NCBI RefSeq assembly: GCF_023169885.1 | Contig: NZ_AP025516.1 | Span: 2,831,501 to 2,895,500 of the forward strand | DNA from: Desulfofustis limnaeus | GTDB lineage: Bacteria > Desulfobacterota > Desulfobulbia > Desulfobulbales > Desulfocapsaceae | Reading direction: 5' to 3' | DNA: 64,000 bases | Part shown: piece after piece, positions 1 to 64,000 of the stretch | How positions within the stretch are numbered: position 1 is the first letter of the stretch | How the letters are laid out: each line of letters opens with the position of its first letter | Notes under the pieces: generated by a model | Database searches by the model: none | What the model was told of the DNA's origin: nothing | What the model saw: only the letters and a program-made list of their open reading frames with translations | Made by a program: the position numbers and the translations under genes

Positions 1-1
1 G

Positions 2-1267
2 CCCAGCGATTGGCTGGCCATCGGCGTGGTGGCCGCCATCATCGGCAGCGGCTTTCTGCTGGAAAGCGTCAAGATCTCCTCGTACGACGCCTACCGGGCG
101 ATGGTTGACGATTACGGCGACGTGGCCGATGACGCCGAAGAGCTGGCGCTGGAAACCTACTGGGCCGCCGAGCAAGGCCTGGTGCCGCGCCAAGCCATCA
201 AACCGTACGACCCGGAACTGGTCGAACAAGGACGGGAGATCAGCTCGCGCAGCTGCGTCGAATGTCACGCCCCGGCCACCGGAGCCTTCGTCAGCTTTCC
301 CCTGGCCAAGGCGTTTGGCCCGCTCGCCTCGGCGCTCGGCGACAAGGGGGTAACCGCCGGGCTGTTTTACCTGCACCTGCTCAGCTGTCTGGCCTTGCTC
401 GCCTGGCTGCCGTTCAGCAAGATGTTCCACGTGATCGCCGTGCCGGTCTCGCTGCTGATCAACGGTGTGCTCGGGTTCAAGAAGGATCCGGCCGAGGCGG
501 CCAACACCCTCAATCGGCAGAGCATCGGGTTGTCGGCCTGCACCCACTGCGGCGCCTGCAGCGAACTCTGCTCGTCGCTGATGTTCTACGAATCGTTCCA
601 GAACGATTTCATCCTGCCCTCGGAAAAAGTCCAATTGCTCAAGCAGGTGGCGGCAGGGCGACCGATCGATCAGGCCACCTTGAACCACCTGCAACGCGGC
701 CTGTATATCTGTACCAGCTGCGATCGTTGCTCCACGGTCTGCCCGTCCGGCATCAATCTCCGCGAACTCTTCGTCAGCGCCCGCTATCACCTGCTCGGTC
801 GCGGCATCCCCGAAACCTCACTGCTGAGCCATTTCAGCTTCCCGCTGGCCATCGCCCGCCGTTTTGTAAACGAACACCTGCAGGCCCTGAAACGGTTGGA
901 AGCAATGTTTAGCCAGCATTTTCGCAAGCTGGCCGACCTGGGGACGTTGCAGCTGGCCGCAGCCCCTGCCGAGGTGGGCACCGAGAGTTACCGCAGCTGC
1001 TATACCTGCCAGCGCTGCACCAATATCTGTCCGGTGGTCCGGCTCTACGACGATCCGGTGCAGCACCTCGATCTGCTGCCGCACCAGATTATCTACAGTC
1101 TCGGTATCGGCAACAAGGAACTGGCCATGGGCGCCCGGATGATCTGGAGTTGCTCGACCTGTTACCTCTGCCAGGAACACTGCCCCAACCAGGTGCAGCT
1201 GACCGATATCTTCTATCGCCTGAAAAACGCAGCAGTCACCACTATCGAATCGGGAGGCAGAGCATGA
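2..1267 (+). CDS. Membrane-anchored multi-cluster Fe-S electron-transfer protein (HdrC/DsrM-like), 5' partial
   Basis: The frame is open to the left edge, so the N-terminus is missing; 421 residues are visible. The visible part starts in a hydrophobic helix, then has a c-type haem motif CVECH (nt 253-267), then a helix ending in LPFSKMFHV, which resembles the last helix of NarI/DsrM-type cytochrome b subunits. The rest holds four CxxCxxCxxxC ferredoxin motifs in two pairs (CTHCGACSELC, CTSCDRCSTVC, CYTCQRCTNIC, CSTCYLCQEHC). It should pass electrons between the quinone pool or a periplasmic cytochrome and the HdrB-like protein encoded next, whose ATG overlaps its stop codon (ATGA). The exact complex is not recognisable without the upstream genes. 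Confidence 0.75.
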   Translation, partial: PSDWLAIGVVAAIIGSGFLLESVKISSYDAYRAMVDDYGDVADDAEELALETYWAAEQGLVPRQAIKPYDPELVEQGREISSRSCVECHAPATGAFVSFPLAKAFGPLASALGDKGVTAGLFYLHLLSCLALLAWLPFSKMFHVIAVPVSLLINGVLGFKKDPAEAANTLNRQSIGLSACTHCGACSELCSSLMFYESFQNDFILPSEKVQLLKQVAAGRPIDQATLNHLQRGLYICTSCDRCSTVCPSGINLRELFVSARYHLLGRGIPETSLLSHFSFPLAIARRFVNEHLQALKRLEAMFSQHFRKLADLGTLQLAAAPAEVGTESYRSCYTCQRCTNICPVVRLYDDPVQHLDLLPHQIIYSLGIGNKELAMGARMIWSCSTCYLCQEHCPNQVQLTDIFYRLKNAAVTTIESGGRA

Positions 1268-2202
1268 AACTGGCATTTTTCCAGGGGTGCAATATTCCGG
1301 TACGCATCGAGCACTATGCCGTCTCGGCAGAAGCCGTCCTGCGACGATTCGGCGTCGAGTTGGAGATCGTGCCCGAGTTCACCTGCTGCGGCTACCCGGT
1401 CCGCAACCTCGACGAGAAATCCTACTTCCTGCCGTCGGTCCGCAACCTGGCCATTGCCGAGAAACGGGGTCTGGATGTGATGGCCATCTGCAACTGCTGC
1501 TTTGCCAGTCTGCAGAAGGCCAAGAACGTGCTGGCGGAAAACCGGCAGCTGGCCGACGAGATCAACGAGCTGCTGGCCAAAGAGGGCCTGCATTACCACG
1601 GTACCACCACCGTCAAACACTTGCTTACCGTCCTGCACGACGACATCGGCTGCGATACCATCAAAAAGCAGCTGACCGGCGCCTTTTCCGGGCTCAATCT
1701 GGCCGTCCTGCTCGGCTGCCACATCCTTCGTCCCCGCGAGGTGACCCGGTTCGACGACTCCTTCGTGCCGCAGATCGCCGATAACCTGGTCGGGCTGACC
1801 GGCGCCACGGCGCTGGAATGGACGGGTCGCCTGGAATGCTGTGGCGCCGCCTTGGCCGGTTTGAACGACGGGGTCGCCGACGCGCTGCTCAACGAAAAGG
1901 TTAACGGTGCCCGCGCTGCGGGGGCCGATTTCATTACCCCGATTTGCGCTTATTGCTATCTCCAGCTCGATACCAGTCAGCCGCAGGTGCGTGCCGCCGG
2001 ACCGGATTACGAGGTCCTGCCGGTACTGCTGTACCCTCAGCTGCTCGGGCTCTGCCTGGGCATTGATGAGAAAATCCTCGGTATCGAGCAGAACGGTACC
2101 GTGAACGATCGGACGGTGGGTCGGCTCAAGGAGCTGCTCGGCCCGCCGGTCGAGGAAAAGAAAAAGAAATCAAGGAAGACAACAGGAACGACCAATGAGT
2201 AA
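1264..2202 (+). CDS. HdrB-like cysteine-rich (CCG domain) protein
   Basis: 312 residues from the ATG at 1264, which overlaps the stop of the preceding Fe-S gene; a longer open frame upstream lies inside that gene and is not used. Two CCG domains are visible: FFQGC...FTCCGYP...CNCCF and LLGCH...LECCGAAL...CAYCY. In HdrB and HdrD such cysteines bind noncubane [4Fe-4S] clusters that act on disulfides. Together with the upstream gene it forms a split HdrD/DsrK-like module. The lysine-rich C-terminal tail (EEKKKKSRK) overlaps the start of cooC by 8 nt, so the three genes are translationally coupled. The substrate disulfide is unknown. Confidence 0.8.
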   Translation: MKLAFFQGCNIPVRIEHYAVSAEAVLRRFGVELEIVPEFTCCGYPVRNLDEKSYFLPSVRNLAIAEKRGLDVMAICNCCFASLQKAKNVLAENRQLADEINELLAKEGLHYHGTTTVKHLLTVLHDDIGCDTIKKQLTGAFSGLNLAVLLGCHILRPREVTRFDDSFVPQIADNLVGLTGATALEWTGRLECCGAALAGLNDGVADALLNEKVNGARAAGADFITPICAYCYLQLDTSQPQVRAAGPDYEVLPVLLYPQLLGLCLGIDEKILGIEQNGTVNDRTVGRLKELLGPPVEEKKKKSRKTTGTTNE

Positions 2203-2953
2203 GATTATCGCCTTTGCCGGCAAGGGAGGGGTAGGCAAGACCACCGTTGCCGCCCTGGTGGTCAGACACCTTGCCAAGCAGGGCCAGACCCCGATACTGG
2301 CGGTGGACGCCGATCCCAACAGCAACCTCGGAGAGACTCTGGGGCTGCAGGTTCCCACCACCATCGGCGACATCCGGGAGACCTTCATGCGTGATCCCCA
2401 GGGGGTCCCGTCCGGCATGGACAAGACCATCTATCTCGAGACCCTGGTGGAACAGGCCCTGATCGAACAACCGAGTTTTGACCTGCTGGTCATGGGCCGC
2501 CAAGAAGGACAGGGCTGTTATTGCATGGTCAACAATATCCTCAATAAATTCACCGATCGGCTTGCCGCCAGCTACCGCTATATGGTAGTCGACAACGAGG
2601 CCGGCATGGAGCACCTGAGCCGGCGCACCAGCGGCCACGTGGACTGGCTGTACCTGGTTACCGACTATTCGCTGCGCGGCCTGCGGGCGGTCGGCCGAAT
2701 CAATTCCATGCTCGACAGCCTCAAGCTGTCCGTGGACAACCTCGGCATCATCGTCACCCGGGCCCCACAGCAACTGAACGAGACCTTTCGCCAAGAAGTT
2801 GAGGTCATCGGGCTGCCCATCGCCGGGATCATTCCTGACGACCCGGCCCTGCTCGATTTCGACATGGAGAAGCGCTCGTTGATGGAGTTGCCTGACAATT
2901 CACCGGCAGTGCTGGCGGTCGACGAGATCCTGACCGCCACCTGCCCGGCCTAG
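2195..2953 (+). CDS. cooC: CooC-type nickel-insertion ATPase for carbon monoxide dehydrogenase
   Basis: 252 residues of the MinD/ParA/SIMIBI P-loop class. The deviant Walker A GKGGVGKTT is at residues 9-17, and a CxC pair (CYC, about residues 108-110) matches the metal-binding CxC of CooC dimers. CooC uses ATP to help load Ni into the C-cluster of CO dehydrogenase. The catalytic subunit cooS lies about 31 kb away on the opposite strand, so the maturation gene is unlinked from its client and instead follows an Hdr-like electron-transfer pair. A generic MinD-like ATPase is possible, but the CxC motif favours CooC. Confidence 0.8.
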   Translation: MSKIIAFAGKGGVGKTTVAALVVRHLAKQGQTPILAVDADPNSNLGETLGLQVPTTIGDIRETFMRDPQGVPSGMDKTIYLETLVEQALIEQPSFDLLVMGRQEGQGCYCMVNNILNKFTDRLAASYRYMVVDNEAGMEHLSRRTSGHVDWLYLVTDYSLRGLRAVGRINSMLDSLKLSVDNLGIIVTRAPQQLNETFRQEVEVIGLPIAGIIPDDPALLDFDMEKRSLMELPDNSPAVLAVDEILTATCPA

Positions 2954-3000
2954 ATCAGCTCCGGCGGCACAGCCGCCAGTACCTGACGAGGAAGGATCCC

Positions 3001-3216
3001 ATGGGACATGAGGTGACGGTATTCGCCGCGTACCCATTCCGTATCGGCCAGAAGATCCGTATCGAAGGATCGAGACGGGCCGGCGATTGGCTGGTGATCG
3101 GCGTTTCCGACGACACCGTGACGCTGCGCTGCCCGGTTTCCGGCAAGGAGTTCGAATGGCCGATCTTCTGCTACCTGGTCGACGAGGAGCAGGACGCCGT
3201 CTGGCCGAGACCGTAA
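3001..3216 (+). CDS. Small conserved-looking hypothetical protein
   Basis: 71 residues, 47 nt downstream of cooC on the same strand, with a good AGGAAGG ribosome-binding site before the ATG. It is soluble and beta-rich in appearance (VTVFAAYPFRIGQKIRI, then WLVIGVSDDTVTLRCPVSGKE), with two cysteines, suggesting a small barrel fold. No family is recognised. Its position makes it the likely last gene of the Fe-S/HdrB-like/cooC operon. Confidence 0.55.
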   Translation: MGHEVTVFAAYPFRIGQKIRIEGSRRAGDWLVIGVSDDTVTLRCPVSGKEFEWPIFCYLVDEEQDAVWPRP

Positions 3217-3258
3217 GCGGGCCCGTCACCTACCGGCAGCACAGATCCGGCGTGCGGA

Positions 3259-4647
3259 TCACATGCACAACGCGGCATGCAGCACCCGTTGCGCCTCGGC
3301 AAATTCCTTGCGCTCGACGACGAACTGCATGTTGGTCTGCCGGGTGGTCTGCGACACGGCCAGAATGTTGATGCCTTTGTCGGCCAGGGCCTGCGCCGCC
3401 TTGGCCAGGATGCCGGGCTGGGCGATGTTGGAACCGATGGCGCAAACGATGGCCACCGGACGGACGGAGACCGACTCGAACAGATCGGTCAACTCGGCCA
3501 CCAAGCGTGCCGAACTATCCCGTTCGGCAATGATCAGGTCGATGGTGTTGGCGTTGGTCATCTTGCTGATATAGGAAACCCGGTGACGGGCGACCACCCC
3601 CATAATCCAGCCGTCGAAACCGACCTCGCCCACCATCCGGGCGTCGTGAACGGACAGGCAATTCACCAGTTCCGAGCCGGTGACGATCTCCACCTTGGAC
3701 CGGGGAGCGATGAAATCTCTGGTGATCAAGGTGCCGGGATGATCGGGGTCGAAGGCGTTTTTCACCCGGATCGGAATCGATTTTTTCTCCAGCGGCTTTG
3801 AAGCCTTGGGATGAATGGCCTCCATCCCCACGTCGGCCAGCTGATCGGCCACGTCGTAATTGGTGTTGCAGACGGGATGGGCGTTCTGCTCGCCGATGGT
3901 CAACGGATCCCCGGAGCAGAGGTGATACTCCTTATGGATGATCGCCTCCGCCGCTCCCAACAGGACCGCCACCTTGGAAAAGGTCACCTCGGAATAGCCG
4001 CGATCGAACTCGCGCATGATGCCTTCCGTTCCTTTCGTGTAGCCGGTGGCAAAGCAGATGGTGGCAAAAGGATCGATGTCGTCGAAGCTGTCCTTGATCC
4101 GCTGATCGATGGTCAGTTGCCGACCGTCGTCCCAGCCGCTCAGGTCCACGTAGGTCGATTCGTACCCCAGGTTCCTCAGGATGTTGGCAGAGTTGAAGGC
4201 GCTGTGCATCTCGCCCAACGAGGCCAGGAGTTCGCGCGCGGCCAACAACAGCTCCTTGCGCGTGACGTACCCGGAGGCCAGCACATTCTCCATGGAGCGC
4301 AGGATATTGATCGATTCGTCGATGCGGTCGCCGATGAAATCGTTGGCCTCGGCCAGACTGAGGCCGGCCGGTACCAGCGACTCGTTGATCTCGATCAGCC
4401 GGTCCCGCAGGGCAAGCATCTTGCGCGGATAGTTGTCCTGCTCCTCGAACAATTTGTAGATACCCGGCTGGCCGGTCTTCTTGTGCTCCAGCAGGTCATT
4501 GGTGACCCCGGCATAGGCCGACACCACGTAGACCCGACCGTAGATATCCTGCTCGTTGCGCAGGATGATGTTTTTCAGGATCTCGGGGAAGCGGGACATG
4601 GAGGTCCCGCCGATTTTTTCCACGCGAAGATTATGCCGTTTCATCAT
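3259..4647 (-). CDS. Aspartate kinase
   Basis: 462 residues from the ATG at 4647; a TTG 18 nt upstream could extend it but is less likely. The amino-acid-kinase N-terminus carries EKIGGTSMS, a variant of the KFGGTS nucleotide/aspartate motif also found in ectoine-cluster aspartokinases. The C-terminus contains ACT-type regulatory repeats (residues about 320-460, including VAIVCAIGSNIAQ), where lysine or threonine feedback would act. It phosphorylates aspartate at the head of the lysine, threonine, methionine and diaminopimelate pathways. No biosynthetic neighbours and no ectABC are present. It converges on the small gene at 3001-3216. Confidence 0.85.
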   Translation of the reverse strand: MMKRHNLRVEKIGGTSMSRFPEILKNIILRNEQDIYGRVYVVSAYAGVTNDLLEHKKTGQPGIYKLFEEQDNYPRKMLALRDRLIEINESLVPAGLSLAEANDFIGDRIDESINILRSMENVLASGYVTRKELLLAARELLASLGEMHSAFNSANILRNLGYESTYVDLSGWDDGRQLTIDQRIKDSFDDIDPFATICFATGYTKGTEGIMREFDRGYSEVTFSKVAVLLGAAEAIIHKEYHLCSGDPLTIGEQNAHPVCNTNYDVADQLADVGMEAIHPKASKPLEKKSIPIRVKNAFDPDHPGTLITRDFIAPRSKVEIVTGSELVNCLSVHDARMVGEVGFDGWIMGVVARHRVSYISKMTNANTIDLIIAERDSSARLVAELTDLFESVSVRPVAIVCAIGSNIAQPGILAKAAQALADKGINILAVSQTTRQTNMQFVVERKEFAEAQRVLHAALCM

Positions 4648-4931
4648 AGGTCGACCACCGATCAAGAAGACTATTTGTTATCCGGCGAAGCGGCATCCCG
4701 CTTCGCCCACAGTCCGGGCGCATCCAAGGCGGCCGGGCCGATCTCATGCAACGAACCTAGCCGAAAACGAAGGCGAGAACAACTGAATTTGTGACGCCCC
4801 TCACCTGCTCCGGAGCCGCGGCAAACCCGTACCCTTCAAGGATCGACAAGAATTAATCCGGTGGAGAAAGCGACCGCGGCCACGAGACACGGGGGCTTCC
4901 ACCGCCAGCCGCATCCTCCCGGTACCGCTGC

Positions 4932-6026
4932 TTATCGGCGGCCCCGGAAGGGCGGGTAATCCACATACCCTTCCGGCCCCGGGGTATACCAGAGGGCCAT
5001 GTCGTCGTACGGAGCGAGCGGCCAGTCATGTTTCCAGCGCTCCACCAGGTCGGGATTGGTGATAAACGGCCGGCCGACGGCAGCCAGATCCGCCAGCCCC
5101 GCCGTTAAACGGTGTGCTGCATCCTCCCTGGTGTATCCGCAATTACCGATGATCGTCCCGGCGAAGAGCGGCCGAAACTCAGCCAGGGTCATCGCCTCGC
5201 CGCGACCATGGAAGCCAAATGCCAGACCGTCCATGATATGAACATAACCCAGGTTCAATTTATTCAACTCCCGTACGACGAAGAGATACGTCTCACGGAA
5301 ATCGTCACTGCCCATATCGTTGAAAACCCCGTTCGGCGACAACCGCACGCCAACCCGGGGCGCCGGCCAGACTTCCAGGATCGCCGCCAGCACCCGGGAC
5401 AAAAACCGGTAGCGGTTTGCCGGCGAACCGCCATACTCGTCGGTTCTCCGGTTGCAGCGCGAATCGAGAAACTGGTTGAGCAGATAGCCGTTGGCACCGT
5501 GTACCTCGACACCGGCAAATCCGGCCTCTTTTGCATATTCGGCAGCACGACGATAATCGGCGACCGTCGCATCGATTTCCGCTGTCGTCATCGGCCGCGG
5601 CGCTTCATAGTCTTTTTTGCCCTGAGGCGTTCGAATCTGACCCTGTCCGATCTTCACGTTCGACGCGGACAGGGGCGGTTGCCCCTGGTGAAAATCGCTG
5701 TGCGAGGCACGACCACAATGCCACAACTGGAGAAAGAAGGCGGTGCCGGTTGGATTGACCCGCTCCGTCACTTTGCGCCACCCGGCTACCATCTCCTCGT
5801 TGTAAATCCCGGGAGAACCGATCCAGCCGATACCTTGTTCGGAAATCACCGTCGCTTCAGTGATGATCATGCCGGCCCCGGTTCGCTGAAAATAATGCTC
5901 CGCCATGAGGTCGTTGGGCACCCGGGTGTCTCCTGCCCGCCCCCGCGTCATCGGGGCCATGACGATCCTGTTTTTCAAGGTGATATCGTTCAGTTGATAC
6001 GGCTCGAACAAGATATGTACACTCAT
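4932..6026 (-). CDS. NADH:flavin oxidoreductase, Old Yellow Enzyme family (NemA-like ene-reductase)
   Basis: 364 residues, the usual length, starting at an ATG preceded by GGGAGGT. FMN-dependent TIM barrel: N-terminal LFEPYQLNDITLKNRIVMAP, and the substrate-binding pair HGAN in VEVHGANGYLLNQF followed by the SRCNRRTDEYGGS loop. Such enzymes reduce activated double bonds, quinones, nitro compounds or peroxides with NAD(P)H, usually as electrophile defence. It stands alone. About 50 nt upstream lies a 25-bp element shared with the region before the HD-like gene at 24667. Confidence 0.88.
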   Translation of the reverse strand: MSVHILFEPYQLNDITLKNRIVMAPMTRGRAGDTRVPNDLMAEHYFQRTGAGMIITEATVISEQGIGWIGSPGIYNEEMVAGWRKVTERVNPTGTAFFLQLWHCGRASHSDFHQGQPPLSASNVKIGQGQIRTPQGKKDYEAPRPMTTAEIDATVADYRRAAEYAKEAGFAGVEVHGANGYLLNQFLDSRCNRRTDEYGGSPANRYRFLSRVLAAILEVWPAPRVGVRLSPNGVFNDMGSDDFRETYLFVVRELNKLNLGYVHIMDGLAFGFHGRGEAMTLAEFRPLFAGTIIGNCGYTREDAAHRLTAGLADLAAVGRPFITNPDLVERWKHDWPLAPYDDMALWYTPGPEGYVDYPPFRGRR

Positions 6027-6333
6027 CGTGGACCTCCCAAAAGGAATTGTTGTTCTGATGGTGAGCTATACGATAAGGGAACCTTGAAAAATTGCCATTT
6101 CTTCCCATCTCATCGTTGTGCAATAGCCGGACCGGTTCACGGCCGCTTTCCTACCGCTACTCATGGTGCCCCCGCTTCCGCTTCTTTTCCCGAAGGTGCT
6201 TGGCGCTGCCTGCACTGTTCCTGATAATATGCCCGGCAGGAAGAAAAGCTCAACCATCCACGATAACGACACGAGCAACGAAGAGCGAAAAATTTTCCGT
6301 GAATTGACCAAGCGGATCGTATAGGCTGGTGTC
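6027..6333. other. Intergenic control region between the OYE gene and the 6334 operon
   Basis: 307 bp between divergent genes, so it must hold both promoters. It contains the 25-bp shared element at 6077-6101 and, at its right end, a perfect 12-bp palindrome overlapping the next start codon. No convincing pair of -35/-10 boxes and no small gene were found. Confidence 0.5.
6077..6101 (-). repeat. 25-bp dispersed element, copy A
   Basis: Read on the minus strand, toward the OYE gene, this is GAAATGGCAATTTTTCAAGG followed by TTCCC. It matches 24 of 25 bases with 24516-24540, and weaker similarity runs about 15 bp further on the GAAATGG side. Both copies point toward the gene they precede. It may be a shared operator or the end of a small mobile element. 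Confidence 0.6.
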
Positions 6334-6340
6334 ATGACAC
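6329..6340. promoter_or_regulatory. Perfect 12-bp palindrome over the start codon of the 6334 gene
   Basis: GTGTCATGACAC is perfectly self-complementary and has the gene's ATG at its centre. It could be a repressor site or, as RNA, occlude the start codon. Short palindromes also arise by chance, so this is weak. Confidence 0.25.
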
Positions 6341-7629
6341 GAGAAACAGAGCGCATGCTGAGCCTGCGAATTCCCGCCGAGGCCGCCTTCATTCCTACGG
6401 CCATGACCTTTGCCGACACCGCTGCCCGCGGCCTGGGCCTTGATGATCGCTCGGCTCGCACCCTGATGCTCGCCACCGAGGAGGTGGCCGCCTATCTCTG
6501 TCGAATCGGACTCCACGGTCACGCCATCGCCATCGAATGCATCGGTGGCGGCTATTTCATCGAGATCCGCATCACGCTGCCGGTATCGCACCTGCAGTTG
6601 CGGGCCTTTAACCTGACAGCCCGGCTCGACCTGAACGACGAGACAGATCTTGACCAGATGGGGTTGCTGCTCGCTTCACGGATGACCGACCGGTTCCATA
6701 TTACCAGATCGGAAGCGGGGCATCTGATCCTTCATCTGATCAAGGAATATTCCTACCCGGAGATAGCTGATGACCAGTTGGAGGAGATACCGGCGACCGG
6801 TGACCAGTTCCGGGTGGAGGTGGCAGATCCCGCCCGGATCAAATGGTTGGCCCGTTCAGTTGTCCGCCACTACCCATCGACTCACTATCCTCCTTCGTTC
6901 CGCTACCCCGGAAAAATAACGGACATGGTCGCCGCCGGCGCGTGCCAGGTGCTCGTCGCCGTCGGACCGGGCGGCGAGTTGCTCGGCGGTCTCGCCTGGC
7001 AGTGGATCGGCGACAAGACGGTGGAGCTGTTCGGCGTCTATCTCCTGCACCACCGGCATCGCCCGGAGATCGCCGGCGAACTGCTGGAGACCTGCCTCAA
7101 CAGCATCGCCCGCACCTCAGCCCTGGCCTTGCTCTGCCGCAATCCGACGGAGGCGGTTCCCGACGGCTACCTGGAAGCCCTCACCGCCCCGGACGTACAA
7201 CCGACGGCCCTGTTCCGCCTTCTTTACGAGGAAACCGGCGCCGTGGTCTGGTCGCACCCGGAGTTGGTCGACTTCCTGCGAAAAGAGTATCGACGACTCT
7301 TTCTGCCCCGCGATATCCAGACCGTCACCGACGACGGTGAGACAAGAGAGCCACATTCGGTTCTCAGCTGCGAGATCGATCGACACCGGCGGGCTGCCAC
7401 GCTGCGGCCGCTCTTGCCCGGCACCGACTGTCGGGACAATCTGGCCGAACACCTGTCCCTGTTCGCTCGAGAACAACTGCAATCAATTTACCTGGAGCTC
7501 GACCTGGGCCACGCCTGGCAGGCGGTCTTCGTTCCAGCCGCACTGCAGCTCGGCTTTGTCCCCCGGCTGATTCTGCCCCATGCCGGCCAGGCTGACCTGG
7601 TAGTGTTCGAACTGGTTGCCGGGGCATGA
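6334..7629 (+). CDS. Degenerate HATPase (RsbW-like) domain fused to an acyltransferase-like region
   Basis: 431 residues. Residues about 8-140 resemble an anti-sigma-factor-type ATPase domain (ARTLMLATEEVAAYLC aligns with the N-box LAVEEAVxNAI), but the conserved Asn is Tyr54 and the glycine-rich G boxes are missing, so ATP binding is doubtful. Residues about 150-290 (VLVAVGPGGELLGGLAWQW) look like a GNAT-type fold, with a less clear C-terminal part. No ribosome-binding site is strong; a second ATG at 6355 is an alternative start. Its stop overlaps the next start by 4 nt, so it is the first gene of a four-gene operon with an aminotransferase and a molybdenum hydroxylase. The function is unknown. 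Confidence 0.7.
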   Translation: MTRETERMLSLRIPAEAAFIPTAMTFADTAARGLGLDDRSARTLMLATEEVAAYLCRIGLHGHAIAIECIGGGYFIEIRITLPVSHLQLRAFNLTARLDLNDETDLDQMGLLLASRMTDRFHITRSEAGHLILHLIKEYSYPEIADDQLEEIPATGDQFRVEVADPARIKWLARSVVRHYPSTHYPPSFRYPGKITDMVAAGACQVLVAVGPGGELLGGLAWQWIGDKTVELFGVYLLHHRHRPEIAGELLETCLNSIARTSALALLCRNPTEAVPDGYLEALTAPDVQPTALFRLLYEETGAVVWSHPELVDFLRKEYRRLFLPRDIQTVTDDGETREPHSVLSCEIDRHRRAATLRPLLPGTDCRDNLAEHLSLFAREQLQSIYLELDLGHAWQAVFVPAALQLGFVPRLILPHAGQADLVVFELVAGA

Positions 7630-8762
7630 ACCGCGGAACGCAGACACCAGGCAGGCCCGACCTCGACCGCCTGGTGCCGGAGTACGTCAAAGCCTTTCAA
7701 CCCTATACCCCGAGCAAGCCGGACGATGTATTGTGCCGGATGATCGGCTGTTCACGCCTGTATCGCCTCAACAACAACGAGAACCCTCTCGGGCCGCCGG
7801 CAGCCGCCCGCGCCGTTATCGGCAGCTACCCGCCGCCGCGAGCCGCCATCTATCCCAGCGGCGACGCCTACCACCTGCGCTGCCGGCTCGCCGAACGATT
7901 CGGCCTGCACCCGGACCAGTTTCTGGTGGGCAACGGCGCCAACGAGGCGATCGCTTTCGTTATCAAGGCCTTCTGCCAGGAAGGCGACAATATCGTTACC
8001 GCCGACCGGACCTTTGCCGTGTACGAATGGGTGGCCGCCTTCTCAGGCTTTACCGCCCACCTGGTCCCCCTCAAGGACTTCGCCTTCGATGACGAAGCGA
8101 TGTTGGCCCGGATCGACGAGCGTACCAAGATTCTCTTCGTCTGCAACCCGAACAATCCAACCGGCAGTTACTGGACGGAACAGCAGTTGCGGCGCTTCCT
8201 CGACCGGGTGGCCGGCCGGCAGATCGTCGTCGTCGACGAGGCGTACGGTGAATTCGTCGAACAGAGCGACTTTCCCGACGGCATGCGGTTACTCGGCGAC
8301 TATCCGAATCTGGTGATCTTTCGCACCTTTTCCAAGATGTACGGCCTGGCCGGACTGCGCATCGGCTACCTGGCCGGCGACCGTGCCGTGGTCGACGTCA
8401 TCCGCCGCACCTGCGTCGTCTATTCGGTCAACGGGCTGGCCCAGGAGGCAGCCGTGGCGGCGCTGAGCGACGAGGAACACATCACGGCTACCCGGGAGCT
8501 GATTCGTGCCGCCAAGGCGTCTTTGCTGCCGGTGCTCGACCAGTTGGGGCTGACGTACGTGAACGGCGAGGGCAATTTTCTCATGGTCCGCCTGCCGTTC
8601 AATGACGCCCTCGCCTACCGCCGCCTGCTGAGCCACGGCGTCATGATCCGCAGCATGGCCGGCTTTCGCTTCCCCAACTGGATTCGTATCTCTCTTGCCT
8701 TACCCGAGGCCATGCAGGCCCTCGCCGAGGCGCTCGCAGCGGTGATCAACCATGAATCATGA
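7626..8762 (+). CDS. HisC-like class I/II pyridoxal-phosphate aminotransferase
   Basis: 378 residues, close to histidinol-phosphate aminotransferase length. PLP residues are visible: the NPNNPTG motif at 174-180, D204 and Y207 in VVDEAY, and the Schiff-base lysine K237 in TFSKMYGLAGLRIGYL. HisC relatives act on histidinol phosphate, aromatic amino acids or threonine phosphate. No other his genes are nearby, and it sits between an unknown HATPase/GNAT-like gene (4-nt overlap) and a xanthine-dehydrogenase-family gene (11-nt overlap), so a specialised role is as likely as histidine synthesis. Confidence 0.85.
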   Translation: MNRGTQTPGRPDLDRLVPEYVKAFQPYTPSKPDDVLCRMIGCSRLYRLNNNENPLGPPAAARAVIGSYPPPRAAIYPSGDAYHLRCRLAERFGLHPDQFLVGNGANEAIAFVIKAFCQEGDNIVTADRTFAVYEWVAAFSGFTAHLVPLKDFAFDDEAMLARIDERTKILFVCNPNNPTGSYWTEQQLRRFLDRVAGRQIVVVDEAYGEFVEQSDFPDGMRLLGDYPNLVIFRTFSKMYGLAGLRIGYLAGDRAVVDVIRRTCVVYSVNGLAQEAAVAALSDEEHITATRELIRAAKASLLPVLDQLGLTYVNGEGNFLMVRLPFNDALAYRRLLSHGVMIRSMAGFRFPNWIRISLALPEAMQALAEALAAVINHES

Positions 8763-11070
8763 CCGACGAACACCCAATATCGGCGAGGAGCTGCCGCGTA
8801 TGGATGCGTACACCAAAGTGTGCGGCGCCGAGCCCTTCGCCGTCGACGGCTATCCCGAAAACCTGCTGTGGGCCGGGGTCAAACGAGCTGGCGTCCCCCA
8901 TGCCCGGCTCCTCGGTGTAGCGGTCGACCGGGCGCTCGCCCTGGCAGGAGTCCGGGCGGTGCTGACCGCCGCGGCCATCTCCGGCACCAACCGGCAGGGT
9001 GTGATTCGCCGGGATCAGCCGGTGCTGGTCGACGATCGGGTGCGACACTGCGGCGATCCCGTGGCGCTGGTGGTGGCGGAAGATCAGGAAACGCTGGCCG
9101 CGGCAATTGAGCTGATCACGCTGGACCTGGAGCCGCTGCCTCCGATTTTTGAGCCCCGCGCCGCCCTGGCGGAAGACGCGGTGCTGCTGCATCCGGAACA
9201 TCCCGGCGGCAACCAACTGTTTGGCGCCCGCCTGGTCAACGGCGCGGGTCTGGAAGGATTTGCCGAATGCGCGGTAACCGTTGAGGCCACCTTCCATCTG
9301 CCCCGCCAGGCCCACGCCTTTCTGGAAACGGAAAACGGCTGGGCGATCGCCGACGCCGCCGGCCAGATCGACATGACCGTCTCCACCCAGACCCCATTCC
9401 GCGACCGGTTCGAAGTGGCCGAAGCACTTGGCCTCGAGCAGAACCGGATCCGCATTCGTGCCCCTTACTGCGGTGGGGCTTTTGGCGGCAAGGACGGTAT
9501 CACCGTGCAGAGCCTGCTGGCCCTGGCGGCCCTGCACTGTCCGGAGCGACCGGTAAAGATGTGGTGGCGGCGCGAAGAGAGCTTTATTGCCGGAGTCAAG
9601 CGGCATCCGGCTCACCTCCATTATCGACTGGGCGCCGACCGGGGCGGTACGCTGGTGGCCCTGGCGGTGGACGGCTGGTTCGATACCGGCCCCTACGACC
9701 ATCTCGGTGGCGTGGTTGCAGCCCTGGCACTGGAGCATGCCGGTGGCCCCTACCGGATTCCCCACACCGACCTGCAGACTCGGGCCGTCTACACCAACAA
9801 CCCGGTTTCCGGCGCGTTCCGGGGTTTCGGCGTCCCCCAGGTGGCAACCGCCATGGAGTCGATGATGGATCTGCTGGCCCGCCGTCTTGATTGCTGCCCG
9901 CTGGAGTTACGCCGGAAAAACGCGCTGGTCCGTGGCGATCGCTGCCCGGCCGGAGTCACCCGCCGCGGCTCGATGGGTCTGACGGCCTGCCTGGACCGGC
10001 TGGCCGAGCACCCTTGGTGGAGCGAACGCGCCGCCTGGCAGGCCGCGGCCGGGCCGCATTGTCGGCGAGGCACCGGCGTAGCCGCCGTGTTTCACGGCAT
10101 GGGGTACGGACCGATCGTTCCCGATGTGGCTACGGCCGGGATCGAACTGCTCGAAGACGGCCGCCTCCAGGTGCAGGTCGGAGTCGTCGACATGGGCCAG
10201 GGCAACGCCGCCACCTGTCTGCAGATGGTCGGCGATCTCCTCAATCAGCCGCAATCGCAGATGACCCTGCTATTGCCCGATACCGCCCGGACCTTTCCCT
10301 GCGGCTCGTCGTCGGCCAGCCGCACCACCTTTACCTACGGCAACGCCCTGCTCCCCGCCGCCCGGCAGATGCGGGAACGACTGCTGGCCAAAGGGGCGGA
10401 AATGTTGTTCGTCCAAGACCCGCAGGAAATGCTGCTGGTTCCCGGCGCCGTCCGTCACCTGGCGAGCGGCAGAGACCTGCCGCTCGCCCAGCTGGCCAAG
10501 CAGCTGGGCCGGGAGGAACGATTCGTCACCAACCATTACCGGGCCCCGGTTGCCCGGGAAAAGAGTACCGACGACGCCAACCTTCGCTTGCATGGGTTCC
10601 CCCATCTCATCTTCTCCCATGCGGTCCATCTGGCCCGCATCGAGGTGGACGAGCTGACCGGCACGATCAGGGTGGTCGATTATCTAAGCATCAGCGACTG
10701 CGGGCGGTTGATCAACCCGCGCACCTTCGCCGGGCAACAGGAAGGCGCTGTGGGGCAGGGGCTCGGCTACGCCCTGATGGAGGACCTGGGGGTGTGCGAT
10801 GGCCGGATCACCACGCCGGACCTGGCCACCTACATCCTGCCCACCGCAGTCGATCTGCCGCCCATGGAGACCATTGCGGTGACGCTGCCCGAACACGACG
10901 GGCCATTCGGCCTCAAAGGGGCCGGGGAAATCGGCATCGACGCGCCGGCGGCGGCCGTCGCCAACGCCGTCCATGACGCTTGCGGCCTGCGGCTGCTGCG
11001 CTTTCCCCTGACCGCTGAACAATTGTTATCTGAGCTCAGCGCCATGACCGGCGGAAATGACGAAAGATGA
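8752..11070 (+). CDS. Xanthine-dehydrogenase-family molybdopterin-binding large subunit
   Basis: 772 residues, the normal length for a separate Mo subunit. Family motifs are CGGAFGGKDG, the Mo-cofactor loop SGAFRGFGVPQ, a Gln-rich segment DMGQGNAATCLQM, and GLKGAGEIGID, whose Glu matches the catalytic base. It should hydroxylate a purine, N-heterocycle or aldehyde using water, passing electrons to the Fe-S/FAD subunit encoded next (4-nt overlap). The usual maturation gene xdhC is not in the window. Substrate cannot be assigned from sequence; the aminotransferase partner hints at an amino-acid-derived heterocycle or aldehyde. Confidence 0.85.
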   Translation: MNHDRRTPNIGEELPRMDAYTKVCGAEPFAVDGYPENLLWAGVKRAGVPHARLLGVAVDRALALAGVRAVLTAAAISGTNRQGVIRRDQPVLVDDRVRHCGDPVALVVAEDQETLAAAIELITLDLEPLPPIFEPRAALAEDAVLLHPEHPGGNQLFGARLVNGAGLEGFAECAVTVEATFHLPRQAHAFLETENGWAIADAAGQIDMTVSTQTPFRDRFEVAEALGLEQNRIRIRAPYCGGAFGGKDGITVQSLLALAALHCPERPVKMWWRREESFIAGVKRHPAHLHYRLGADRGGTLVALAVDGWFDTGPYDHLGGVVAALALEHAGGPYRIPHTDLQTRAVYTNNPVSGAFRGFGVPQVATAMESMMDLLARRLDCCPLELRRKNALVRGDRCPAGVTRRGSMGLTACLDRLAEHPWWSERAAWQAAAGPHCRRGTGVAAVFHGMGYGPIVPDVATAGIELLEDGRLQVQVGVVDMGQGNAATCLQMVGDLLNQPQSQMTLLLPDTARTFPCGSSSASRTTFTYGNALLPAARQMRERLLAKGAEMLFVQDPQEMLLVPGAVRHLASGRDLPLAQLAKQLGREERFVTNHYRAPVAREKSTDDANLRLHGFPHLIFSHAVHLARIEVDELTGTIRVVDYLSISDCGRLINPRTFAGQQEGAVGQGLGYALMEDLGVCDGRITTPDLATYILPTAVDLPPMETIAVTLPEHDGPFGLKGAGEIGIDAPAAAVANAVHDACGLRLLRFPLTAEQLLSELSAMTGGNDER

Positions 11071-12488
11071 AACTACCCTGCATCATCAACGAAGAGCACT
11101 ACCGGCTGGAGGTCCCCGCCGACCGCCGGGTGGTCGACCTGCTCCGCGAGGACCTTGGCCTGACCGGCACCAAGGAAGGCTGCGGCACCGGCGAGTGCGG
11201 CGCCTGCACGGTCCTGGTGGATGGGCGCAGCCGCCTCTCCTGCCTGACCGTGGCCGCCCAGATCGAAGGACGGCGGATCACCACCATCGAAGGGCTGGCC
11301 GACGGAGAAACGCTGCATCCCGTCCAGCAGGCCTTCGTCGACCACGGTGCCGTCCAGTGCGGTTTCTGCACCCCCGGCATGGTCATGACGGCCGTCGACC
11401 TGCTCACTGATCACCCCGAACCGGACCGGACCGAAATCACCCACGCCATCAGCGGCAACCTCTGCCGCTGCACCGGCTACCAGAAGATCATTGACGCCAT
11501 CGACCGGGCCCGGCCATCTATTCCCGGCCCGGCCACCAGGCCGACACTCGCAGCCGCCGACAAGTCCCCGGTGGTCCGCCCGATGGTCCGCGCGGCGACC
11601 CGCTCCTCTCGGCAAATCGTCCTCCCTGACTCCTGTGACCAGCTCTGGCCGCTGCTGGCCGCCAGCCCGGGCGCCCGGCTGTTCTGCGGCGGCACCGATC
11701 TCTTCGTCTGGCTGCGGGCCGGCCGCTGCCAGGCCCGCCTGCTGGTCGGACTGGAGCGAATCGATGAGTTGCGCGGAATCGGCAGCGATGGGGATCACCT
11801 GCGCATCGGTGCCGCCACCACCCATGCCGAACTGCTCGCCGATCCGACCATCAAAGAACATCTGCCGGTCCTGCATCAGGCCGTGGCCCAGTTGGGCTCA
11901 CCGCTCATCCGCCGCACCGGCACCATCGGCGGTAATCTCGTTACCGCCTCACCGGCCGGCGACACCCTGCCACCGCTGGCGGTACTCGAGGCAACGGTGG
12001 AGCTTCGTTCGGCAACCGCCAACCGCCGCCTATCGCTGGAAGAGTTTCTGCTCGGCCCGGGCCGAACCGACTTAAGGGAAGGGGAGATAGTGGCAGCTAT
12101 CCGGATCCCGCTGCCACCACCTGGAAGTCTGCACTCCTTTGAGAAAGTCGGCCGGCGCGCCGCTCTTGCCTGCAGTATCGCCAGCTTGGCCGGCCTGCTC
12201 GACTTGGATGACGACGGCACTATCCGCACCATTCGCCTGGCCTGGGGCAGCGTCGCAGAGACGGTGCTGCGGCTGCCCCAGATCGAAGCAGCGCTCATTG
12301 GCCAACCGCTTGATGACACCCACATCACCGCGGTGCTGCCGGCGGTCAGGAAGCTGGTCAGGCCGATCAGCGATGTCCGGGCCGGGGCCGATTACCGCCG
12401 ACTGGTTGCCGCCAACCTGTTGCGCCGCCTCCCCACCCGCTTCTGCAGCGACCATCGCCTGGCTGCCGGTCGACCACAGCGGCCATGA
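11067..12488 (+). CDS. Xanthine-dehydrogenase-family fused [2Fe-2S]/FAD subunit
   Basis: 473 residues. The N-terminal plant-type ferredoxin (CGTGECGAC, then a single Cys in RLSC) is followed by the helical [2Fe-2S] domain (CGFCTPGM, CRCTGY). From about residue 170 comes an FAD-binding CO-dehydrogenase-medium-type domain with RTGTIGGNLVTASPAGD and the C-terminal clamp. The fusion order is that of XdhA small subunits. It accepts electrons from the Mo subunit encoded just upstream and passes them to NAD or ferredoxin. Last gene of the four-gene operon; it converges on the hybrid kinase at 12533. Confidence 0.87.
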   Translation: MKLPCIINEEHYRLEVPADRRVVDLLREDLGLTGTKEGCGTGECGACTVLVDGRSRLSCLTVAAQIEGRRITTIEGLADGETLHPVQQAFVDHGAVQCGFCTPGMVMTAVDLLTDHPEPDRTEITHAISGNLCRCTGYQKIIDAIDRARPSIPGPATRPTLAAADKSPVVRPMVRAATRSSRQIVLPDSCDQLWPLLAASPGARLFCGGTDLFVWLRAGRCQARLLVGLERIDELRGIGSDGDHLRIGAATTHAELLADPTIKEHLPVLHQAVAQLGSPLIRRTGTIGGNLVTASPAGDTLPPLAVLEATVELRSATANRRLSLEEFLLGPGRTDLREGEIVAAIRIPLPPPGSLHSFEKVGRRAALACSIASLAGLLDLDDDGTIRTIRLAWGSVAETVLRLPQIEAALIGQPLDDTHITAVLPAVRKLVRPISDVRAGADYRRLVAANLLRRLPTRFCSDHRLAAGRPQRP

Positions 12489-12532
12489 AACAACACAACG
12501 GTCAAGAGATCGTTCGCTAACACCCGGCCCCT

Positions 12533-14017
12533 TCAGGCAGGCAGGGCGGCCACGTCAACCACCGGAAAGCTGAGGGTGAAGGTGGTTCCCTGGCCGGGAC
12601 GCGACTGCACGTCGATATAGCCTTGATGCGCCTCGACCACTTCTTTGACCAGGGAGAGGCCGAGCCCGGAACCGGTTATATGCCGGGTCGCCTTCCCCTT
12701 CACCCGATAGAAACGATCAAAGATCGACGTGAGATCCTCCGGCGCGATGCCGATACCGGTATCGGCGAAGACCAGACTGACCAGACCGCCGCTCAGGCTC
12801 GTGGCGATATCCAGCCGCCCCCCTTCCGGTGTGTATTTGATCGCGTTGGAGACGATATTCATGATGGCCGTGCGCATGTGATCGTAATCAACGTTGAACA
12901 GCCACGGCTCGGCACACGGACTGAACGACACGGTGATCCGTTTCGCCTCCGCCTGGGGGCGCATCACCTCGACAATCTCGCCGATCAACTCATGGCCGTT
13001 GGTCGGTTCGAGATTGAAGACCACCGTACCGCTCTCCAGTTTTGAGAGGTTAAGCAGATTTTCGATGAGGCGCAGCAGATCCCTGGTCCGCACCGTCATC
13101 CGGTCATGCAACTGATGACAGGAAAACGCTGCCTCGTACGGGCAGTCGACCTGCAGGGCATAAATCATCTGTTCGATGGAAGCCAGCGGCGATTTCAGCT
13201 CATGGGCGACCATCGCCACGAAATCGGATTTCATCCGATCGATATCCTTCAGGGTCGATATGTCCTCGCAGGTGGTGACCGAGCCGAGCACCATCCCGGA
13301 AGAGGAAAGCACCGGCGCACAATGGGCCCGCAGGCAGCGGCGGCTCAAGGTGCCGGCGGCGAACTCCCGGCTGACCACCCGACCGTTGGCCATCGCCTCC
13401 TGCACCATCTCCATCGCGGCCCGGTCACTGATCGAGTCGGCCAGGGGCTTGCCCACCACCGGGTCGGTCTGGATCTCGAGGAGCTTGATGGCCGCCGGGT
13501 TATGGTGGACAACGATCGCGGCAGGATCGGTGATCAACACCGCCTCCACCATGCAACCAAACACCGTTTTGAGCAGACTCTTCTCCTTCTGCACCGCCTC
13601 CAGGCTGAGGATCCGCTCCTCGCGCAGCCGTTCCGCCTCCGCTTCCAGGCGCAGCTTGGCCACGGCACGCTCGACGACGATACGGATGTAATCGGGGGTG
13701 AACGGCTTGCCGACAAAGTCGAAGGCACCCTGCTTCATGGCCGTCACCGCCTTGGAGACGGTGGCGAAACCGGTGATGACGATGACCTGAATGGACGGCC
13801 GGTTCGACTTGATCCAGTCGAGCACGGCAAACCCGTCAATGCCGGGCATCATCAGATCGAGAAGGACCACGTCATAGCCGTTGTTTTCGATAATTGCGAT
13901 ACCCCGCTCGCCGCTCTCGGCCTTATCTACCTGATAGTCGCGACCGGCTAGCGAACGCTCGACGCCGTCCCTGATCACCTTCTCATCGTCGATAATCAGA
14001 ATGCGCACAGGCTCCAT
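12533..14017 (-). CDS. Receiver-PAS-histidine kinase hybrid
   Basis: 494 residues. A receiver domain (IIDDEK, phospho-acceptor Asp54 in VLLDLMMP) precedes a PAS domain (about 150-260), a HisKA helix with His272 in AHELKSPL, and a HATPase with N box NIVSNAIKYTP and G box GSGLGLSLVKE. It is cytosolic with no membrane segment. Receiver-first architecture implies input from another kinase, plausibly the one at 21597-23183. It is the last gene of the metF2-to-kinase operon and closely resembles the hybrid at 61599-63071, including overall size and domain order. No output domain is attached, so its phosphorylation partner is unknown. Confidence 0.88.
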   Translation of the reverse strand: MEPVRILIIDDEKVIRDGVERSLAGRDYQVDKAESGERGIAIIENNGYDVVLLDLMMPGIDGFAVLDWIKSNRPSIQVIVITGFATVSKAVTAMKQGAFDFVGKPFTPDYIRIVVERAVAKLRLEAEAERLREERILSLEAVQKEKSLLKTVFGCMVEAVLITDPAAIVVHHNPAAIKLLEIQTDPVVGKPLADSISDRAAMEMVQEAMANGRVVSREFAAGTLSRRCLRAHCAPVLSSSGMVLGSVTTCEDISTLKDIDRMKSDFVAMVAHELKSPLASIEQMIYALQVDCPYEAAFSCHQLHDRMTVRTRDLLRLIENLLNLSKLESGTVVFNLEPTNGHELIGEIVEVMRPQAEAKRITVSFSPCAEPWLFNVDYDHMRTAIMNIVSNAIKYTPEGGRLDIATSLSGGLVSLVFADTGIGIAPEDLTSIFDRFYRVKGKATRHITGSGLGLSLVKEVVEAHQGYIDVQSRPGQGTTFTLSFPVVDVAALPA

Positions 14018-14086
14018 GGCTCTCTCCCGCTCATCTCCGTTGTTCGCTCAGCAGCTCCCGGTGTCCAGCCATCCTCAAGCCGGATG

Positions 14087-14473
14087 CTACCGCAACCAAC
14101 TCTTAACCCGATCGAGCAGTTCAGCGGGCTCCACCGGTTTCGGCATATAATCCTCGGCCTCGCTCTCCAGCATATCGCGATGCGTGTAGGTACTGGTCGC
14201 CACCCGATCGGCGACGGCAGTAAGCAGGATGATCGGGATGTCCCGGGTCTGTTCATCGCCCTTGAACTTGGCACAGGCCTCGTGGCCATTCATCACCGGC
14301 ATCATCACATCGAGGACGATGAGATCCGGCTTTTTCTCGGCCACCGCCTCGACCCCCTCCTTGCCGTCATAGGCGACCCGAACTGCATAGCCGCCCTTGG
14401 TCAGGATCACCTTGACCGCTTCGACGAAATCGGGGTCATCGTCCACCAGCAATATCTCTTTCTTGTCCGCCAT
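14087..14473 (-). CDS. Single-domain response regulator
   Basis: 128 residues from the ATG at 14473, chosen because AAAGGAGG precedes it at ideal spacing; a longer open frame upstream lacks such a site. Receiver with LLVDDDPDF, phospho-acceptor Asp55 in VLDVMMP and Lys in the KPVEPAELL segment. No DNA-binding domain, so it acts by protein contact (CheY-like), perhaps relaying between the PAS kinase at 21597 and the hybrid at 12533. It follows metF by 47 nt. Confidence 0.88.
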   Translation of the reverse strand: MADKKEILLVDDDPDFVEAVKVILTKGGYAVRVAYDGKEGVEAVAEKKPDLIVLDVMMPVMNGHEACAKFKGDEQTRDIPIILLTAVADRVATSTYTHRDMLESEAEDYMPKPVEPAELLDRVKSWLR

Positions 14474-14520
14474 CTGTTTCCTCCTTTGGCTTGTATCCGT
14501 TTCGCTCCACCTGAACACCC

Positions 14521-15450
14521 TTATTGGTCAACCACCGGACGAGGCAACAACCCGGCTCCACCGATGATCTCGTGCAGCTTCTCCTCCCATTCGATGGCCA
14601 TCACGTGCACCCCGGCAATCCCTTCCATGTCCCGCAGCTGCTGGATCTGCTCGATGCACATCTCGATGCCCTTGGCCGCCTGCTTTTCCTTCGGCTCATC
14701 GGCCAGCCGCTTGATCACCGGTTCCGGGATGTCGATGCCGGCCACCATCTTGTTCATGAACTTTGCCATGCCCACCGATTTGAGCGGCGTGACGCCGGCC
14801 AGGATCTTGACCCGTTCATGCAGCCCTTTCTTTTTCGCCTGCTCCAGGTAGAGCGTAAATTTCTCCATGTTGTAGATACACTGGGTCTGGACGAAATCGG
14901 CGCCGGCATCGACCTTGAGCTGCAGCCGCGGCACCCTGATCTCGAAGGGGTCGGCGAACGGGTTGACGGCACAGCCGATGAAGAATTTCGGGGCGCCCTC
15001 GAGCTTGTCGCCGGAAGGGAAGACCCCGTCATCGCGCATGGTCTTGACCAGATGGATGAGCTGAATCGAGTCGATATCGAAGACATTCTTGGCCTGCGGA
15101 TCATTGCCGAATTTCTGATGGTCTCCCGACAGGCAGAGCAGGTTGCGCACTCCCAGCGCCGAGGCGCCGAGCAGATCCGACTGCAGGGCGATCCGGTTGC
15201 GATCGCGCACCACCATCTGCAGCAACGGTTCGGTGCCACTCTGCTGCACCAGCAGACAGCCGGCCAGCGAACTCATGCGCACCACCGAGGTTTGGTTGTC
15301 CGTGACATTGCAGGCGTCCACGTTGCCTTTGACGTATGCCGCCTTCTTCAGCACTTTCTCGGGGTCCGCTCCGCGTGGTGGACCGCATTCAGCGGTAACG
15401 GCAAAATGACCGGCGGCGAGTACCTTCTCCAGGTTGCTTCCCGATTTCAT
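14521..15450 (-). CDS. metF: Methylenetetrahydrofolate reductase, MetF catalytic subunit
   Basis: 309 residues from the ATG at 15450 (GGGAGGA upstream); the longer open frame runs through metV and is rejected. FAD TIM-barrel MTHFR family: FAVTAECGPPRGADPEKV, the NVDACNVTDNQ segment, LLCLSGDH and FIGCAVNP. It reduces methylene-THF to methyl-THF in the methyl branch of the Wood-Ljungdahl pathway. The start overlaps the metV stop, and the gene order matches the acetogen clusters in which MetFV binds HdrABC-MvhD to take electrons from a bifurcating complex. A second, divergent MetF is encoded at 23188-24063. Confidence 0.88.
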   Translation of the reverse strand: MKSGSNLEKVLAAGHFAVTAECGPPRGADPEKVLKKAAYVKGNVDACNVTDNQTSVVRMSSLAGCLLVQQSGTEPLLQMVVRDRNRIALQSDLLGASALGVRNLLCLSGDHQKFGNDPQAKNVFDIDSIQLIHLVKTMRDDGVFPSGDKLEGAPKFFIGCAVNPFADPFEIRVPRLQLKVDAGADFVQTQCIYNMEKFTLYLEQAKKKGLHERVKILAGVTPLKSVGMAKFMNKMVAGIDIPEPVIKRLADEPKEKQAAKGIEMCIEQIQQLRDMEGIAGVHVMAIEWEEKLHEIIGGAGLLPRPVVDQ

Positions 15451-16115
15451 CAGACCATGTCCTCCCTGATAATCCGCCGCGGACCGCCGTCTCGAGCACT
15501 GCTCCAGCCCTTGTACGGTTTCAGCTTGCCGTAATTTTCCAGTTGGTCGGGCGCCTTGAGCCGGTCGATGATCAATTGCCAGCCGCAGGGCACCTCTTTG
15601 GACACCTCGCAAACCCCGCCGACCGAGCCGCCGCAGGGCCCGTGAAACAGGGATTTGGCGCAGCGGGTGACGGGACAGATGCCGCCGGTCAGGTGCAGCA
15701 CACAATCACCGCAACCCTGGCACCTCTCCGACCACTCGCCCTGCCGCTCGGTCACCCCGAGAAAACCGGTATTGATGCCGGGCAATAAAGGGGTCCGGTT
15801 GAATTTCTCAGCCATGAACTGAATCCCGGCACCGCAGGCGATGGACAGCACCGCCTGGTAGTCCTCCACATAGGGACGCATCGGTTCGAGATATTCGGGA
15901 TCGCATTGTCGCTCCAAACAGACCTCCCGGATCTCCAATGGTCGTCCGGCCGCCTCCCGGGCCAGACGCAGGGTCGACGCCAGCACCTGAACCTCCTTTT
16001 CGCCGCCGACCCGGCACACGGTGACACAGCCGAAACAGCCGGCAACGACTATTTTGTCGTACAACTCGACCATTTCCAGGATCTCTTCGATTGGTTTTGG
16101 GGTACCGGTTATCAT
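15450..16115 (-). CDS. metV: MetV, methylenetetrahydrofolate reductase C-terminal-type zinc/Fe-S subunit
   Basis: 221 residues from the ATG at 16115, which has AGGAGGAA upstream; the longer frame runs inside mvhD. The N-terminal half includes KIVVAGCFGCVTVCRVGG, and the C-terminal half has the dense cysteine pattern of MetV (CQGCGDC, GGICPVTRCAK, HGPCGGSVGGVCEV). MetV is the partner that links MetF to Hdr-type electron carriers and shows up wherever MetF lacks its own NADH site. It overlaps mvhD by 4 nt and metF by 1 nt. Confidence 0.88.
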   Translation of the reverse strand: MITGTPKPIEEILEMVELYDKIVVAGCFGCVTVCRVGGEKEVQVLASTLRLAREAAGRPLEIREVCLERQCDPEYLEPMRPYVEDYQAVLSIACGAGIQFMAEKFNRTPLLPGINTGFLGVTERQGEWSERCQGCGDCVLHLTGGICPVTRCAKSLFHGPCGGSVGGVCEVSKEVPCGWQLIIDRLKAPDQLENYGKLKPYKGWSSARDGGPRRIIREDMV

Positions 16116-16570
16116 GTCGCAGCTTCCTCCTGGGTAATCGTGCGGCCCTGCATGCCCCGAACCAGATTGATCGGACTCGGGCCAAGTGCTTGTACCTGAT
16201 CGACGAACTCCCCGGCAAACCGGGCAAAGGTCGCCCCTTCTCCGGCGCTGAGGTTGTACATACGGATCCGTTCCGCCCCCAGGCCGATCCTGCCGAGGAT
16301 CTCCGCTACCCGGCCGACCCGGGCCTTGGCGCGGATATTGCCGTTGACGAAGTGGCAATCACCCTCGAGGCAGCCGATCACCATCACCCCATCGGCTCCG
16401 TTCTCGAAGGCCCTGAGCAGCAGAGCCTCCTCAACCCTGCCGGTGCACGGCAGCATGACGATGCTGACCGACACCGGGTAGACACGACGCTCCGAACCTG
16501 CCAGGTCGGCGGCGGTGTAGGCTCAGTGACGGCAGGCGAAGATGATGACGTCCGGGGTAAAATCGCTCAT
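16112..16570 (-). CDS. mvhD: MvhD/VhuD-type delta subunit, probable selenoprotein with in-frame UGA
   Basis: 152 residues if the TGA at 16525-16523 is read as selenocysteine (residue 16). Translation from the ATG at 16570 gives MSDFTPDVIIFACRH-U-AYTAADLAG and then continues into a typical MvhD (LPCTGRV, IGCLEGDCHF). Family members have FxCNWCSYxGADLAG here, so U replaces the second Cys of the CxxC and the motif becomes CxxU. The ATG overlaps the hdrA stop (ATGA) with GGGAG upstream, so the full frame is the coupled one. MvhD passes electrons between HdrA and its partner oxidoreductase. Sec-containing VhuD is known in methanogens. An ordinary caller would start it at 16474 and lose the N-terminus. 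Confidence 0.85.
16492..16509 (-). promoter_or_regulatory. Candidate bacterial SECIS hairpin of mvhD
   Basis: Starting 13 nt after the UGA on the mRNA, CCGACCUGGCAGGUUCGG can fold as CCGA-CC / loop UGGCA / GG-(bulged U)-UCGG. The distance and the bulged U in the upper stem match bacterial SECIS elements such as that of fdhF, which present the loop to SelB. The fold was done by eye. Confidence 0.6.
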
Positions 16571-19500
16571 ACAGCGCTCCCTTGCTCGATGGTGGGCCGA
16601 TCGGCCCGGTAGGCACTCAGTTTCGCTTCGATGTTGTCATCCCGGAACCGGCCGAGGCTGATGGTCTTGGCCGGGCATTCGGCGACGCAGATGCCGCACC
16701 CCTGGCACAACGCCGGATTGATGTAGGCGGTATGCTCCTCGGTAATTACCGGTACCCCGTATGGACAGGCCCGGACACAGGTGAGACAGACGGCGCAGTG
16801 GGCCGGGTTGACCACGGAAAAGACCCCGGACAGGGTCAGTTTCTCCTTGGCCAGAATCGTCGCCGCCCGGGCTACCGCCGCCTGGGCTTGGGTGATGGTC
16901 TCGCTGACGTTCTTCGGCCCATGGGCGGTTCCGGCCAGGAACACCCCCTCACAGGCCAGGTCCACCGGACGCAGCTTGGCATGGGCCTCGATAAAGAAGT
17001 TGTGTTCGTTGCGCGGGATGCGCAGCATGGTCGCCAACTCTTCGGTGTCGTTGGGCACCAGTCCGGTGGAAAGGACCAGCAGGTCCGGGTGGAAGCGCAC
17101 CGTCCGGCGAATCGAAGGATCGGTCAGAGAGACACCCACGCCGGCCTCGGTAAAATCGATGCGAGGTGATTCCTGCTGCGGATCAAAGCGGATGAAATTG
17201 ACTCCGGTCAGCCGTGCCTGACGATACGCCAGCTCAAATAGACCGTAGCAGCGCATGTCGCGGTACAGGACGTCGATACGAACATCGGCATTGAGCTCCT
17301 TGAGTCGCAGGCTGTTCTTGACCGCCTGGTTGCAGCAGTTGCGGGAACAGTAATCGAGGTGCTCGGGACAGCGCGACCCGGCGCATTGGAGCATGACGAT
17401 TCCCGACCAGGAATGGGCGCGCTGCGGCTCCCGGGCGAGCAGGCTCTCGAAATCGCTTTGGGTCATCACCTCCGGCCGTTCACCGAGCCCGTAGAGATTC
17501 GGGCGGTACTCCCGGGCTCCGGTGGCCACCAGGGTGGCGCCATGACGGATGGTCCGGGTGCCGCCGGAGGCAGTCATGATCTCGCTGACGAATGAGCCGA
17601 CAAAACCGTTCTGCTCCACCAGGGCGGCCTTGGTGAAGACCTTGATCCGCTCGTCGGCGAGCACCTGGGCGCGCAACGATTCGAGAAACGGGGCAAACTC
17701 CCGACCGTCCAAACTCCGTTGCAACTGGCGCACCTGGCCGCCCAGTTCATCCTGCTGCTCCACCAGATAGACGGCAAACCCCTGCCGCGCCGCCTCGACG
17801 GCTGCCGTCATGCCGGCAACGCCGCCGCCGATCACCAACAGACCGGGGTCCACGGCGAACTCCAGTTCACTCAATGGCTCGGCTTGGGCCACATTGGCCA
17901 CCGCCATCCGCATCAAGCGTTTGGCCTTTTCGGTCGCCTTGTCCGGTTCCAGCGGGTGCACCCAGCTGCATTGATCACGGATATTGGCCATGTCGAAGAA
18001 ATATTTGTTGATGCCGGCCTGCCGCAGGGTGGACATGAACAGCGGTTCATGGGTCCGCGGCGAACAAGCCGAGACCACCACCCGGTTCAGGTTGTGCTCG
18101 ACGATCAGCTCCCGGATGCGCTCCACCGAATCCTGCGAGCAGGTATACAGGGGGTGATCGGCATAGACCACGTGCGGCAGGGTCCGGGCATAATCGGTCA
18201 CCGCCGCCACGTCCACCACCGAAGCGATATTGGAGCCGCAATGACAGACGAAGACACCGATGCGCAACTCCTCGCCCGACTGAACCGGTTTCTCCGGCAC
18301 CAGCTCTTGTCTCACCAACAGACTGTTACGGGCCGAGGCAATGCCGGCAGCGGCCGCCTGGGCGGCCCCCGACGCCTCGGCCACCGTTTCCGGGATATCC
18401 TTGGGACCATTAAACGCACCGCTGACGAACACCCCGGGCCGGGACGAGGCGAGCGGCGCAAACCCGTCGGTGCGGGCGAACCCGAAACCGTCCAGCTCGA
18501 TGCCGAGACGCTCGGCCAGCTCCCGGTTCTCACGGGACACCTGGACACCCACCGACAACACCACCAGATCGAAGGTCTCGCTGACCAGGGAGCCGCCCTC
18601 GTCGACGTAGCGCAGCTCGAGATCGCCGCTCACCGGGTCCTCGAAGACCCGGCTGACCATAGCCCGAACCATCCGCACCTGATGCTCGCGGGCCCGGTCG
18701 AAGTACCGGTCGAAATTCTTGCCGAAGGAGCGCTGATCGATATAAAAGATGGTCGGTTCGATGGCCTTGTCATGCTCCCGGGCGATAAAGGCCTCCTTGG
18801 CGGCGTACATACAACAGACCGACGAGCAGTAATCTCGGTTGCAGCTGTGGTCGCGCGATCCGACGCACTGAATCCAGGCGATGGTGCGGGGGTGGCGGCC
18901 GTCGCCGGGCCGGGAAACGACGCCCGAGGTGGGTCCGGAGGCGGAGAGCAGCCGCTCGAACTCGATGCTGGTGACCACATTCTTGTAGACGCCGTAGCCG
19001 AACTCCCCGCGCCATCGGGCGTCAAAGACCTCAATGCCGGGTGAGAAAATCACCGAACCGATGTCGACGCTTCGCTCCGTCGCTGTCTGGGAATAATCGA
19101 TGGCTCCCACCCCACAGACGCTCTGGCAGGTCCCACAACCACCGGTGTTGAGGCGAACACAGCTGTGCGGATCGATCACCGGGACCCGCGGCACCGCCTG
19201 GGGGTAGAAGATGTTGATCGGTTTGCGTAGATTGAGTCCCTCGTTGAACCGGTTGTGCAACGGGCGCACCTGCTTGTCGGTGAGGCTCTCGATCGCGAGA
19301 AAATCCACCGGGCAGACGGAAACGCAGGCACCGCAGACCTGGCAGATATCACGCCCCGCCTCGATGCCCTCCCGCACCATGGTCAGCGCGCCGATGTCCA
19401 TGACCTTGCGGCACATGACGACACACAGTCCGCAGCGGATGCAATCGCCTTTGATCCGCCCGCCGCGCTGTTTGATGATCTCCTGCGAGCGCGCATACAG

Positions 19501-20223
19501 GGCGGCGCCGAGGCTCTTGTCCAGATCCGGGGCCCGTTCGACGATCACCGCCTGGAACTGGTCGGGACAAGCGGCATAGCAGGCGCCGCAGCCGATACAC
19601 CGCTCCTGGTCGATGACTGCCACCGCTTTCTTCTGCCATTGCACGGCACCGTGCAGACAAGCCCGGTAACAGGCGCCGCAACGCGAGCACTGGTCAACGT
19701 CCACCCGAAACGTCCAGGCCGCCGGAGATAGCGACGCGCCCTCGGCGACACCGGCCAACACCACCTTGTCGGCGGCTTTGGGCCGTTTTTTCTTTTCTCC
19801 ACTCGCCGGGGACGGGGCAAACCATGAAATCCTGGTGACCGGGCAGACCAGTTCACACTGGCCGCACCCGGTGCATTTAGCGGCATCCACATAGCGCGGG
19901 TGTGACCGTACCCGGGCGGTAAATCTGCCGGCTGCACCTTGTAGATCGAGCACTTCGCTGTGAGTCAGCAGCTCGATATTGCGGTGACGCCCGACTTCCA
20001 CCAGCTTGGGTGAGACAATGCACATGGAACAGTCGTTGGTCGGAAAGGTCTTGTCCAGTTGGGCCATGCGTCCGCCGATGGCGGGTGCCCGCTCTACCAG
20101 GTAGACCCGGAAACCGGACTCGGCCAGGTCAAGGGCCGACTGCATGCCGCCGATCCCGCCGCCCACCACCAGGACCGCACCGGTAACAGCGCCCGTGGTG
20201 TCGGTGCCTATCAGATCCTTCAT
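16567..20223 (-). CDS. hdrA: HdrA, tandem double-module heterodisulfide reductase flavoprotein
   Basis: 1218 residues from the ATG at 20223 (GCAGGAGGAAAC upstream), about twice ordinary HdrA. Module 1 has a dinucleotide fold GGGIGG at 21-26, the DCSMCIVSPKLVEVGRH segment and five CxxCxxCxxxC motifs (CTGCGQCELVC, CSRCGACYRAC, CIGCGACYAAC, CIRCGLCVVMC, CQVCGACVSVC). Module 2 begins with the HdrA N-terminal domain (VFVCHCGSNIASVVDV), a second FAD fold (LLVIGGGVAGMTAA) and a C-terminal pair of ferredoxin motifs (CAVCLTCVRAC, CQGCGICVAEC). HdrA is the flavin-bifurcating centre that joins HdrB/HdrC to MvhD and low-potential ferredoxin. It is coupled by 4-nt overlaps to hdrB and mvhD. Confidence 0.9.
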   Translation of the reverse strand: MKDLIGTDTTGAVTGAVLVVGGGIGGMQSALDLAESGFRVYLVERAPAIGGRMAQLDKTFPTNDCSMCIVSPKLVEVGRHRNIELLTHSEVLDLQGAAGRFTARVRSHPRYVDAAKCTGCGQCELVCPVTRISWFAPSPASGEKKKRPKAADKVVLAGVAEGASLSPAAWTFRVDVDQCSRCGACYRACLHGAVQWQKKAVAVIDQERCIGCGACYAACPDQFQAVIVERAPDLDKSLGAALYARSQEIIKQRGGRIKGDCIRCGLCVVMCRKVMDIGALTMVREGIEAGRDICQVCGACVSVCPVDFLAIESLTDKQVRPLHNRFNEGLNLRKPINIFYPQAVPRVPVIDPHSCVRLNTGGCGTCQSVCGVGAIDYSQTATERSVDIGSVIFSPGIEVFDARWRGEFGYGVYKNVVTSIEFERLLSASGPTSGVVSRPGDGRHPRTIAWIQCVGSRDHSCNRDYCSSVCCMYAAKEAFIAREHDKAIEPTIFYIDQRSFGKNFDRYFDRAREHQVRMVRAMVSRVFEDPVSGDLELRYVDEGGSLVSETFDLVVLSVGVQVSRENRELAERLGIELDGFGFARTDGFAPLASSRPGVFVSGAFNGPKDIPETVAEASGAAQAAAAGIASARNSLLVRQELVPEKPVQSGEELRIGVFVCHCGSNIASVVDVAAVTDYARTLPHVVYADHPLYTCSQDSVERIRELIVEHNLNRVVVSACSPRTHEPLFMSTLRQAGINKYFFDMANIRDQCSWVHPLEPDKATEKAKRLMRMAVANVAQAEPLSELEFAVDPGLLVIGGGVAGMTAAVEAARQGFAVYLVEQQDELGGQVRQLQRSLDGREFAPFLESLRAQVLADERIKVFTKAALVEQNGFVGSFVSEIMTASGGTRTIRHGATLVATGAREYRPNLYGLGERPEVMTQSDFESLLAREPQRAHSWSGIVMLQCAGSRCPEHLDYCSRNCCNQAVKNSLRLKELNADVRIDVLYRDMRCYGLFELAYRQARLTGVNFIRFDPQQESPRIDFTEAGVGVSLTDPSIRRTVRFHPDLLVLSTGLVPNDTEELATMLRIPRNEHNFFIEAHAKLRPVDLACEGVFLAGTAHGPKNVSETITQAQAAVARAATILAKEKLTLSGVFSVVNPAHCAVCLTCVRACPYGVPVITEEHTAYINPALCQGCGICVAECPAKTISLGRFRDDNIEAKLSAYRADRPTIEQGSAV

Positions 20224-21077
20224 ACCGTTTCCTCCTGCCTGACTGCCGCCTGATCGACGACCGAGCTGAGCGCCTGGGCCGGGACCAGGTGGAGCCGTCG
20301 TTGTCTGGCCGGATAACTGCCACTCAGCGCTGCAACAATCAACTCGGTGGCGTAAAAGACCGGCAGCGGTTCCGCACCGCTCGTTTGCCGGCTCTCCACG
20401 TTGGCCTGGCACATCGGGCAATCGGTTACCAGCGCCCGGGCACCGGCACGCCTGGCCGCCGCCACAATATCGCCCACCAACGCCTCGGCGATATCGGGGC
20501 GGGCCATGGTCAGGCTGCCGGAGCAGCATTCGGTCCGGTGCGACCAGTCGACCGGCCGGGCCCCAAGCGTCTCGACAATGGTTTCCAGATTGCGTGGCTG
20601 TTCATAGTCCTGCGCGCCGGTAACCTTCGGATGGCGCAGGGACAGGCAGCCGTAATAACAGGCCACCGGCAGGCCATCGAGCCGGATGCGGAGCTGCTCG
20701 CCGATGAGCCGACAGCTCCGCTCGGCAGCAAGCAACGAGCTGATATGGACGATGGTGAAAGACGGCGCATAGCTCTCAGCATCCCAGTACGCCGGATCGG
20801 CGCGCACGGCCCGGTCAGTGGCTTTCAACCGTTGAAAACAGGCGGCGCAGGGAACCAGCAGGTCGTGCCCCAATTCGGCGGCCAGCAGCAAATTGCGTAA
20901 GGGGAGCCGGACGGCGACCTCATGATCGGTCATATGGGCCGACGAGGCACCGCAACAATTCCAATCGGGCAATTCAACCAACTCGATGGCGAGCCGTGCG
21001 CAGACCTGGCGCACTGATCGGTCATAATCGAGGGCCGTACCGTTAAGTGAGCAACCAGGGTAATAGGAATAGTTCAT
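20220..21077 (-). CDS. hdrB: HdrB, CCG-domain disulfide-active subunit
   Basis: 285 residues, normal HdrB length. Two CCG domains: YYPGCSLN...NCCGASSAH...CAACFQRL, and CYYGCLS...ECCSGSLT...CPMCQANVE. These cysteines hold the paired noncubane clusters at the disulfide-reducing site of methanogen HdrB; in MetFV clusters this site may simply pass electrons on. Overlaps hdrC by 4 nt upstream and hdrA by 4 nt downstream, so synthesis of the three subunits is coupled. A paralogue is at 59883-60737. Confidence 0.9.
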   Translation of the reverse strand: MNYSYYPGCSLNGTALDYDRSVRQVCARLAIELVELPDWNCCGASSAHMTDHEVAVRLPLRNLLLAAELGHDLLVPCAACFQRLKATDRAVRADPAYWDAESYAPSFTIVHISSLLAAERSCRLIGEQLRIRLDGLPVACYYGCLSLRHPKVTGAQDYEQPRNLETIVETLGARPVDWSHRTECCSGSLTMARPDIAEALVGDIVAAARRAGARALVTDCPMCQANVESRQTSGAEPLPVFYATELIVAALSGSYPARQRRLHLVPAQALSSVVDQAAVRQEETV

Positions 21078-21637
21078 CGTTCGTACTCCTTACCACGTCC
21101 GGCGAAGATCCGTTTGATTTCGGCCTTCTCCTTGACCGTGTGCGGGCGCAGTCCGAGCCGCCCCCGGGAGAACATCTGCACCCCGAGTTTCAGATCGGAA
21201 AACAGATCGCCGCTGCGCATTTTATAGCCGGCAATCAGCCCCACCTCATAGGCGCGTCCCCACCGTTTGATCGAGGCCAGAAAGGATTGGTGAAACATCG
21301 GCACCCGCGGCTCCGCCGGGCGAACTCCCTTGCGCAGCGCCAGTTCGCGCAGTACGTCCATCAAAGCGGCGATGTCGATGTCGTTGGGGCACCGGGTGGC
21401 GCAGGTTTCACACGACGCACACAGCCAGATGGTCCGACAGCCGAGCAGTTCGTCCTCCAGGCCATAAGCCGCCAGACGCACCACTTCCATGGTGGTCAGA
21501 TCGAAGAAGGTGGTGATCGGACACCCGGCGGCACACCGGCCACACTGGAAGCACGCCTGGACATCGATACCCCGGGCCTGCAGCTTGCCGAGAAACTTAC
21601 GATTGGTCCGTTCCAACACACACGTGTTGTCCTTCAT
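21074..21637 (-). CDS. hdrC: HdrC, [4Fe-4S] electron-transfer subunit
   Basis: 187 residues from the ATG at 21637, with GGAGG upstream; the longer frame lies in the kinase gene. Two ferredoxin motifs are at C29-C32-C35-C39 (CFQCGRCAAGC) and C73-C76-C79-C83 (CASCETCATRC), the HdrC pattern. It carries electrons between HdrA and HdrB. Its 5' end lies inside the 3' end of the PAS kinase gene (41-nt overlap), an unusual tight link between sensor and enzyme. Confidence 0.9.
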   Translation of the reverse strand: MKDNTCVLERTNRKFLGKLQARGIDVQACFQCGRCAAGCPITTFFDLTTMEVVRLAAYGLEDELLGCRTIWLCASCETCATRCPNDIDIAALMDVLRELALRKGVRPAEPRVPMFHQSFLASIKRWGRAYEVGLIAGYKMRSGDLFSDLKLGVQMFSRGRLGLRPHTVKEKAEIKRIFAGRGKEYER

Positions 21638-23183
21638 CCTCGCCTCCTTTGACAGCTTCCGCCAGCGCCGGGAAACGGAGCGTGAAAACAGCCCCCTCGC
21701 CCGGCGTGGAGTGCACCCGGATGGTTCCCTGGTGCTCTTTGACGATGGCATACGAGACCGACAGTCCCAGGCCGGTGCCCTCTCCGGTCGTCTTGGTGGT
21801 AAAAAACGGCTCGAAAATCTTCTCCTGCAGCTCTTCGGGAACCCCGGGGCCGCTATCGGCAATCAACACCTCGACCACATCCTTTCCCGCCCTGGTCCGG
21901 CTGACGATGCGCAGCGTACCCTGGCCCTGCATGGCCTGGGCACCGTTCACCAGCAGATTCATCAACACCTGGTGCAGGCGAATATGGTTGCCGGCGATTG
22001 ACGGTATCTGTGCATCCAGCCGACATTCCACAGTGATGTTATGAAACAGCGGCTGCTGCTGGAGGATACCCAGCGTCTTACGCACCACCTCGTTGATGTT
22101 GATCGGCACCATCTCGAAACTGGACTGATGGGAAAATTCCAGCAGATCGGCAACGATCACCTTGCAGCGTTCGGCTTCGTGAATGATGGTATCGAGGTCC
22201 ACAACCGCGGGATGCGTCTCACCCAGTTCTTCTTTGACCAGGTTGGCATAGAGCATGATCCCGGACATCGGGTTGTTGATCTCGTGCGCCACACCGGCCG
22301 CGAGGCGACCAAGTCCGGCCATCTTTTCCGACTGCATCAGCATCTTGTGGGTCTGCTCCAGATCCTCCTCGATCTGGAGCATGGCCCGCAGGTCAGTAAA
22401 AATGCCGAAGGTGGCTATTTCGTTGTCTTTATCGTAGATAATGCCGCCGGAGAACCGCACCGGGATGTCATGGCCGTCCCGATGCCGTACCGTCAGTTCA
22501 TGGTGCAGCAGTTTGCCTCGCCCGCCGAACTCCTCACTGCGCATCCGCTTCAGAATCTCATGGGCCAGGGCCTCATGATACAGCTGCGCCACGTGCAGAT
22601 CGCCGAGGTCCTCCTCGCGATACCCGAGCAGGGAAAGGGCCGCATCGTTGAAGAGGATGATCCGGCCCTGCATGTCGGCGGCGATGATGGCATCGACCGA
22701 CGAGTTGATGAGGTTATTGAAAAAGGCGTTGCGCCGACGTAGCTGCCCCTCCAAACGTTTCCGGGCAGTGACGTCGATCAGGTAAAGGAGGTAGTAGTTG
22801 GGCGATGATGGCGGATAAACGAGTACCGCATCGAGGATCTTGTTCTCCCCGGGGCCGGTCTCTATCCTGATTTCCTGCCTGATCCGCGATTCACCGATCT
22901 CCGCCAGGTTATCGAAGAATTGCCCGATTTGGTAGAAAAACCACTGATTCTCACGGCCGAGCAACACCTCCAGCTCGGTCTCGGTCACCCCCCGATAATC
23001 GATGCCGAGCAGGGTTTGGGCGGCCGGATTGACGTAGCAGACATGGTGCGAGAGATCGACCACCACCACCCCGTTGGGCGTCTCCTCCAGTATTTGGTAG
23101 AGATAGAGGTGCGATCCCAGCTCGTTGGTGACCTCCGGCAAACTTTTGCGCAGAGGAGAGCGCTCGTCGTCGCTTTTCAGCAC
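21597..23183 (-). CDS. Cytosolic double-PAS sensor histidine kinase
   Basis: 528 residues from a GTG at 23183, four bases after the metF2 stop, with AAAGG upstream; the longer frame would run back into metF2. Two PAS domains (about 30-140 and 155-265) precede a HisKA domain with His300 in [18 protein letters not shown] and a C-terminal HATPase (TTGEGTGLGLSVSYAIV). No membrane segment, so it senses something inside the cell, such as redox state, a flavin-linked signal or a metabolite. The likely partners are the receiver proteins at the far end of the same operon. The kinase at 63087-64000 is its closest relative here. Confidence 0.87.
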   Translation of the reverse strand: MLKSDDERSPLRKSLPEVTNELGSHLYLYQILEETPNGVVVVDLSHHVCYVNPAAQTLLGIDYRGVTETELEVLLGRENQWFFYQIGQFFDNLAEIGESRIRQEIRIETGPGENKILDAVLVYPPSSPNYYLLYLIDVTARKRLEGQLRRRNAFFNNLINSSVDAIIAADMQGRIILFNDAALSLLGYREEDLGDLHVAQLYHEALAHEILKRMRSEEFGGRGKLLHHELTVRHRDGHDIPVRFSGGIIYDKDNEIATFGIFTDLRAMLQIEEDLEQTHKMLMQSEKMAGLGRLAAGVAHEINNPMSGIMLYANLVKEELGETHPAVVDLDTIIHEAERCKVIVADLLEFSHQSSFEMVPININEVVRKTLGILQQQPLFHNITVECRLDAQIPSIAGNHIRLHQVLMNLLVNGAQAMQGQGTLRIVSRTRAGKDVVEVLIADSGPGVPEELQEKIFEPFFTTKTTGEGTGLGLSVSYAIVKEHQGTIRVHSTPGEGAVFTLRFPALAEAVKGGEDEGQHVCVGTDQS

Positions 23184-23187
23184 CGTC

Positions 23188-24063
23188 TTACCTTTCGATA
23201 AGATTGAGAAATTCCGGCAATCGATCCTTCCAGCCAAGACTGACCAGAACCACCGCATCACTCAGCGGCTGCAATTCGCGCAGGAAATCGGCTGCCACCT
23301 GCAAACCGGCCATTTTCTTGTCCGGGGCCTGCATCATCTTTTTTTGGAACTCCTGCGGAATCGACGGCACACCGGGAAGGTTGTTGAGGTAACGGATCAT
23401 CGTCACCGATTTCAGATAGAGCAGCGACGTGCGCACCTTGATCCCGGTCTGTTCCGCCGCCGGAAGAAACTGTTCAATGATCGTGAGGTCGTAGGTCGGC
23501 CCAAGGGTCACCGCCTGAACCCCGAGATCCCGCAGCTTGGAAAACGACGCGGCCATTTCTCGATTACGACTGGCTTCGTCGGAAAGATCCAGGCACACAT
23601 CGATGAAAAAGTCGGTCGCCCCGTCCAGGTCCTCACCGGAGAGGTCCTTGCCGTTGTTGAGGCGGGAGGCGCAGGTCAACATGGTCTCCAGGTTGAGATC
23701 GCCGCTGGTTCTGGCCAATGGTTGATCCCCTTCGCGCGGGTCGTGTCCCTCCTTGATGACGATACCGGTGATCCCCAAAGCGGCGGCACACAGCAGGTCG
23801 GACTGGAAGGATAGTCGATTGCGGTCCCGGCCGTTGATCACCATCACCGGTACGAAACCTTTTTCTTGCAATGCCAGACAGGGAGCCAGAGGGGCCATGC
23901 GCATGATGGCGTGTTCATTATCGGTGACCCGGATGCCCTGCACCCGGCCCCTGAGGTTTAAGGCGGTGGCAAGGAAGGGCTGCAGATTACTCCCCTTGGG
24001 TGGGTCCAGTTCGATGATCAGGGGGGCGGGGCGGGAGACCTGGCTGGTGGCGGCAGCTTCCAT
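23188..24063 (-). CDS. Second MetF-like methylenetetrahydrofolate reductase
   Basis: 291 residues with GGAGG before the ATG. MTHFR-type TIM barrel: IELDPPKGSNLQPF at the N-terminus, VQGIRVTDNEHAIMRM, and FQSDLLCAAALGITGIVI, parallel to the same segments of the MetF at 14521-15450 but clearly divergent. It is the first gene of the operon. It may be a second MTHFR with a different partner, or a corrinoid/folate methyltransferase-associated MetF homologue. Having two MetF-like genes at either end of one hdr operon is unusual. Confidence 0.8.
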   Translation of the reverse strand: MEAAATSQVSRPAPLIIELDPPKGSNLQPFLATALNLRGRVQGIRVTDNEHAIMRMAPLAPCLALQEKGFVPVMVINGRDRNRLSFQSDLLCAAALGITGIVIKEGHDPREGDQPLARTSGDLNLETMLTCASRLNNGKDLSGEDLDGATDFFIDVCLDLSDEASRNREMAASFSKLRDLGVQAVTLGPTYDLTIIEQFLPAAEQTGIKVRTSLLYLKSVTMIRYLNNLPGVPSIPQEFQKKMMQAPDKKMAGLQVAADFLRELQPLSDAVVLVSLGWKDRLPEFLNLIER

Positions 24064-24253
24064 TGAACCTCCTTACGTCAGCTTGAATTGCTCTTGGAAG
24101 TAGGTCAAAACAGCTTCTTTCCTGACACTCGATCAACAAAAAGAGAGCCGCGCCGCCCGCCGCTTGAGGCCGGGAAGCCTCGAGGCCAACGAGACAATGA
24201 CGAGTCGTCCTGTCTTTATATCGGTGGGATGGTGATCACGGCTGACGGGACCG

Positions 24254-24277
24254 GGTTATGATCAAATGATTTTAACC
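24254..24277. promoter_or_regulatory. 24-bp dyad, candidate operator for the metF2-hdr operon or the divergent unit
   Basis: The pattern GGTTA-N2-ATCA-N2-TGAT-N2-TAACC has rotational symmetry at 18 of 24 positions (12-bp half-site GGTTAtgATCAa). It overlaps the -35 box of the candidate plus-strand promoter at 24272-24300 and lies about 190 bp before metF2. The length and symmetry are typical of a dimeric regulator, but the protein is unknown. Confidence 0.55.
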
Positions 24278-24300
24278 TTTACTTAAGACTGGTTTATAGT
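24272..24300 (+). promoter_or_regulatory. Candidate sigma-70 promoter facing right
   Basis: TTAACC (24272-24277), a 17-bp spacer and TATAGT (24295-24300) match 4/6 and 5/6 of the consensus boxes. Transcription would run toward the HD-like gene 370 bp away or make a leader RNA. The -35 box is the right end of the 24-bp dyad. Confidence 0.4.
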
Positions 24301-24415
24301 ACTGCCCCGGAGGAACCCTTGTCAATCATCTATAGGGGAGCATTATGCAAAATCCGATTTTATTCAGAGCGTGCGATCTCAACCATGTGTGGATTCAGGA
24401 CCAGCGCTCAGTCAG

Positions 24416-24540
24416 GGGAGCTTGAAAAATTCGAGGTTCCGTTCAAGATCGTGGCGCGCACACCATTGTGCCGCAGGCAGGCACCTGATATGACGAGGAT
24501 ATAATGTGATTGGGCGAAATGGCACTTTTTCAAGGTTCCC
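24416..24540 (+). repeat. 125-bp element with terminal inverted repeats, includes copy B of the 25-bp element
   Basis: The left end reads GGGAGCTTGAAAAATTCG and the reverse complement of the right end reads GGGAACCTTGAAAAAGTGCC, so the two ends form an imperfect inverted repeat of about 15 bp. The right 25 bp match 6077-6101 at 24 of 25 positions. This is the shape of a MITE-like or IS-end-derived element. No target-site duplication was established. Confidence 0.45.
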
Positions 24541-24547
24541 AACAGTC

Positions 24548-24561
24548 TTGACCTAGATCAA
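24548..24561. promoter_or_regulatory. FNR/CRP-family-like box
   Basis: TTGACCTAGATCAA matches the FNR pattern TTGAT-N4-ATCAA except for one base. A TATGAT hexamer follows at 24574-24579, though the spacing is shorter than the usual class II arrangement. It lies 105 bp before the HD-like gene and could give anaerobic or redox control. Confidence 0.35.
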
Positions 24562-24606
24562 TGGCAAATGGTCAAAAATCGCCTATGATACGAACCATTG
24601 AGAACC

Positions 24607-24641
24607 GTTTTCCTTGCGCAACCCGGTGTGGTGGAAAACGA
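24607..24641 (+). promoter_or_regulatory. Leader hairpin before the HD-like gene
   Basis: CGTTTTCC (24607-24614) pairs perfectly with GGAAAACG (24634-24641) across a 19-nt loop, 25 nt before the start codon and just upstream of the GGGGAGG ribosome-binding site. It could affect translation or mRNA stability. Confidence 0.35.
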
Positions 24642-24666
24642 AAACACATCCCAGGGGAGGCTCATT

Positions 24667-25410
24667 ATGAAATGTCCCGGTCAGGATATGCAATACTGGA
24701 ATGAGGATGCAATCTATGAAGTGGCCTGCCCGCAGTGCGGTAAGCCCGTTGAGTTCTACAAGGACGATACCACCAGAACGTGTCGGCAGTGCGGTCACCG
24801 CTTCGTCAATCCGAAGATGGATTTTGGCTGCGCCGCTTATTGTAAGTTCGCCGAGCAGTGTATCGGCAGCCTGCCGGAAGAATTCGTCGGGGCCCAGGAC
24901 AACCTGCTCAAAGATAAGGTGGCAGTGGAGATGAAGCGTTTTTACCGCTCTGATTTCAAGCAAATAAGCAGGATGCTCAAGCTGGCTCGCCATGCCGAAA
25001 AGATCGGTACCCGAGAAAATGCCAAACTGGCAGTGGTGCTCTGCGCCGCATATCTCGAGGGAAGCGGCAGGGCGGAGGCGGGTACCGGGGGGAGCGCCGC
25101 CGCACCGCAATCACCAATCGATTCCCGTGTCGGAATCGTGCGAGAGGTGCTGGGCCGACTGGGCGCGAAGGCGGCCATGATTGACGAGGTCTGCCAGGTT
25201 CTGTCCGGCGACGACCAAGCGATCACCGAACGCTCGAAGGAGATGGCTTGCCTGCACGACGCCCTGCTTATCACCGAACTTGAAGATGAATTCCAAGACG
25301 GACGGCTAAACGAGGAAGAGCTACTCGAGCAGGTACAAAAGGGTCTGTCCACGGCAGGAGGGCGGACGGAGGCACAGGCGAGCTTTCCGACCATCCACGC
25401 CCGGTCATGA
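24667..25410 (+). CDS. Zinc-ribbon protein with degenerate HD-phosphohydrolase domain
   Basis: 247 residues from the ATG at 24667, preceded by GGGGAGG; an upstream in-frame extension has no such site. The N-terminus has a zinc ribbon (CPQCGKP, CRQCGHRF) and the segment NPKMDFGCAAYCKFAEQCIG, which I recognise from an HD-domain family common in anaerobes. In that family a YLHDIG motif and a GHHHHP motif carry the metal ligands; here the equivalent positions read YLEGSG and VLSGDDQ, so catalytic His and Asp are lost. It may be a regulatory or binding protein rather than a hydrolase. Located divergently from the metF2-hdr operon across a shared control region. Confidence 0.75.
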   Translation: MKCPGQDMQYWNEDAIYEVACPQCGKPVEFYKDDTTRTCRQCGHRFVNPKMDFGCAAYCKFAEQCIGSLPEEFVGAQDNLLKDKVAVEMKRFYRSDFKQISRMLKLARHAEKIGTRENAKLAVVLCAAYLEGSGRAEAGTGGSAAAPQSPIDSRVGIVREVLGRLGAKAAMIDEVCQVLSGDDQAITERSKEMACLHDALLITELEDEFQDGRLNEEELLEQVQKGLSTAGGRTEAQASFPTIHARS

Positions 25411-25557
25411 TCGGCTCCGCTACCGCAACCGCGCCCCTCCCCATTTTCCTGCTGCGCCTGTTGGCGGCTTGAAACCTGCACTTCCTTTCGGGTACAATGA
25501 AAGTGAATGCAGCCGCCGTACCATCAGGTTATCTGGCTGTCGAGGGGAGGGTCGACC

Positions 25558-25980
25558 ATGGACAGAAAAAAACTGATCACCGCCATAGACGGATCCATTC
25601 ATTCCAGCCAGGTTATCGATCAGACCATCGAGTACGCCCGCCTGCTCCACGCCGACGTGGTGCTGGTCCATTGTCATAAAAAATTTCCAACCCTGCTCGG
25701 CGAACCCCAACGCAATAGCCATATTGCCTCGATCATCAGCGCCGCGGAAGAGCTTATCAAGCCCTATCTAAAGCGTTTCTCAAACGCCGAGATCACCTGC
25801 GACCCACGCCTGCTGGAAGAACCGGCAGCAGCCATGATCATCGACGTTGCCCGCCTTGAGGGCTGCGACTTGATCATCATGGGATCACGGGGTCTGGGCA
25901 ACCTCTCCGGACTCATTCTCGGCAGCGTCACCAACAAGGTTCTGCAGGGTGCTCCCTGCTCCGTTCTCGTCGTCCGCTGA
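25558..25980 (+). CDS. Universal stress protein (UspA family)
   Basis: 140 residues from the ATG at 25558, after GGGGAGGG. Alpha/beta Usp fold with the ATP-binding pattern G-2x-G-9x-G-S/T in MGSRGLGNLSGLILGSVTNKVL (final part). ATP-binding Usp proteins act in stress and energy-limitation responses. It is 147 nt after the HD-like gene on the same strand. Confidence 0.88.
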   Translation: MDRKKLITAIDGSIHSSQVIDQTIEYARLLHADVVLVHCHKKFPTLLGEPQRNSHIASIISAAEELIKPYLKRFSNAEITCDPRLLEEPAAAMIIDVARLEGCDLIIMGSRGLGNLSGLILGSVTNKVLQGAPCSVLVVR

Positions 25981-26030
25981 GACGGCGCCGGCATCCCCAC
26001 AGCACACCTCTAGCGACAAGGAGACCATTC

Positions 26031-26915
26031 ATGACAGATCCGGCCAAGACCATAATCGGTTTCATCGGGCTCGGCTTGATGGGCCGTCCCATGTGCCGAA
26101 ACCTGCTGAAGGCAGGAATTTCTCCCATCGTCTACAATCGATCCGCGCCCCCCCGGGAGGAACTCGTCCGGGAAGGGGCGACAGCGGTGCCGTCACCGGC
26201 GGACGTGGCCCGCCTCGCTGAAATCATTGTCATCATGGTTGCCGATACGGCGGCCGTCGAGGACGTCCTGTCCGGCCCACACGGCCTGTTGCAGACCCTT
26301 CGCCCCGGCACCCTGATCATCGATATGGGGACCACGGCGGTCCCGGCAACCCGGCGCCTTGCCGCATTGGTTGAAGAGAAAGGGGCAGCCTATGTGGACG
26401 CCCCGGTGTCAGGCGGCACCATCGGCGCTGAAGGAGGCACCTTGACGATCATGGTCGGCGGACATGACGAAGCCGTCGCACGGGCAAAACCGGTGCTCTC
26501 CGTCTTTGGTTCGCGCATCACTCATGTGGGTGGTATCGGCGCCGGCCAGGTGGCCAAGGCGGCCAATCAAGTCATTGTCGGCCTCAACATCGGCGCCGTT
26601 GCCGAGGCACTAGCCCTGGCCAGGGCCGCAGGGGTTGATCCGGCCCGGGTCCGGGAGGCGCTGCGCGGCGGTTTCGCCGATTCCCGCATCCTGGAAGTCC
26701 ACGGTCAGCGGATGGTTGAGGGGAATTTCGCCCCCGGCGGAAAATGCACTACCCAGCGCAAGGACATGCACCAGGCCCTGGAGTTTGCCGCCACTCTCGA
26801 TCTGGATCTACCGGCTACCGCCCTGTCGCGTGACCTGTACGATCGCCTGATCGCTGCCGGGGACGGTGAGCTCGATCACGCCGCCTTGTTTCGCCTTTAC
26901 GAGCGCACGATCTGA
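26031..26915 (+). CDS. 3-hydroxyisobutyrate dehydrogenase / tartronate semialdehyde reductase family (beta-hydroxyacid dehydrogenase)
   Basis: 294 residues with AAGGAGA before the ATG. NAD(P)-binding GFIGLGLMGRPM at 11-22, substrate-binding DAPVSGGTIGAEGGTL, and the catalytic lysine in GAGQVAKAANQVIV, all diagnostic of the GarR/MmsB family. It interconverts a short beta-hydroxyacid and its semialdehyde, for example tartronate semialdehyde to glycerate in glyoxylate/glycolate use. Substrate choice cannot be fixed from sequence. It follows the Usp gene by 50 nt and could share its transcript. Confidence 0.88.
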   Translation: MTDPAKTIIGFIGLGLMGRPMCRNLLKAGISPIVYNRSAPPREELVREGATAVPSPADVARLAEIIVIMVADTAAVEDVLSGPHGLLQTLRPGTLIIDMGTTAVPATRRLAALVEEKGAAYVDAPVSGGTIGAEGGTLTIMVGGHDEAVARAKPVLSVFGSRITHVGGIGAGQVAKAANQVIVGLNIGAVAEALALARAAGVDPARVREALRGGFADSRILEVHGQRMVEGNFAPGGKCTTQRKDMHQALEFAATLDLDLPATALSRDLYDRLIAAGDGELDHAALFRLYERTI

Positions 26916-27003
26916 ACCGCCCGCCAACCACACCGGGCTTGGTCACCCGAACCGGGCCCGTAGATCGCGTGCAGGTCATACGCAGGCGCTGGTCCCCGCA
27001 CGA

Positions 27004-27945
27004 TCAGCCTTGCAGGTAACCGTTCTTCAGCGACAGCGGTCGGGCCCGAACCCGGCGCATGGCCAGCAAGCTGTTGGCCAGAAAAATGAGCACGGCGCCG
27101 CTCCAGCCGATCAAAGTCAAGCCCGGATCTCCCACCAACAGTGGCCCCAGCAAGGCGGCCAGCAGTATGCGGCTGGACGAGATGATCGAACCTTCCACAG
27201 CGGTCACGAAGAAATAACCATACGTCAGGAGGTACTGGCCGAGTACCCCCAGGACCGAACACATGAAGAGGAAGAAAAACTCCGTGCCGTTGGGCCAGAA
27301 GATGACATCGTGAAATAACAGGTAGATCGCCACCGCACCGATCCCGAACATGAAAAAAAGGATGGTCTGGGAATCGTGGTATCGCCTACTCACATTCAGA
27401 TAAATCATGGCCACCGCGGCCGTGATACCGGAACACAATCCCCAGAGGCTGCCCAGATTGATGTTCATGTCGCTGGGCGAAAGGATCATCCAGATACCGA
27501 CAAAAGCCAAAAGAACGATGAACAGGGCGAAAATGTCGCGCTGCTCCTTGAGCATGATCCAGGAAAAGAGCGCCACGAAGAGCGGGTATGTCATGTTGAG
27601 GATGTTCGCTTCAGCCAGGGTGGAGACTTCGACCGCTTTATAAAAGCAGAATACGGCGATGGTGTTGGCGATGGTCCGTCCCAACAGGTAATGGTAGCTG
27701 CGCGGTACCAGCCGTTGTCTTCTGATCGCCATGGTCAAGCAGACGACGATAAAGCCGAGCAGGAACCGGGCGAATACGTAATACGAGGTGTCAATGACCA
27801 CCTGGGGTTTTCCCCAGCGGATGACGGCGGTGGCCAGATAGAAACAAAAGGCCGAACCAAACACCGCCAACCAGCCAAAGGTCTGCCGTGAAAAAACAGA
27901 AACGTTCACCATGCCTCCAGAAATACTGAATATTTTATTGATCAT
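27004..27945 (-). CDS. EamA/DMT-superfamily transporter
   Basis: 313 residues with about ten hydrophobic segments in two EamA repeats, the typical drug/metabolite transporter layout. Signature pieces are FARFLLGFIVV, the NMTYPLFVALFSW segment and ILLAALLGPLLVGDPGL in the second half. It most likely exports or imports a small metabolite; substrate unknown. An internal ATG after GGAGG at about residue 12 is an alternative start, though its spacing is too short. Converges on the reductase gene at 26031. Confidence 0.85.
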   Translation of the reverse strand: MINKIFSISGGMVNVSVFSRQTFGWLAVFGSAFCFYLATAVIRWGKPQVVIDTSYYVFARFLLGFIVVCLTMAIRRQRLVPRSYHYLLGRTIANTIAVFCFYKAVEVSTLAEANILNMTYPLFVALFSWIMLKEQRDIFALFIVLLAFVGIWMILSPSDMNINLGSLWGLCSGITAAVAMIYLNVSRRYHDSQTILFFMFGIGAVAIYLLFHDVIFWPNGTEFFFLFMCSVLGVLGQYLLTYGYFFVTAVEGSIISSSRILLAALLGPLLVGDPGLTLIGWSGAVLIFLANSLLAMRRVRARPLSLKNGYLQG

Positions 27946-27974
27946 CCTGATAAAGCGTCATTTTAAAGCCACGG

Positions 27975-28024
27975 GCAAGAGACCCGGCAAAGGGCATCGT
28001 TTCCAAGCGCTGCTCTTCGGCCCC
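27975..28024 (+). repeat. About 50-bp direct repeat, copy 1
   Basis: Shares the core ACCCGGCaAAGgGCATCGtT followed by TTCCA, CGCTGCTCT and CGGCC with 28811-28860, roughly 85% identity by eye, same orientation. The core GAGCATCG...CGCTGCTC of the second copy is an imperfect hairpin, so this resembles a REP-type extragenic palindrome. The two copies flank the DUF3786 gene. Confidence 0.55.
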
Positions 28025-28101
28025 ATTGCTGTCACGCCACGGCCGACAGACCGGCCATCCGTGGCCTGCTGGCAGGTGTGCATGTGCTCACCATTACCGG
28101 G

Positions 28102-28710
28102 TTACCTGCCGGCGACAAGCAGCGCGGCCAGCAGGGTCCCAGTCATCGCCAGACACTCCATATCGAGGAACCGCCCGGCGGACAGGTGATAGAGCAGCGA
28201 ACAGGCAGCCGGGAAAAGGTCGTCGCGGTCATTAAAATAGAGAACTACCGGTATCTGCGGCAGTGCCAGAAAACGGAGGGCCACATCGTATGAGGCATGC
28301 TTTTCCACTCGACCGCCGCACTTCTCTCCCGCCTGTCCGAGCCGATCCGCCCGACCGGAAAAAGCCGCCTCAATAGCTCCGGTAGCGTTACTGGCGAAAT
28401 ACGACAGCAACGGTGCTGCATCAGGAAATTCGCGATAACTCACCAGCCGACCCGGATCGGGCACCGGATGATCCGGGCAGGACAACACGTAACAGGCGAG
28501 AATAACGCGAACAGCCGGTGAGACTTCGGTTCCGGACACGGTTGAGATGGCTCGCCCCGACACCCGGTACAACCGATCATAGAGCGGAATCAGCAATCCA
28601 TCCCCATCCACTTTCGCTCCCAGCCTTTCGGCTCGCTCAATGAGATCAACAGCCTGCAAACGGTCGAGATACCTGCGGTAGGTTTCAGCAAAGACCGGGG
28701 CGTTTACCAT
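28102..28710 (-). CDS. DUF3786-family protein
   Basis: 202 residues from the ATG at 28710, chosen because GAGG lies 7 nt upstream; an ATG four codons earlier is the alternative. It resembles DUF3786: internal VDGDGLLIPLYDRLYRV, a YVLSCPDHP segment, VSYREFPDAAPLLSYFASN, and IPVVLYFNDRDDLFPAACSLLYHLSAGRFLDMECLAM. DUF3786 proteins occur in strict anaerobes, often near corrinoid or one-carbon genes, but their biochemistry is unknown. Here it stands alone between two direct repeats. Confidence 0.75.
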   Translation of the reverse strand: MVNAPVFAETYRRYLDRLQAVDLIERAERLGAKVDGDGLLIPLYDRLYRVSGRAISTVSGTEVSPAVRVILACYVLSCPDHPVPDPGRLVSYREFPDAAPLLSYFASNATGAIEAAFSGRADRLGQAGEKCGGRVEKHASYDVALRFLALPQIPVVLYFNDRDDLFPAACSLLYHLSAGRFLDMECLAMTGTLLAALLVAGR

Positions 28711-28810
28711 TCCAAACCTCATTCGGTACCGACGCTACCACGTCCGCAGGTACCCAAAATAAATTCATTTTTGATTCATCCGATTTGAGCATACTTTTTT
28801 TGAGTTACCG

Positions 28811-28860
28811 GCAGCAAACCCGGCGAAGAGCATCGCTTCCAGACGCTGCTCTCCGGCCTC
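28811..28860 (+). repeat. About 50-bp direct repeat, copy 2
   Basis: Partner of 27975-28024. Its core GAGCATCGCTTCCAGACGCT followed by GCTC can fold into an imperfect hairpin closed by GAGCA/TGCTC. Located just upstream of the DUF3786 gene, on the other side of which lies copy 1. Confidence 0.55.
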
Positions 28861-28962
28861 CTCGCCTCCTCGGTTGCAAAGACGTACGCTTGAGTCGGAT
28901 GAACCTCATTTATTCGCAATAAAGTGAGATCAGCGGCAACTAGCAACGCGGATTGAAGAACG

Positions 28963-29133
28963 ATGAAGGAAAAACCATACACAAGTGATATCACTAAGCA
29001 TATGAAAAATAAAGACATGTATAGAAATCTCAAAAAACTTACAAGAGTGCATGAGAAACCATACACTTTCACCATCACCATCTTACATGAAAAGCGCGAA
29101 AAACTACTCAACTATATGCAATCACATAATTAA
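28963..29133 (+). CDS. Possible 56-residue lysine-rich small protein
   Basis: An ATG-initiated frame in the AT-rich island encodes a 56-residue basic protein beginning MKEKPYTSDITKHMKNK and containing a second, similar HEKPYTFTITILHEKREK segment, so it looks internally duplicated. The ribosome-binding site is weak (GAAGAACG). Codon use is A-rich and unlike the neighbours, consistent with transferred DNA or with a non-coding upstream region. It ends seven bases before the sigma-54 promoter. Confidence 0.3.
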   Translation: MKEKPYTSDITKHMKNKDMYRNLKKLTRVHEKPYTFTITILHEKREKLLNYMQSHN

Positions 29134-29139
29134 ATAAAA

Positions 29140-29156
29140 TTGGCACGGTGCTTGCT
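29140..29156 (+). promoter_or_regulatory. Sigma-54 (RpoN) promoter
   Basis: TTGGCACGGTGCTTGCT is essentially the consensus, with GG at 29142-29143 and GC at 29154-29155 separated by exactly 10 bp. It would start transcription near 29167, giving a leader of about 135 nt for the repeat protein at 29302. A sigma-54 activator gene lies 2 kb downstream at 31240-32625. Confidence 0.85.
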
Positions 29157-29173
29157 TCTTTATAGTCAAAGTA

Positions 29174-29279
29174 GGCGAAACACATCGCCGCCTCGCAACC
29201 AGCAGGAAACGGGTCACCCACTCGTGACTGCTGGTGCGAGTCCAACGAAACTGCCGCTGCCGGACATAACGAGGCAGCG
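29174..29279 (+). promoter_or_regulatory. Structured 5' leader with three consecutive hairpins
   Basis: Hairpin 1: GGCG (29174-29177) with CGCC (29186-29189). Hairpin 2: CTCGCA-A-CCAGCAG (29192-29205) with CTGCTGG-TGCGAG (29228-29240), 13 pairs with one bulge. Hairpin 3: CGCTGCC (29255-29261) with GGCAGCG (29273-29279), loop GGACATAACGA. The loop GGA and the AAGGA at the ribosome-binding site resemble CsrA-binding sites. No known riboswitch class was recognised. Confidence 0.55.
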
Positions 29280-29301
29280 TACCGAAAAAAAGGAGCGAAC
29301 C

Positions 29302-29958
29302 ATGAAAAAGACAATTTCCATGACAGCAGTCAGCCTGCTTGCAAGTTCATTTCTGTTCATCACCGCCGCTGGAGCCGTCGTGTGGAGTTCCGACGAGCGC
29401 GGCGAGGCCAACTACTTCACCTCCTCCACCGGCAAGACCCTGGTGGTAGCTGATCGATCGATGAGCGGAAGCAGTGTTCATCACAGCTTCGGGCCGGTAA
29501 TCTGGGGTTCCGACGAACGGGGCCAAGCCAACTATTTCCCGGCATCACCGGAATCGGAGAGAAACCTGGCGGCTACCGATGACCGCTCAACAGATGCAAC
29601 CGGACAGGTGGCGTCGGGTCCGGTCATCTGGGGGTCTGATGAGAGAGGAGAGGCACAGCTCTTTGCTTCCTCGTCAGCCGATTCTCCCAAAGGCATGACC
29701 AGTGAGCCGGCCGCCGAGTTGACCGTGGCGGGTACAATCCGCATCGAAAATCCGGCCATTTGGCCTTCGGAAGAGCGGCTTGCTGCCGAGTCGGTCATCC
29801 TGCGAAACGACCGTGGGGAAGTATTTGAACTGGCCGACAACAAGGTTGGTAACGATCTGCGCTACCTTGATGGCAAGTCCGTAGAAATCAAAGGAACGGC
29901 CCTGGAGGGTGCCGGTCGCACGACCATTTCGGTCGACGACTACAACCTCCTGAAATAA
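29302..29958 (+). CDS. Exported protein with four WGSDERGEA-type repeats
   Basis: 218 residues from the ATG at 29302 (AAGGAG upstream). A signal peptide is evident (MKKTISMTAVSLLASSFLF, cleavage near AAGA). Four copies of a short motif follow at about 41-residue spacing: VVWSSDERGEANYF (26-39), PVIWGSDERGQANYF (65-79), PVIWGSDERGEAQLF (107-121) and PAIWPSEERLAAESV (151-165), separated by polar Ser/Thr-rich linkers. The last about 50 residues (VFELADNKVGNDLRYLDGK and on) resemble a small OB-like beta domain. No family recognised. Expressed from a sigma-54 promoter through a structured leader, so probably a tightly controlled periplasmic or surface protein. Confidence 0.8.
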   Translation: MKKTISMTAVSLLASSFLFITAAGAVVWSSDERGEANYFTSSTGKTLVVADRSMSGSSVHHSFGPVIWGSDERGQANYFPASPESERNLAATDDRSTDATGQVASGPVIWGSDERGEAQLFASSSADSPKGMTSEPAAELTVAGTIRIENPAIWPSEERLAAESVILRNDRGEVFELADNKVGNDLRYLDGKSVEIKGTALEGAGRTTISVDDYNLLK

Positions 29959-29980
29959 ACGGAGCGAACGGGTCAACCAA

Positions 29981-30017
29981 CCGCAGGGGACCGGCCTCGA
30001 CGGCTGGCCCCCTGCGG
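29981..30017. terminator. Strong stem-loop between convergent genes
   Basis: CCGCAGGGG pairs with CCCCTGCGG, with an inner CCGGCC/GGCTGG stem around a TCGAC loop. It lies between the convergent repeat-protein gene and the 30055 gene. No U-tract follows on either strand, so it may be Rho-assisted or an mRNA 3' stabiliser. Confidence 0.5.
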
Positions 30018-30054
30018 AAACGGCAAGCGTGATAACCGGTACGTTGGATGAGCC

Positions 30055-31170
30055 TCAACGCTGCTCAACAGGCCGGTCAACTCGCTCCTCCGGTGTATTC
30101 TTGAGCAGTTTGTTGAGGTCTTCAGGTGATCTGCGGTAGTGCTCGACCACAGAAGCGACACCCATTTCTTTGAGCAACGCGATGGCGTTGGGAAGGAGTC
30201 GGTATTTTTCATATCCCGCCTTGATGGCGAGATCAGCCTGGATCAGATCTCCCTTCAAGTCCGGTAGGCGGGCCTTGATTATCTCAGGAGCCAGATGATG
30301 GACGATACCGCCGGCCACCGCCTCTTCCAACGCCAGCCACTCTTCAACCACCGCCTTTGTCTCTGCCATCGATACCGGAGTGGTTCGTTTTTTAAGTGAT
30401 CGACGAATTGCCTGCTCAGTGTCATCCCGCAAGGCGATGTGCAAAGTCTCCTCGAGCGGCGTCATCAGCACCGTATACGGATTGGCCGCGCCGGTCTTCC
30501 AGATGGTCAAGCGGTCCCGGGAAAACCGGTAGTCGCCGGACGCTTGATCATAATGCAGGTAGCTGGAATAGGAGCCGACCTCGTCGATGGAACTCTGGCC
30601 CGAGAGGCCGATTGAGATGGTTTTGTCGGTGGTTCCGCTGAAATGATAGCGGGCATTGTACTCCCGGGCCAGATCCTGAACGATCACCGCCCTGACCCGT
30701 TCGCCTGCGGTCAGCTCCCCTTCCCGCTCCATGTGCGTCGCTATGGAATGATACGGGTTGTCGAGCCCGGTGCGAGCCAGCAGATCGTTGATGACCGCTT
30801 GGCTGTAAGCGATGAACGGCCCGGCTATTTCCGGCCGGTCCTCGGGGACGTAAAGAAGACGATAATCAATGCCTTGCAACTGCCACTGGATCTCTTCACA
30901 GCCGAGGTCGTCACGAATCTTTTCGATCAGGCCCGGATTCTTTCCCAGATAGTCCATGCAAGCCGGGTGATCGGTATTTTCAGGGTCTTTGACGAACTCG
31001 GTGAACGGGATAAAGGTTGTTGATCGCTCGGTGGACTGGAGGGCTGCCAGCAGCCCCCGGTAAGGAGCCGGTTCCTGCTGCTCGGCGAAGCTCAACCCGC
31101 TCGTCAAGAGCAACCACATAACCGCCCATAGCCAGGAAACCAGGAAGAATGTCCGGGATTTCGGCGTCAT
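30055..31170 (-). CDS. Exported protein of unknown function
   Basis: 371 residues from the ATG at 31170, chosen because AAGGGG precedes it and the protein then starts with a signal peptide (SRTFFLVSWLWAVMWLLL, cleavage near SFA-EQQ). The mature part is soluble, with two segments worth noting: YHSIATHMEREGELTAGERV and the acidic-His stretch PLEETLHIALRDDTEQA, which could bind metal but is not a canonical HExxH. No family recognised. It follows the sigma-54 activator gene by 69 nt on the same strand, so it may share its transcript. Confidence 0.7.
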   Translation of the reverse strand: MTPKSRTFFLVSWLWAVMWLLLTSGLSFAEQQEPAPYRGLLAALQSTERSTTFIPFTEFVKDPENTDHPACMDYLGKNPGLIEKIRDDLGCEEIQWQLQGIDYRLLYVPEDRPEIAGPFIAYSQAVINDLLARTGLDNPYHSIATHMEREGELTAGERVRAVIVQDLAREYNARYHFSGTTDKTISIGLSGQSSIDEVGSYSSYLHYDQASGDYRFSRDRLTIWKTGAANPYTVLMTPLEETLHIALRDDTEQAIRRSLKKRTTPVSMAETKAVVEEWLALEEAVAGGIVHHLAPEIIKARLPDLKGDLIQADLAIKAGYEKYRLLPNAIALLKEMGVASVVEHYRRSPEDLNKLLKNTPEERVDRPVEQR

Positions 31171-31239
31171 CTCTACCCCTTCGTCATCCCCTGCCGGAAT
31201 GCCTTTCATCATCACTAACCAGCCCACCACCGTCTCCTG

Positions 31240-32625
31240 CTACTTGTCTCGAAAATCGGCAGCAACAAGGCCATGCTTGCGCAGCAGCACATACAAATCG
31301 GCGCGATACACGCCTGCTGCCTTTGCCGCCTGGCTGACATTGCCGTTGGTTGTTTGCAATAGTTCAGTCAAATAGTGCTTTTCAAAATGGTCCCGGGCCA
31401 GACGAAGCGGCTTGAAGCCGTTCGCCTTCGTCGGAGATCCGACGGCAATGAGATCCTCGGTTATTTCCGAGCCGTTGCAGAGAGCCACCGCATACTCAAT
31501 GACGTTCTCCAACTCCCTGATATTGCCCGGCCAATCGGCGACCTGCAAACGCTGCAAGGCTTCCGGGGTTATGGTTGCCTTCGGTTTGCCGGCACTCTGG
31601 CAAAATGCCGAAAGGAAATGTCTGGCCAGCGGCAGGATATCTTCCTTTCGTTCACGCAATGACGGCAGCGTTATCGGTATCACCCGCACCCGGTAATAGA
31701 GATCCTCGCGAAAACGTCCCGTCTCCACCAGCTGATCCAGCCGCCGGTTGGAAGCTGCGATAATTCTCACATCGACGCTTACCTTGGTATTGCTTCCCAG
31801 CGGATAAAACTCCCGTTCTTCGAGGATGCGCAGAAGCTTTGCCTGCATGGCCAGAGGCAGCTCGGAGAGCTCATCGAAAAAGAAACTCCCCCCGTGAGCA
31901 CGGGCGAAGAGCCCCTCACGACGCCCGTCGGCACCGGTAAAGGCGCCTTTTTCATATCCGAGCAGTTCGCTTTCCAGCAGGTTCTCGGGGATGGCTGCAC
32001 AGTTGATGGCGATGAACGGGCCGTCCTTGCGTCGGCTGGCCCCATGCAGGCAACGGGCGATCAACTCCTTGCCGGTACCGCTTTCACCCTCGATGAGGAC
32101 ACTGGAATCGGTGGCGGCCACCTGCGTCACCTTGGCCAGCACCTCTTTCATGATACGACTGTGGGCGATAATCCGATCACAGGAAAAGGCAACCGGGACC
32201 GTCTTGGTGGCAGACGCTCCAACGGCCGGCAACGGAGAAAGTTCGAGACAGCTTTCGATATGGCGCAACAGATCGACAACGGCAAACGGTTTGGTCAGAT
32301 AGTGGCAAGCACCCCGCTTGACCACATCAATAGCCCGATCGATAGACCCTTCGGCAGCCAAGACGATGGTGTGCAGGCCACGATGCAGCCCACGCAGCTG
32401 CTCCACCAATTCGATAGCTCGTTCGGGATCTTCTCCCTCTCCGATAACCGCTAGATCGACTCTGGTTCGCCCGGCGACGGTCAGTGCCTTGGATGCCTCG
32501 CTTACCGGCAATACCCGGAACCGCCGCTCTCTGAGGCACCGGGTAACCAGTTCCAGGGAGGTTGCATCGCCATCCACGGCTAGGATGGTCTTTTTCCCCT
32601 CTTGCTTTTCCGTTTTCGTTTTCAC
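31240..32625 (-). CDS. Sigma-54-dependent transcriptional activator with degenerate receiver
   Basis: 461 residues in NtrC layout. The receiver-like domain (12-125) lacks key acidic residues: the acid pocket reads VDGD instead of VDDD and the phospho-acceptor position is Gly62 (LAVIGEGED), although the TKPF lysine remains. The AAA+ domain is intact: Walker A GESGTGKE at 180-187, the sigma-54 contact loop GAFTGA and the Walker B segment FFDELSELPL. A Fis-type HTH closes the protein (NGNVSQAAKAAGVYRADLY). It probably activates RpoN promoters without ordinary phosphorylation; the promoter at 29140 is the nearest candidate. It lies downstream of cooS. Confidence 0.9.
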   Translation of the reverse strand: MKTKTEKQEGKKTILAVDGDATSLELVTRCLRERRFRVLPVSEASKALTVAGRTRVDLAVIGEGEDPERAIELVEQLRGLHRGLHTIVLAAEGSIDRAIDVVKRGACHYLTKPFAVVDLLRHIESCLELSPLPAVGASATKTVPVAFSCDRIIAHSRIMKEVLAKVTQVAATDSSVLIEGESGTGKELIARCLHGASRRKDGPFIAINCAAIPENLLESELLGYEKGAFTGADGRREGLFARAHGGSFFFDELSELPLAMQAKLLRILEEREFYPLGSNTKVSVDVRIIAASNRRLDQLVETGRFREDLYYRVRVIPITLPSLRERKEDILPLARHFLSAFCQSAGKPKATITPEALQRLQVADWPGNIRELENVIEYAVALCNGSEITEDLIAVGSPTKANGFKPLRLARDHFEKHYLTELLQTTNGNVSQAAKAAGVYRADLYVLLRKHGLVAADFRDK

Positions 32626-32675
32626 ATCAGGTTTCTCTGTGCCACCGCATGAGGAAGCTTCTCCAGCTGACCTGA

Positions 32676-33122
32676 TCAGGCCTCTCGGGTCACAACCGGA
32701 CCGTCCTGCTCGGCGACCGTCGGCCCCATTTCCTCAATGAGTCGACGTTCAGCGGCGCTGGGTGGCCTTTTGCTGATCCGGAAAAAATCTTGGCTGCCGA
32801 GCCTGCCCGTCTTGGTGAACAAGACGACAGTGACATCATGGTCTGGTTGGCGGGATTTCTCTACCCACAGCACCCGATCCGGGTCGAGGGAAAAATCTTC
32901 ACAAATGGAACGAGCAAACCGCTCCGGGTCGGCGGATATGGAGTGTCCTTTCCCTGTTTCCTGGAATACACAGAGATAGGGCCTGAGCAGAGCGACCTTG
33001 GCTGTCCCCCTCTCGACCGCAACAATATCGAGAAAATAGGAGCCGGGAAACCAGGCGATGGGCGTACGGCTACCGTGTTTTTTACCATCCCAGCTGTAGA
33101 TACCGCTGAACAATCTCCTCAT
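32676..33122 (-). CDS. Hypothetical protein downstream of cooS
   Basis: 148 residues with GGGAG before the ATG, 64 nt after cooS on the same strand and 50 nt before the sigma-54 activator. Segments such as PIAWFPGSYFLDIVAVE, LDPDRVLWVEKSRQPDHDVTV and DFFRISKRPPSAAERRL give a mixed alpha/beta look; no transmembrane or signal region. No family recognised. Position suggests the order cooS, this gene, activator, exported protein on one transcript. Confidence 0.6.
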   Translation of the reverse strand: MRRLFSGIYSWDGKKHGSRTPIAWFPGSYFLDIVAVERGTAKVALLRPYLCVFQETGKGHSISADPERFARSICEDFSLDPDRVLWVEKSRQPDHDVTVVLFTKTGRLGSQDFFRISKRPPSAAERRLIEEMGPTVAEQDGPVVTREA

Positions 33123-33186
33123 CGCTCCGCTCCCTGCTCTCTATCCGCCCGCCGCTTGCGGACAAGGCGGCGGGCGGTCCGTTCGG

Positions 33187-35148
33187 TTACTCGTTGGCAG
33201 CCAGGCTTCGACGATCCTCCATGCCGACCAGCACCCGCTCGCGGGCCTTGTCGATGCCGAGTTCCCGGCGTTTCTTGTCGATATGGGCGAGCATCAGCCT
33301 GGCCATGTCCTGCGGGCTGTCGGCGAATCCCCAGGTCCCCAGTCCCTGGCGCTCGAGCCCGGCGAACAGCAGTTTCTCGAACTTGGTCTCCCGGGTGATC
33401 GGGAAGGTATGCCCGAACACGGTATACACGCCCGAGGCCACGAAATACTGACCGATGGCAATCGCTTTCTCGCTCATCCATTCGGGCGCGCAACCGGCCA
33501 CCGGCAGATCGGCGATTGCATCGCCCAGCCCACCGGTCTTGACCATCTCGGCCACTGCCATCAAGATCCGGCTGTTGTCGACACAGGCACCGAGCCCGAG
33601 TACCGGCGGGATGCCGACCGTCTCACAGACTTCAGCCAGCCCCGGCCCGGCCATTGCCGCGGCTCCCGGCGTGGTTAAGCCGGCCTTGGCCAGCGCCACC
33701 TGCGAACACCCGGTCTGTACCACCAATACGTCGTTTTTGATCAGCTCCTTGACCAGTTCCACGTGCGAAAAATCCTGTTTCGAACGTGGGTTGGTGCAGC
33801 CAACCACACCTGCCACGCCACGGATGCGCCCGTTGATAATATTATCATTAAGCGGCTCATAGCCACCCCGGAACGACCCGCCGAGCATGTATTTTATGTA
33901 TTCGTGCGAAAAACCATGCACGCCGCGACTGACCCGGCGAGGGATCTCAATCGGCTGGGAACGGTTCTTGAAACGGCCGATGGCCTTGATGACGATCTCG
34001 TCGGTGCATTTGAGCGGATCATGTTCATCCAACTCGATGTGCAGGGCGCCCTCGATTTTGGCCCGGTAGTTGGTGGTAACGAACACGGTATCGTAACAGC
34101 CGGCCACTTTGTGCAGATCCTGCTTGATACACTGGATATCAACGGTCATCGCATCCACCGCGCCGGTAACCAGGGCTGCTTCGGTTGAGGAGAAATTGCC
34201 GGCATGCGGGATGCCGTGCCGGGAGAGGACCTCGAGGCCGGAACAACACATGCCGACCAGGTTGATCCCTTTCGCTCCTGCCTCCCTGGCCATGGCCTGG
34301 AGGCTCGGTGCCGCCGTGGAGACCATCATCGATTCAAGCAGGCTCGGCTCGTGACCATGGACGATGATGTTGACCTGATCCTCCTTGAGAACCCCCAGGT
34401 CGACGGAAATTTCCACCGGCGCCGGGGTGCCGAAAAGGATGTCGGAGATGTCGGTGGAGACCATCGAGCCGCCCCAGCCGTCGGCCAGGGCCGTCCGGGA
34501 AATCTGTTTGGCCAGGTTTTCATAGTCCTGGTCGACACCGATGGCGGTACGGTGCATCATCTCCATGATCTCGCGCATCGCTCCGCGCGGCACGATACCT
34601 TCCCGGCGCCAGGTCTCAAGCGTCTTGGCCGGCACCCGCTTGACCAGAGGGATTTCTCCTTCCACCTGGGTATAGGTCTTCTCCAACTCCCGATACACAT
34701 CCCTGGCCACCTCTTCGATCGCCCGCCCATTGGTCTCGATGTCCAACGATGCGGCGACTTCATGCAATTTGAGGTGATCCTTGATCTGGAAATCCGTGAT
34801 CGTTCCTTCGATGACGCCACGGAACAATTCGAGCATGGCCATGCCGTGATCGGTATGGGCAGCGGTCCCGGCGGCGACCATCCGGCCAAAGTTACGGGCG
34901 GAAATGGTGTCGATGGAGGCACCGCACACACCCACTTTCCGATAAGGATCGCTCGGATTCATTCGACAGGGACCCATCGAACAATGTTTGCAGCAGGCAG
35001 AATCGGCGCCGATCGGGCACGGCTTCATTTCGGCGGCCCGGTCGAAAAACAGCTCTACCCCATCACGACGGGCCTTGCTGATCATCTGTTGGGTCGATTC
35101 GCAGATGGTGATATCCTCGGGTCGAATAAGCGGTTTCGGTGCGGCCAT
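33187..35148 (-). CDS. cooS: Anaerobic Ni-Fe-S carbon monoxide dehydrogenase, catalytic subunit
   Basis: 653 residues from the ATG at 35148 (AGGAGCC upstream). Bridging and intramolecular cluster cysteines are in CPIGADSACCKHCSMGPC (C44, C52, C53, C56, C61) and GVCGAS. C-cluster region motifs include VHGHEPSL (the His ligand), MCCSGLEVL with GIPHAGNF, GCTNPRSKQD, TGCSQVALA, GLGACVDN and AGCAPEWMSEKAI. It oxidises CO to CO2 with ferredoxin-level electrons. No acetyl-CoA synthase, CooF ferredoxin or Ech hydrogenase is adjacent, so its electron partner is uncertain. It is preceded by a promoter with an embedded dyad. Confidence 0.95.
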   Translation of the reverse strand: MAAPKPLIRPEDITICESTQQMISKARRDGVELFFDRAAEMKPCPIGADSACCKHCSMGPCRMNPSDPYRKVGVCGASIDTISARNFGRMVAAGTAAHTDHGMAMLELFRGVIEGTITDFQIKDHLKLHEVAASLDIETNGRAIEEVARDVYRELEKTYTQVEGEIPLVKRVPAKTLETWRREGIVPRGAMREIMEMMHRTAIGVDQDYENLAKQISRTALADGWGGSMVSTDISDILFGTPAPVEISVDLGVLKEDQVNIIVHGHEPSLLESMMVSTAAPSLQAMAREAGAKGINLVGMCCSGLEVLSRHGIPHAGNFSSTEAALVTGAVDAMTVDIQCIKQDLHKVAGCYDTVFVTTNYRAKIEGALHIELDEHDPLKCTDEIVIKAIGRFKNRSQPIEIPRRVSRGVHGFSHEYIKYMLGGSFRGGYEPLNDNIINGRIRGVAGVVGCTNPRSKQDFSHVELVKELIKNDVLVVQTGCSQVALAKAGLTTPGAAAMAGPGLAEVCETVGIPPVLGLGACVDNSRILMAVAEMVKTGGLGDAIADLPVAGCAPEWMSEKAIAIGQYFVASGVYTVFGHTFPITRETKFEKLLFAGLERQGLGTWGFADSPQDMARLMLAHIDKKRRELGIDKARERVLVGMEDRRSLAANE

Positions 35149-35460
35149 GGCTCCTCCGGTTCGTTTGTGGCACAGTTGGCGCGTGGGAAGTGCGACCGTT
35201 TCAGACACTCGGTCGGTTGGGACACGATTTATCAATCAAGAGAAATTATCATTTGTACCACAAAATGATACAACCACGCTGTCGTATTGTCAATCGGAAG
35301 TTGCGCCGGTGTCACCATGGCCATCCGTGGGACTGGATTTGAGTCCGTCCGTGCCTATATTTTAACCGTTCGGGGAAGGGTCAAGATAACGCGGATTGCG
35401 TTGTCGAGCACATCGTTCGGGATGCACCCTCACCCGTCATCATCACCCAAGGAGTCCATC
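35149..35460. other. Divergent region between cooS and the SYLF-domain gene
   Basis: 312 bp. The cooS promoter and its dyad are at 35245-35273. Toward the SYLF gene only a weak TATATT at about 35357 and the AAGGAG ribosome-binding site before 35461 are seen. No small gene supported. Confidence 0.5.
35245..35273 (-). promoter_or_regulatory. cooS promoter with inverted-repeat operator in its spacer
   Basis: On the minus strand TTGTAT (-35) is followed by exactly 17 bp and GATAAT (-10). An inverted repeat, ATCATTTGT-ACC-ACAAAATGAT on the plus strand at 35248-35269, fills the spacer and both box edges. That position suits a repressor, or a MerR/CRP-like factor that remodels the promoter. The predicted transcript has a leader of about 90 nt before cooS. 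Confidence 0.6.
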
Positions 35461-36039
35461 ATGAAAGCACGTGCTGCAGTTTTCGCGCTCATCCTTCTTC
35501 TGACTTCAGCAACCGGAGTCTTTGCTCAGGTCGTGGAGGATTATTCAAGCACCATCGACACCTTTCGCAGTTCTCCAGTCGTCCAGCGTTTTTTCGAACA
35601 TTCCTATGGCTACGCGGTCTTTCCCGTCATCGGCAAGGCCGGTTTTGTGGTTGGTGGGGCCTACGGCAAGGGGCAGGTCTACCGTGGCGGTACGGTGACC
35701 GGTATGACCACCGTCATTGAGGGTTCCATCGGCTTTCAAGCTGGCGGGCAGGCCTTCAGTCAAATCATTTTCTTCCAGGATGAACGGGCCTATAACGAAT
35801 TCACCAGCGGCAATTTCGAGTTCGGCGCCACCGCCCAGGCCGTCGCCGTGACTGCCGGAGTCGTCGCCCAGGCCACGACCACCGGGACCAGCGCCGGCGT
35901 CAGTACCGGGCCGCGCACCGGTGTTCAGGCGGAAACCGGTTATGTCAAAGGCTTTGCCACCTTCGTGCATGCCCAGGGCGGCTTGATGTACGAATTCTCG
36001 GTAAGCGGGCAAAAGTTCACCTTCACCCCGCTCCAGTAA
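35461..36039 (+). CDS. SYLF-domain (Ysc84-like, DUF500) lipid-binding protein
   Basis: 192 residues from the ATG at 35461 (AAGGAG upstream). Signal peptide MKARAAVFALILLLTSATG ending at VFAQ. The rest is a SYLF domain: SYGYAVFPVIGKAGFVVGGAYGKG, an IEGSIGFQAGGQAFSQIIFF-like segment and the C-terminal QGGLMYEFSVSGQKF. Such exported proteins bind phosphoinositides or other lipids and are linked to envelope maintenance. Stand-alone gene divergent from cooS. Confidence 0.88.
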   Translation: MKARAAVFALILLLTSATGVFAQVVEDYSSTIDTFRSSPVVQRFFEHSYGYAVFPVIGKAGFVVGGAYGKGQVYRGGTVTGMTTVIEGSIGFQAGGQAFSQIIFFQDERAYNEFTSGNFEFGATAQAVAVTAGVVAQATTTGTSAGVSTGPRTGVQAETGYVKGFATFVHAQGGLMYEFSVSGQKFTFTPLQ

Positions 36040-36131
36040 CCGGCATCGCCCCGCTCAGCCCGACAACGTCCTGCCATCAAAGAGCAGACCAAAGGTCAGC
36101 GGCACGGTATGTGCACCGATCAAGCTGTCGG

Positions 36132-38282
36132 CTAGGCCCGCCGCCAGGCATGGTAGCGCTCGACGAGTACCAACAGTTTTTCCGGGACATGCGCCCGCTT
36201 CCAGGCGCCTGCCGTATATTTGTTCGCTTCGGCAAACGTCGGATAGGTGTGGATGGTGCCGAGAATCTTGTTCAGGCCAAGGCCGTGCTTCATGGCCAGA
36301 ACAAACTCGGCCAGCAATTCGCCGCCGTGTTCGCCGACGATGGTCACCCCGAGAATCCGGTCCTTGCCGGGCACGGTGAGGACCTTGATGAAGCCGTGAT
36401 CGGCGCTGTCGGCGATGGCCCGATCCAGGTCGTCCAGATCGTACCGGGTCACCTCATGAGCGATGCCCCGTTGCCGTGCCTCCTGCTCGTTGAGACCGAC
36501 CCGGGCCACCTCCGGATCGGCAAACGTGGTCCAGGGAACCACTGAATAGTCTACTTTGAATCGCTTGAACGTGCCGAACAGGGCGTTGACCACCGCGTAC
36601 CAGGCCTGATGCGCAGCGGTATGGGTGAACTGATAGGGCCCGGCGACATCACCGGCGGCGTAGATATTCGGGTAGATGGTCTCCAGGTACTCGTTGGTTT
36701 CCACCGTCCTGCTGGTCGGAATGCCCAATTCCTCAAGGCCGAACCCCTCGAGCCGGGCGGCTCGTCCGACGGCGCAGATGATATCGTCGACCTCGATTTC
36801 CTCCTCTTCGCCATGATGGTCCAGGATCAGCCGTTTTCGCCCGTCTGCCGAGTTGATTCGCACGGCCTTGTGCTCGGTCAGGATCCTCACTCCTTCCTGT
36901 TCCAGCCGCTGCATGACGAAACGGGAAACGTCCTCATCCTCACGGGCGAGGATGCGTTCGGACATTTCCACCTGGGTCACCGCCGAGCCGAGTCGGGCAA
37001 AACTCTGGGCCAGTTCCACGCCGATCGGGCCGCCGCCCAGGACCACCAGCCGCTCGGGCACATCCTCCCGCTTGGCCAACTCTTCCCACAGGGTATCGCT
37101 GGTCAGGTAGCCTGCCTCAGCCAATCCCGGCAGCGGCGGAACGAACGGCCTCGCGCCGGTGGCGATGACAATCGAACGGGTCGTCAGCCGCCTGGTGGAA
37201 CCGTCATTGCCGGCAATCTCCACGGTCCAGGGATCGGTAATCCGGGCGTACCCCTTGATGACTTCAACGCCCAACCCGGTATAGCGCTCAACGCTGTCGT
37301 GCGGTTCCACTTTTTTGATCACACCGAGAACCCGCTCCATGATCTTGCCAAAATTCACCGCCGGGGCCATCGAATCCAGGCCATAACGCTCGCTGTCCCG
37401 GATCTGCTGCACCAGCTTGGCGCTTCTGATCAGCGATTTGCTCGGCACACAGCCGAAGTTGAGACAGTCGCCTCCCATTTTTCCGGCCTCCACGAGCGTC
37501 ACCCGTGCTTTGACTGCAGCGGCGATATAGGCACTGACCAATCCGGCGGCTCCGGCACCGATCACCACCAGATTGCGATCGAACCGGCGCGGCTTGCGGA
37601 ACTGCCTATAGACGCGGTTCTTGCGAACGGCAGCCAGGACCTTCCTGGCCAGTAATGGAAACACCCCCAACAAGGCAAAGGAAAGCAGCAGCGGCGGTGA
37701 CACGATATCCCCAAGGCGGTCGATACGGGCAAGCTGCGTCCCGGCATTGACGTACACCAGCGTTCCGGCCAGCATGCCCACCTGGCTTACCCAGTAAAAG
37801 GTAAACGTTCTTATCGAAGTGAGCCCCATCAGGAGGTTGATCAGAAAAAAGGGAAAGAGGGGAACCAGCCTGAGCGTGAACAGATAAAACGCTCCATCGC
37901 GCTGCATCCCATCGTCAATCGGTTTCAATCTGTCGCCAAAGCGCTGCCAAACGGCGTCCCGGAAGACGTACCGAGCCGCCAGAAAGGCCAGGGTAGCGCC
38001 GAGTGACGAGGCAAACGATACGATGAGCGTGCCCCACCAGAGGCCGAAGAGAGCCCCAGCCACCAGGGTCATGATGGCGGCCCCCGGCAGCGAAAGAGCG
38101 GTAACACCCACATAGGCGAGGAAAAACAATCCCCCCGCCAGGACCGGAGCACCGGTTCGCCAGGCATCGAGTTGGTTCTGACTGTGTTTGATTGTCTCCA
38201 GGGTCAGGAAGCGGTCAAGGTCGAACCAGAAAAAACCGGCGACCAGGCCGATGAGGGCGATAACAAGAGCAACTTTTTTCAT
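36132..38282 (-). CDS. Fusion of TVP38/VTT membrane domain and MerA/Lpd-like flavoprotein disulfide reductase
   Basis: 716 residues. Residues 1-230 are a TVP38/TMEM64 (DedA-like VTT) membrane domain with about six hydrophobic helices, including SLPGAAIMTLVAGALFG. The remainder is a class I pyridine nucleotide-disulfide oxidoreductase: FAD site VVIGAGAAGLVSA, redox-active pair CLNFGCVPSK, NAD site VVLGGGPIGVELA, and the dimer-interface His-Glu in HTYPTFAEAN. It resembles mercuric reductase and LpdA without the mercury-binding N-terminal HMA. It should couple NAD(P)H oxidation to a membrane-associated disulfide or quinone substrate; function not established. Confidence 0.88.
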   Translation of the reverse strand: MKKVALVIALIGLVAGFFWFDLDRFLTLETIKHSQNQLDAWRTGAPVLAGGLFFLAYVGVTALSLPGAAIMTLVAGALFGLWWGTLIVSFASSLGATLAFLAARYVFRDAVWQRFGDRLKPIDDGMQRDGAFYLFTLRLVPLFPFFLINLLMGLTSIRTFTFYWVSQVGMLAGTLVYVNAGTQLARIDRLGDIVSPPLLLSFALLGVFPLLARKVLAAVRKNRVYRQFRKPRRFDRNLVVIGAGAAGLVSAYIAAAVKARVTLVEAGKMGGDCLNFGCVPSKSLIRSAKLVQQIRDSERYGLDSMAPAVNFGKIMERVLGVIKKVEPHDSVERYTGLGVEVIKGYARITDPWTVEIAGNDGSTRRLTTRSIVIATGARPFVPPLPGLAEAGYLTSDTLWEELAKREDVPERLVVLGGGPIGVELAQSFARLGSAVTQVEMSERILAREDEDVSRFVMQRLEQEGVRILTEHKAVRINSADGRKRLILDHHGEEEEIEVDDIICAVGRAARLEGFGLEELGIPTSRTVETNEYLETIYPNIYAAGDVAGPYQFTHTAAHQAWYAVVNALFGTFKRFKVDYSVVPWTTFADPEVARVGLNEQEARQRGIAHEVTRYDLDDLDRAIADSADHGFIKVLTVPGKDRILGVTIVGEHGGELLAEFVLAMKHGLGLNKILGTIHTYPTFAEANKYTAGAWKRAHVPEKLLVLVERYHAWRRA

Positions 38283-38563
38283 GGTCTGCCTTTGCGCGTT
38301 TTAGTACCGATCGATCCACGTGGTCGATCGAACCATGATTTTCGATCCCTTCCTGAATTTTCCCTCGTCAGTATGGGTTTCCAACGCTTCTTGACCAGAC
38401 GATAATCTCGTACGGAAATCCTGCTACCCCCAAGACGGGGAGTCGCAACGAACCTCGGAAAGTATATTCACAGACTGGGATGTTCCATTTTCAGACACCA
38501 GGGATTGTCCCGATAAGCCCGCGCGCCACAGTTCGTCGGTCATCGTAAGCTCCCGGCAAGAAA

Positions 38564-39484
38564 TCACCCTTTGGGAATAATTCGTGAATTGGTGCAGGCC
38601 CAGCAGGAACCGGAACGGGCTCGGGCACCATCCGTGAGCGTCAAGACACCGACAACGGATCGATCGGTACCACCAGTAACAAACAGCCTGCTCACTTCAG
38701 CGAAAATCATCAGGCGTATGGCCTCCTCCAATTCTTCTGACTCCCGACAGCATCTGATCTTCCGCTGCATGACCGTGTTCGCTCTCTCCCCAAGCGGCAC
38801 CTCCCGCCGGTAGGCAAGGATCAGATCGGTCTTGGACAACACTCCGGCGGGTTGTCCCGCTTCATCCACCAGGAGCAGGGCGCCGATGCGATAGCTGGCC
38901 AGCAGGCCGATAATCTGCTCGAGCGTTTCACCGGCTGGGGCGCTAATGACCGAGCGATGCATCACTTCGGCGACCGACAACCGGCGCCCCCCGGTCTGGT
39001 CTTTTCGCCGGCGCCGGTACAGACTCATCTCACAGCGACAGCAGTAACGATAAAGCACACCGACGAAATCCGGATAGGAAAGCGTCCCCACCGCACGATC
39101 GCTATCCGGGTCAATCACATAGATCCGATGGATATGGCGTTCCTTCATGACGAGCAAAGCGTCATGCAACGTGGCCGTTGGCGCACAGGAGATTACCGGG
39201 CCGGCCATGATGTCGCCCAGACCGGTGGAGAGCGGCAGTTCGCTGAAATAGGCGGCCATCACCTCGGTCTTGGTCACCACGCCAACCGGCAGACCTCCAC
39301 CATCAACCACCAGCAGCGCATCCGACTTGTGTTTGATAAACAGGGTAATAGCGGCACGTAGGGTTGACGAGGCCGGTTGGTGCAGTATCTGCCGACGCAT
39401 GATTGCGCCCACCAGAAGACGGGAGAAATCGTTTTCTGCCCCCGACGGGGCGATAACTATGGGAGCCGGCTCATCCGGTTTCAT
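38564..39484 (-). CDS. Protein with four CBS domains
   Basis: 306 residues consisting of two CBS pairs (about 25-145 and 165-290). Diagnostic segments are ALLVVDGGGLPVGVVTKTEV, HRIYVIDPDSDRAVGTL and ALLLVDEAGQPAGVLSKTDL. A cysteine-rich linker (YRYCCRCEMSLYRRRRK) and a C-terminal CWAC suggest metal binding or redox sensitivity. CBS pairs bind adenosyl compounds and gate partner proteins; none is attached, so it may regulate another protein. Overlaps the upstream CBS gene by 14 nt. Confidence 0.85.
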   Translation of the reverse strand: MKPDEPAPIVIAPSGAENDFSRLLVGAIMRRQILHQPASSTLRAAITLFIKHKSDALLVVDGGGLPVGVVTKTEVMAAYFSELPLSTGLGDIMAGPVISCAPTATLHDALLVMKERHIHRIYVIDPDSDRAVGTLSYPDFVGVLYRYCCRCEMSLYRRRRKDQTGGRRLSVAEVMHRSVISAPAGETLEQIIGLLASYRIGALLLVDEAGQPAGVLSKTDLILAYRREVPLGERANTVMQRKIRCCRESEELEEAIRLMIFAEVSRLFVTGGTDRSVVGVLTLTDGARARSGSCWACTNSRIIPKG

Positions 39485-39944
39485 GCTTGATTCGTTCGAT
39501 CAGGTGAAAAAAGAGGTCGGAGAGATAGACGATGCCGGTCACCCGCCCGTCATCCACCACCGGCACCCGGCGGATGTGGTGCCTGTTCATCAGCTCCAGC
39601 ACGGCAAAAAGGTGTGCATCACCGCTGACCGTAATCACTTCGGTGGTCATGATGTCGCCGACCAGATGATCGCGGCTCTTACGCCCCATGGTCTCGATCA
39701 GCCCGGAGATGTCGATGTCGTCCATTTCCCCCCAGATATGAACATGTTTGGGTTGCAGCAAGGTTAAAATGTCGGACATGGATAGAATGCCCGTCAGGTG
39801 GCCGCCGTCATCGATGACCATCAGGCCGAAGATGCGCCGTCCCGACTCGGCCGAGGCCTGCTGAAAAACCTGGAGCGCCGCGCCGATGGAAGCATCGGGA
39901 TGCAGCGAATGAAAGGTGGTGTTCATGATCTGTCGAGCGTTCAT
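39471..39944 (-). CDS. CBS-pair protein
   Basis: 157 residues from the ATG at 39944, with GAGG nine bases upstream; an ATG five codons earlier is possible. One CBS pair: ARQIMNTTFHSLHPDASIGA, LMVIDDGGHLTGILSMSDI, then VGDIMTTEVITVSGDAHLF and HHIRRVPVVDDGRVTGIVYL. Likely binds AMP/ATP or SAM and works with the four-CBS protein encoded immediately downstream. Confidence 0.85.
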   Translation of the reverse strand: MNARQIMNTTFHSLHPDASIGAALQVFQQASAESGRRIFGLMVIDDGGHLTGILSMSDILTLLQPKHVHIWGEMDDIDISGLIETMGRKSRDHLVGDIMTTEVITVSGDAHLFAVLELMNRHHIRRVPVVDDGRVTGIVYLSDLFFHLIERIKHETG

Positions 39945-40226
39945 GCCGGGCGGCCTCATGCTCAGGTTGGTGAATTCTCATATCTTAACGGGTTTCCCGA
40001 ATAATTGCACGGTCGAGCGATGGTTCCCAGCCGGTCGCTGACCCCATCGGCGGCGCAGAGATGCCATCGAACCGTCGTCCTCCGACGGCGTCGTTCGCTG
40101 TTGACAGGGGTTTTCGAGTTGCTACCTTATCTGAAACGATGCCCTTGATGACCTCCTCATGTCCGAATCCCGGTTGTCTGTCGGATCGGGAGCGAGCACA
40201 GTCTCTCTGACGAACAACACGGTGCC

Positions 40227-40817
40227 ATGCACGAGAAAAAATTCGACCCCAAGAAGCTGGAAAAACTAAACAATCCCAAACGATTGCTTGACATACCGCC
40301 GAAGTTCATCGGCGCCAAGCTGGGCATTGAAGCGGTGCAGACGGTGGTCGAGATCGGTGCCGGCACCGGCTTTTACAGCGTTGCCTTTTGGGAACTTTAC
40401 CATCCTGCGAGACTCTATGCCTGTGATGTTTCGGAAACGATGCTCGACTGGGTCCGTGACCATGTCGTCCCCCGTTATCCTGGCATCATTCCGGTCAAGA
40501 CCGAGGAAAATGTCGTACCGCTGAGTGATGGGGGCGTCGACCTGGTTTTCATGATCAACCTGCACCACGAATTGGACCAGCCGCCGCTTATCCTGCGGGA
40601 ATCCTACCGACTCCTGAAACCCGGCGGTGTGCTGTTCATCGTCGATTGGAAAAAAGAAGAGATGAACGAAGGTCCGCCGTCTTCGATCAGATGCACCCCC
40701 GACCAAGTGGTCGGCGACCTGGAGCAGGCTGGTTTCCGGGACGCGATCATCCACCACGATCTGGAGAAGCATTTCCTGATCATCAGCAAGAAAGCTATTC
40801 CGGGACAACGACCATGA
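40227..40817 (+). CDS. Class I SAM-dependent methyltransferase
   Basis: 196 residues. The Rossmann SAM site is VVEIGAGTGFYSVAFWE (motif I), with ACDVSETMLDWV (acidic loop) and MINLHHELDQP plus RLLKPGGVLFIVDWK (motifs IV-VI). UbiE/arsenite-methyltransferase-like small enzyme; substrate unknown. Its stop overlaps the start of a response regulator gene by 4 nt, so the two are made together. Confidence 0.87.
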   Translation: MHEKKFDPKKLEKLNNPKRLLDIPPKFIGAKLGIEAVQTVVEIGAGTGFYSVAFWELYHPARLYACDVSETMLDWVRDHVVPRYPGIIPVKTEENVVPLSDGGVDLVFMINLHHELDQPPLILRESYRLLKPGGVLFIVDWKKEEMNEGPPSSIRCTPDQVVGDLEQAGFRDAIIHHDLEKHFLIISKKAIPGQRP

Positions 40818-41278
40818 CGGCATGCACCTTGTTGCTCGTCGACGATGAGCCGTCCTTCCTCGAGGCGACCGCCGAACGGATCCGCCTGCGGGACCTGACC
40901 GTCATCTGCGCCTCCTCCGGACAGGAGGCTCTGGACCGGCTGGAGCTCGTACCGGGAATCGACGTGGTGTTGCTCGATGTGTCCATGCCCGGCATGGACG
41001 GTATCGAGACCCTGACGCGCATCAAACAGCGCTGCCCTCTCGTAGAGGTGATCATGCTCACCGGCGCCGCATCGGTGCCTACCGCCATCGACTCCATCAA
41101 GCGCGGCGCCTTTGACTATCAGACCAAACCCGTCGATCTCGACTCGCTGCTCGGCACGGTGGAGCAGGCCCTCAACAAACGACGCAGGAAGCAGGACAAG
41201 CTGCTTGACGCCCGAATGCGCCCCTATGTGACCAAACGGGAGCGCGATGAACTGATCGCCGCGATTTTGGCGGAATGA
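40814..41278 (+). CDS. Single-domain response regulator with basic C-terminal tail
   Basis: 154 residues from the ATG at 40814; the longer open frame lies within the methyltransferase gene. Receiver with LLLVDDEPSF, phospho-acceptor Asp55 in VLLDVSMPGMDG and Lys in TKPVDLDS. The last about 35 residues (NKRRRKQDKLLDARMRPYV) are basic and helical without a recognised output domain. No kinase is adjacent; it is translationally coupled to the methyltransferase. Confidence 0.87.
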   Translation: MTACTLLLVDDEPSFLEATAERIRLRDLTVICASSGQEALDRLELVPGIDVVLLDVSMPGMDGIETLTRIKQRCPLVEVIMLTGAASVPTAIDSIKRGAFDYQTKPVDLDSLLGTVEQALNKRRRKQDKLLDARMRPYVTKRERDELIAAILAE

Positions 41279-41288
41279 GTACGGAACC

Positions 41289-41735
41289 GTGGAAGGGAAC
41301 AGGCGCTATCACACCCGGTGTCAGCTGCTTGTTGCGGTACTCTGCGTCCTGTTTATCCTGCTGCCTTCCCAGGCCGGTACCAGCGGCGATCAATCGGCAT
41401 CTCCCAAGCTTGATAGCAGTGCCGAAATCCGACTGCTCCTGGACATGATTGCAACATCCGATTGCCGGTTCAAGCGCAACGGCACGTGGCACCAAGCTGA
41501 CGCTGCGGCCCGCCATATCGAAAGAAAATATCATGCCGTCAAGGAAAGAGGGTTGATCGAAACAACGGTAGATTTCATCACCTATGCGGCCACCAGGAGC
41601 AGCCTTACCGGCAAAGAGTATCTGGTGCAGTGTGGTAACGAACCAGCCGTTTCCAGTGCCCGCTGGCTTCATGCCACCCTTGCCGAACTGCGTGTTCATG
41701 GTACCAAAAAACACGCCCCGAAAAAGGTGCCGTGA
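41289..41735 (+). CDS. DUF5329-family exported protein
   Basis: 148 residues from a GTG start 10 nt after the response regulator. Signal peptide CQLLVAVLCVLFILLPSQA. Mature part matches DUF5329: EIRLLLDMIATSDCRFKRNG, AARHIERKYHAVKERG, ITYAATRSSLTGKEYLVQCG and a C-terminal WLHATLAELR. Two conserved cysteines may form a disulfide. Biochemical role unknown. Confidence 0.8.
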   Translation: MEGNRRYHTRCQLLVAVLCVLFILLPSQAGTSGDQSASPKLDSSAEIRLLLDMIATSDCRFKRNGTWHQADAAARHIERKYHAVKERGLIETTVDFITYAATRSSLTGKEYLVQCGNEPAVSSARWLHATLAELRVHGTKKHAPKKVP

Positions 41736-41828
41736 ACCATATCGGTCATTGCCGTAACAGCTGAGCAAGTGTAGGATCGTGGCCTTCAACTCGACAAAAC
41801 GACCCCCTGCCCTTCGCTGGTGAACGAA

Positions 41829-42941
41829 ATGCCCACCCCTCAGAGCCCCCGGCTGAGCCACAACAATTTCGATCTGCTCCGCCTGTTGTTCGCCGGTACG
41901 GTCTGCCTCGTTCACTGTCACGAACTCTCCGGGTTGCCGCACCTCGGAACCATAACCCGTTTTCTCTCTTCAGCCGTGGCGGTCAAATCCTTCTTTGTCA
42001 TCAGCGGCTTCCTCATCTTCATGAGTTGCGAGCGCTCCCGCTCGTTGACCCGTTATGCCGGCAAAAGGATGAGGCGCATTTACCCAGCCTACGCCACCGT
42101 AATAGTCGTGGCCGCTTTTGGCCTGGTCGCGGTCAGTGCCGAATCAACCGCCACTTACTTCTCACAGGAATGGCTCCGCTACCTGCTGGCCAACCTCGTT
42201 TTTCTCAATTTTCTTCAACCGACGTTGCCGGGCGTCTTCGAGGGCAATCGGGTGGCCGCGATAAACGGCGCCCTGTGGACCTTGAAAATCGAGGTGCTTT
42301 TTTACCTCAGCGTCCCCTTGTTCATCCTGCTCTTCAAACGATTCGGGCGATTAACGGTTCTTTTCAGCGGTTATGGTCTATCGATCGTCTACGCGCTGAC
42401 CTGCTCCTCCCTGGCCGAACGGACCGGTCTCGCCTTTTACGAACAGCTCGGCCGGCAACTGCCGGGGCAATTGGGCTATTTTTTAGCCGGCGCCTTCTTT
42501 TATTACTATCTCCCCTGGCTGGAAAAACGACCATGGCAGTTCCTGATCCCGGCGCTGCTGTTGCTCCTGGTCGATCGTGCTTTCTTGCCGCTGCCGGCCC
42601 TGGAACCCTTCGCCCTGGCGACCACGGTCGTTTTTTTCGCGCTCTTCGGGCCGGTGATTCCGGCCGGCCGTTACGGCGATTTTTCCTATGGAGTCTACAT
42701 CCTGCATTTTCCTCTCATCCAGCTCTTATGGCACGACGGGCGGCTGAACGACTCACCCTGGCTCTTTCTCGCCGTTACGGTTGTCCTGACCGTGACCAGC
42801 GCCATATTTTTGTGGCATGGCGTCGAGAAACGGTTCCTCCTGCGCAGCAGCCATTACATGGCCGCCACGGCTTCCACCTCCACCGAGCCGCAGACCCGAG
42901 ATGACGGTGCCGTTGGTCACCATCCTTCCCGCCGCCGCTAA
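41829..42941 (+). CDS. Acyltransferase 3 family membrane protein (OafA/YrhL type)
   Basis: 370 residues from the ATG at 41829 (a GTG three codons earlier also possible). About ten hydrophobic segments with the family features NNFDLLRLLFAGTVCLVHCHE (RL and His at the N-terminus), VKSFFVISGFLIF and SYGVYILHFPLIQL. These enzymes O-acetylate surface polysaccharides or lipids. No polysaccharide cluster adjoins, so the target is unknown. Confidence 0.87.
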   Translation: MPTPQSPRLSHNNFDLLRLLFAGTVCLVHCHELSGLPHLGTITRFLSSAVAVKSFFVISGFLIFMSCERSRSLTRYAGKRMRRIYPAYATVIVVAAFGLVAVSAESTATYFSQEWLRYLLANLVFLNFLQPTLPGVFEGNRVAAINGALWTLKIEVLFYLSVPLFILLFKRFGRLTVLFSGYGLSIVYALTCSSLAERTGLAFYEQLGRQLPGQLGYFLAGAFFYYYLPWLEKRPWQFLIPALLLLLVDRAFLPLPALEPFALATTVVFFALFGPVIPAGRYGDFSYGVYILHFPLIQLLWHDGRLNDSPWLFLAVTVVLTVTSAIFLWHGVEKRFLLRSSHYMAATASTSTEPQTRDDGAVGHHPSRRR

Positions 42942-43165
42942 AAATGACTGTCGCCGGCAGGTTCCCCGGCACCGTCATGCATGTACGCAGACCACGGTTG
43001 TGCCCACCCTACCTCATTCTTTGCTTCGGGTGATTACTTTTGCGGGACAATGCCTATGGTATATTCATCTGTTGATCTGGAGTCGGTAGTACAATCGTCA
43101 CCAATCACGTGTGTCATCTTCCCGTTAGCTGAGCAGTTTATTACTTTTTTTCTCAGGAGGAAACC

Positions 43166-43597
43166 ATGGGACTATTCGATTACGTCAAGGACATCGGGAA
43201 AAAGTTGTTCAATCGTGAGGAAGAAGCGGCTGATCAGATCAAAAAACACATCGAGAAAGACAATCCCGGTGTGACCGACCTGAAAGTCAGTTTCACGAAA
43301 GGAGTCGTCTCTCTTGCCGGTAAGGCGAGCAGCGCCGCAGCCATGGAGAAAGCGGTGCTGATGGCGGGCAACGTTCAGGGCGTAACCAATGTCAACGCCG
43401 ATGTACTCGAGGCCCCTCCCAGTCAAGAAAAAGTCGATTATTACGAAATCAAAAAAGGAGACACCCTCTCCGCCATCGCCAAACAGTTCTACGGAAAAGC
43501 CAGCGACTATCCGCGAATCTTCGAAGCGAATCGAGAGGTAATCAAGGATCCGAATCTGATTTATCCCGGCCAGAAAATTCGCATTCCGCTCGAGTGA
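43166..43597 (+). CDS. BON and LysM domain protein (Kbp/YgaU-like)
   Basis: 143 residues with AGGAGG before the ATG. The N-terminal half is a BON domain (DQIKKHIEKDNPGVTDLKVS, VQGVTNVNADV) and the C-terminal half a LysM domain (YEIKKGDTLSAIAKQFYG, IYPGQKIRIP). No signal peptide. The architecture matches E. coli Kbp (YgaU), a cytosolic potassium-binding osmotic-stress protein. First of three nearby stress-type genes. Confidence 0.88.
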   Translation: MGLFDYVKDIGKKLFNREEEAADQIKKHIEKDNPGVTDLKVSFTKGVVSLAGKASSAAAMEKAVLMAGNVQGVTNVNADVLEAPPSQEKVDYYEIKKGDTLSAIAKQFYGKASDYPRIFEANREVIKDPNLIYPGQKIRIPLE

Positions 43598-43686
43598 TCA
43601 ACAACCACGATCGGTATCGATCCCGCCGCTTCCGAAGATCAAGAGAAAGGATCGGTGCACACTACTTCTCGTGAGGAGATAAGACC

Positions 43687-44508
43687 ATGAATATCGGTGC
43701 ATTGTTGGGAACATTGATGCAATCGGGAATGACGTCATCAACCACACAACGTTTGGAGTCCGCCCTCGGAGGTCGAAGCGGCGGTCTGCTGGAAAGCCTT
43801 GGCAGCATGCTCGGCGGGCAACAAGCCGGCAGCGGCCTCGGCGGTGCTCTTCCCGGAACACGGGCGAGTGGCAGTGGCAACCTCGGCGGCATGCTCGGCG
43901 ATGTTCTGCAGCAGGTCGAACGATCGGTCGGCGGCAAGCAAAATGTGGCCTTGGGCGGATTGGGGGCACTGGCCGGAGCCCTGCTGGGAGGCGGCAAGAA
44001 GTCCATGGGTGGCGCTCTCGGCGGCGGTGTGATGGCACTCCTCGGCGCCATGGCGATGAAGGCGTTACAGGGTAGCAGCCAAGCCTCAGGCCGGATACCA
44101 CAAGGGTTACTCGAGCCTCAGAACACCAGTGAGCAGCAGGATCTCGAGCGAGAGGCCGAGTTGGTCCTGCGAGCCATGATCAACGCAGCCAAGGCGGATG
44201 GTCAGATCGACCGTCAGGAGATTGAGCGGATCGTCGGTAAATTGCAGGAGGTGAATGCCGACCAGGAGGATCAGCGTTTTGTCAGTGAACTCCTGCGACA
44301 ACCCATGGAAACAGAGGCGCTGTTCACCGCCGCCCAGGGGCAACCGGAGCGTGCGGCTCAACTCTATGCCGCCTCCCTGATGGCCATCGAAGTCAATACC
44401 CCGGCAGAGCGCACCTATCTGCAAAACCTGGCCGCCGGGCTGCGCCTCTCCCCGGAGGTAACGGGTCGCATCGAACAGATGGTCGGGCTGCAGGCGTCCC
44501 CGGTCTGA
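43687..44508 (+). CDS. TerB-like/DUF533 tellurite-resistance-type protein
   Basis: 273 residues. A glycine-rich low-complexity N-terminal half (GGMLGDVLQQVERSVGGKQ, then GALLGGGKKSMGGALGGGVM) leads to a C-terminal helical TerB-like domain with acidic metal-binding loops (ELVLRAMINAAKADGQIDRQ). This is the YebE/DUF533 layout, membrane-associated in some relatives and linked to envelope stress. 90 nt after the Kbp-like gene and 49 nt before a GlsB gene. Confidence 0.82.
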   Translation: MNIGALLGTLMQSGMTSSTTQRLESALGGRSGGLLESLGSMLGGQQAGSGLGGALPGTRASGSGNLGGMLGDVLQQVERSVGGKQNVALGGLGALAGALLGGGKKSMGGALGGGVMALLGAMAMKALQGSSQASGRIPQGLLEPQNTSEQQDLEREAELVLRAMINAAKADGQIDRQEIERIVGKLQEVNADQEDQRFVSELLRQPMETEALFTAAQGQPERAAQLYAASLMAIEVNTPAERTYLQNLAAGLRLSPEVTGRIEQMVGLQASPV

Positions 44509-44557
44509 TCTTACGGATCACCGGTAACGTAACACCCCAGACGAAAAAGGAATAGCT

Positions 44558-44809
44558 ATGGAACCACAATCATTACTCCTCTTTCTGCTGATCGGCCTGG
44601 CTGCCGGATGGCTCGCCGGTCGTATCATGAAAGGCGGCGGCTTCGGCCTCATTGGCAACATGGTGGTCGGCGTGATTGGCGCCGTTCTCGGTGGTTGGCT
44701 CTTCGGCCTGTTCGGCATCGCGCTGGGCGGCTTGTTCGGCTCGCTGGTGACGGCAGTGGTCGGTGCCGTCGTGCTCTTATATCTGATCAAACTGATAAAG
44801 CGAGCCTGA
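44558..44809 (+). CDS. GlsB/YeaQ/YmgE-family stress-response membrane protein
   Basis: 83 residues, almost wholly hydrophobic and glycine-rich: FLLIGLAAGWLAGRIMKGGG, NMVVGVIGAVLGGWLFGLFG and a third helix. This is the transglycosylase-associated (GlsB) family of three-helix inner-membrane proteins induced by stress. It closes the small stress cluster that starts at 43166. Confidence 0.87.
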   Translation: MEPQSLLLFLLIGLAAGWLAGRIMKGGGFGLIGNMVVGVIGAVLGGWLFGLFGIALGGLFGSLVTAVVGAVVLLYLIKLIKRA

Positions 44810-44820
44810 TCAGGCGCTTC

Positions 44821-44854
44821 GACCCCGGCTGATCGTATCGGTCAGGCCGGGGAC
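44821..44854 (+). terminator. Stem-loop after the stress cluster
   Basis: GACCCCGGCTGA pairs with TCAGGCCGGGG with one bulged base, 11 nt after the glsB stop. No U-tract follows, so intrinsic termination is uncertain. Confidence 0.4.
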
Positions 44855-44882
44855 CACCAGCCAGCAAACCCTACACCATCCT

Positions 44883-45674
44883 ATGACCATGACAACCGCC
44901 ACACGCATGCCGGCTCTTTTCCTCGGACATGGTAACCCGATGAATGCCATCGATCCCAACCGCTTCCACCGCGGTTGGCAGGAACTGGGCCAGCGGCTGC
45001 CGAAACCGCGTGCCCTGGTCTGCATCTCGGCCCACTGGCAGACCCGTGGCACGGCGGTGACCGCCGCCTTTCATCCCGAGACTATTCATGACTTTTACGG
45101 GTTTCCCGACGAACTCTATCGGGTCCGCTATCCCGCTCCCGGCGACCCGCAGCTGGCCGGCGAAATAGCCCGGCTGCTGGCGGCACAGGCCACGGTTCGC
45201 CTCGATCCCACGCGCGGCTTCGATCACGGTGCCTGGAGTGTGCTGTCGGTTATGTATCCAACCCCGGACATACCCCTACTGCAAATCAGCCTCGACACCG
45301 AGCTGTCGCCCGCCGCCCATTACCGGCTCGGCGCCGCGCTGGCTCCATTGCGCGACAGGGGAATTCTTCTGGTCGGCAGCGGCAATATGGTCCACCACCT
45401 GGGCCTGTTCAATTTCAACAACCCGACCCCGTACGGTTGGGCTCAAGCGTTCGATCAGAAACTGCAGCGGCTCATCCGTGAGCGCGACCATCAGTCTTTG
45501 ATTGATTACCGAGGACTGGGGGACGATGCCCACCTGGCAATCCCGACCGACGAACACTATCTACCGCTGCTCTACACCCTGGCCGTGCAGGGCCAGGACG
45601 AGCCGGCGCACTTCATCAACGCGGAAGTGGTGAGTTCGGTGGCGATGACCTCGGTGTTGATCGGCTTTCCCTGA
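44883..45674 (+). CDS. 4,5-DOPA-extradiol-dioxygenase-like protein (YgiD/LigB family)
   Basis: 263 residues, normal length. Metal-site histidines are in LFLGHGNPMNAI, CISAHWQTRG and FDHGAWSVLSVMYP, with the C-terminal segment VVSSVAMTSVLIGFP. LigB-type extradiol dioxygenases cleave catechols using a mononuclear Zn/Fe site; YgiD relatives act on DOPA in vitro. The role in an anaerobe is unclear since O2 would be the cosubstrate, so it may serve another aromatic reaction or oxygen exposure. Confidence 0.87.
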   Translation: MTMTTATRMPALFLGHGNPMNAIDPNRFHRGWQELGQRLPKPRALVCISAHWQTRGTAVTAAFHPETIHDFYGFPDELYRVRYPAPGDPQLAGEIARLLAAQATVRLDPTRGFDHGAWSVLSVMYPTPDIPLLQISLDTELSPAAHYRLGAALAPLRDRGILLVGSGNMVHHLGLFNFNNPTPYGWAQAFDQKLQRLIRERDHQSLIDYRGLGDDAHLAIPTDEHYLPLLYTLAVQGQDEPAHFINAEVVSSVAMTSVLIGFP

Positions 45675-45695
45675 CCACGACGCACTACTCCTGCT

Positions 45696-46253
45696 TCACG
45701 GCGTTCTCACCGCAGGGTCCGCCGCCTGAACATCGTGCTCCACCCAGATCAACCGGCTGACATCGAAACCGGCTGCCGCCGCCCGAGCAGTCAACGACTG
45801 CTTGACCCTCTCCGCCAGTTCCGGCCGGCGGGCCAGGATCCACAGGTATGAGGTGTCGGGACCGCAGACCAGCGCATAGTGATAATGCTCCCTATCGAGT
45901 TCGAAAATGATATAGGAGCCGTAAAACAGACCGAAAAAAGATACCTTCAGATAGCCAAGGGAGGGTGAGTCGACAAAATAGGCCCGCCCTTCCGCTTCCT
46001 GCCAGCTCTGGTCGGCAGCGGAATAGCCCCGATTCAGCACCCGCACGCCACCATCGTCACGGCGACTGTACTGCGCGGAAACATTGTTCAGGCCGCGCTC
46101 AAATGAATGATCGAGGCGGGCGATCTCGTACCAGGTGCCGAGGTAGCGCTCAAGTTCGAAATCACCAACCGGCTCCACCCCGGCGGGGATGCCGACACAC
46201 CCGTTGATAAAAGGCAGCAGGAACAACAAAAAGAGACGCTTCGCCGTTTTCAC
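45696..46253 (-). CDS. Outer-membrane lipocalin (Blc-like lipoprotein)
   Basis: 185 residues from a GTG at 46253 after AGGAAGAGG; a longer frame from 46301 has no such site. Lipoprotein signal KRLFLLFLLPFINGC with the acylated Cys. Lipocalin signature RYLGTWYEIARLDHSFE and the C-terminal LWILARRPEL. Bacterial lipocalins bind lysophospholipids or other lipids for envelope repair. Monocistronic and convergent with the YgiD-like gene. Confidence 0.88.
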   Translation of the reverse strand: MKTAKRLFLLFLLPFINGCVGIPAGVEPVGDFELERYLGTWYEIARLDHSFERGLNNVSAQYSRRDDGGVRVLNRGYSAADQSWQEAEGRAYFVDSPSLGYLKVSFFGLFYGSYIIFELDREHYHYALVCGPDTSYLWILARRPELAERVKQSLTARAAAAGFDVSRLIWVEHDVQAADPAVRTP

Positions 46254-46697
46254 CGCCTTACCTCTTCCTGTCTCGTCATAACACGCTATCTCCTGGTGCA
46301 TCTATCGTAGACACAAGCAGGACGCTTCGGTAACCGGGCAATGGTTACAACCGGAATCTTGGAAAAAGCTTTGATACCACTTCTCCCATACATCGATCAA
46401 AATCATTGAGCACCCTTTTTCTCTTTGCCTGCTGTTTTTGTATGTCTCCCAAGCCATCGGGATGACAAAAAAGCCGATGCATGACAATTCTTTCGTTCTT
46501 CTCCTGCCCGGGTAGTATAGTTCCCTCAGGGTGAGGGCCGTTTGCACCGTACCAACCTTGTCTGGTTGCGTTGGAGAGTGGTACGACATACCACGTGATG
46601 CTGTACTGCGCCAAACGCTCCATGACCGATCCGCCAATGCAGCCGCACCCGGCGCACTGAAGCCGGGGTTCCTCCGTCCTCAAGAAAAGGAGTCGGC
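46254..46697. other. Intergenic region between lipocalin and LysE genes
   Basis: 444 bp between divergent genes. Two minus-strand open frames here (up to 130 codons) lack family features and good starts. A small hairpin CCCTCA-GGG-TGAGGG is at 46523-46537, just after a TAGTATAG box, and AAAAGGAG precedes the LysE start. Nothing else seen. Confidence 0.5.
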
Positions 46698-47324
46698 ATG
46701 AATACGGAGTTGTGGATCGCCTACCTCCTGGCGACAACGCTCATTCTCGTCATTCCCGGGCCAACCATTATTCTGGTGATCAGCCAGGCGGTCGCCCATG
46801 GACGCCGTTCGGTGATTCCCCTGGCAGCCGGCGTCGTTTGCGGTGATCTGGCAGCCATGACCGGCTCGCTGCTGGGGCTTGGAGCGATCATGAGCGCTTC
46901 GGCAACGCTGTTCATGATCTGCAAGTGGATCGGGGCCCTCTATCTGTTCTATCTGGGCATCACCTTATGGAGGCCGGCGCCGAAGGGCTGCGAGGATCCG
47001 GCGACAGCGACGCCTGCTCCGACCCACTCGCTCTTCCGCCGATCTTTTGTGGTTACCGCACTCAACCCGAAGAGCATCGCTTTTTTCGTCGCTTTTCTGC
47101 CGCAATTCGTTGACCGGCATCTTCCCATGTTGCCCCAGCTACTCCTGCTCGGCGGATCCTTCCTGGTTCTGGCTCTGCTCAATGCCCTCTTGTATGCCCT
47201 GTTTGCCAGCCAGTTGCGGGAGTTCATCACCCAACCGCCGGTCCGTCGCTGGTTCGAGCGCTGCGGCGGAACAGCTCTGATCGGCGCCGGCATCTTCACC
47301 GCCGGCATGCAGCGGACCTCCTGA
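46698..47324 (+). CDS. LysE/RhtB-family amino-acid exporter
   Basis: 208 residues with AAAAGGAG upstream. Six hydrophobic helices; the family pattern LVIPGPTIILVISQAVAHGRR near the N-terminus and VTALNPKSIAFFVAFLPQFV are diagnostic. Exports amino acids or homoserine lactones. The next gene, 61 nt on, is an aspartate/glutamate racemase, which would fit handling of amino acids. Confidence 0.88.
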   Translation: MNTELWIAYLLATTLILVIPGPTIILVISQAVAHGRRSVIPLAAGVVCGDLAAMTGSLLGLGAIMSASATLFMICKWIGALYLFYLGITLWRPAPKGCEDPATATPAPTHSLFRRSFVVTALNPKSIAFFVAFLPQFVDRHLPMLPQLLLLGGSFLVLALLNALLYALFASQLREFITQPPVRRWFERCGGTALIGAGIFTAGMQRTS

Positions 47325-47385
47325 GGATGTCCAGAACGTCTCAGGCACCTGCCGCCACGACCACCTGAAAACGTTAAGGAGAGAC

Positions 47386-48078
47386 ATGAAGACCATCGGC
47401 TTGCTGGGTGGAATGAGTTGGGAGAGCACCATCGGCTATTATCGAATCATCAACGAAGGCGTCAAGCAGCGGCTCGGCGGCTTTCATTCGGCCAAGATCG
47501 CCTTGTACAGCGTCGATTTTGAGCCGATCGAGGAACTACAGCGACGCGGGAATTGGCAGGCGATGGGCGACATGCTGGCTGCCGCCGCCCGGGGCGTCGA
47601 GGCGGCTGGCGCCGATTTCCTGTTGATCTGCACCAACACCATGCACAAGGTGGAACCGCAGATCGCCGGCGCGCTCTCCATCCCGGTCCTGCATATCGCC
47701 GATGCTACCGCCGCAGCGCTCGGTCGGTACGGCATCACGACCGTCGGCCTGCTCGGCACCGCCTTCACCATGGAGCAGGAATTCTACAAGGATCGACTCA
47801 GCCAGCGGCACGGGCTCACCGTTCTGGTACCGGACCCGGCGGAGCGACAACGGGTGCACGACATCATCTTCAACGAACTCTGCCTCGGTACGGTCAAGGA
47901 CACCTCCCGCCAGATCTATCTCGATATCATCGATTCGCTGGCGGCACGGGGTGCCGAGGCGGTGATTCTCGGTTGTACCGAGATCGGCATACTGGTAAAC
48001 CAAGACCATACGGAGGTACGATTGTTCGACACCACCAGGATCCATGCCGAACAGGCAGTGGCTTATGCCCTCGGGTAG
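47386..48078 (+). CDS. Aspartate/glutamate racemase family protein
   Basis: 230 residues with AAGGAGA upstream. PLP-independent racemase: N-terminal IGLLGGMSWESTIGYYR, first catalytic Cys in LLICTNTMHK and second in VILGCTEIGIL. YgeA/aspartate-racemase-like; it interconverts L- and D-Asp or a related amino acid. Possible partner of the preceding LysE exporter. Confidence 0.88.
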   Translation: MKTIGLLGGMSWESTIGYYRIINEGVKQRLGGFHSAKIALYSVDFEPIEELQRRGNWQAMGDMLAAAARGVEAAGADFLLICTNTMHKVEPQIAGALSIPVLHIADATAAALGRYGITTVGLLGTAFTMEQEFYKDRLSQRHGLTVLVPDPAERQRVHDIIFNELCLGTVKDTSRQIYLDIIDSLAARGAEAVILGCTEIGILVNQDHTEVRLFDTTRIHAEQAVAYALG

Positions 48079-48144
48079 TCCGGGGCATCGGCACAAGGCC
48101 ATTGGTTCAGCCCCGGGTAACGACCAAAGCCCGAGAGGAAGATC

Positions 48145-49089
48145 ATGATCGAAACGTACGATTTTCTCAGCCGCGTCATCGATGCCATCACCGAGCATAT
48201 AGTCGTCATCGACGCGCAAGGCGCCATCGTCTACGCCAACCGGAGCTGGGACGCGTTCGCTCGGGAAAACAATTGTCTGATCCTCGGCGACGATTGGCGA
48301 CAGGTGAACTATCTCACGGTCTGCGACGAATCGGCCATGATGGGCGATCAATTCGGCCACCTGGCGGCCATCGGAATCCGCCACGTCATCAGCGGGGCGC
48401 GGGACTTGTTTTACCTGGAGTATCCCTGTCACAGTCCGCAGATGAAACGGTGGTTCATGATGCGGGTCACCCCTTTTACCGCGGGTGAGACCAGCTATTT
48501 CGTGGTCTCTCATCAGAACATCACCGAGCGGAAGCTGGCCGAGGAACAGGTTCTGAACACCTCCCGCCTCGACGGCCTGACCGGCATCGCCAACCGCCGA
48601 TACTTCGATGAATTCCTGGAGCAGGAGGGGAAACGGTGCGCCCGGCTCAACCTGCCGATCAGCCTGATCTTACTCGATATCGATCATTTCAAGCTGCTCA
48701 ACGACACCTACGGCCACCTGGCCGGAGATGAATGTCTCAAATCTCTGGGTACGGTATTGCAGCGATTCACCAACCGCCCCGGCGATCTGTGCGCCCGTTA
48801 CGGCGGTGAAGAGTTTGCCGTGGTATACGGCAACACGACGGGGCGGCAGGCGCGCTATCTGGCCGATAAGATCATCGAGGCGATTCGGGAACTGAGCATC
48901 CCCAACGAGGCATCGCCGACCCTGCCGATCATGACGGCCAGCATCGGTGTGGCAACCGCCTACCCCGATGCACGTTTCCAGCAGAAAACCTTGATCGAGA
49001 CGGCGGACCAGCGGCTCTATCTGGCCAAACACCAGGGACGCAACCAGGTGATCGGCGAGGAGGATGTTGTTCCGATTGGTTTAGCCTGA
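48145..49089 (+). CDS. PAS-GGDEF diguanylate cyclase
   Basis: 314 residues. A PAS domain (about 5-130, IVVIDAQGAIVYANRSW) precedes a GGDEF domain with active-site GGEEF in ARYGGEEFAVVY and an inhibitory I-site RPGD five residues before it. It should make c-di-GMP with product feedback. Cytosolic, no membrane segment, so the PAS domain reads an internal cue. Stand-alone; nearest neighbour starts 88 nt later. Confidence 0.92.
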   Translation: MIETYDFLSRVIDAITEHIVVIDAQGAIVYANRSWDAFARENNCLILGDDWRQVNYLTVCDESAMMGDQFGHLAAIGIRHVISGARDLFYLEYPCHSPQMKRWFMMRVTPFTAGETSYFVVSHQNITERKLAEEQVLNTSRLDGLTGIANRRYFDEFLEQEGKRCARLNLPISLILLDIDHFKLLNDTYGHLAGDECLKSLGTVLQRFTNRPGDLCARYGGEEFAVVYGNTTGRQARYLADKIIEAIRELSIPNEASPTLPIMTASIGVATAYPDARFQQKTLIETADQRLYLAKHQGRNQVIGEEDVVPIGLA

Positions 49090-49177
49090 AATACCGTTGT
49101 GCAAGCCGTGCCCACGGCCTGGCGCGACCCGACTGTTCAACCACTCGATTCACCTCGTTTGCAAGGGGAGGGTAACT

Positions 49178-49729
49178 ATGATCTCTGCACTGTTGCTCAT
49201 CGATATTCAGAACGATTATTTCCCCGGTGGCGCCATGGAGTTGGTCGGCAGCACCGAAGCCGCCAACGAGGCCGCCAAGGTACTGGCGGCCTTTCGCCGG
49301 AAGGGATTGCCGATCATCCATGTACAGCATCTATCGACTCGTCCGGGCGCCACGTTTTTTCTGCCGGGCACTGCGGGCTCAGCCATCCACCAAACGGTTG
49401 AACCGGCTGCCGAAGAGACGGTGATCGGCAAACATTTTCCCAACTCGTTCCGGGATACCACATTGCTCGAAAACCTGCGCAGCAGACAGGTGCAGCACCT
49501 GGTCATTGTCGGCATGATGACCCACATGTGTGTCGATGCGACGGTCCGGGCCGCTTTTGATCTGGGTTTTTCCTGCACCTTGGTGCATGACGCCTGCGCC
49601 ACCCGGGATCTCGTATTCAAACAGCAGACCATCCCGGCACGGCAGGTGCACGGTGCTTTTCTCGCCGCCCTGGGCGCGGTCTATGCGCAGATAAGCAGCG
49701 CCGGCGAGTTCTGCGCTCACGTGGCATGA
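49178..49729 (+). CDS. Isochorismatase-family cysteine hydrolase
   Basis: 183 residues from the ATG at 49178 (AGGGGAGGG upstream); the longer frame begins in the DGC intergenic region. Family triad: Asp in LLIDIQNDYFPGG, Lys in VIGKHFPNSF and Cys in GMMTHMCVDATVR. Relatives hydrolyse nicotinamide, carbamoyl sarcosine or similar amides. Substrate unknown. Confidence 0.88.
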   Translation: MISALLLIDIQNDYFPGGAMELVGSTEAANEAAKVLAAFRRKGLPIIHVQHLSTRPGATFFLPGTAGSAIHQTVEPAAEETVIGKHFPNSFRDTTLLENLRSRQVQHLVIVGMMTHMCVDATVRAAFDLGFSCTLVHDACATRDLVFKQQTIPARQVHGAFLAALGAVYAQISSAGEFCAHVA

Positions 49730-49748
49730 CCCAACACGCACCCTGCAC

Positions 49749-50762
49749 ATGCCCCTGCTGAACACGTCCCTCACGCTGCTCGCCTGGCTTGGACGACAAG
49801 GTACCCGCGCCGTGGCGGCGCTGGTGGTCATCGGCATCGCCGTGCCGCCGCTGGGAGCGTTGCTCAAGCCCCTGGTTACCGAGACCATCTTCGTGCTGCT
49901 CTGTCTCGCCTTCATGCGCGTCGATCTGGGCGCCTTCCGAGCCCACCTGCGACGACCGGCCGTGGTCCTGGCGGCCGGTGTCTGGACCGGCATGCTTATC
50001 CCCCTGCTGGGCGGTCTTCTGGGCATCGCCACCGGCCTGCCGGAAAGAGCGCCCGATCTCTTTCTGGCGCTGATGCTGCAATGCATCGCCTCGCCGATCA
50101 TGGCAGCACCGGCCTTCGCCTCGCTGATCGGCCTCGATGCCGCCCTGGTGCTGGCCACGCTGATCGCCAGCACGGCCCTCATACCGCTCACCGCACCGCT
50201 GTTCACCGCCCTTTTTCTCGGGCCGGGCTTAACGCTGGCACCACTGGACCTCGGTCTGAAACTGGGAGTCATCCTGGCCGGATCGGCAGGAGTGGGTTTG
50301 CTGGCACGGCAGCTCTTCGGCCTGGCCACCATCGAGCGTCACAAGGAAACGATCAACGGCTGCAACATCATCTTTCTGTTCATCTTTGTCGCGGCCATCA
50401 TGGAAAACATCGCGGCCCAGACCCTCGCCGCACCACTGGCGACCGTCGGCTTGACCGTCCTCGGTTTTGTCATCTATGGCGTGATACTGCTCGGCTCCGT
50501 GCTGCTCTTCTGGCGAGCCGGGCGGGAACGGGCCCTGGCCCTGGGCTTTCTCTGCTCCCAGCGCAACATGGGGTTGATGCTGGCGGCCACCGGCGGGGCC
50601 TTGCCGGAGACCACCTGGCTCTATTTCGCCCTGGCCCAGTTCCCCATCTACCTCGGCCCCTATCTGCTGCAGCCCCTGGTGCGGCGACTGCTTGTTGACG
50701 GGTCGGAAGATCGTGACGCCACAGAAAGAAACCACCACTCATCATCCAGGAGGAAAACGTGA
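49749..50762 (+). CDS. BASS-family (bile acid:sodium symporter-like) transporter
   Basis: 337 residues with about ten hydrophobic helices, 19 nt after the isochorismatase. The sequence LMLQCIASPIMAAPAFASL and FLCSQRNMGLMLAATGG recall the unwound helix crossings of BASS/ArsB-related sodium symporters. It probably carries an organic anion. The stop overlaps the GTG of a thioesterase gene, so hydrolase, transporter and thioesterase form a small operon. Confidence 0.78.
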   Translation: MPLLNTSLTLLAWLGRQGTRAVAALVVIGIAVPPLGALLKPLVTETIFVLLCLAFMRVDLGAFRAHLRRPAVVLAAGVWTGMLIPLLGGLLGIATGLPERAPDLFLALMLQCIASPIMAAPAFASLIGLDAALVLATLIASTALIPLTAPLFTALFLGPGLTLAPLDLGLKLGVILAGSAGVGLLARQLFGLATIERHKETINGCNIIFLFIFVAAIMENIAAQTLAAPLATVGLTVLGFVIYGVILLGSVLLFWRAGRERALALGFLCSQRNMGLMLAATGGALPETTWLYFALAQFPIYLGPYLLQPLVRRLLVDGSEDRDATERNHHSSSRRKT

Positions 50763-51253
50763 CGGACCGAAAACCAAGAGATAAATCGTTTCAGGACTTC
50801 TACCCACCATCCTATAGCCATTGCTACGGTTGCGGCACCGCCAATGCCCACGGCCTGCACATCAGAAGCTTCTGGGATGGAGAGGAATCGCTGGCCGTAT
50901 TCCGGCCACAGCCCTATCACCTCGCCTTTCCCGGCTACGTCTACGGCGGTCTGCTGGCCTCGCTCATCGATTGCCACTGCGTCGGCACCGCAGCCGCCGC
51001 GGCCTATCGTGAGGAGGGGCGGAAGCCGGGCAGTGAACCGGCCTTTCGTTACGTGACCGGCTCACTGCAGGTTGATTTTCTCAAACCAACCCCTCTTGGC
51101 CCGCCCTTGCACATCCGGGCCCGAGTGGAAGAGATCGCGGGCCGCAAGACCGTGTTGAGCGCCACGGTTACCGCCGATTCGGTAATCACCGTCCGCGGTC
51201 GGGTGGTGGCAGTGCGCATCCCTGAAAACCTGGTGACCGAACACGCACCCTGA
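50759..51253 (+). CDS. PaaI-type hotdog-fold thioesterase
   Basis: 164 residues from a GTG (AGGAGGAAAAC upstream) overlapping the transporter stop by 4 nt. The N-terminal CYGCGTANAHGLHI and the hotdog motif YVYGGLLASLIDCHC are characteristic; catalysis uses an Asp in the helix. It hydrolyses acyl-CoA thioesters, probably of aromatic or short acyl groups. Confidence 0.87.
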   Translation: MTDRKPRDKSFQDFYPPSYSHCYGCGTANAHGLHIRSFWDGEESLAVFRPQPYHLAFPGYVYGGLLASLIDCHCVGTAAAAAYREEGRKPGSEPAFRYVTGSLQVDFLKPTPLGPPLHIRARVEEIAGRKTVLSATVTADSVITVRGRVVAVRIPENLVTEHAP

Positions 51254-51254
51254 G

Positions 51255-51286
51255 GCGAAAAACCAGTTCAAGGCTGGCCTTTTCGC
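51255..51286. terminator. Bidirectional intrinsic terminator between convergent genes
   Basis: GCGAAAAACCAG and CTGGCCTTTTCGC form a hairpin closed by GCG-AAAA/TTTT-CGC with an inner CCAG/CTGG stem. A pyrimidine-rich tail CTCTTTTC follows on the plus strand. The right arm lies within the last codons of lpd on the opposite strand, so it serves both directions. Confidence 0.7.
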
Positions 51287-52710
51287 TCTCTTTTCGGTAG
51301 GATATGCGTGGGACTGCCAAGGAACAGCTCGGCCGCTTCAGCCTCGGTTTCGGCCAGGGTGGGATGGGGATGCAGGCTCAGGGCCAGATCTTCGGCCAAG
51401 GCACCCATTTCGATGGCCAGCACGCCCTCGGAAATGAGTCCTTCGGCGCCACTGCCGCAGACGCCGACCCCGAGGATGCGCCCATCTTCCGGATCGACGA
51501 GCAGCTTGGTAAAGCCGTCGGTGGCACCGATGGTATTGGCCCGTCCCGAATATTTCCAGGGAAATTTCTGCACGGTCACCGGACGCCCCGCGCCAAGCGC
51601 CTGCTCTTCGGTCAGACCGCACCAGGCGATCTGCGGATCGGTATAGACCACGGCCGGCACCGCCCGCACGTCAAACCCGGACGATTGGCCGACGATCACC
51701 TCGGCGGCCACCCGACCCTCACGGGTGGCCTTGTGGGCCAACATCACACCGCCCACCACGTCGCCAACGGCAAAGATCTGCGGGTCGGCCGTGCGCTGCT
51801 GCTCGTCGACGATGACGAATCCTCTTTCGGTCAACGTCACCGCGGTATGCTCCAGGCCGATACCATCGCTGACCGGGCGTCTGCCGACGGCCACCAGCAC
51901 CCGTCCGAACTCCCGTCGCTGGGGCTCGGCCCCCTGCGGCCGCAGGACCACCTCGACGCGGTCATCTTTTTCCCGCACCTCCTCGACCCTTGTCTGCAGA
52001 TGAATTTCGGCAAACAAGCCGGCCAGCCGCCGCTGCAGAGGCTGAACCAGGTCGCGATCGACGCCGCCAAGCAACCGATCGGACATTTCCACCAGGGTCA
52101 CGCGACTGCCCAGCGCGGCATAGACCAGACCCAATTCCAGACCGACATAGCCGCCGCCGATCACCAGCAGGGAGGCCGGGATATCGACGAGTGCCAAAGC
52201 CTGAGCGGAGCTCATGAACCGGCCCCCGGCACGGAACTGCAGACCTGGCAGGGCGATGGGTCGGGAACCGGTGGCGATGATCGCCTGGCGGAAGCGGATA
52301 CGGCTCACCTCGCCTGCTTCGATACGAACGCTCGTCGAACTTTCGAAACGGGCTCTACCCTTGATCACCTGCACACCCCGCCGTCTACCGAGTTGCTCCA
52401 GCCCGCCGGTCATGGTATCGATCACCCGCTGTTTCCACGCCCTCACTTCGGCCACATCGATGCGGGGCCGGGAAAAATGAACCCCCATGACGGCGGCATG
52501 CTCGGTCTCCAGGAGCAGCTGGGCCAGATGCAGCAGAGCCTTTGACGGGATACAACCCTCGTGCAAACAGACTCCGCCGAGACAGCCACGGGGATCCACC
52601 AGCGCCACGTCCAGCCCCAGGTCGGCAGCCCGGAAGGCGGCCCCGTAACCGGCCGAACCGCCGCCGACAACGAGCAACTCGGTGTTCAGCTCCATGTCCC
52701 CCATGACCAT
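51268..52710 (-). CDS. lpdA: Dihydrolipoamide dehydrogenase (E3)
   Basis: 480 residues, normal E3 length, start preceded by GGAGGAGGGG. FAD site LLVVGGGSAGYGAA, redox pair C48/C53 in GGVCLHEGCIPSK, NAD site LVIGGGYVGLELG and the C-terminal His-Glu dyad in HPHPTLAETEAE. It reoxidises the lipoyl groups of E2, transferring electrons to NAD. Last gene of the four-gene E1a-E1b-E2-E3 operon. Confidence 0.92.
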   Translation of the reverse strand: MVMGDMELNTELLVVGGGSAGYGAAFRAADLGLDVALVDPRGCLGGVCLHEGCIPSKALLHLAQLLLETEHAAVMGVHFSRPRIDVAEVRAWKQRVIDTMTGGLEQLGRRRGVQVIKGRARFESSTSVRIEAGEVSRIRFRQAIIATGSRPIALPGLQFRAGGRFMSSAQALALVDIPASLLVIGGGYVGLELGLVYAALGSRVTLVEMSDRLLGGVDRDLVQPLQRRLAGLFAEIHLQTRVEEVREKDDRVEVVLRPQGAEPQRREFGRVLVAVGRRPVSDGIGLEHTAVTLTERGFVIVDEQQRTADPQIFAVGDVVGGVMLAHKATREGRVAAEVIVGQSSGFDVRAVPAVVYTDPQIAWCGLTEEQALGAGRPVTVQKFPWKYSGRANTIGATDGFTKLLVDPEDGRILGVGVCGSGAEGLISEGVLAIEMGALAEDLALSLHPHPTLAETEAEAAELFLGSPTHILPKRERKGQP

Positions 52711-52762
52711 GCCTTGCCCCTCCTCCGTCGCGTTCTGAGATCTTCTTGTTCGAGCCTGCCTC

Positions 52763-54031
52763 TCAGATCATCGAGATGAACAGCTCGTCCGGATCCTGCA
52801 ACAGGGAGATGATCTGGCGCAAGAAGCGGATGGCATCAGCCCCGTCCACCACCCGGTGATCGAAACAGAGCACAACCGGCAGGATCAACCGGATGGCGAC
52901 CTGCTCCTCGCCGCGGCTGCCGATGCTCACCACCGGCTGGCGCCGCGCCTGGCCAAGCCCGAGAATAGCCACCTCCGGGTAATTGATGATGGCCGAGAAA
53001 AATCCGCCGCCCAGCCCGCCGACGTTGGTGATGGTAAAGGTACCGCCGACCAGTTCATCCCGGCTGCTCTGCCGACTGCGGGCCCGTTCCAGAGCACCCT
53101 GCAGCTCAACCGCCAGCTCCTTGATACTCTTGCGGTCGACATCACGGATCACCGGCACCACGAGGCCGTGCTCGGTATCGGCGGCGATGCCTATATGGAA
53201 GTAGCGCTTGACGACGATCTCCTGGGCCGTGAGGTCGAGGCTGGCATTGAAATGCGGAAATTGTTTGAGGGCAGTGGCCACCGCCTTCATGGCAAAGACG
53301 GTCATGGTCAGCCGGCCGCCGGCCGCTTCGATCTCACCCTTGTGGCGGTTTCGGAATTCTTCGAGCCGGGTGATGTCTGCCGTGTCCTGGCAGTTCACGT
53401 GGGGAATGCGGGCCCAGGAATCAGCCATCCGCGCCGCCGTGGCCCGTCGGATGGAACGAAAAGGCTGCCGTTCCACGGGGCCCCAATGGCTGAAATCGGG
53501 CAGCTCGACATCGGCGGAGACCGTCCCGGTTGCCACGGTACTCATTGTCTTTTGCGCCGACAGCGGTTGCGTCCCTCCGCTGGATCGGCCGGCGGCAAAG
53601 GTGCGTACATCATCGCCACTGACCACCCCGCCCGGTCCGGTGGCCGTGACCTGCTGCAGGTCGACTCCCAGTTCCCGGGCCAGACGGCGGGTGGCGGGCG
53701 ATGCCGGCACCGGTCTGGAGCTGGAATCGGCGGATCGCCCGACAGGACTTTGTTCCCCTTTTGTTGCTTCTGTTCCATCCGGCGCCGACTCGGCCACCTC
53801 ACCAAAGGTGATCAGGACGTCACCGACCTTGACCAGGTCGCCGGCCCCGGCCATGATTTGCTGCACGGTGCCGGTGACCGGCGAAGGGATCTCCACCGCC
53901 GCCTTGTCGGTCTCCACCTCGAGCAGCGGTTCACCCTCCTTGATGGTCTGGCCGACCCTGACGTGAATCGCCAGGATCTCCGCTTCATGCACCCCCTCGC
54001 CAAGATCGGGCAAGCGAAACGAACCGCTCAT
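52763..54031 (-). CDS. Dihydrolipoamide acyltransferase (E2) of a 2-oxoacid dehydrogenase complex
   Basis: 422 residues from the ATG at 54031 (GGGAGGAA upstream). One lipoyl domain with Lys43 in EVETDKAAVEIPSP, a flexible linker, a peripheral-subunit-binding domain (PATRRLARELGVDLQQVTATG) and a catalytic domain ending in CFDHRVVDGADAIRFL, where His and Asp are active-site residues. It transfers the acyl group to CoA. Substrate is pyruvate or branched-chain oxoacids; the family does not separate these by eye. Confidence 0.92.
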   Translation of the reverse strand: MSGSFRLPDLGEGVHEAEILAIHVRVGQTIKEGEPLLEVETDKAAVEIPSPVTGTVQQIMAGAGDLVKVGDVLITFGEVAESAPDGTEATKGEQSPVGRSADSSSRPVPASPATRRLARELGVDLQQVTATGPGGVVSGDDVRTFAAGRSSGGTQPLSAQKTMSTVATGTVSADVELPDFSHWGPVERQPFRSIRRATAARMADSWARIPHVNCQDTADITRLEEFRNRHKGEIEAAGGRLTMTVFAMKAVATALKQFPHFNASLDLTAQEIVVKRYFHIGIAADTEHGLVVPVIRDVDRKSIKELAVELQGALERARSRQSSRDELVGGTFTITNVGGLGGGFFSAIINYPEVAILGLGQARRQPVVSIGSRGEEQVAIRLILPVVLCFDHRVVDGADAIRFLRQIISLLQDPDELFISMI

Positions 54032-54123
54032 GATTCCTCCCACGCAGAAGCCGCCGGTTTCCAGCTCGGCGACGGTAATAAATTGGACACCACTCCCCTC
54101 AGGACCCCAGACACACCGATGGC

Positions 54124-55104
54124 TCAACCGGAACAGGTCCGGCGCGCCGCTTCGACAATTCGCCTGACATCCGGCATATACCATCGTTCCCTGCTGAAAT
54201 ACGGCGGATGCACGTCGAAGCCGGCCACCCGGACCGGCGGGGCCTCCAGGTAGTAAAAGGCCTCTTCCAGCAACCGGCAGACGATCTCGGCGCCCGGGCC
54301 GAAGCTGCGCGGTGCCTCGTGCACCACCACAGCCCGACCGGTCTTGCGCAGCGAAGCAGCCAGCAGCTCCTGATCAAGTGGGGCAAGGGTGAGCAGGTCG
54401 ATCACCTCGGTCTCGATACCGTCGAGGCCTTTCAGCTGCTCCGCCGCCTCCAGAGCCGTCCTGACCAGTGCCCCGTACGCGATCATGGTCAGGTCGCGAC
54501 CTTCGCGGACGAGTTGCGGCCGACCCAGCGGCATGGTCTCCTCAGCTTCCGGGACCTCTTCCCGGAAGGCGCGGTAGAGGGCCTTGGCCTCATAGAAGAT
54601 CACCGGGTCCGGATCGCGGATGGCGCTGACCAACAAGGCCCGGGCGTTGCGCGGCCCGGACGGGATGACCACCTTGAGACCCGGGGTGTGGGCCCAGTAG
54701 GCCTCCCGACTCTCCGAGTGGTGCTCCAGGGCCCGCACGCCTCCCCCGTAAGGAGCACGCATCACCAGCGGCACCGAGAGCCGCCCCTGGGTCCGCCAAC
54801 GCATGCGGGCGGCATGATTTTCAAGCTGATGGAAGGCCTGATAGGAGAACCCGGAGAATTGGATCTCGCAGACCGGTCGCAGGCCGTAGATGGCCATCCC
54901 AATGGACATGCCGACGATGGCCGACTCGGCCAACGGCGTATCCATGACCCGCTCCGAACCGAAGGCGTCGATCAGACCGTCGGTGACCCGGAAGACCCCG
55001 CCGTCCGGCCCCACGTCCTCACCGAGCAGCACCACCCGGTCGTCAGCCGCCATCTCCTGCTTCAATGCCAGGTTAAGGGCCTGGACCATGGTCATCTTAG
55101 CCAT
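54124..55104 (-). CDS. pdhB: 2-oxoacid dehydrogenase E1 component, beta subunit
   Basis: 326 residues from the ATG at 55104, overlapping the E1 alpha stop by 8 nt; the longer frame lies within E1 alpha. Transketolase-type fold: LLGEDVGPDGGVFRVTDGL, TPLAESAIVGMSIGMA, APYGGGVRALEHHSES and the C-terminal VVVHEAPRSFG. Pairs with E1 alpha to decarboxylate the oxoacid with thiamine diphosphate. Confidence 0.92.
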   Translation of the reverse strand: MAKMTMVQALNLALKQEMAADDRVVLLGEDVGPDGGVFRVTDGLIDAFGSERVMDTPLAESAIVGMSIGMAIYGLRPVCEIQFSGFSYQAFHQLENHAARMRWRTQGRLSVPLVMRAPYGGGVRALEHHSESREAYWAHTPGLKVVIPSGPRNARALLVSAIRDPDPVIFYEAKALYRAFREEVPEAEETMPLGRPQLVREGRDLTMIAYGALVRTALEAAEQLKGLDGIETEVIDLLTLAPLDQELLAASLRKTGRAVVVHEAPRSFGPGAEIVCRLLEEAFYYLEAPPVRVAGFDVHPPYFSRERWYMPDVRRIVEAARRTCSG

Positions 55105-56203
55105 GGCGTACCTCCTTGTCTGCCGCCGCCAGCGTGGTCCGCAGCTCTTCCCTCTGGGCCCTGAGGTTCGGTGGCAGATCGGCGTAGAGGTGTTCAAAGA
55201 GGGCCAGCGGCTCGCCCAGCTCGGCCATCTGTTGCTCGGCCCGTTCCACCGCGGCCTGGATCTGGGCAAGAACTTCTGCCTCCAGTTGGTCGCGCCGGTC
55301 TGCGTCAAGCGTTCCCCGCCGTTGCAGATAAGCCGCAAAACGAGTCAGCGGGTCCCGCTCCTGCCAGACGGCCACTTCCTCCTCAGTGCGATACCGTTTC
55401 GGGTCGTCGGCGGTGGTGTGCATCATGATCCGGTAGGTGATGCACTCGATCAGGGTCGGACCGCCGCCGTTGCGGGCCCGTTCCACCGCCTCCCGGGTGG
55501 CGGAATAAACCGCCAGGACGTCGTTGCCGTCGACCTGGATACCGGGCATCCCATAGGCCAGCGCCTTGAGGGCCAGGTTTGCCGTGGCGGTCTGTTTTTT
55601 TAACGGCGTCGAGATGGCCCATTGATTGTTCTGACAGACAAAGATCACCGGTGTCCGATAGACAGCGGCGAAATTGAGCCCCTCGTGAAAATCACCCTCG
55701 GAGGTGGCTCCATCGCCGAAGAAACAGAGCACCACTTCGTCGGTGCCGCGGTAACCGGCAGCCCGGCCGAGGCCCACCGCATGCAGGATCTGCGAGCCCA
55801 CCGGCACCGCCATGGGCAGATCTCGCTGGCCGGCAGGCAGCAAAGTACCTTCGTTGAACCCGTTATAGTAGAGAAGCACGCTCTCCGGGCTCCGGCCGCG
55901 CCAGAGTTCGGCGGCCACCTCGCGAAACGACGGGACGAACCAGTCACTTGGTCGCAGATTGATGATCGCCCCCATCTGTGCCGCCTCCTGCCCTTTGATC
56001 GGCGGAAAGGTGCCGATTCGCCCCTGACGCTGCAGATCGAGCATCCGCTCATCGAATCGCCGCCCGAGCAGCATGGCCCGGTACAGTTCGATCAGTTGTT
56101 CGTCGCCGAGGTGCGGTTCGAGTTCCTGGTCGAGATTGCCCTGATGATCAAGGATGGAGAGGTATTCAACGGTATCGGGAACGACAAGGCGGTGTCTCGG
56201 CAT
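55097..56203 (-). CDS. pdhA: 2-oxoacid dehydrogenase E1 component, alpha subunit
   Basis: 368 residues from the ATG at 56203 (GGAGGT upstream); an upstream in-frame extension to 56284 is less likely. Thiamine-diphosphate motif GDGATSEGDFHEGLNFA through CQNNQWAIS, and the phosphorylation-loop-like region YRIMMHTTADDPKRY. First gene of the operon. Anaerobes normally use pyruvate:ferredoxin oxidoreductase, so this NAD-linked complex may serve branched-chain oxoacids or acetoin instead. Confidence 0.92.
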   Translation of the reverse strand: MPRHRLVVPDTVEYLSILDHQGNLDQELEPHLGDEQLIELYRAMLLGRRFDERMLDLQRQGRIGTFPPIKGQEAAQMGAIINLRPSDWFVPSFREVAAELWRGRSPESVLLYYNGFNEGTLLPAGQRDLPMAVPVGSQILHAVGLGRAAGYRGTDEVVLCFFGDGATSEGDFHEGLNFAAVYRTPVIFVCQNNQWAISTPLKKQTATANLALKALAYGMPGIQVDGNDVLAVYSATREAVERARNGGGPTLIECITYRIMMHTTADDPKRYRTEEEVAVWQERDPLTRFAAYLQRRGTLDADRRDQLEAEVLAQIQAAVERAEQQMAELGEPLALFEHLYADLPPNLRAQREELRTTLAAADKEVRHG

Positions 56204-56362
56204 AAAGACCTCCGTGGTAACGGCCGCAATCGAAGCCAATAAACCCTTCCGGGACTTGGTTTTACTATATTGATGTGCGAGCAAAAAGCAAACAGGCCGA
56301 GAGAAAAAGCGGTGGCGTGGACGTGCTGCAAACGGCTTTTAGAAAAAAGCTCTCGATCATCG

Positions 56363-57655
56363 TCAGAAGTCGTACATGGACAAGATGATGGCGGCACGGG
56401 TGATCTCGCCGACGAGTCGATCGCCGGCCAGCACCGGCAGAAAGCCGAGATCGCTGCGGGCTATCAATTGCAGGGCTTCACGCAACGGTTGGTCAGGCTC
56501 GACCGCGATCACCTGGCGGCGCATCATGCCGGTCACCGGCTGGTCCAGCTGTCGCTCCTGTTTGATCTTGGCCGCCTGTTCGCTGCCAAAGGAGCCGAGC
56601 ACGCTCAACTCATCGTCGACCACCAGCAGAGCCATGCGATGGCTCTCCCGCAACTGGTCGATAGCCTGGCGAACGGAAGTCGTTGGACTGAGCGTCGGCG
56701 GGATCGGCGTCATCAGGGTTCGAACCAGCACCTCGTCGACCTCGGTGCGCTGCACCAGATCAGCCACGTGCTGCCGCACCTCCGCCAGCGGGGCGGAGAC
56801 CATGGCCGATCCAGCCCCGGCGTGCCCGCCACCGCCCAAACGGCGCACCAACGCACCCACATCGAAGCGGCGGGGGTTGCCGCGACCAATAACCACGGTT
56901 TTTTTTGGTCCCATGGGAAAGATGCCGAACGCCGCGTCCAATCCTTTGATCTCCTTGAATCTGGTGACCACCGTCGGCAGCATGGTCAACCCTTTTTCGG
57001 CCTCCTGAACACAGATTCCCAACCTCCTGCTCCCAATCTGTATTTCCTCGGAATCATCAAGAATACGGCTGAACAACTGGAGATGTCGCTCGTCCAGCGA
57101 ATCATCGAGATAGGCGGAGACCACGTTGAGGTCGGCCCCGTTTTCCATGAGAAAAGCGGCCATTCGCACATCGCGGGCGGTGGTGCTGGGAAAAGACAAG
57201 GCCCCGGTATCGTCGTAGATGCCGAGCAAAAAGAGCGTGGCATGGATCGGCGAAAACGGTGTGTCGGCCGCCTGCATCCGCTCCAGCAGCAGGGTAACCG
57301 CCGCCCCCACCTCCTCCTGTTGGATTTGCTCAGCGTCGATGGTTCCGGGGACCGGGTGATGGTCATAGACAACACACGTCACCCCTTGACGCTGCGCCAG
57401 CTCGCTCATGGCATCCAAGCGGTTCCAACTGGCGGTGTCGGTGACGATCACCCGGTCGACCGTTGCCAGATCCACCGCCCGGCGGGACGTCAGCCGCAGG
57501 AGGTCCCAATGAACGGCGAGGAAATCGCGTACCGCCGGTTGCACCTGAGTCGGGATCACCCGGACGGCCTGAGGGTGGAAAAACGAGGCGGCGATCATCG
57601 AGGCCAGCCCGTCGAAATCGGTATTACAATGGGTGGTAACGATCTGCATGGACAT
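56363..57655 (-). CDS. DHH/DHHA1 phosphoesterase with CBS pair
   Basis: 430 residues. DHH domain with CNTDFDGLASM and VVYDHHPVPG, DHHA1 domain with GGGGHAGAGSAM, and a C-terminal CBS pair (TLMTPIPPTLSP..., MMRRQVIAVEPDQPL). In related long deltaproteobacterial proteins the CBS pair is followed by a tRNA nucleotidyltransferase domain; here the protein ends after the CBS pair. It probably hydrolyses small nucleotides such as oligoribonucleotides or c-di-AMP/pApA, with adenylate sensing by CBS. Followed upstream in the transcript by the STAS gene (6-nt gap). Confidence 0.85.
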   Translation of the reverse strand: MSMQIVTTHCNTDFDGLASMIAASFFHPQAVRVIPTQVQPAVRDFLAVHWDLLRLTSRRAVDLATVDRVIVTDTASWNRLDAMSELAQRQGVTCVVYDHHPVPGTIDAEQIQQEEVGAAVTLLLERMQAADTPFSPIHATLFLLGIYDDTGALSFPSTTARDVRMAAFLMENGADLNVVSAYLDDSLDERHLQLFSRILDDSEEIQIGSRRLGICVQEAEKGLTMLPTVVTRFKEIKGLDAAFGIFPMGPKKTVVIGRGNPRRFDVGALVRRLGGGGHAGAGSAMVSAPLAEVRQHVADLVQRTEVDEVLVRTLMTPIPPTLSPTTSVRQAIDQLRESHRMALLVVDDELSVLGSFGSEQAAKIKQERQLDQPVTGMMRRQVIAVEPDQPLREALQLIARSDLGFLPVLAGDRLVGEITRAAIILSMYDF

Positions 57656-57661
57656 CGACGG

Positions 57662-57994
57662 TCACAGGCGCGATCGCGCCTCGGCCTCGTCCCGGCAGAT
57701 GGTCAACATGGTATGGAGACCGGCCATCTCGAAGATCTCCCGGACCAGCCCGCTCAGGCCGCAGAGCGCCAGCCGGCCGCCGCCGGCCTGCAGTTTCTTG
57801 GCCAGCGCCAGGATACTGCGCAGACCGGCACTGCTGATATAATCAAGGCCGGTACCATCGATCAGAACCTTTGTCGGGGTATCGGCCAGCACCGACTCGA
57901 CCTCACGATCGAAGGCCGGCGCCGTCACCGCATCGAGCCGTCCCTGCACCCCGATGATTACCACATCGTCACGTGTGACTACCCTTACCGGCAT
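57662..57994 (-). CDS. STAS-domain anti-sigma-factor antagonist
   Basis: 110 residues, single STAS domain: VVIIGVQGRLDAVTAPAFD and the serine site in GLDYISSAGLRSILALA. Such proteins are switched by an RsbW-type kinase that phosphorylates the Ser. No matching kinase adjoins; the degenerate HATPase at 6334 would be unable to do so by sequence. Six nt upstream of the DHH gene. Confidence 0.87.
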   Translation of the reverse strand: MPVRVVTRDDVVIIGVQGRLDAVTAPAFDREVESVLADTPTKVLIDGTGLDYISSAGLRSILALAKKLQAGGGRLALCGLSGLVREIFEMAGLHTMLTICRDEAEARSRL

Positions 57995-58066
57995 GGATCC
58001 TTCCTGTCGTTATGCTTTTGTCAATGGGGCTTTCCCGGCATCGGCTCACCGGGGTACCCCGTTTCC

Positions 58067-58501
58067 TCATCCATCTATCTCGAACCAGTCGAGATCATCT
58101 GCCAGGCATCGCCGATGCATCTCGCGGGACCAGGCCATGCAGGGCCCGTAGGCCCGGCGATCGACGTAATCACGCTGGTATTCGCACTCTTTGAACGTCC
58201 AGATCAACACCAGATCCCGACAAATCTGCTGTTTCACCTGCTCGGATGCATCCATCGTCTGCTCTTTCATCCAGCGGGCGGCGCCGCTGCATTGCTGATG
58301 GGTGCGGCGCGTGATCAACTCCCGGTCCTCTTGATCCAGTTCATCGATCCAGGAGGAGAGCATGGACGCGCAGTGCGGCGGCCGCTCGGTTCCGGCCCCG
58401 GCCAAGGCCGGGACGGTCGGTGCGGCCAGTACGAGACCCAGGCCGACCAGGACCATCAGCCGGGCCCAGAACGGTTGCGGGGAAAACCACCGCCTAGACA
58501 T
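58067..58501 (-). CDS. Small exported hypothetical protein
   Basis: 144 residues from the ATG at 58501, overlapping the ychF stop by 8 nt; an upstream extension to 58591 lies in ychF. Signal peptide RLMVLVGLGLVLAAPTVPAL. The mature protein has six cysteines (HCASML, QQCSGAA, QICRDLV, KECEYQ, GPCMAW, RRCLAD), suggesting disulfides, and is acidic. No family recognised. Confidence 0.6.
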   Translation of the reverse strand: MSRRWFSPQPFWARLMVLVGLGLVLAAPTVPALAGAGTERPPHCASMLSSWIDELDQEDRELITRRTHQQCSGAARWMKEQTMDASEQVKQQICRDLVLIWTFKECEYQRDYVDRRAYGPCMAWSREMHRRCLADDLDWFEIDG

Positions 58502-59567
58502 TGAACCTGATATTGAGGATATCACCGTCGACAACGATATAGTCCTTGCCCTGGACGTAGAGTTTGCCGGCTTTTTTAAGCTCCGCCTCACTGCCGTGGG
58601 CCATCAATTCGTCGTATTTCATCACCTCCGCCCGGATAAAACCCTTCTGCAGGTCGGAATGAATGACGCCGGCGGCCACCGGGGCCGGTGAGCCCGCCCG
58701 GACCAGCCATTGCCGTACCTCGTCCTTGCCCACGGTAAAAAACGAGACGCGGCCAAGGGCCTGCAAACAGAGCTTGGTGAGCATCTGCAGGGCCGACTCG
58801 GCGATGCCCAGGTCCTCGAGAAAGGCCCGGCGCTCCGCTTCACTGTCGAGCAGGGCGATTTCCGCCTCGACCTTGGCCGAAACGATCATCGCCTCCATCT
58901 TGCCGGCCCGGCAGCGTTCGCCGACCCGGTCGAGTAGCCCGGTATCCCCGAGTTCATCCTCGCCGACGTTGAAGACCAGAATCAGCTCCTTTCGGGTAAT
59001 CAGCGGATAACTGCGGATGAGCAGATCCTCTTCCTCGGTGATGGGAAACAGCCGTAGCGGCTGCTCCCCCTCAAGGTGGGCCTGGAGGCGCTTCATCAAC
59101 TCCAGTTCCTTCACCTGGCGCTCATCCTTGATCTTTTTGACGCTAGCCGCCAACCGTTCGATCCGTTTTTCAACGAAGATCTGGTCGTGCATCACGAGTT
59201 CGGCGTTGACCATCTCCACATCACGGATCGGCTCGACCGAGCCGGCGGAATGGTAGATCGACTCGTCGGCAAAGGCCCGAACCACGTGGCACAAAGCATC
59301 CACATCACTGATATCACGGAAGATGTCTCCCCGGGAGATGGTATCCTGCTCCATCTTCGGCAACAGAACCAGATCGATCCGGGCCGGGGCCTCTTTTTTC
59401 GGCTGATAGAGTTTCACCAAGCGCTCGAAGCGATCGTCGATAATCGCGGCTGTTCCCGGGAGCGGCTTGGCGGCACCGCCGGCCTGTTCGGGCACGGTAC
59501 TACCGGTGAGCACCTGAAACAACGTTTTCTTGCCGGTCTGCGGCAAGCCTATGATCCCAACTTTCAT
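58494..59567 (-). CDS. ychF: YchF/Ola1-family redox-regulated ATPase
   Basis: 357 residues from the ATG at 59567, close to the usual 363. P-loop GLPQTGKKT, a nucleotide-specificity segment LVFNVGEDEL and a C-terminal TGS-like domain (KAGKLYVQGKDYIVVDGDIL). YchF binds ribosomes, hydrolyses ATP despite its GTPase fold, and is linked to oxidative stress. The G1 loop reads QTGKKT rather than NAGKST, a mild variation. Confidence 0.88.
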   Translation of the reverse strand: MKVGIIGLPQTGKKTLFQVLTGSTVPEQAGGAAKPLPGTAAIIDDRFERLVKLYQPKKEAPARIDLVLLPKMEQDTISRGDIFRDISDVDALCHVVRAFADESIYHSAGSVEPIRDVEMVNAELVMHDQIFVEKRIERLAASVKKIKDERQVKELELMKRLQAHLEGEQPLRLFPITEEEDLLIRSYPLITRKELILVFNVGEDELGDTGLLDRVGERCRAGKMEAMIVSAKVEAEIALLDSEAERRAFLEDLGIAESALQMLTKLCLQALGRVSFFTVGKDEVRQWLVRAGSPAPVAAGVIHSDLQKGFIRAEVMKYDELMAHGSEAELKKAGKLYVQGKDYIVVDGDILNIRFNV

Positions 59568-59882
59568 GTCATCCTCTTGACTCGTTATAACACCGGTATC
59601 CCGGCTCCATGACTGTGCAAGCAGCAGCCGACCACGGTCGGCTCGACAGGCGCCTTTATACCATAGTCGGGTCCGTTGTGCCGCATTTCCGTCATCTGCT
59701 GATGGCGAAGTTCCATGCCGCTGTGGCGCCAGGAATCCTTTCCACGGCATAGTGAGGGACGGGCGCCCGGAGTCGATGACGACTTTTCTGGGACACGTTT
59801 CGAGGATATGGTCGGCTGCGCATGAGACATCCTCACGGTTCGGAATGGTACCCTCTGCGTCAGGCGCGGCCGGGCACCGGGG
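59568..59882. other. Intergenic region upstream of ychF
   Basis: 315 bp between ychF and the HdrB paralogue, both on the minus strand. Contains an inverted repeat AGCCGACC/GGTCGGCT at 59626-59643 and, nearer ychF, a TATAAC box; the promoter of ychF is presumably here. No gene supported. Confidence 0.45.
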
Positions 59883-60737
59883 TCAGATCACCCCCTTCTC
59901 CTTCAGCATCGGACGCGGATCGATCAGGTGGCGGGCAAACCATCCCTTGTCGGGCGGCTCACCCAATGCCATCGCCAGCAACTCCGAAAAGTGCAAGACC
60001 GGAATGGGATGCTGCAACGTGGTCCGGATCTCGAGGTTCATGTGGCACATGGCGCACGCGGTGACAATACAATCAGCTCCACCCTGCATGGCATCGGTAA
60101 TCATGCTGTCCACCAATTCTGTCACCACATCCGGCCGGACCACCGACAGAAACGACCCGCAGCATCGCGACGCATAGGCCCACGCCACCGGTATCGCACC
60201 GAGATGGGACAAGATCTCCTCCATCAAGCCATGATGATTCTTCTCGAACCGCATCTCCGGCGGTCGCGCCAGCATGCAGCCGTAATAGGGCGCACACCGC
60301 AGCCCCGACAAACGGCCGCAGAGGTGATAACGCTCGTGTTTCAGGTCAAGGCGATCCAGTACTTCAAAAAAATGCACAACCGGCAGCTCCGGATCGACCG
60401 GCCGGCCAAAGAGTTTTTCATAACCTCTGCGGCGCGGCGCATCCTGGCGAAGCCTGTTCTGACACTGCTTCATGCGCACATAACAGCTGGGGCAGGCAAC
60501 CATCAGCGGCCGGCCGGCCGGCGTCAGAGAAAGGTTGCGGGCCGGCAGTCTCTCGGCAATCTCGGCATCGATGCTGTGGGCGGACGAGCTGCCACAGCAA
60601 TTCCAGTCCTCAACCTCAACCAGATCAACGCCCAGACGCCGGAAAAATCTGATCAGCGAATCATTGTTTTCTTTGGCCGAGGTCGCCAATGAACATCCCG
60701 GAAAGTAGGAAAAGATCAACCGTTGGGGCTTTGCCAT
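59883..60737 (-). CDS. Second HdrB paralogue (CCG protein)
   Basis: 284 residues from the ATG at 60737. CCG motifs: YFPGCSLATS...NCCGSSSAH...CPSCYVRMK, and CAPYYGC...RCCGSFLS...CAMCHMNLE. Nearly colinear with the HdrB at 20220-21077. It follows an HdrC paralogue by 4 nt, but no HdrA, MvhD or MetFV accompanies it in this window, so its electron donor is unknown. Confidence 0.88.
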   Translation of the reverse strand: MAKPQRLIFSYFPGCSLATSAKENNDSLIRFFRRLGVDLVEVEDWNCCGSSSAHSIDAEIAERLPARNLSLTPAGRPLMVACPSCYVRMKQCQNRLRQDAPRRRGYEKLFGRPVDPELPVVHFFEVLDRLDLKHERYHLCGRLSGLRCAPYYGCMLARPPEMRFEKNHHGLMEEILSHLGAIPVAWAYASRCCGSFLSVVRPDVVTELVDSMITDAMQGGADCIVTACAMCHMNLEIRTTLQHPIPVLHFSELLAMALGEPPDKGWFARHLIDPRPMLKEKGVI

Positions 60738-60741
60738 GGCA

Positions 60742-61305
60742 TCAGATCTTTGAGTCGTTCGAGAAGATTGCTGCAATCTCCTCGGCACCGTTGACTCTGG
60801 ATGGTGCGAGATCCAGCTTTCGCTTTGCCAGCATCTGCAGTCCCTTTTGCAGATCGCTGAAATAGCTTCGGGTTTTCAGTTTGAAACGAAGCATGATCTC
60901 CACCTTGTGGGTTCGTCCGTACTTCTCGATGGTGCGCAGCACTTCCCGGTGAAAGGCGAGAATGTCCGGTTCTGCGACGACTCCCCCCTTTTCCAGCGCC
61001 GCGTGCCGCAGGGCGTCCATCGCTGCAGGGATATCGATGGCCATCGGACATTGGATGGAGCAGGTATTACAGCTGACGCACACCCAGATGGTCGAACAGG
61101 TCAGGGCCTGGTCCTCAAGGCCCAGCTGAACGAGCCGCAGTACCCGGTTTGGAAGAAGATCCATGGCCCCGGTAAACGGGCATCCACTCGCGCAGCTTTG
61201 ACAATGAAGGCAAAGGTTTACGTTCACCCCGCAGCGAGCCGACAGGCGCCGGGATGAATTGCCGTTGAGGTTCCGGTCTTGCCGTAAGGGATAGTCTTGG
61301 CTCAT
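60742..61305 (-). CDS. Second HdrC paralogue
   Basis: 187 residues, the same length as the HdrC at 21074-21637. Ferredoxin motifs CLHCQSCASGC and CVSCNTCSIQC, with the shared C-terminal pattern YFSDLQKGLQMLAKRKL. It presumably works with the HdrB paralogue downstream. It is the third gene of a unit starting with the kinase at the window edge and the hybrid at 61599. Confidence 0.88.
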   Translation of the reverse strand: MSQDYPLRQDRNLNGNSSRRLSARCGVNVNLCLHCQSCASGCPFTGAMDLLPNRVLRLVQLGLEDQALTCSTIWVCVSCNTCSIQCPMAIDIPAAMDALRHAALEKGGVVAEPDILAFHREVLRTIEKYGRTHKVEIMLRFKLKTRSYFSDLQKGLQMLAKRKLDLAPSRVNGAEEIAAIFSNDSKI

Positions 61306-61558
61306 GGCGCTGTGATCCGCGAATGGTCGGTGCGGGGAAACGGTATTCAGCTTCTGCAGGAAGGATCCGTATCTCCGTTTCCCCGCCCATGGTATTACAT
61401 TGTCTCACGCGCAAGCAAAAGGGGCAAAGAAAATATGCTGCTCAAGACGGAGACCACCGCGGCCGGCTTCGGTAGCGTTGATCGGCGCAAGGGGTTTCCC
61501 CAAGTCACTCCGGGGTCACTGTCCGTCGCGAACCACCGGCTCGTGGCGGGTTGCGGGA

Positions 61559-61588
61559 CCTGGAGTTCTCTTTCAAAAAAACTCCAGG
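61559..61588 (-). terminator. Stem-loop after the receiver-kinase gene
   Basis: CCTGGAGT pairs perfectly with ACTCCAGG across a T-rich loop, 11 nt beyond the stop of the 61599 gene. On the minus strand no U-tract follows, so it may attenuate rather than fully end transcription before hdrC2. Confidence 0.4.
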
Positions 61589-61598
61589 CAAAAAAGAG

Positions 61599-63071
61599 TC
61601 AGATGGAGACCAGCGGCAACAACACGGTAAACGTGCTGCCCGAACCGGGCGTGCTGCTCACCTTAATACTGCCGTGATGGGCCTCGACGATGCTTTTGAC
61701 GATGGCCAGTCCGAGCCCGGTACCGACAATGGTCCGGGTGTTCTGGTCATTGACCCGGTAAAACCGGTCGAAGATCCGCTTCAGGTCGTCGGCACCGATG
61801 CCGTACCCCTGATCCTGCACCGAGAGCCGCACGTATTCGTTTTCCACCGTGGCGGTCACGGTGACCGTGGTGTTTTCCGGTGAATATTTGATGGCGTTGG
61901 TCACCAGATTGGTAATCACTTCTTCCATGTTGCGCTGGTTGGCCAATACCGGGGGGAGCGATTCGGGCTGGCGCAGTTCGATAGTGATGTTTTTTCGGCG
62001 ACCGTTTTCCGCATGAAAAGAGACCTGCTCGCGCAGAATCTCGTTCATCTTCACCGCCGATTTCTCGTTGGCGATCAACCCGGACTCAAGCCGGGACAAA
62101 TCGAGCAGTTCCGAGACCATGGTAGTCAGTCCGGACATCTTCTCGGAGACCCGGCCGAGGATTTCCCGCTGTTTGTCGGTCAACTCGCCGGCCAACCCGT
62201 CGAGGAGCACTTTGATCTGCATCATCATCGAGTTCATCGGGCTGCGCACTTCGTGGCAAACCATGGAGACAAAGTCGGAGCGGATGCGATCAAACTCCTT
62301 GAGCGCCGTGATGTCGTTGAGCACCGTGATGGTACCGATGGTGGAGCCGTCCCGGCCGCGAAACGGTGCGCATTTAGCACGGACGATCCGCTCCCCGCTG
62401 TCGTCGCTGCACGCAATCTCTTCGGTCGGTTCGGTGAATTCATCGCTCGGCATGGTCAACGTTTGACCGATCATCTCCCGCACCTGGTCGCTGACGTGGA
62501 TCTCATCAATCAGGCGACCAAGCACCGATTCGCCATGATAGCCGATGAGGTGGAGAAAGGCCGGATTGGCCAGGACGATCCGGCGGTCCCGGTCGGTGGC
62601 CATGACCCCGTCGGTCAACCGGTTGACCATGGTGCGCAGACGCGAGTTGGTGTCGGCGATATCCTGCAAGGCCCGGTTGTACTTGATGGCTTTGGCCACC
62701 ACCGCCCGCAGTTGGTCCGGCGTAAACGGTTTGGGAATGAAGTCGAAGGCGCCACGCTTCATGGCATTGATCGAGTGCTCCAGCGTCGCATACCCGGTGA
62801 TGACGATCACCACCGTGTCAGGGTGGGCCTCCCGGACGTGGGAAAGGACCTCGAACCCGGAGAGGACAGGCATCATCAGATCCACCAGGATCACATCGAA
62901 GTGTTCCTGCTGGATCATCTGGACGCCTTCGTTGCCGTCAGCGGCCAGCGCCACCTCGAACCCCTGCTCGCTCAGCACCATCCGGCAGGCGTCGCGGATG
63001 CGAGGTTCGTCATCGACCACCAGGATCTTGGAACGAACGGGCTGTTTGACGGCGGGTATGTCCTGTTTCAT
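61599..63071 (-). CDS. Receiver-PAS-histidine kinase hybrid (second copy)
   Basis: 490 residues. Receiver with LVVDDEP and phospho-acceptor Asp64 in VILVDLMMP, a PAS domain about 150-260 (LTDGVMATDRDRRIVLANP), HisKA with His273 in MVCHEVRSPMN, and a HATPase with NLVTNAIKYSPENT and VGTGLGLAIVKS. Same architecture and similar length as the hybrid at 12533-14017. Sits between a PAS kinase and hdrCB, mirroring the central locus. Confidence 0.88.
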   Translation of the reverse strand: MKQDIPAVKQPVRSKILVVDDEPRIRDACRMVLSEQGFEVALAADGNEGVQMIQQEHFDVILVDLMMPVLSGFEVLSHVREAHPDTVVIVITGYATLEHSINAMKRGAFDFIPKPFTPDQLRAVVAKAIKYNRALQDIADTNSRLRTMVNRLTDGVMATDRDRRIVLANPAFLHLIGYHGESVLGRLIDEIHVSDQVREMIGQTLTMPSDEFTEPTEEIACSDDSGERIVRAKCAPFRGRDGSTIGTITVLNDITALKEFDRIRSDFVSMVCHEVRSPMNSMMMQIKVLLDGLAGELTDKQREILGRVSEKMSGLTTMVSELLDLSRLESGLIANEKSAVKMNEILREQVSFHAENGRRKNITIELRQPESLPPVLANQRNMEEVITNLVTNAIKYSPENTTVTVTATVENEYVRLSVQDQGYGIGADDLKRIFDRFYRVNDQNTRTIVGTGLGLAIVKSIVEAHHGSIKVSSTPGSGSTFTVLLPLVSI

Positions 63072-63086
63072 GAAACGCTCCTGTTG

Positions 63087-64000
63087 TTAACCGATCGACT
63101 CGTAAATCTCATTGCTTGACACCGTGATCCGGGGCAACTCCAACACGAAGGTGGTTCCCTCGGGACCGGTCCGGCTCACGAAGATTCGTCCCTGGTTCTC
63201 TTCCATCACCCCATAGGCCATACTCAAGCCGAGCCCGGTTCCCTTGCCGAGCCCCTTGGTGGTGAAGAACGGGTCGAAGATCTTGGACAGGTTCTCGGTG
63301 GGAATGCCGCACCCGGTGTCGGTCACTTCCAGCAGCGCCCGCTCCCCTGTTTCGTCAAGGCAGGTGGCCAGCGTCAAGGTCCCTTTCTCTTCCATGGCAT
63401 CGACGGCGTTCATGATCAGGTTGATGACCACTTGGCAGATCTGATTCTTGTCAGCGCGCACGAGGACTTCCTCGTCAGTCAGATCCCTGATCACCTCGAC
63501 GTTCATGAACAGCCGCTGATCGTGGATCAGACGCAGGCTGTCGGTAACGGCGGCGTTGAACGGAAAAACCTCTTTCGTGGCACTGGATTGACGGCTGTAA
63601 GCCAGCAGGTTCTTGACAATCTCCCGGCAACGGTCAGCATCCTCGAGGATGTAATCGAGGTTCTGGCTGAGCGGATGGTCCCGCTCCAGCTTTTCCCGCA
63701 TCAGGGTACCGTAGAGGAGGATACTGGTGAGCGGGTTGTTGATCTCGTGGGCGACGCCGGCGGCCAGCCGGCCGAGCGAGGCCATCTTTTCCGTTTGACC
63801 GATCTTGGCCTGGGCCTCCTGCAGCTTCTTCTCCACTGCCAGCTTTTCCCGCAGGTCGTTGAAGATACCCGCCGAGGCCACCTCTTCGCCATTTTCATAG
63901 ATGATCGCCGCAGTCATCTCCACCGGGATCTGATCGCCCGATTTGTTGACGATATCGACCCGGGTAATGGGCAGCTTGCCCCTGCCGCCGAGTCTCTCGT
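63087..64000 (-). CDS. PAS sensor histidine kinase, N-terminus cut by window edge
   Basis: The frame stays open past 63923 to 64000, so the true start is outside; 304 residues are visible. It begins in a PAS/PAC segment ([20 protein letters not shown]) and contains [18 protein letters not shown] (HisKA, phospho-acceptor His) and a HATPase ([17 protein letters not shown]). It is closest in this window to the kinase at 21597-23183. First visible gene of the kinase, hybrid, hdrC, hdrB unit. Confidence 0.87.

Follow-up and report, generated by a model that had tools for sequence, protein, structure and literature searches.

Selenocysteine (Sec) forms of FrhD/MvhD were placed among the bacterial selenoproteins in 2006, in a paper that lists 19 sequences in one table and names Deltaproteobacteria and Clostridia, including Moorella, as their sources (PMC1794560). 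Four Sec mvhD genes (mvhD1, 2, 3 and 5) were reported from Desulfobacterium autotrophicum HRM2 in 2009 (PMC2702500), and the table of a 2026 review gives the family, PF02662, as CxxU (PMC13188914). The VhuD protein of Methanococcales has Sec at the same CxxU position and serves as a connector to Hdr (PMC6019823). Passages in two papers place the [2Fe-2S] cluster of MvhD close to HdrA's bifurcating FAD and describe MvhD as the link between an electron donor module and Hdr (PMC12350162, PMC6019823). In Moorella thermoacetica HdrABC-MvhD-MetVF is the methylene-THF reductase complex, a finding of 2014 that is cited in PMC5736913 and PMC5039349.

The mvhD gene of Desulfofustis that we describe here, with its predicted Sec codon, is a real and well-supported case, of a kind already known in bacteria. 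It lies in a 64,000-nucleotide stretch of Desulfofustis limnaeus DNA, the whole of which we call the window. An initial sequence-only reading of the window implied that a methanogen-type selenoprotein in a bacterium was new; this was an overstatement in view of the bacterial Sec FrhD/MvhD proteins printed in 2006 and 2009 (PMC1794560, PMC2702500). Our literature search found no paper combining Desulfofustis with selenocysteine. The protein resembles those bacterial examples in being a PF02662 member with CxxU, from the Deltaproteobacteria, encoded beside hdrA. Theirs, however, belong to hdrA-frhD-frhG-frhA or HdrA/HdrL-MvhD operons, and the passages of those papers do not state a linkage of the Sec form to MetVF. 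The gene content at the Desulfofustis locus is the same as that of the Moorella complex, but whereas the Moorella selenoproteins include HdrA as well as FrhD (PMC1794560), the hdrA frame here is open under the standard code, so its product has no Sec. There is also a difference from archaea, where the SECIS is found in untranslated regions (PMC2933860), while the candidate element here is in the coding region just past the UGA.

The mvhD gene and its in-frame TGA codon

The features of the locus are as follows.

14521-15453, minus strand: metF (PF02219; start inferred)
15450-16115, minus strand: metV (PF12225, MTHFR C-terminal)
16112-16570, minus strand: mvhD with an in-frame TGA, predicted to be read as Sec16; 152 amino acids plus a TGA stop
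16491-16508, minus strand: bacterial SECIS-like hairpin, 7 bp, loop GGC at 16501-16499, bulged U at 16495
16522-16524, minus strand: TGA codon 16, predicted selenocysteine (CRHU), conserved in 44/44 of the ortholog group
16567-20229, minus strand: hdrA (long HdrA; start codon approximate), its stop overlapping the mvhD start
20220-21077, minus strand: hdrB (CCG domain)
21074-21640, minus strand: hdrC (4Fe-4S; start inferred)

The genes run contiguously in the order hdrCBA-mvhD-metV-metF, as expected of the MetFV-HdrABC cluster recognised in the sequence-only reading, and by analogy a HdrABC-MvhD-MetVF complex of the Moorella kind may be formed in this organism. The proposed mvhD start codon, ATG at 16570-16568, does share an ATGA overlap with the hdrA stop, and the mvhD TGA stop (16114-16112) overlaps the start of metV; these two overlaps suggest translational coupling of hdrA, mvhD and metV. 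Of the 43 named loci in the ortholog group, 41 have mvhD between hdrA and metV-metF, and both exceptions, L103 (without hdrA) and L117 (without metV and metF), are near a contig end. The operon is flanked by two PAS histidine kinases, one of which has a receiver domain, and by a response regulator (21597-23168, 12533-14017 and 14087-14518, minus strand). A 291-amino-acid open reading frame at 23188-24063 (minus strand) reads like a distant MetF relative and has no Pfam match at 1e-6.

Translation of mvhD gives MSDFTPDVIIFACRH-UGA-AYTAADLAG and then MvhD up to the stop, as had been read from the letters, and the read-through protein matches PF02662 (FlpD / MvhD) over residues 8-130 (E 3.2e-43; 147.1 bits against a cut-off of 22.3). 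The in-frame TGA is at 16524-16522, one position away from the 16523-16525 first assigned to it, and it takes the place of the second Cys codon in the family's CxxC. Six solved homologues were matched, and in the four alignments that were inspected CNWC stands opposite CRHU. The window protein has four Cys and one Sec; C13, U16, C42, C67 and C72 are present in it and in the 43 grouped loci, these five Cys-type positions being our own list, taken from the alignment. We consider it very probable, from the comparisons that follow, that mvhD is a bacterial selenoprotein gene with UGA decoded as selenocysteine at codon 16, and Sec would then be the residue inserted there.

An MvhD-like match was found in 92 of the 93 genomes of the family. 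All of the best 45 matches listed, which come from 44 of the 93 genomes, have an in-frame TGA; one of these also has a TAA and one a second TGA. A partial match in G032 (79% identity) holds an in-frame TGA too, while listed matches at 63-69% identity in four genomes (G044, G003, G057 and G045) are without it, each of those genomes also having a copy with TGA. A second search, of named genomes and followed by alignment, kept 80 of 128 relatives; the window and 43 loci at 62% identity or more made up the ortholog group and 37 loci at 55% or less were left out. Neither peptide pattern used in that search was biased toward TGA. Codon 16 is TGA in 44/44 of this group, whose members are relatives and not 44 independent events, and this count is not independent of the family count because some of the named loci are from the same genomes. 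The closest named relative by MvhD locus is Desulfofustis glycolicus DSM 9705 (81%).

These data bear on two other explanations of the TGA. A gene caller meets a broken frame here, as it would if the codon were a sequencing error or mvhD a pseudogene, but the same TGA recurs throughout the 44-member group, in many assemblies, and the frame is conserved on both sides of it; the chance of an error or a pseudogene is practically nil and we regard that explanation as already refuted. Alternatively, translation could truly stop at the UGA; MvhD would then begin with the GTG at 16474, and a short regulatory peptide would be made upstream of it. The open reading frame list without read-through does offer only a 120-amino-acid product from that GTG, which is the truncation that had been foreseen for gene callers. 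Nevertheless, codons 11-15, upstream of the UGA, encode a conserved peptide, differ mostly by synonymous substitutions (F 44/44, A 41/44, C 44/44, R 43/44, H 41/44) and carry the first Cys of CxxC, so the homologues do not all begin at the downstream GTG, and a start there would lose both the CxxC and the ADLAG region, which are present in the solved homologues. A product confined to the downstream frame is thus very improbable, and read-through of UGA as Sec is the interpretation that we pursue below.

A SECIS-like hairpin within the coding sequence

A bacterial SECIS is a conserved hairpin that occurs soon after the UGA and has a small loop starting with G. The mvhD message can form such a structure, with a 5' arm at 16508-16502, the GGC loop and a 3' arm at 16498-16491 in which U 16495 is bulged, and the loop is 21-23 nucleotides past the UGA. 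The hairpin with a bulged U at a SECIS-like distance that the sequence-only reading had pointed out is therefore present in the letters, and 44/44 members can form, in one of two registers, a 7-bp stem capped by a GGC loop. When the peptide was encoded at random with synonymous codons, only 4.8% of 200,000 such sequences allowed the same 7-bp stem. The nucleotides at positions 14/29 are G-G in 32 members (register A) and C-G in seven or G-C in five (register B); C-C, the combination that breaks both registers, is not seen.

In the 44-member group codons 22-25 are almost fixed (GAC 44/44, CTG 44/44, GCA 44/44, GGT 43/44) and codon 26 is TCG in 39/44, while four to six synonyms are in use at each of codons 17, 20, 28 and 29. 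The strongest synonymous constraint of mvhD is in the eight-codon window from codon 19, and constraint is higher than in the rest of the gene for codons 20-27 (Mann-Whitney P 0.005) and for codons 17-28 (P 0.035). The 28 Cys homologues of the same family use GAC in 18/28, GCA in 12/28 and GGT in 4/28, a comparison that is only partial because most of them read ADMAGS and not ADLAGS.

Folding energy alone does not set the hairpin above shuffled sequences (z 0.72 for 50 nucleotides, -0.16 for 36 nucleotides); 8.9% of random synonymous encodings reach a fold as good as that of the window core or better, and the minimum-energy fold of 39 nucleotides does not choose the hairpin in every member, the window's own included. 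What lifts it above chance is the TGA in 44/44 together with the nearly locked synonymous sites. The combination of a small G-initial loop soon after the UGA, near-frozen synonymous sites and a 7-bp GGC-loop hairpin available to every member is, as read from the alignment, the signature of a bacterial SECIS. In the proposed mechanism SelB, with GTP and Sec-tRNA, would bind the stem-loop that begins 14 nucleotides past the UGA, and the bound SelB would insert selenocysteine as residue 16, in the second Cys position of CxxC.

Two Cys homologues with CRYC, L155 and L158, keep most of the SECIS letters and lose the first loop G (GAC CTC GCA GGT TCG), as if they had been derived by a Sec-to-Cys change.

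Selenocysteine machinery in the genome

A search for the sel genes, which had been proposed as a check, found most of the set: selB (364.7 bits against a cut-off of 242.25), tRNA-Sec, the product of selC (72.5 bits against 47, anticodon tca), and two selD genes (L018 and L019; G000 C1 281600 and 929270) are present, and selA was not found. Rfam at the gathering threshold gave nothing within the 64-kb window, the tRNA-Sec being located elsewhere in the genome. Each selD has one in-frame TGA, and past that of one of them a similar hairpin is predicted (CGACCC-GGUC-GGGCUCG).

For selA there was no TIGR00474 match in the genome, and PF03841 fell short of its cut-off (19.4 bits against 22.8) in a frame whose sequence looks like that of a cystathionine/methionine gamma-lyase-type PLP enzyme; SepSecS was not found in the genome either. 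The same-genus genome G026 has selA next to genes whose translations we read as TPR, LOG, PilT and ComEC. Homologues of these neighbours are present in the D. limnaeus genome and the expected selA slot reads N in the copy that was searched, so the failure to detect the gene is not evidence of its absence. The idea that a missing selA denotes a novel Sec pathway was dropped, since the syntenic slot reads N. A selA gene scores over the TIGR00474 cut-off in 70 of the 93 family genomes, the one same-genus genome among them, and no TIGR00474 match was obtained in 21, of which D. limnaeus is one and several of the other 20 are near-complete; among these 21 the N-filled slot has been established for D. 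limnaeus only. We infer from the synteny with G026, the N slot and the family count that D. limnaeus probably has selA.

The state of selA is relevant to a further possibility, namely that decoding of the UGA yields cysteine or some other sense residue, for example via a mischarged tRNA-Sec. That selA was not found in this genome copy, and that the family residue is Cys, would suit such decoding; against it, selA is widespread in the family and occurs in the same genus, the homologues of its neighbours border the N stretch here, and the two selD genes with in-frame TGA codons suggest a working selenium supply. We judge decoding as something other than Sec to be highly unlikely, and take Sec to be, very probably, the residue at codon 16.

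Paralogous clusters and the predicted position of selenium

The genome contains two further HdrA-MvhD-MetV-MetF clusters, L159 and L160, and the three clusters fall within about 85 kb. The MvhD of L159 (4400-4900, minus strand; G000 C1 about 2,815 kb) reads CHYC at site 16, and its TGA lies at the site-67 equivalent (VAGULPGQCHF); the L160 MvhD (G000 C1 about 2,899 kb) is all Cys. We scanned 20 family loci, chosen for a TGA in their family-search matches, plus L159, and obtained 24 motif matches, 15 of them Sec67 and nine Sec16. The letters after the TGA are CAUUUCCUGG[A/C]AGGAAA in 15/15 Sec67 matches and GGACCUGGCAGGUUC in 9/9 Sec16 matches, and the apex CCU-GG[A/C]-AGG is common to both hairpins. 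The minimum-energy fold did not pick the Sec67 hairpin in L159 or in L192. A further subgroup (CDYUGY) is represented by L198, L199 and L200, paired Sec16 MvhD copies that lie close by on one strand.

Among the 80 named loci, a sample that favours relatives of the Sec16 query, ten have Sec at both sites and all ten carry archaeal labels; the window MvhD differs from these VhuD-like proteins in having C67. In the solved VhuD 9sfi_K the two sites are given as X; its close relative L125 has Sec at both, and we read this X as Sec. Sec67 alone is found in L114 (Anaerolineae label) and L116 (Ardenticatenia label), which also adjoin metV and metF. In the literature listings and passages covered we found no mention of a bacterial MvhD with Sec67 alone, and the trio of HdrA-MvhD-MetVF clusters (Sec16, Sec67 and all-Cys) in one genome was likewise not found in the passages.

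It is possible, and we suggest it tentatively from these sequence comparisons, that the lineage retains paralogous HdrA-MvhD-MetVF isoenzymes distinguished by the place of selenium among the thiols of the same MvhD iron-sulfur site (residue 16, the residue-67 equivalent or none), with the potential being tuned by moving the selenium. We found no mention of the Cys ligands of the MvhD cluster in the literature passages. Should the [2Fe-2S] cluster occupy four of the five conserved positions, at most one would be left free and either Sec16 or Sec67, or both, would be a ligand, a deduction that assumes four Cys-type ligands, all from MvhD. One or both Sec isoforms would then have a natural selenolate-ligated [2Fe-2S] cluster.

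Our findings make mvhD a clean example of a SECIS backed by synonymous-site constraint. Standard gene callers truncate this gene, so reading through the UGA corrects the annotation of a core energy-metabolism operon of the family. The presence of Sec16, Sec67 and Cys clusters in one genome may offer a natural comparison for the role of selenium in an electron-bifurcating complex.
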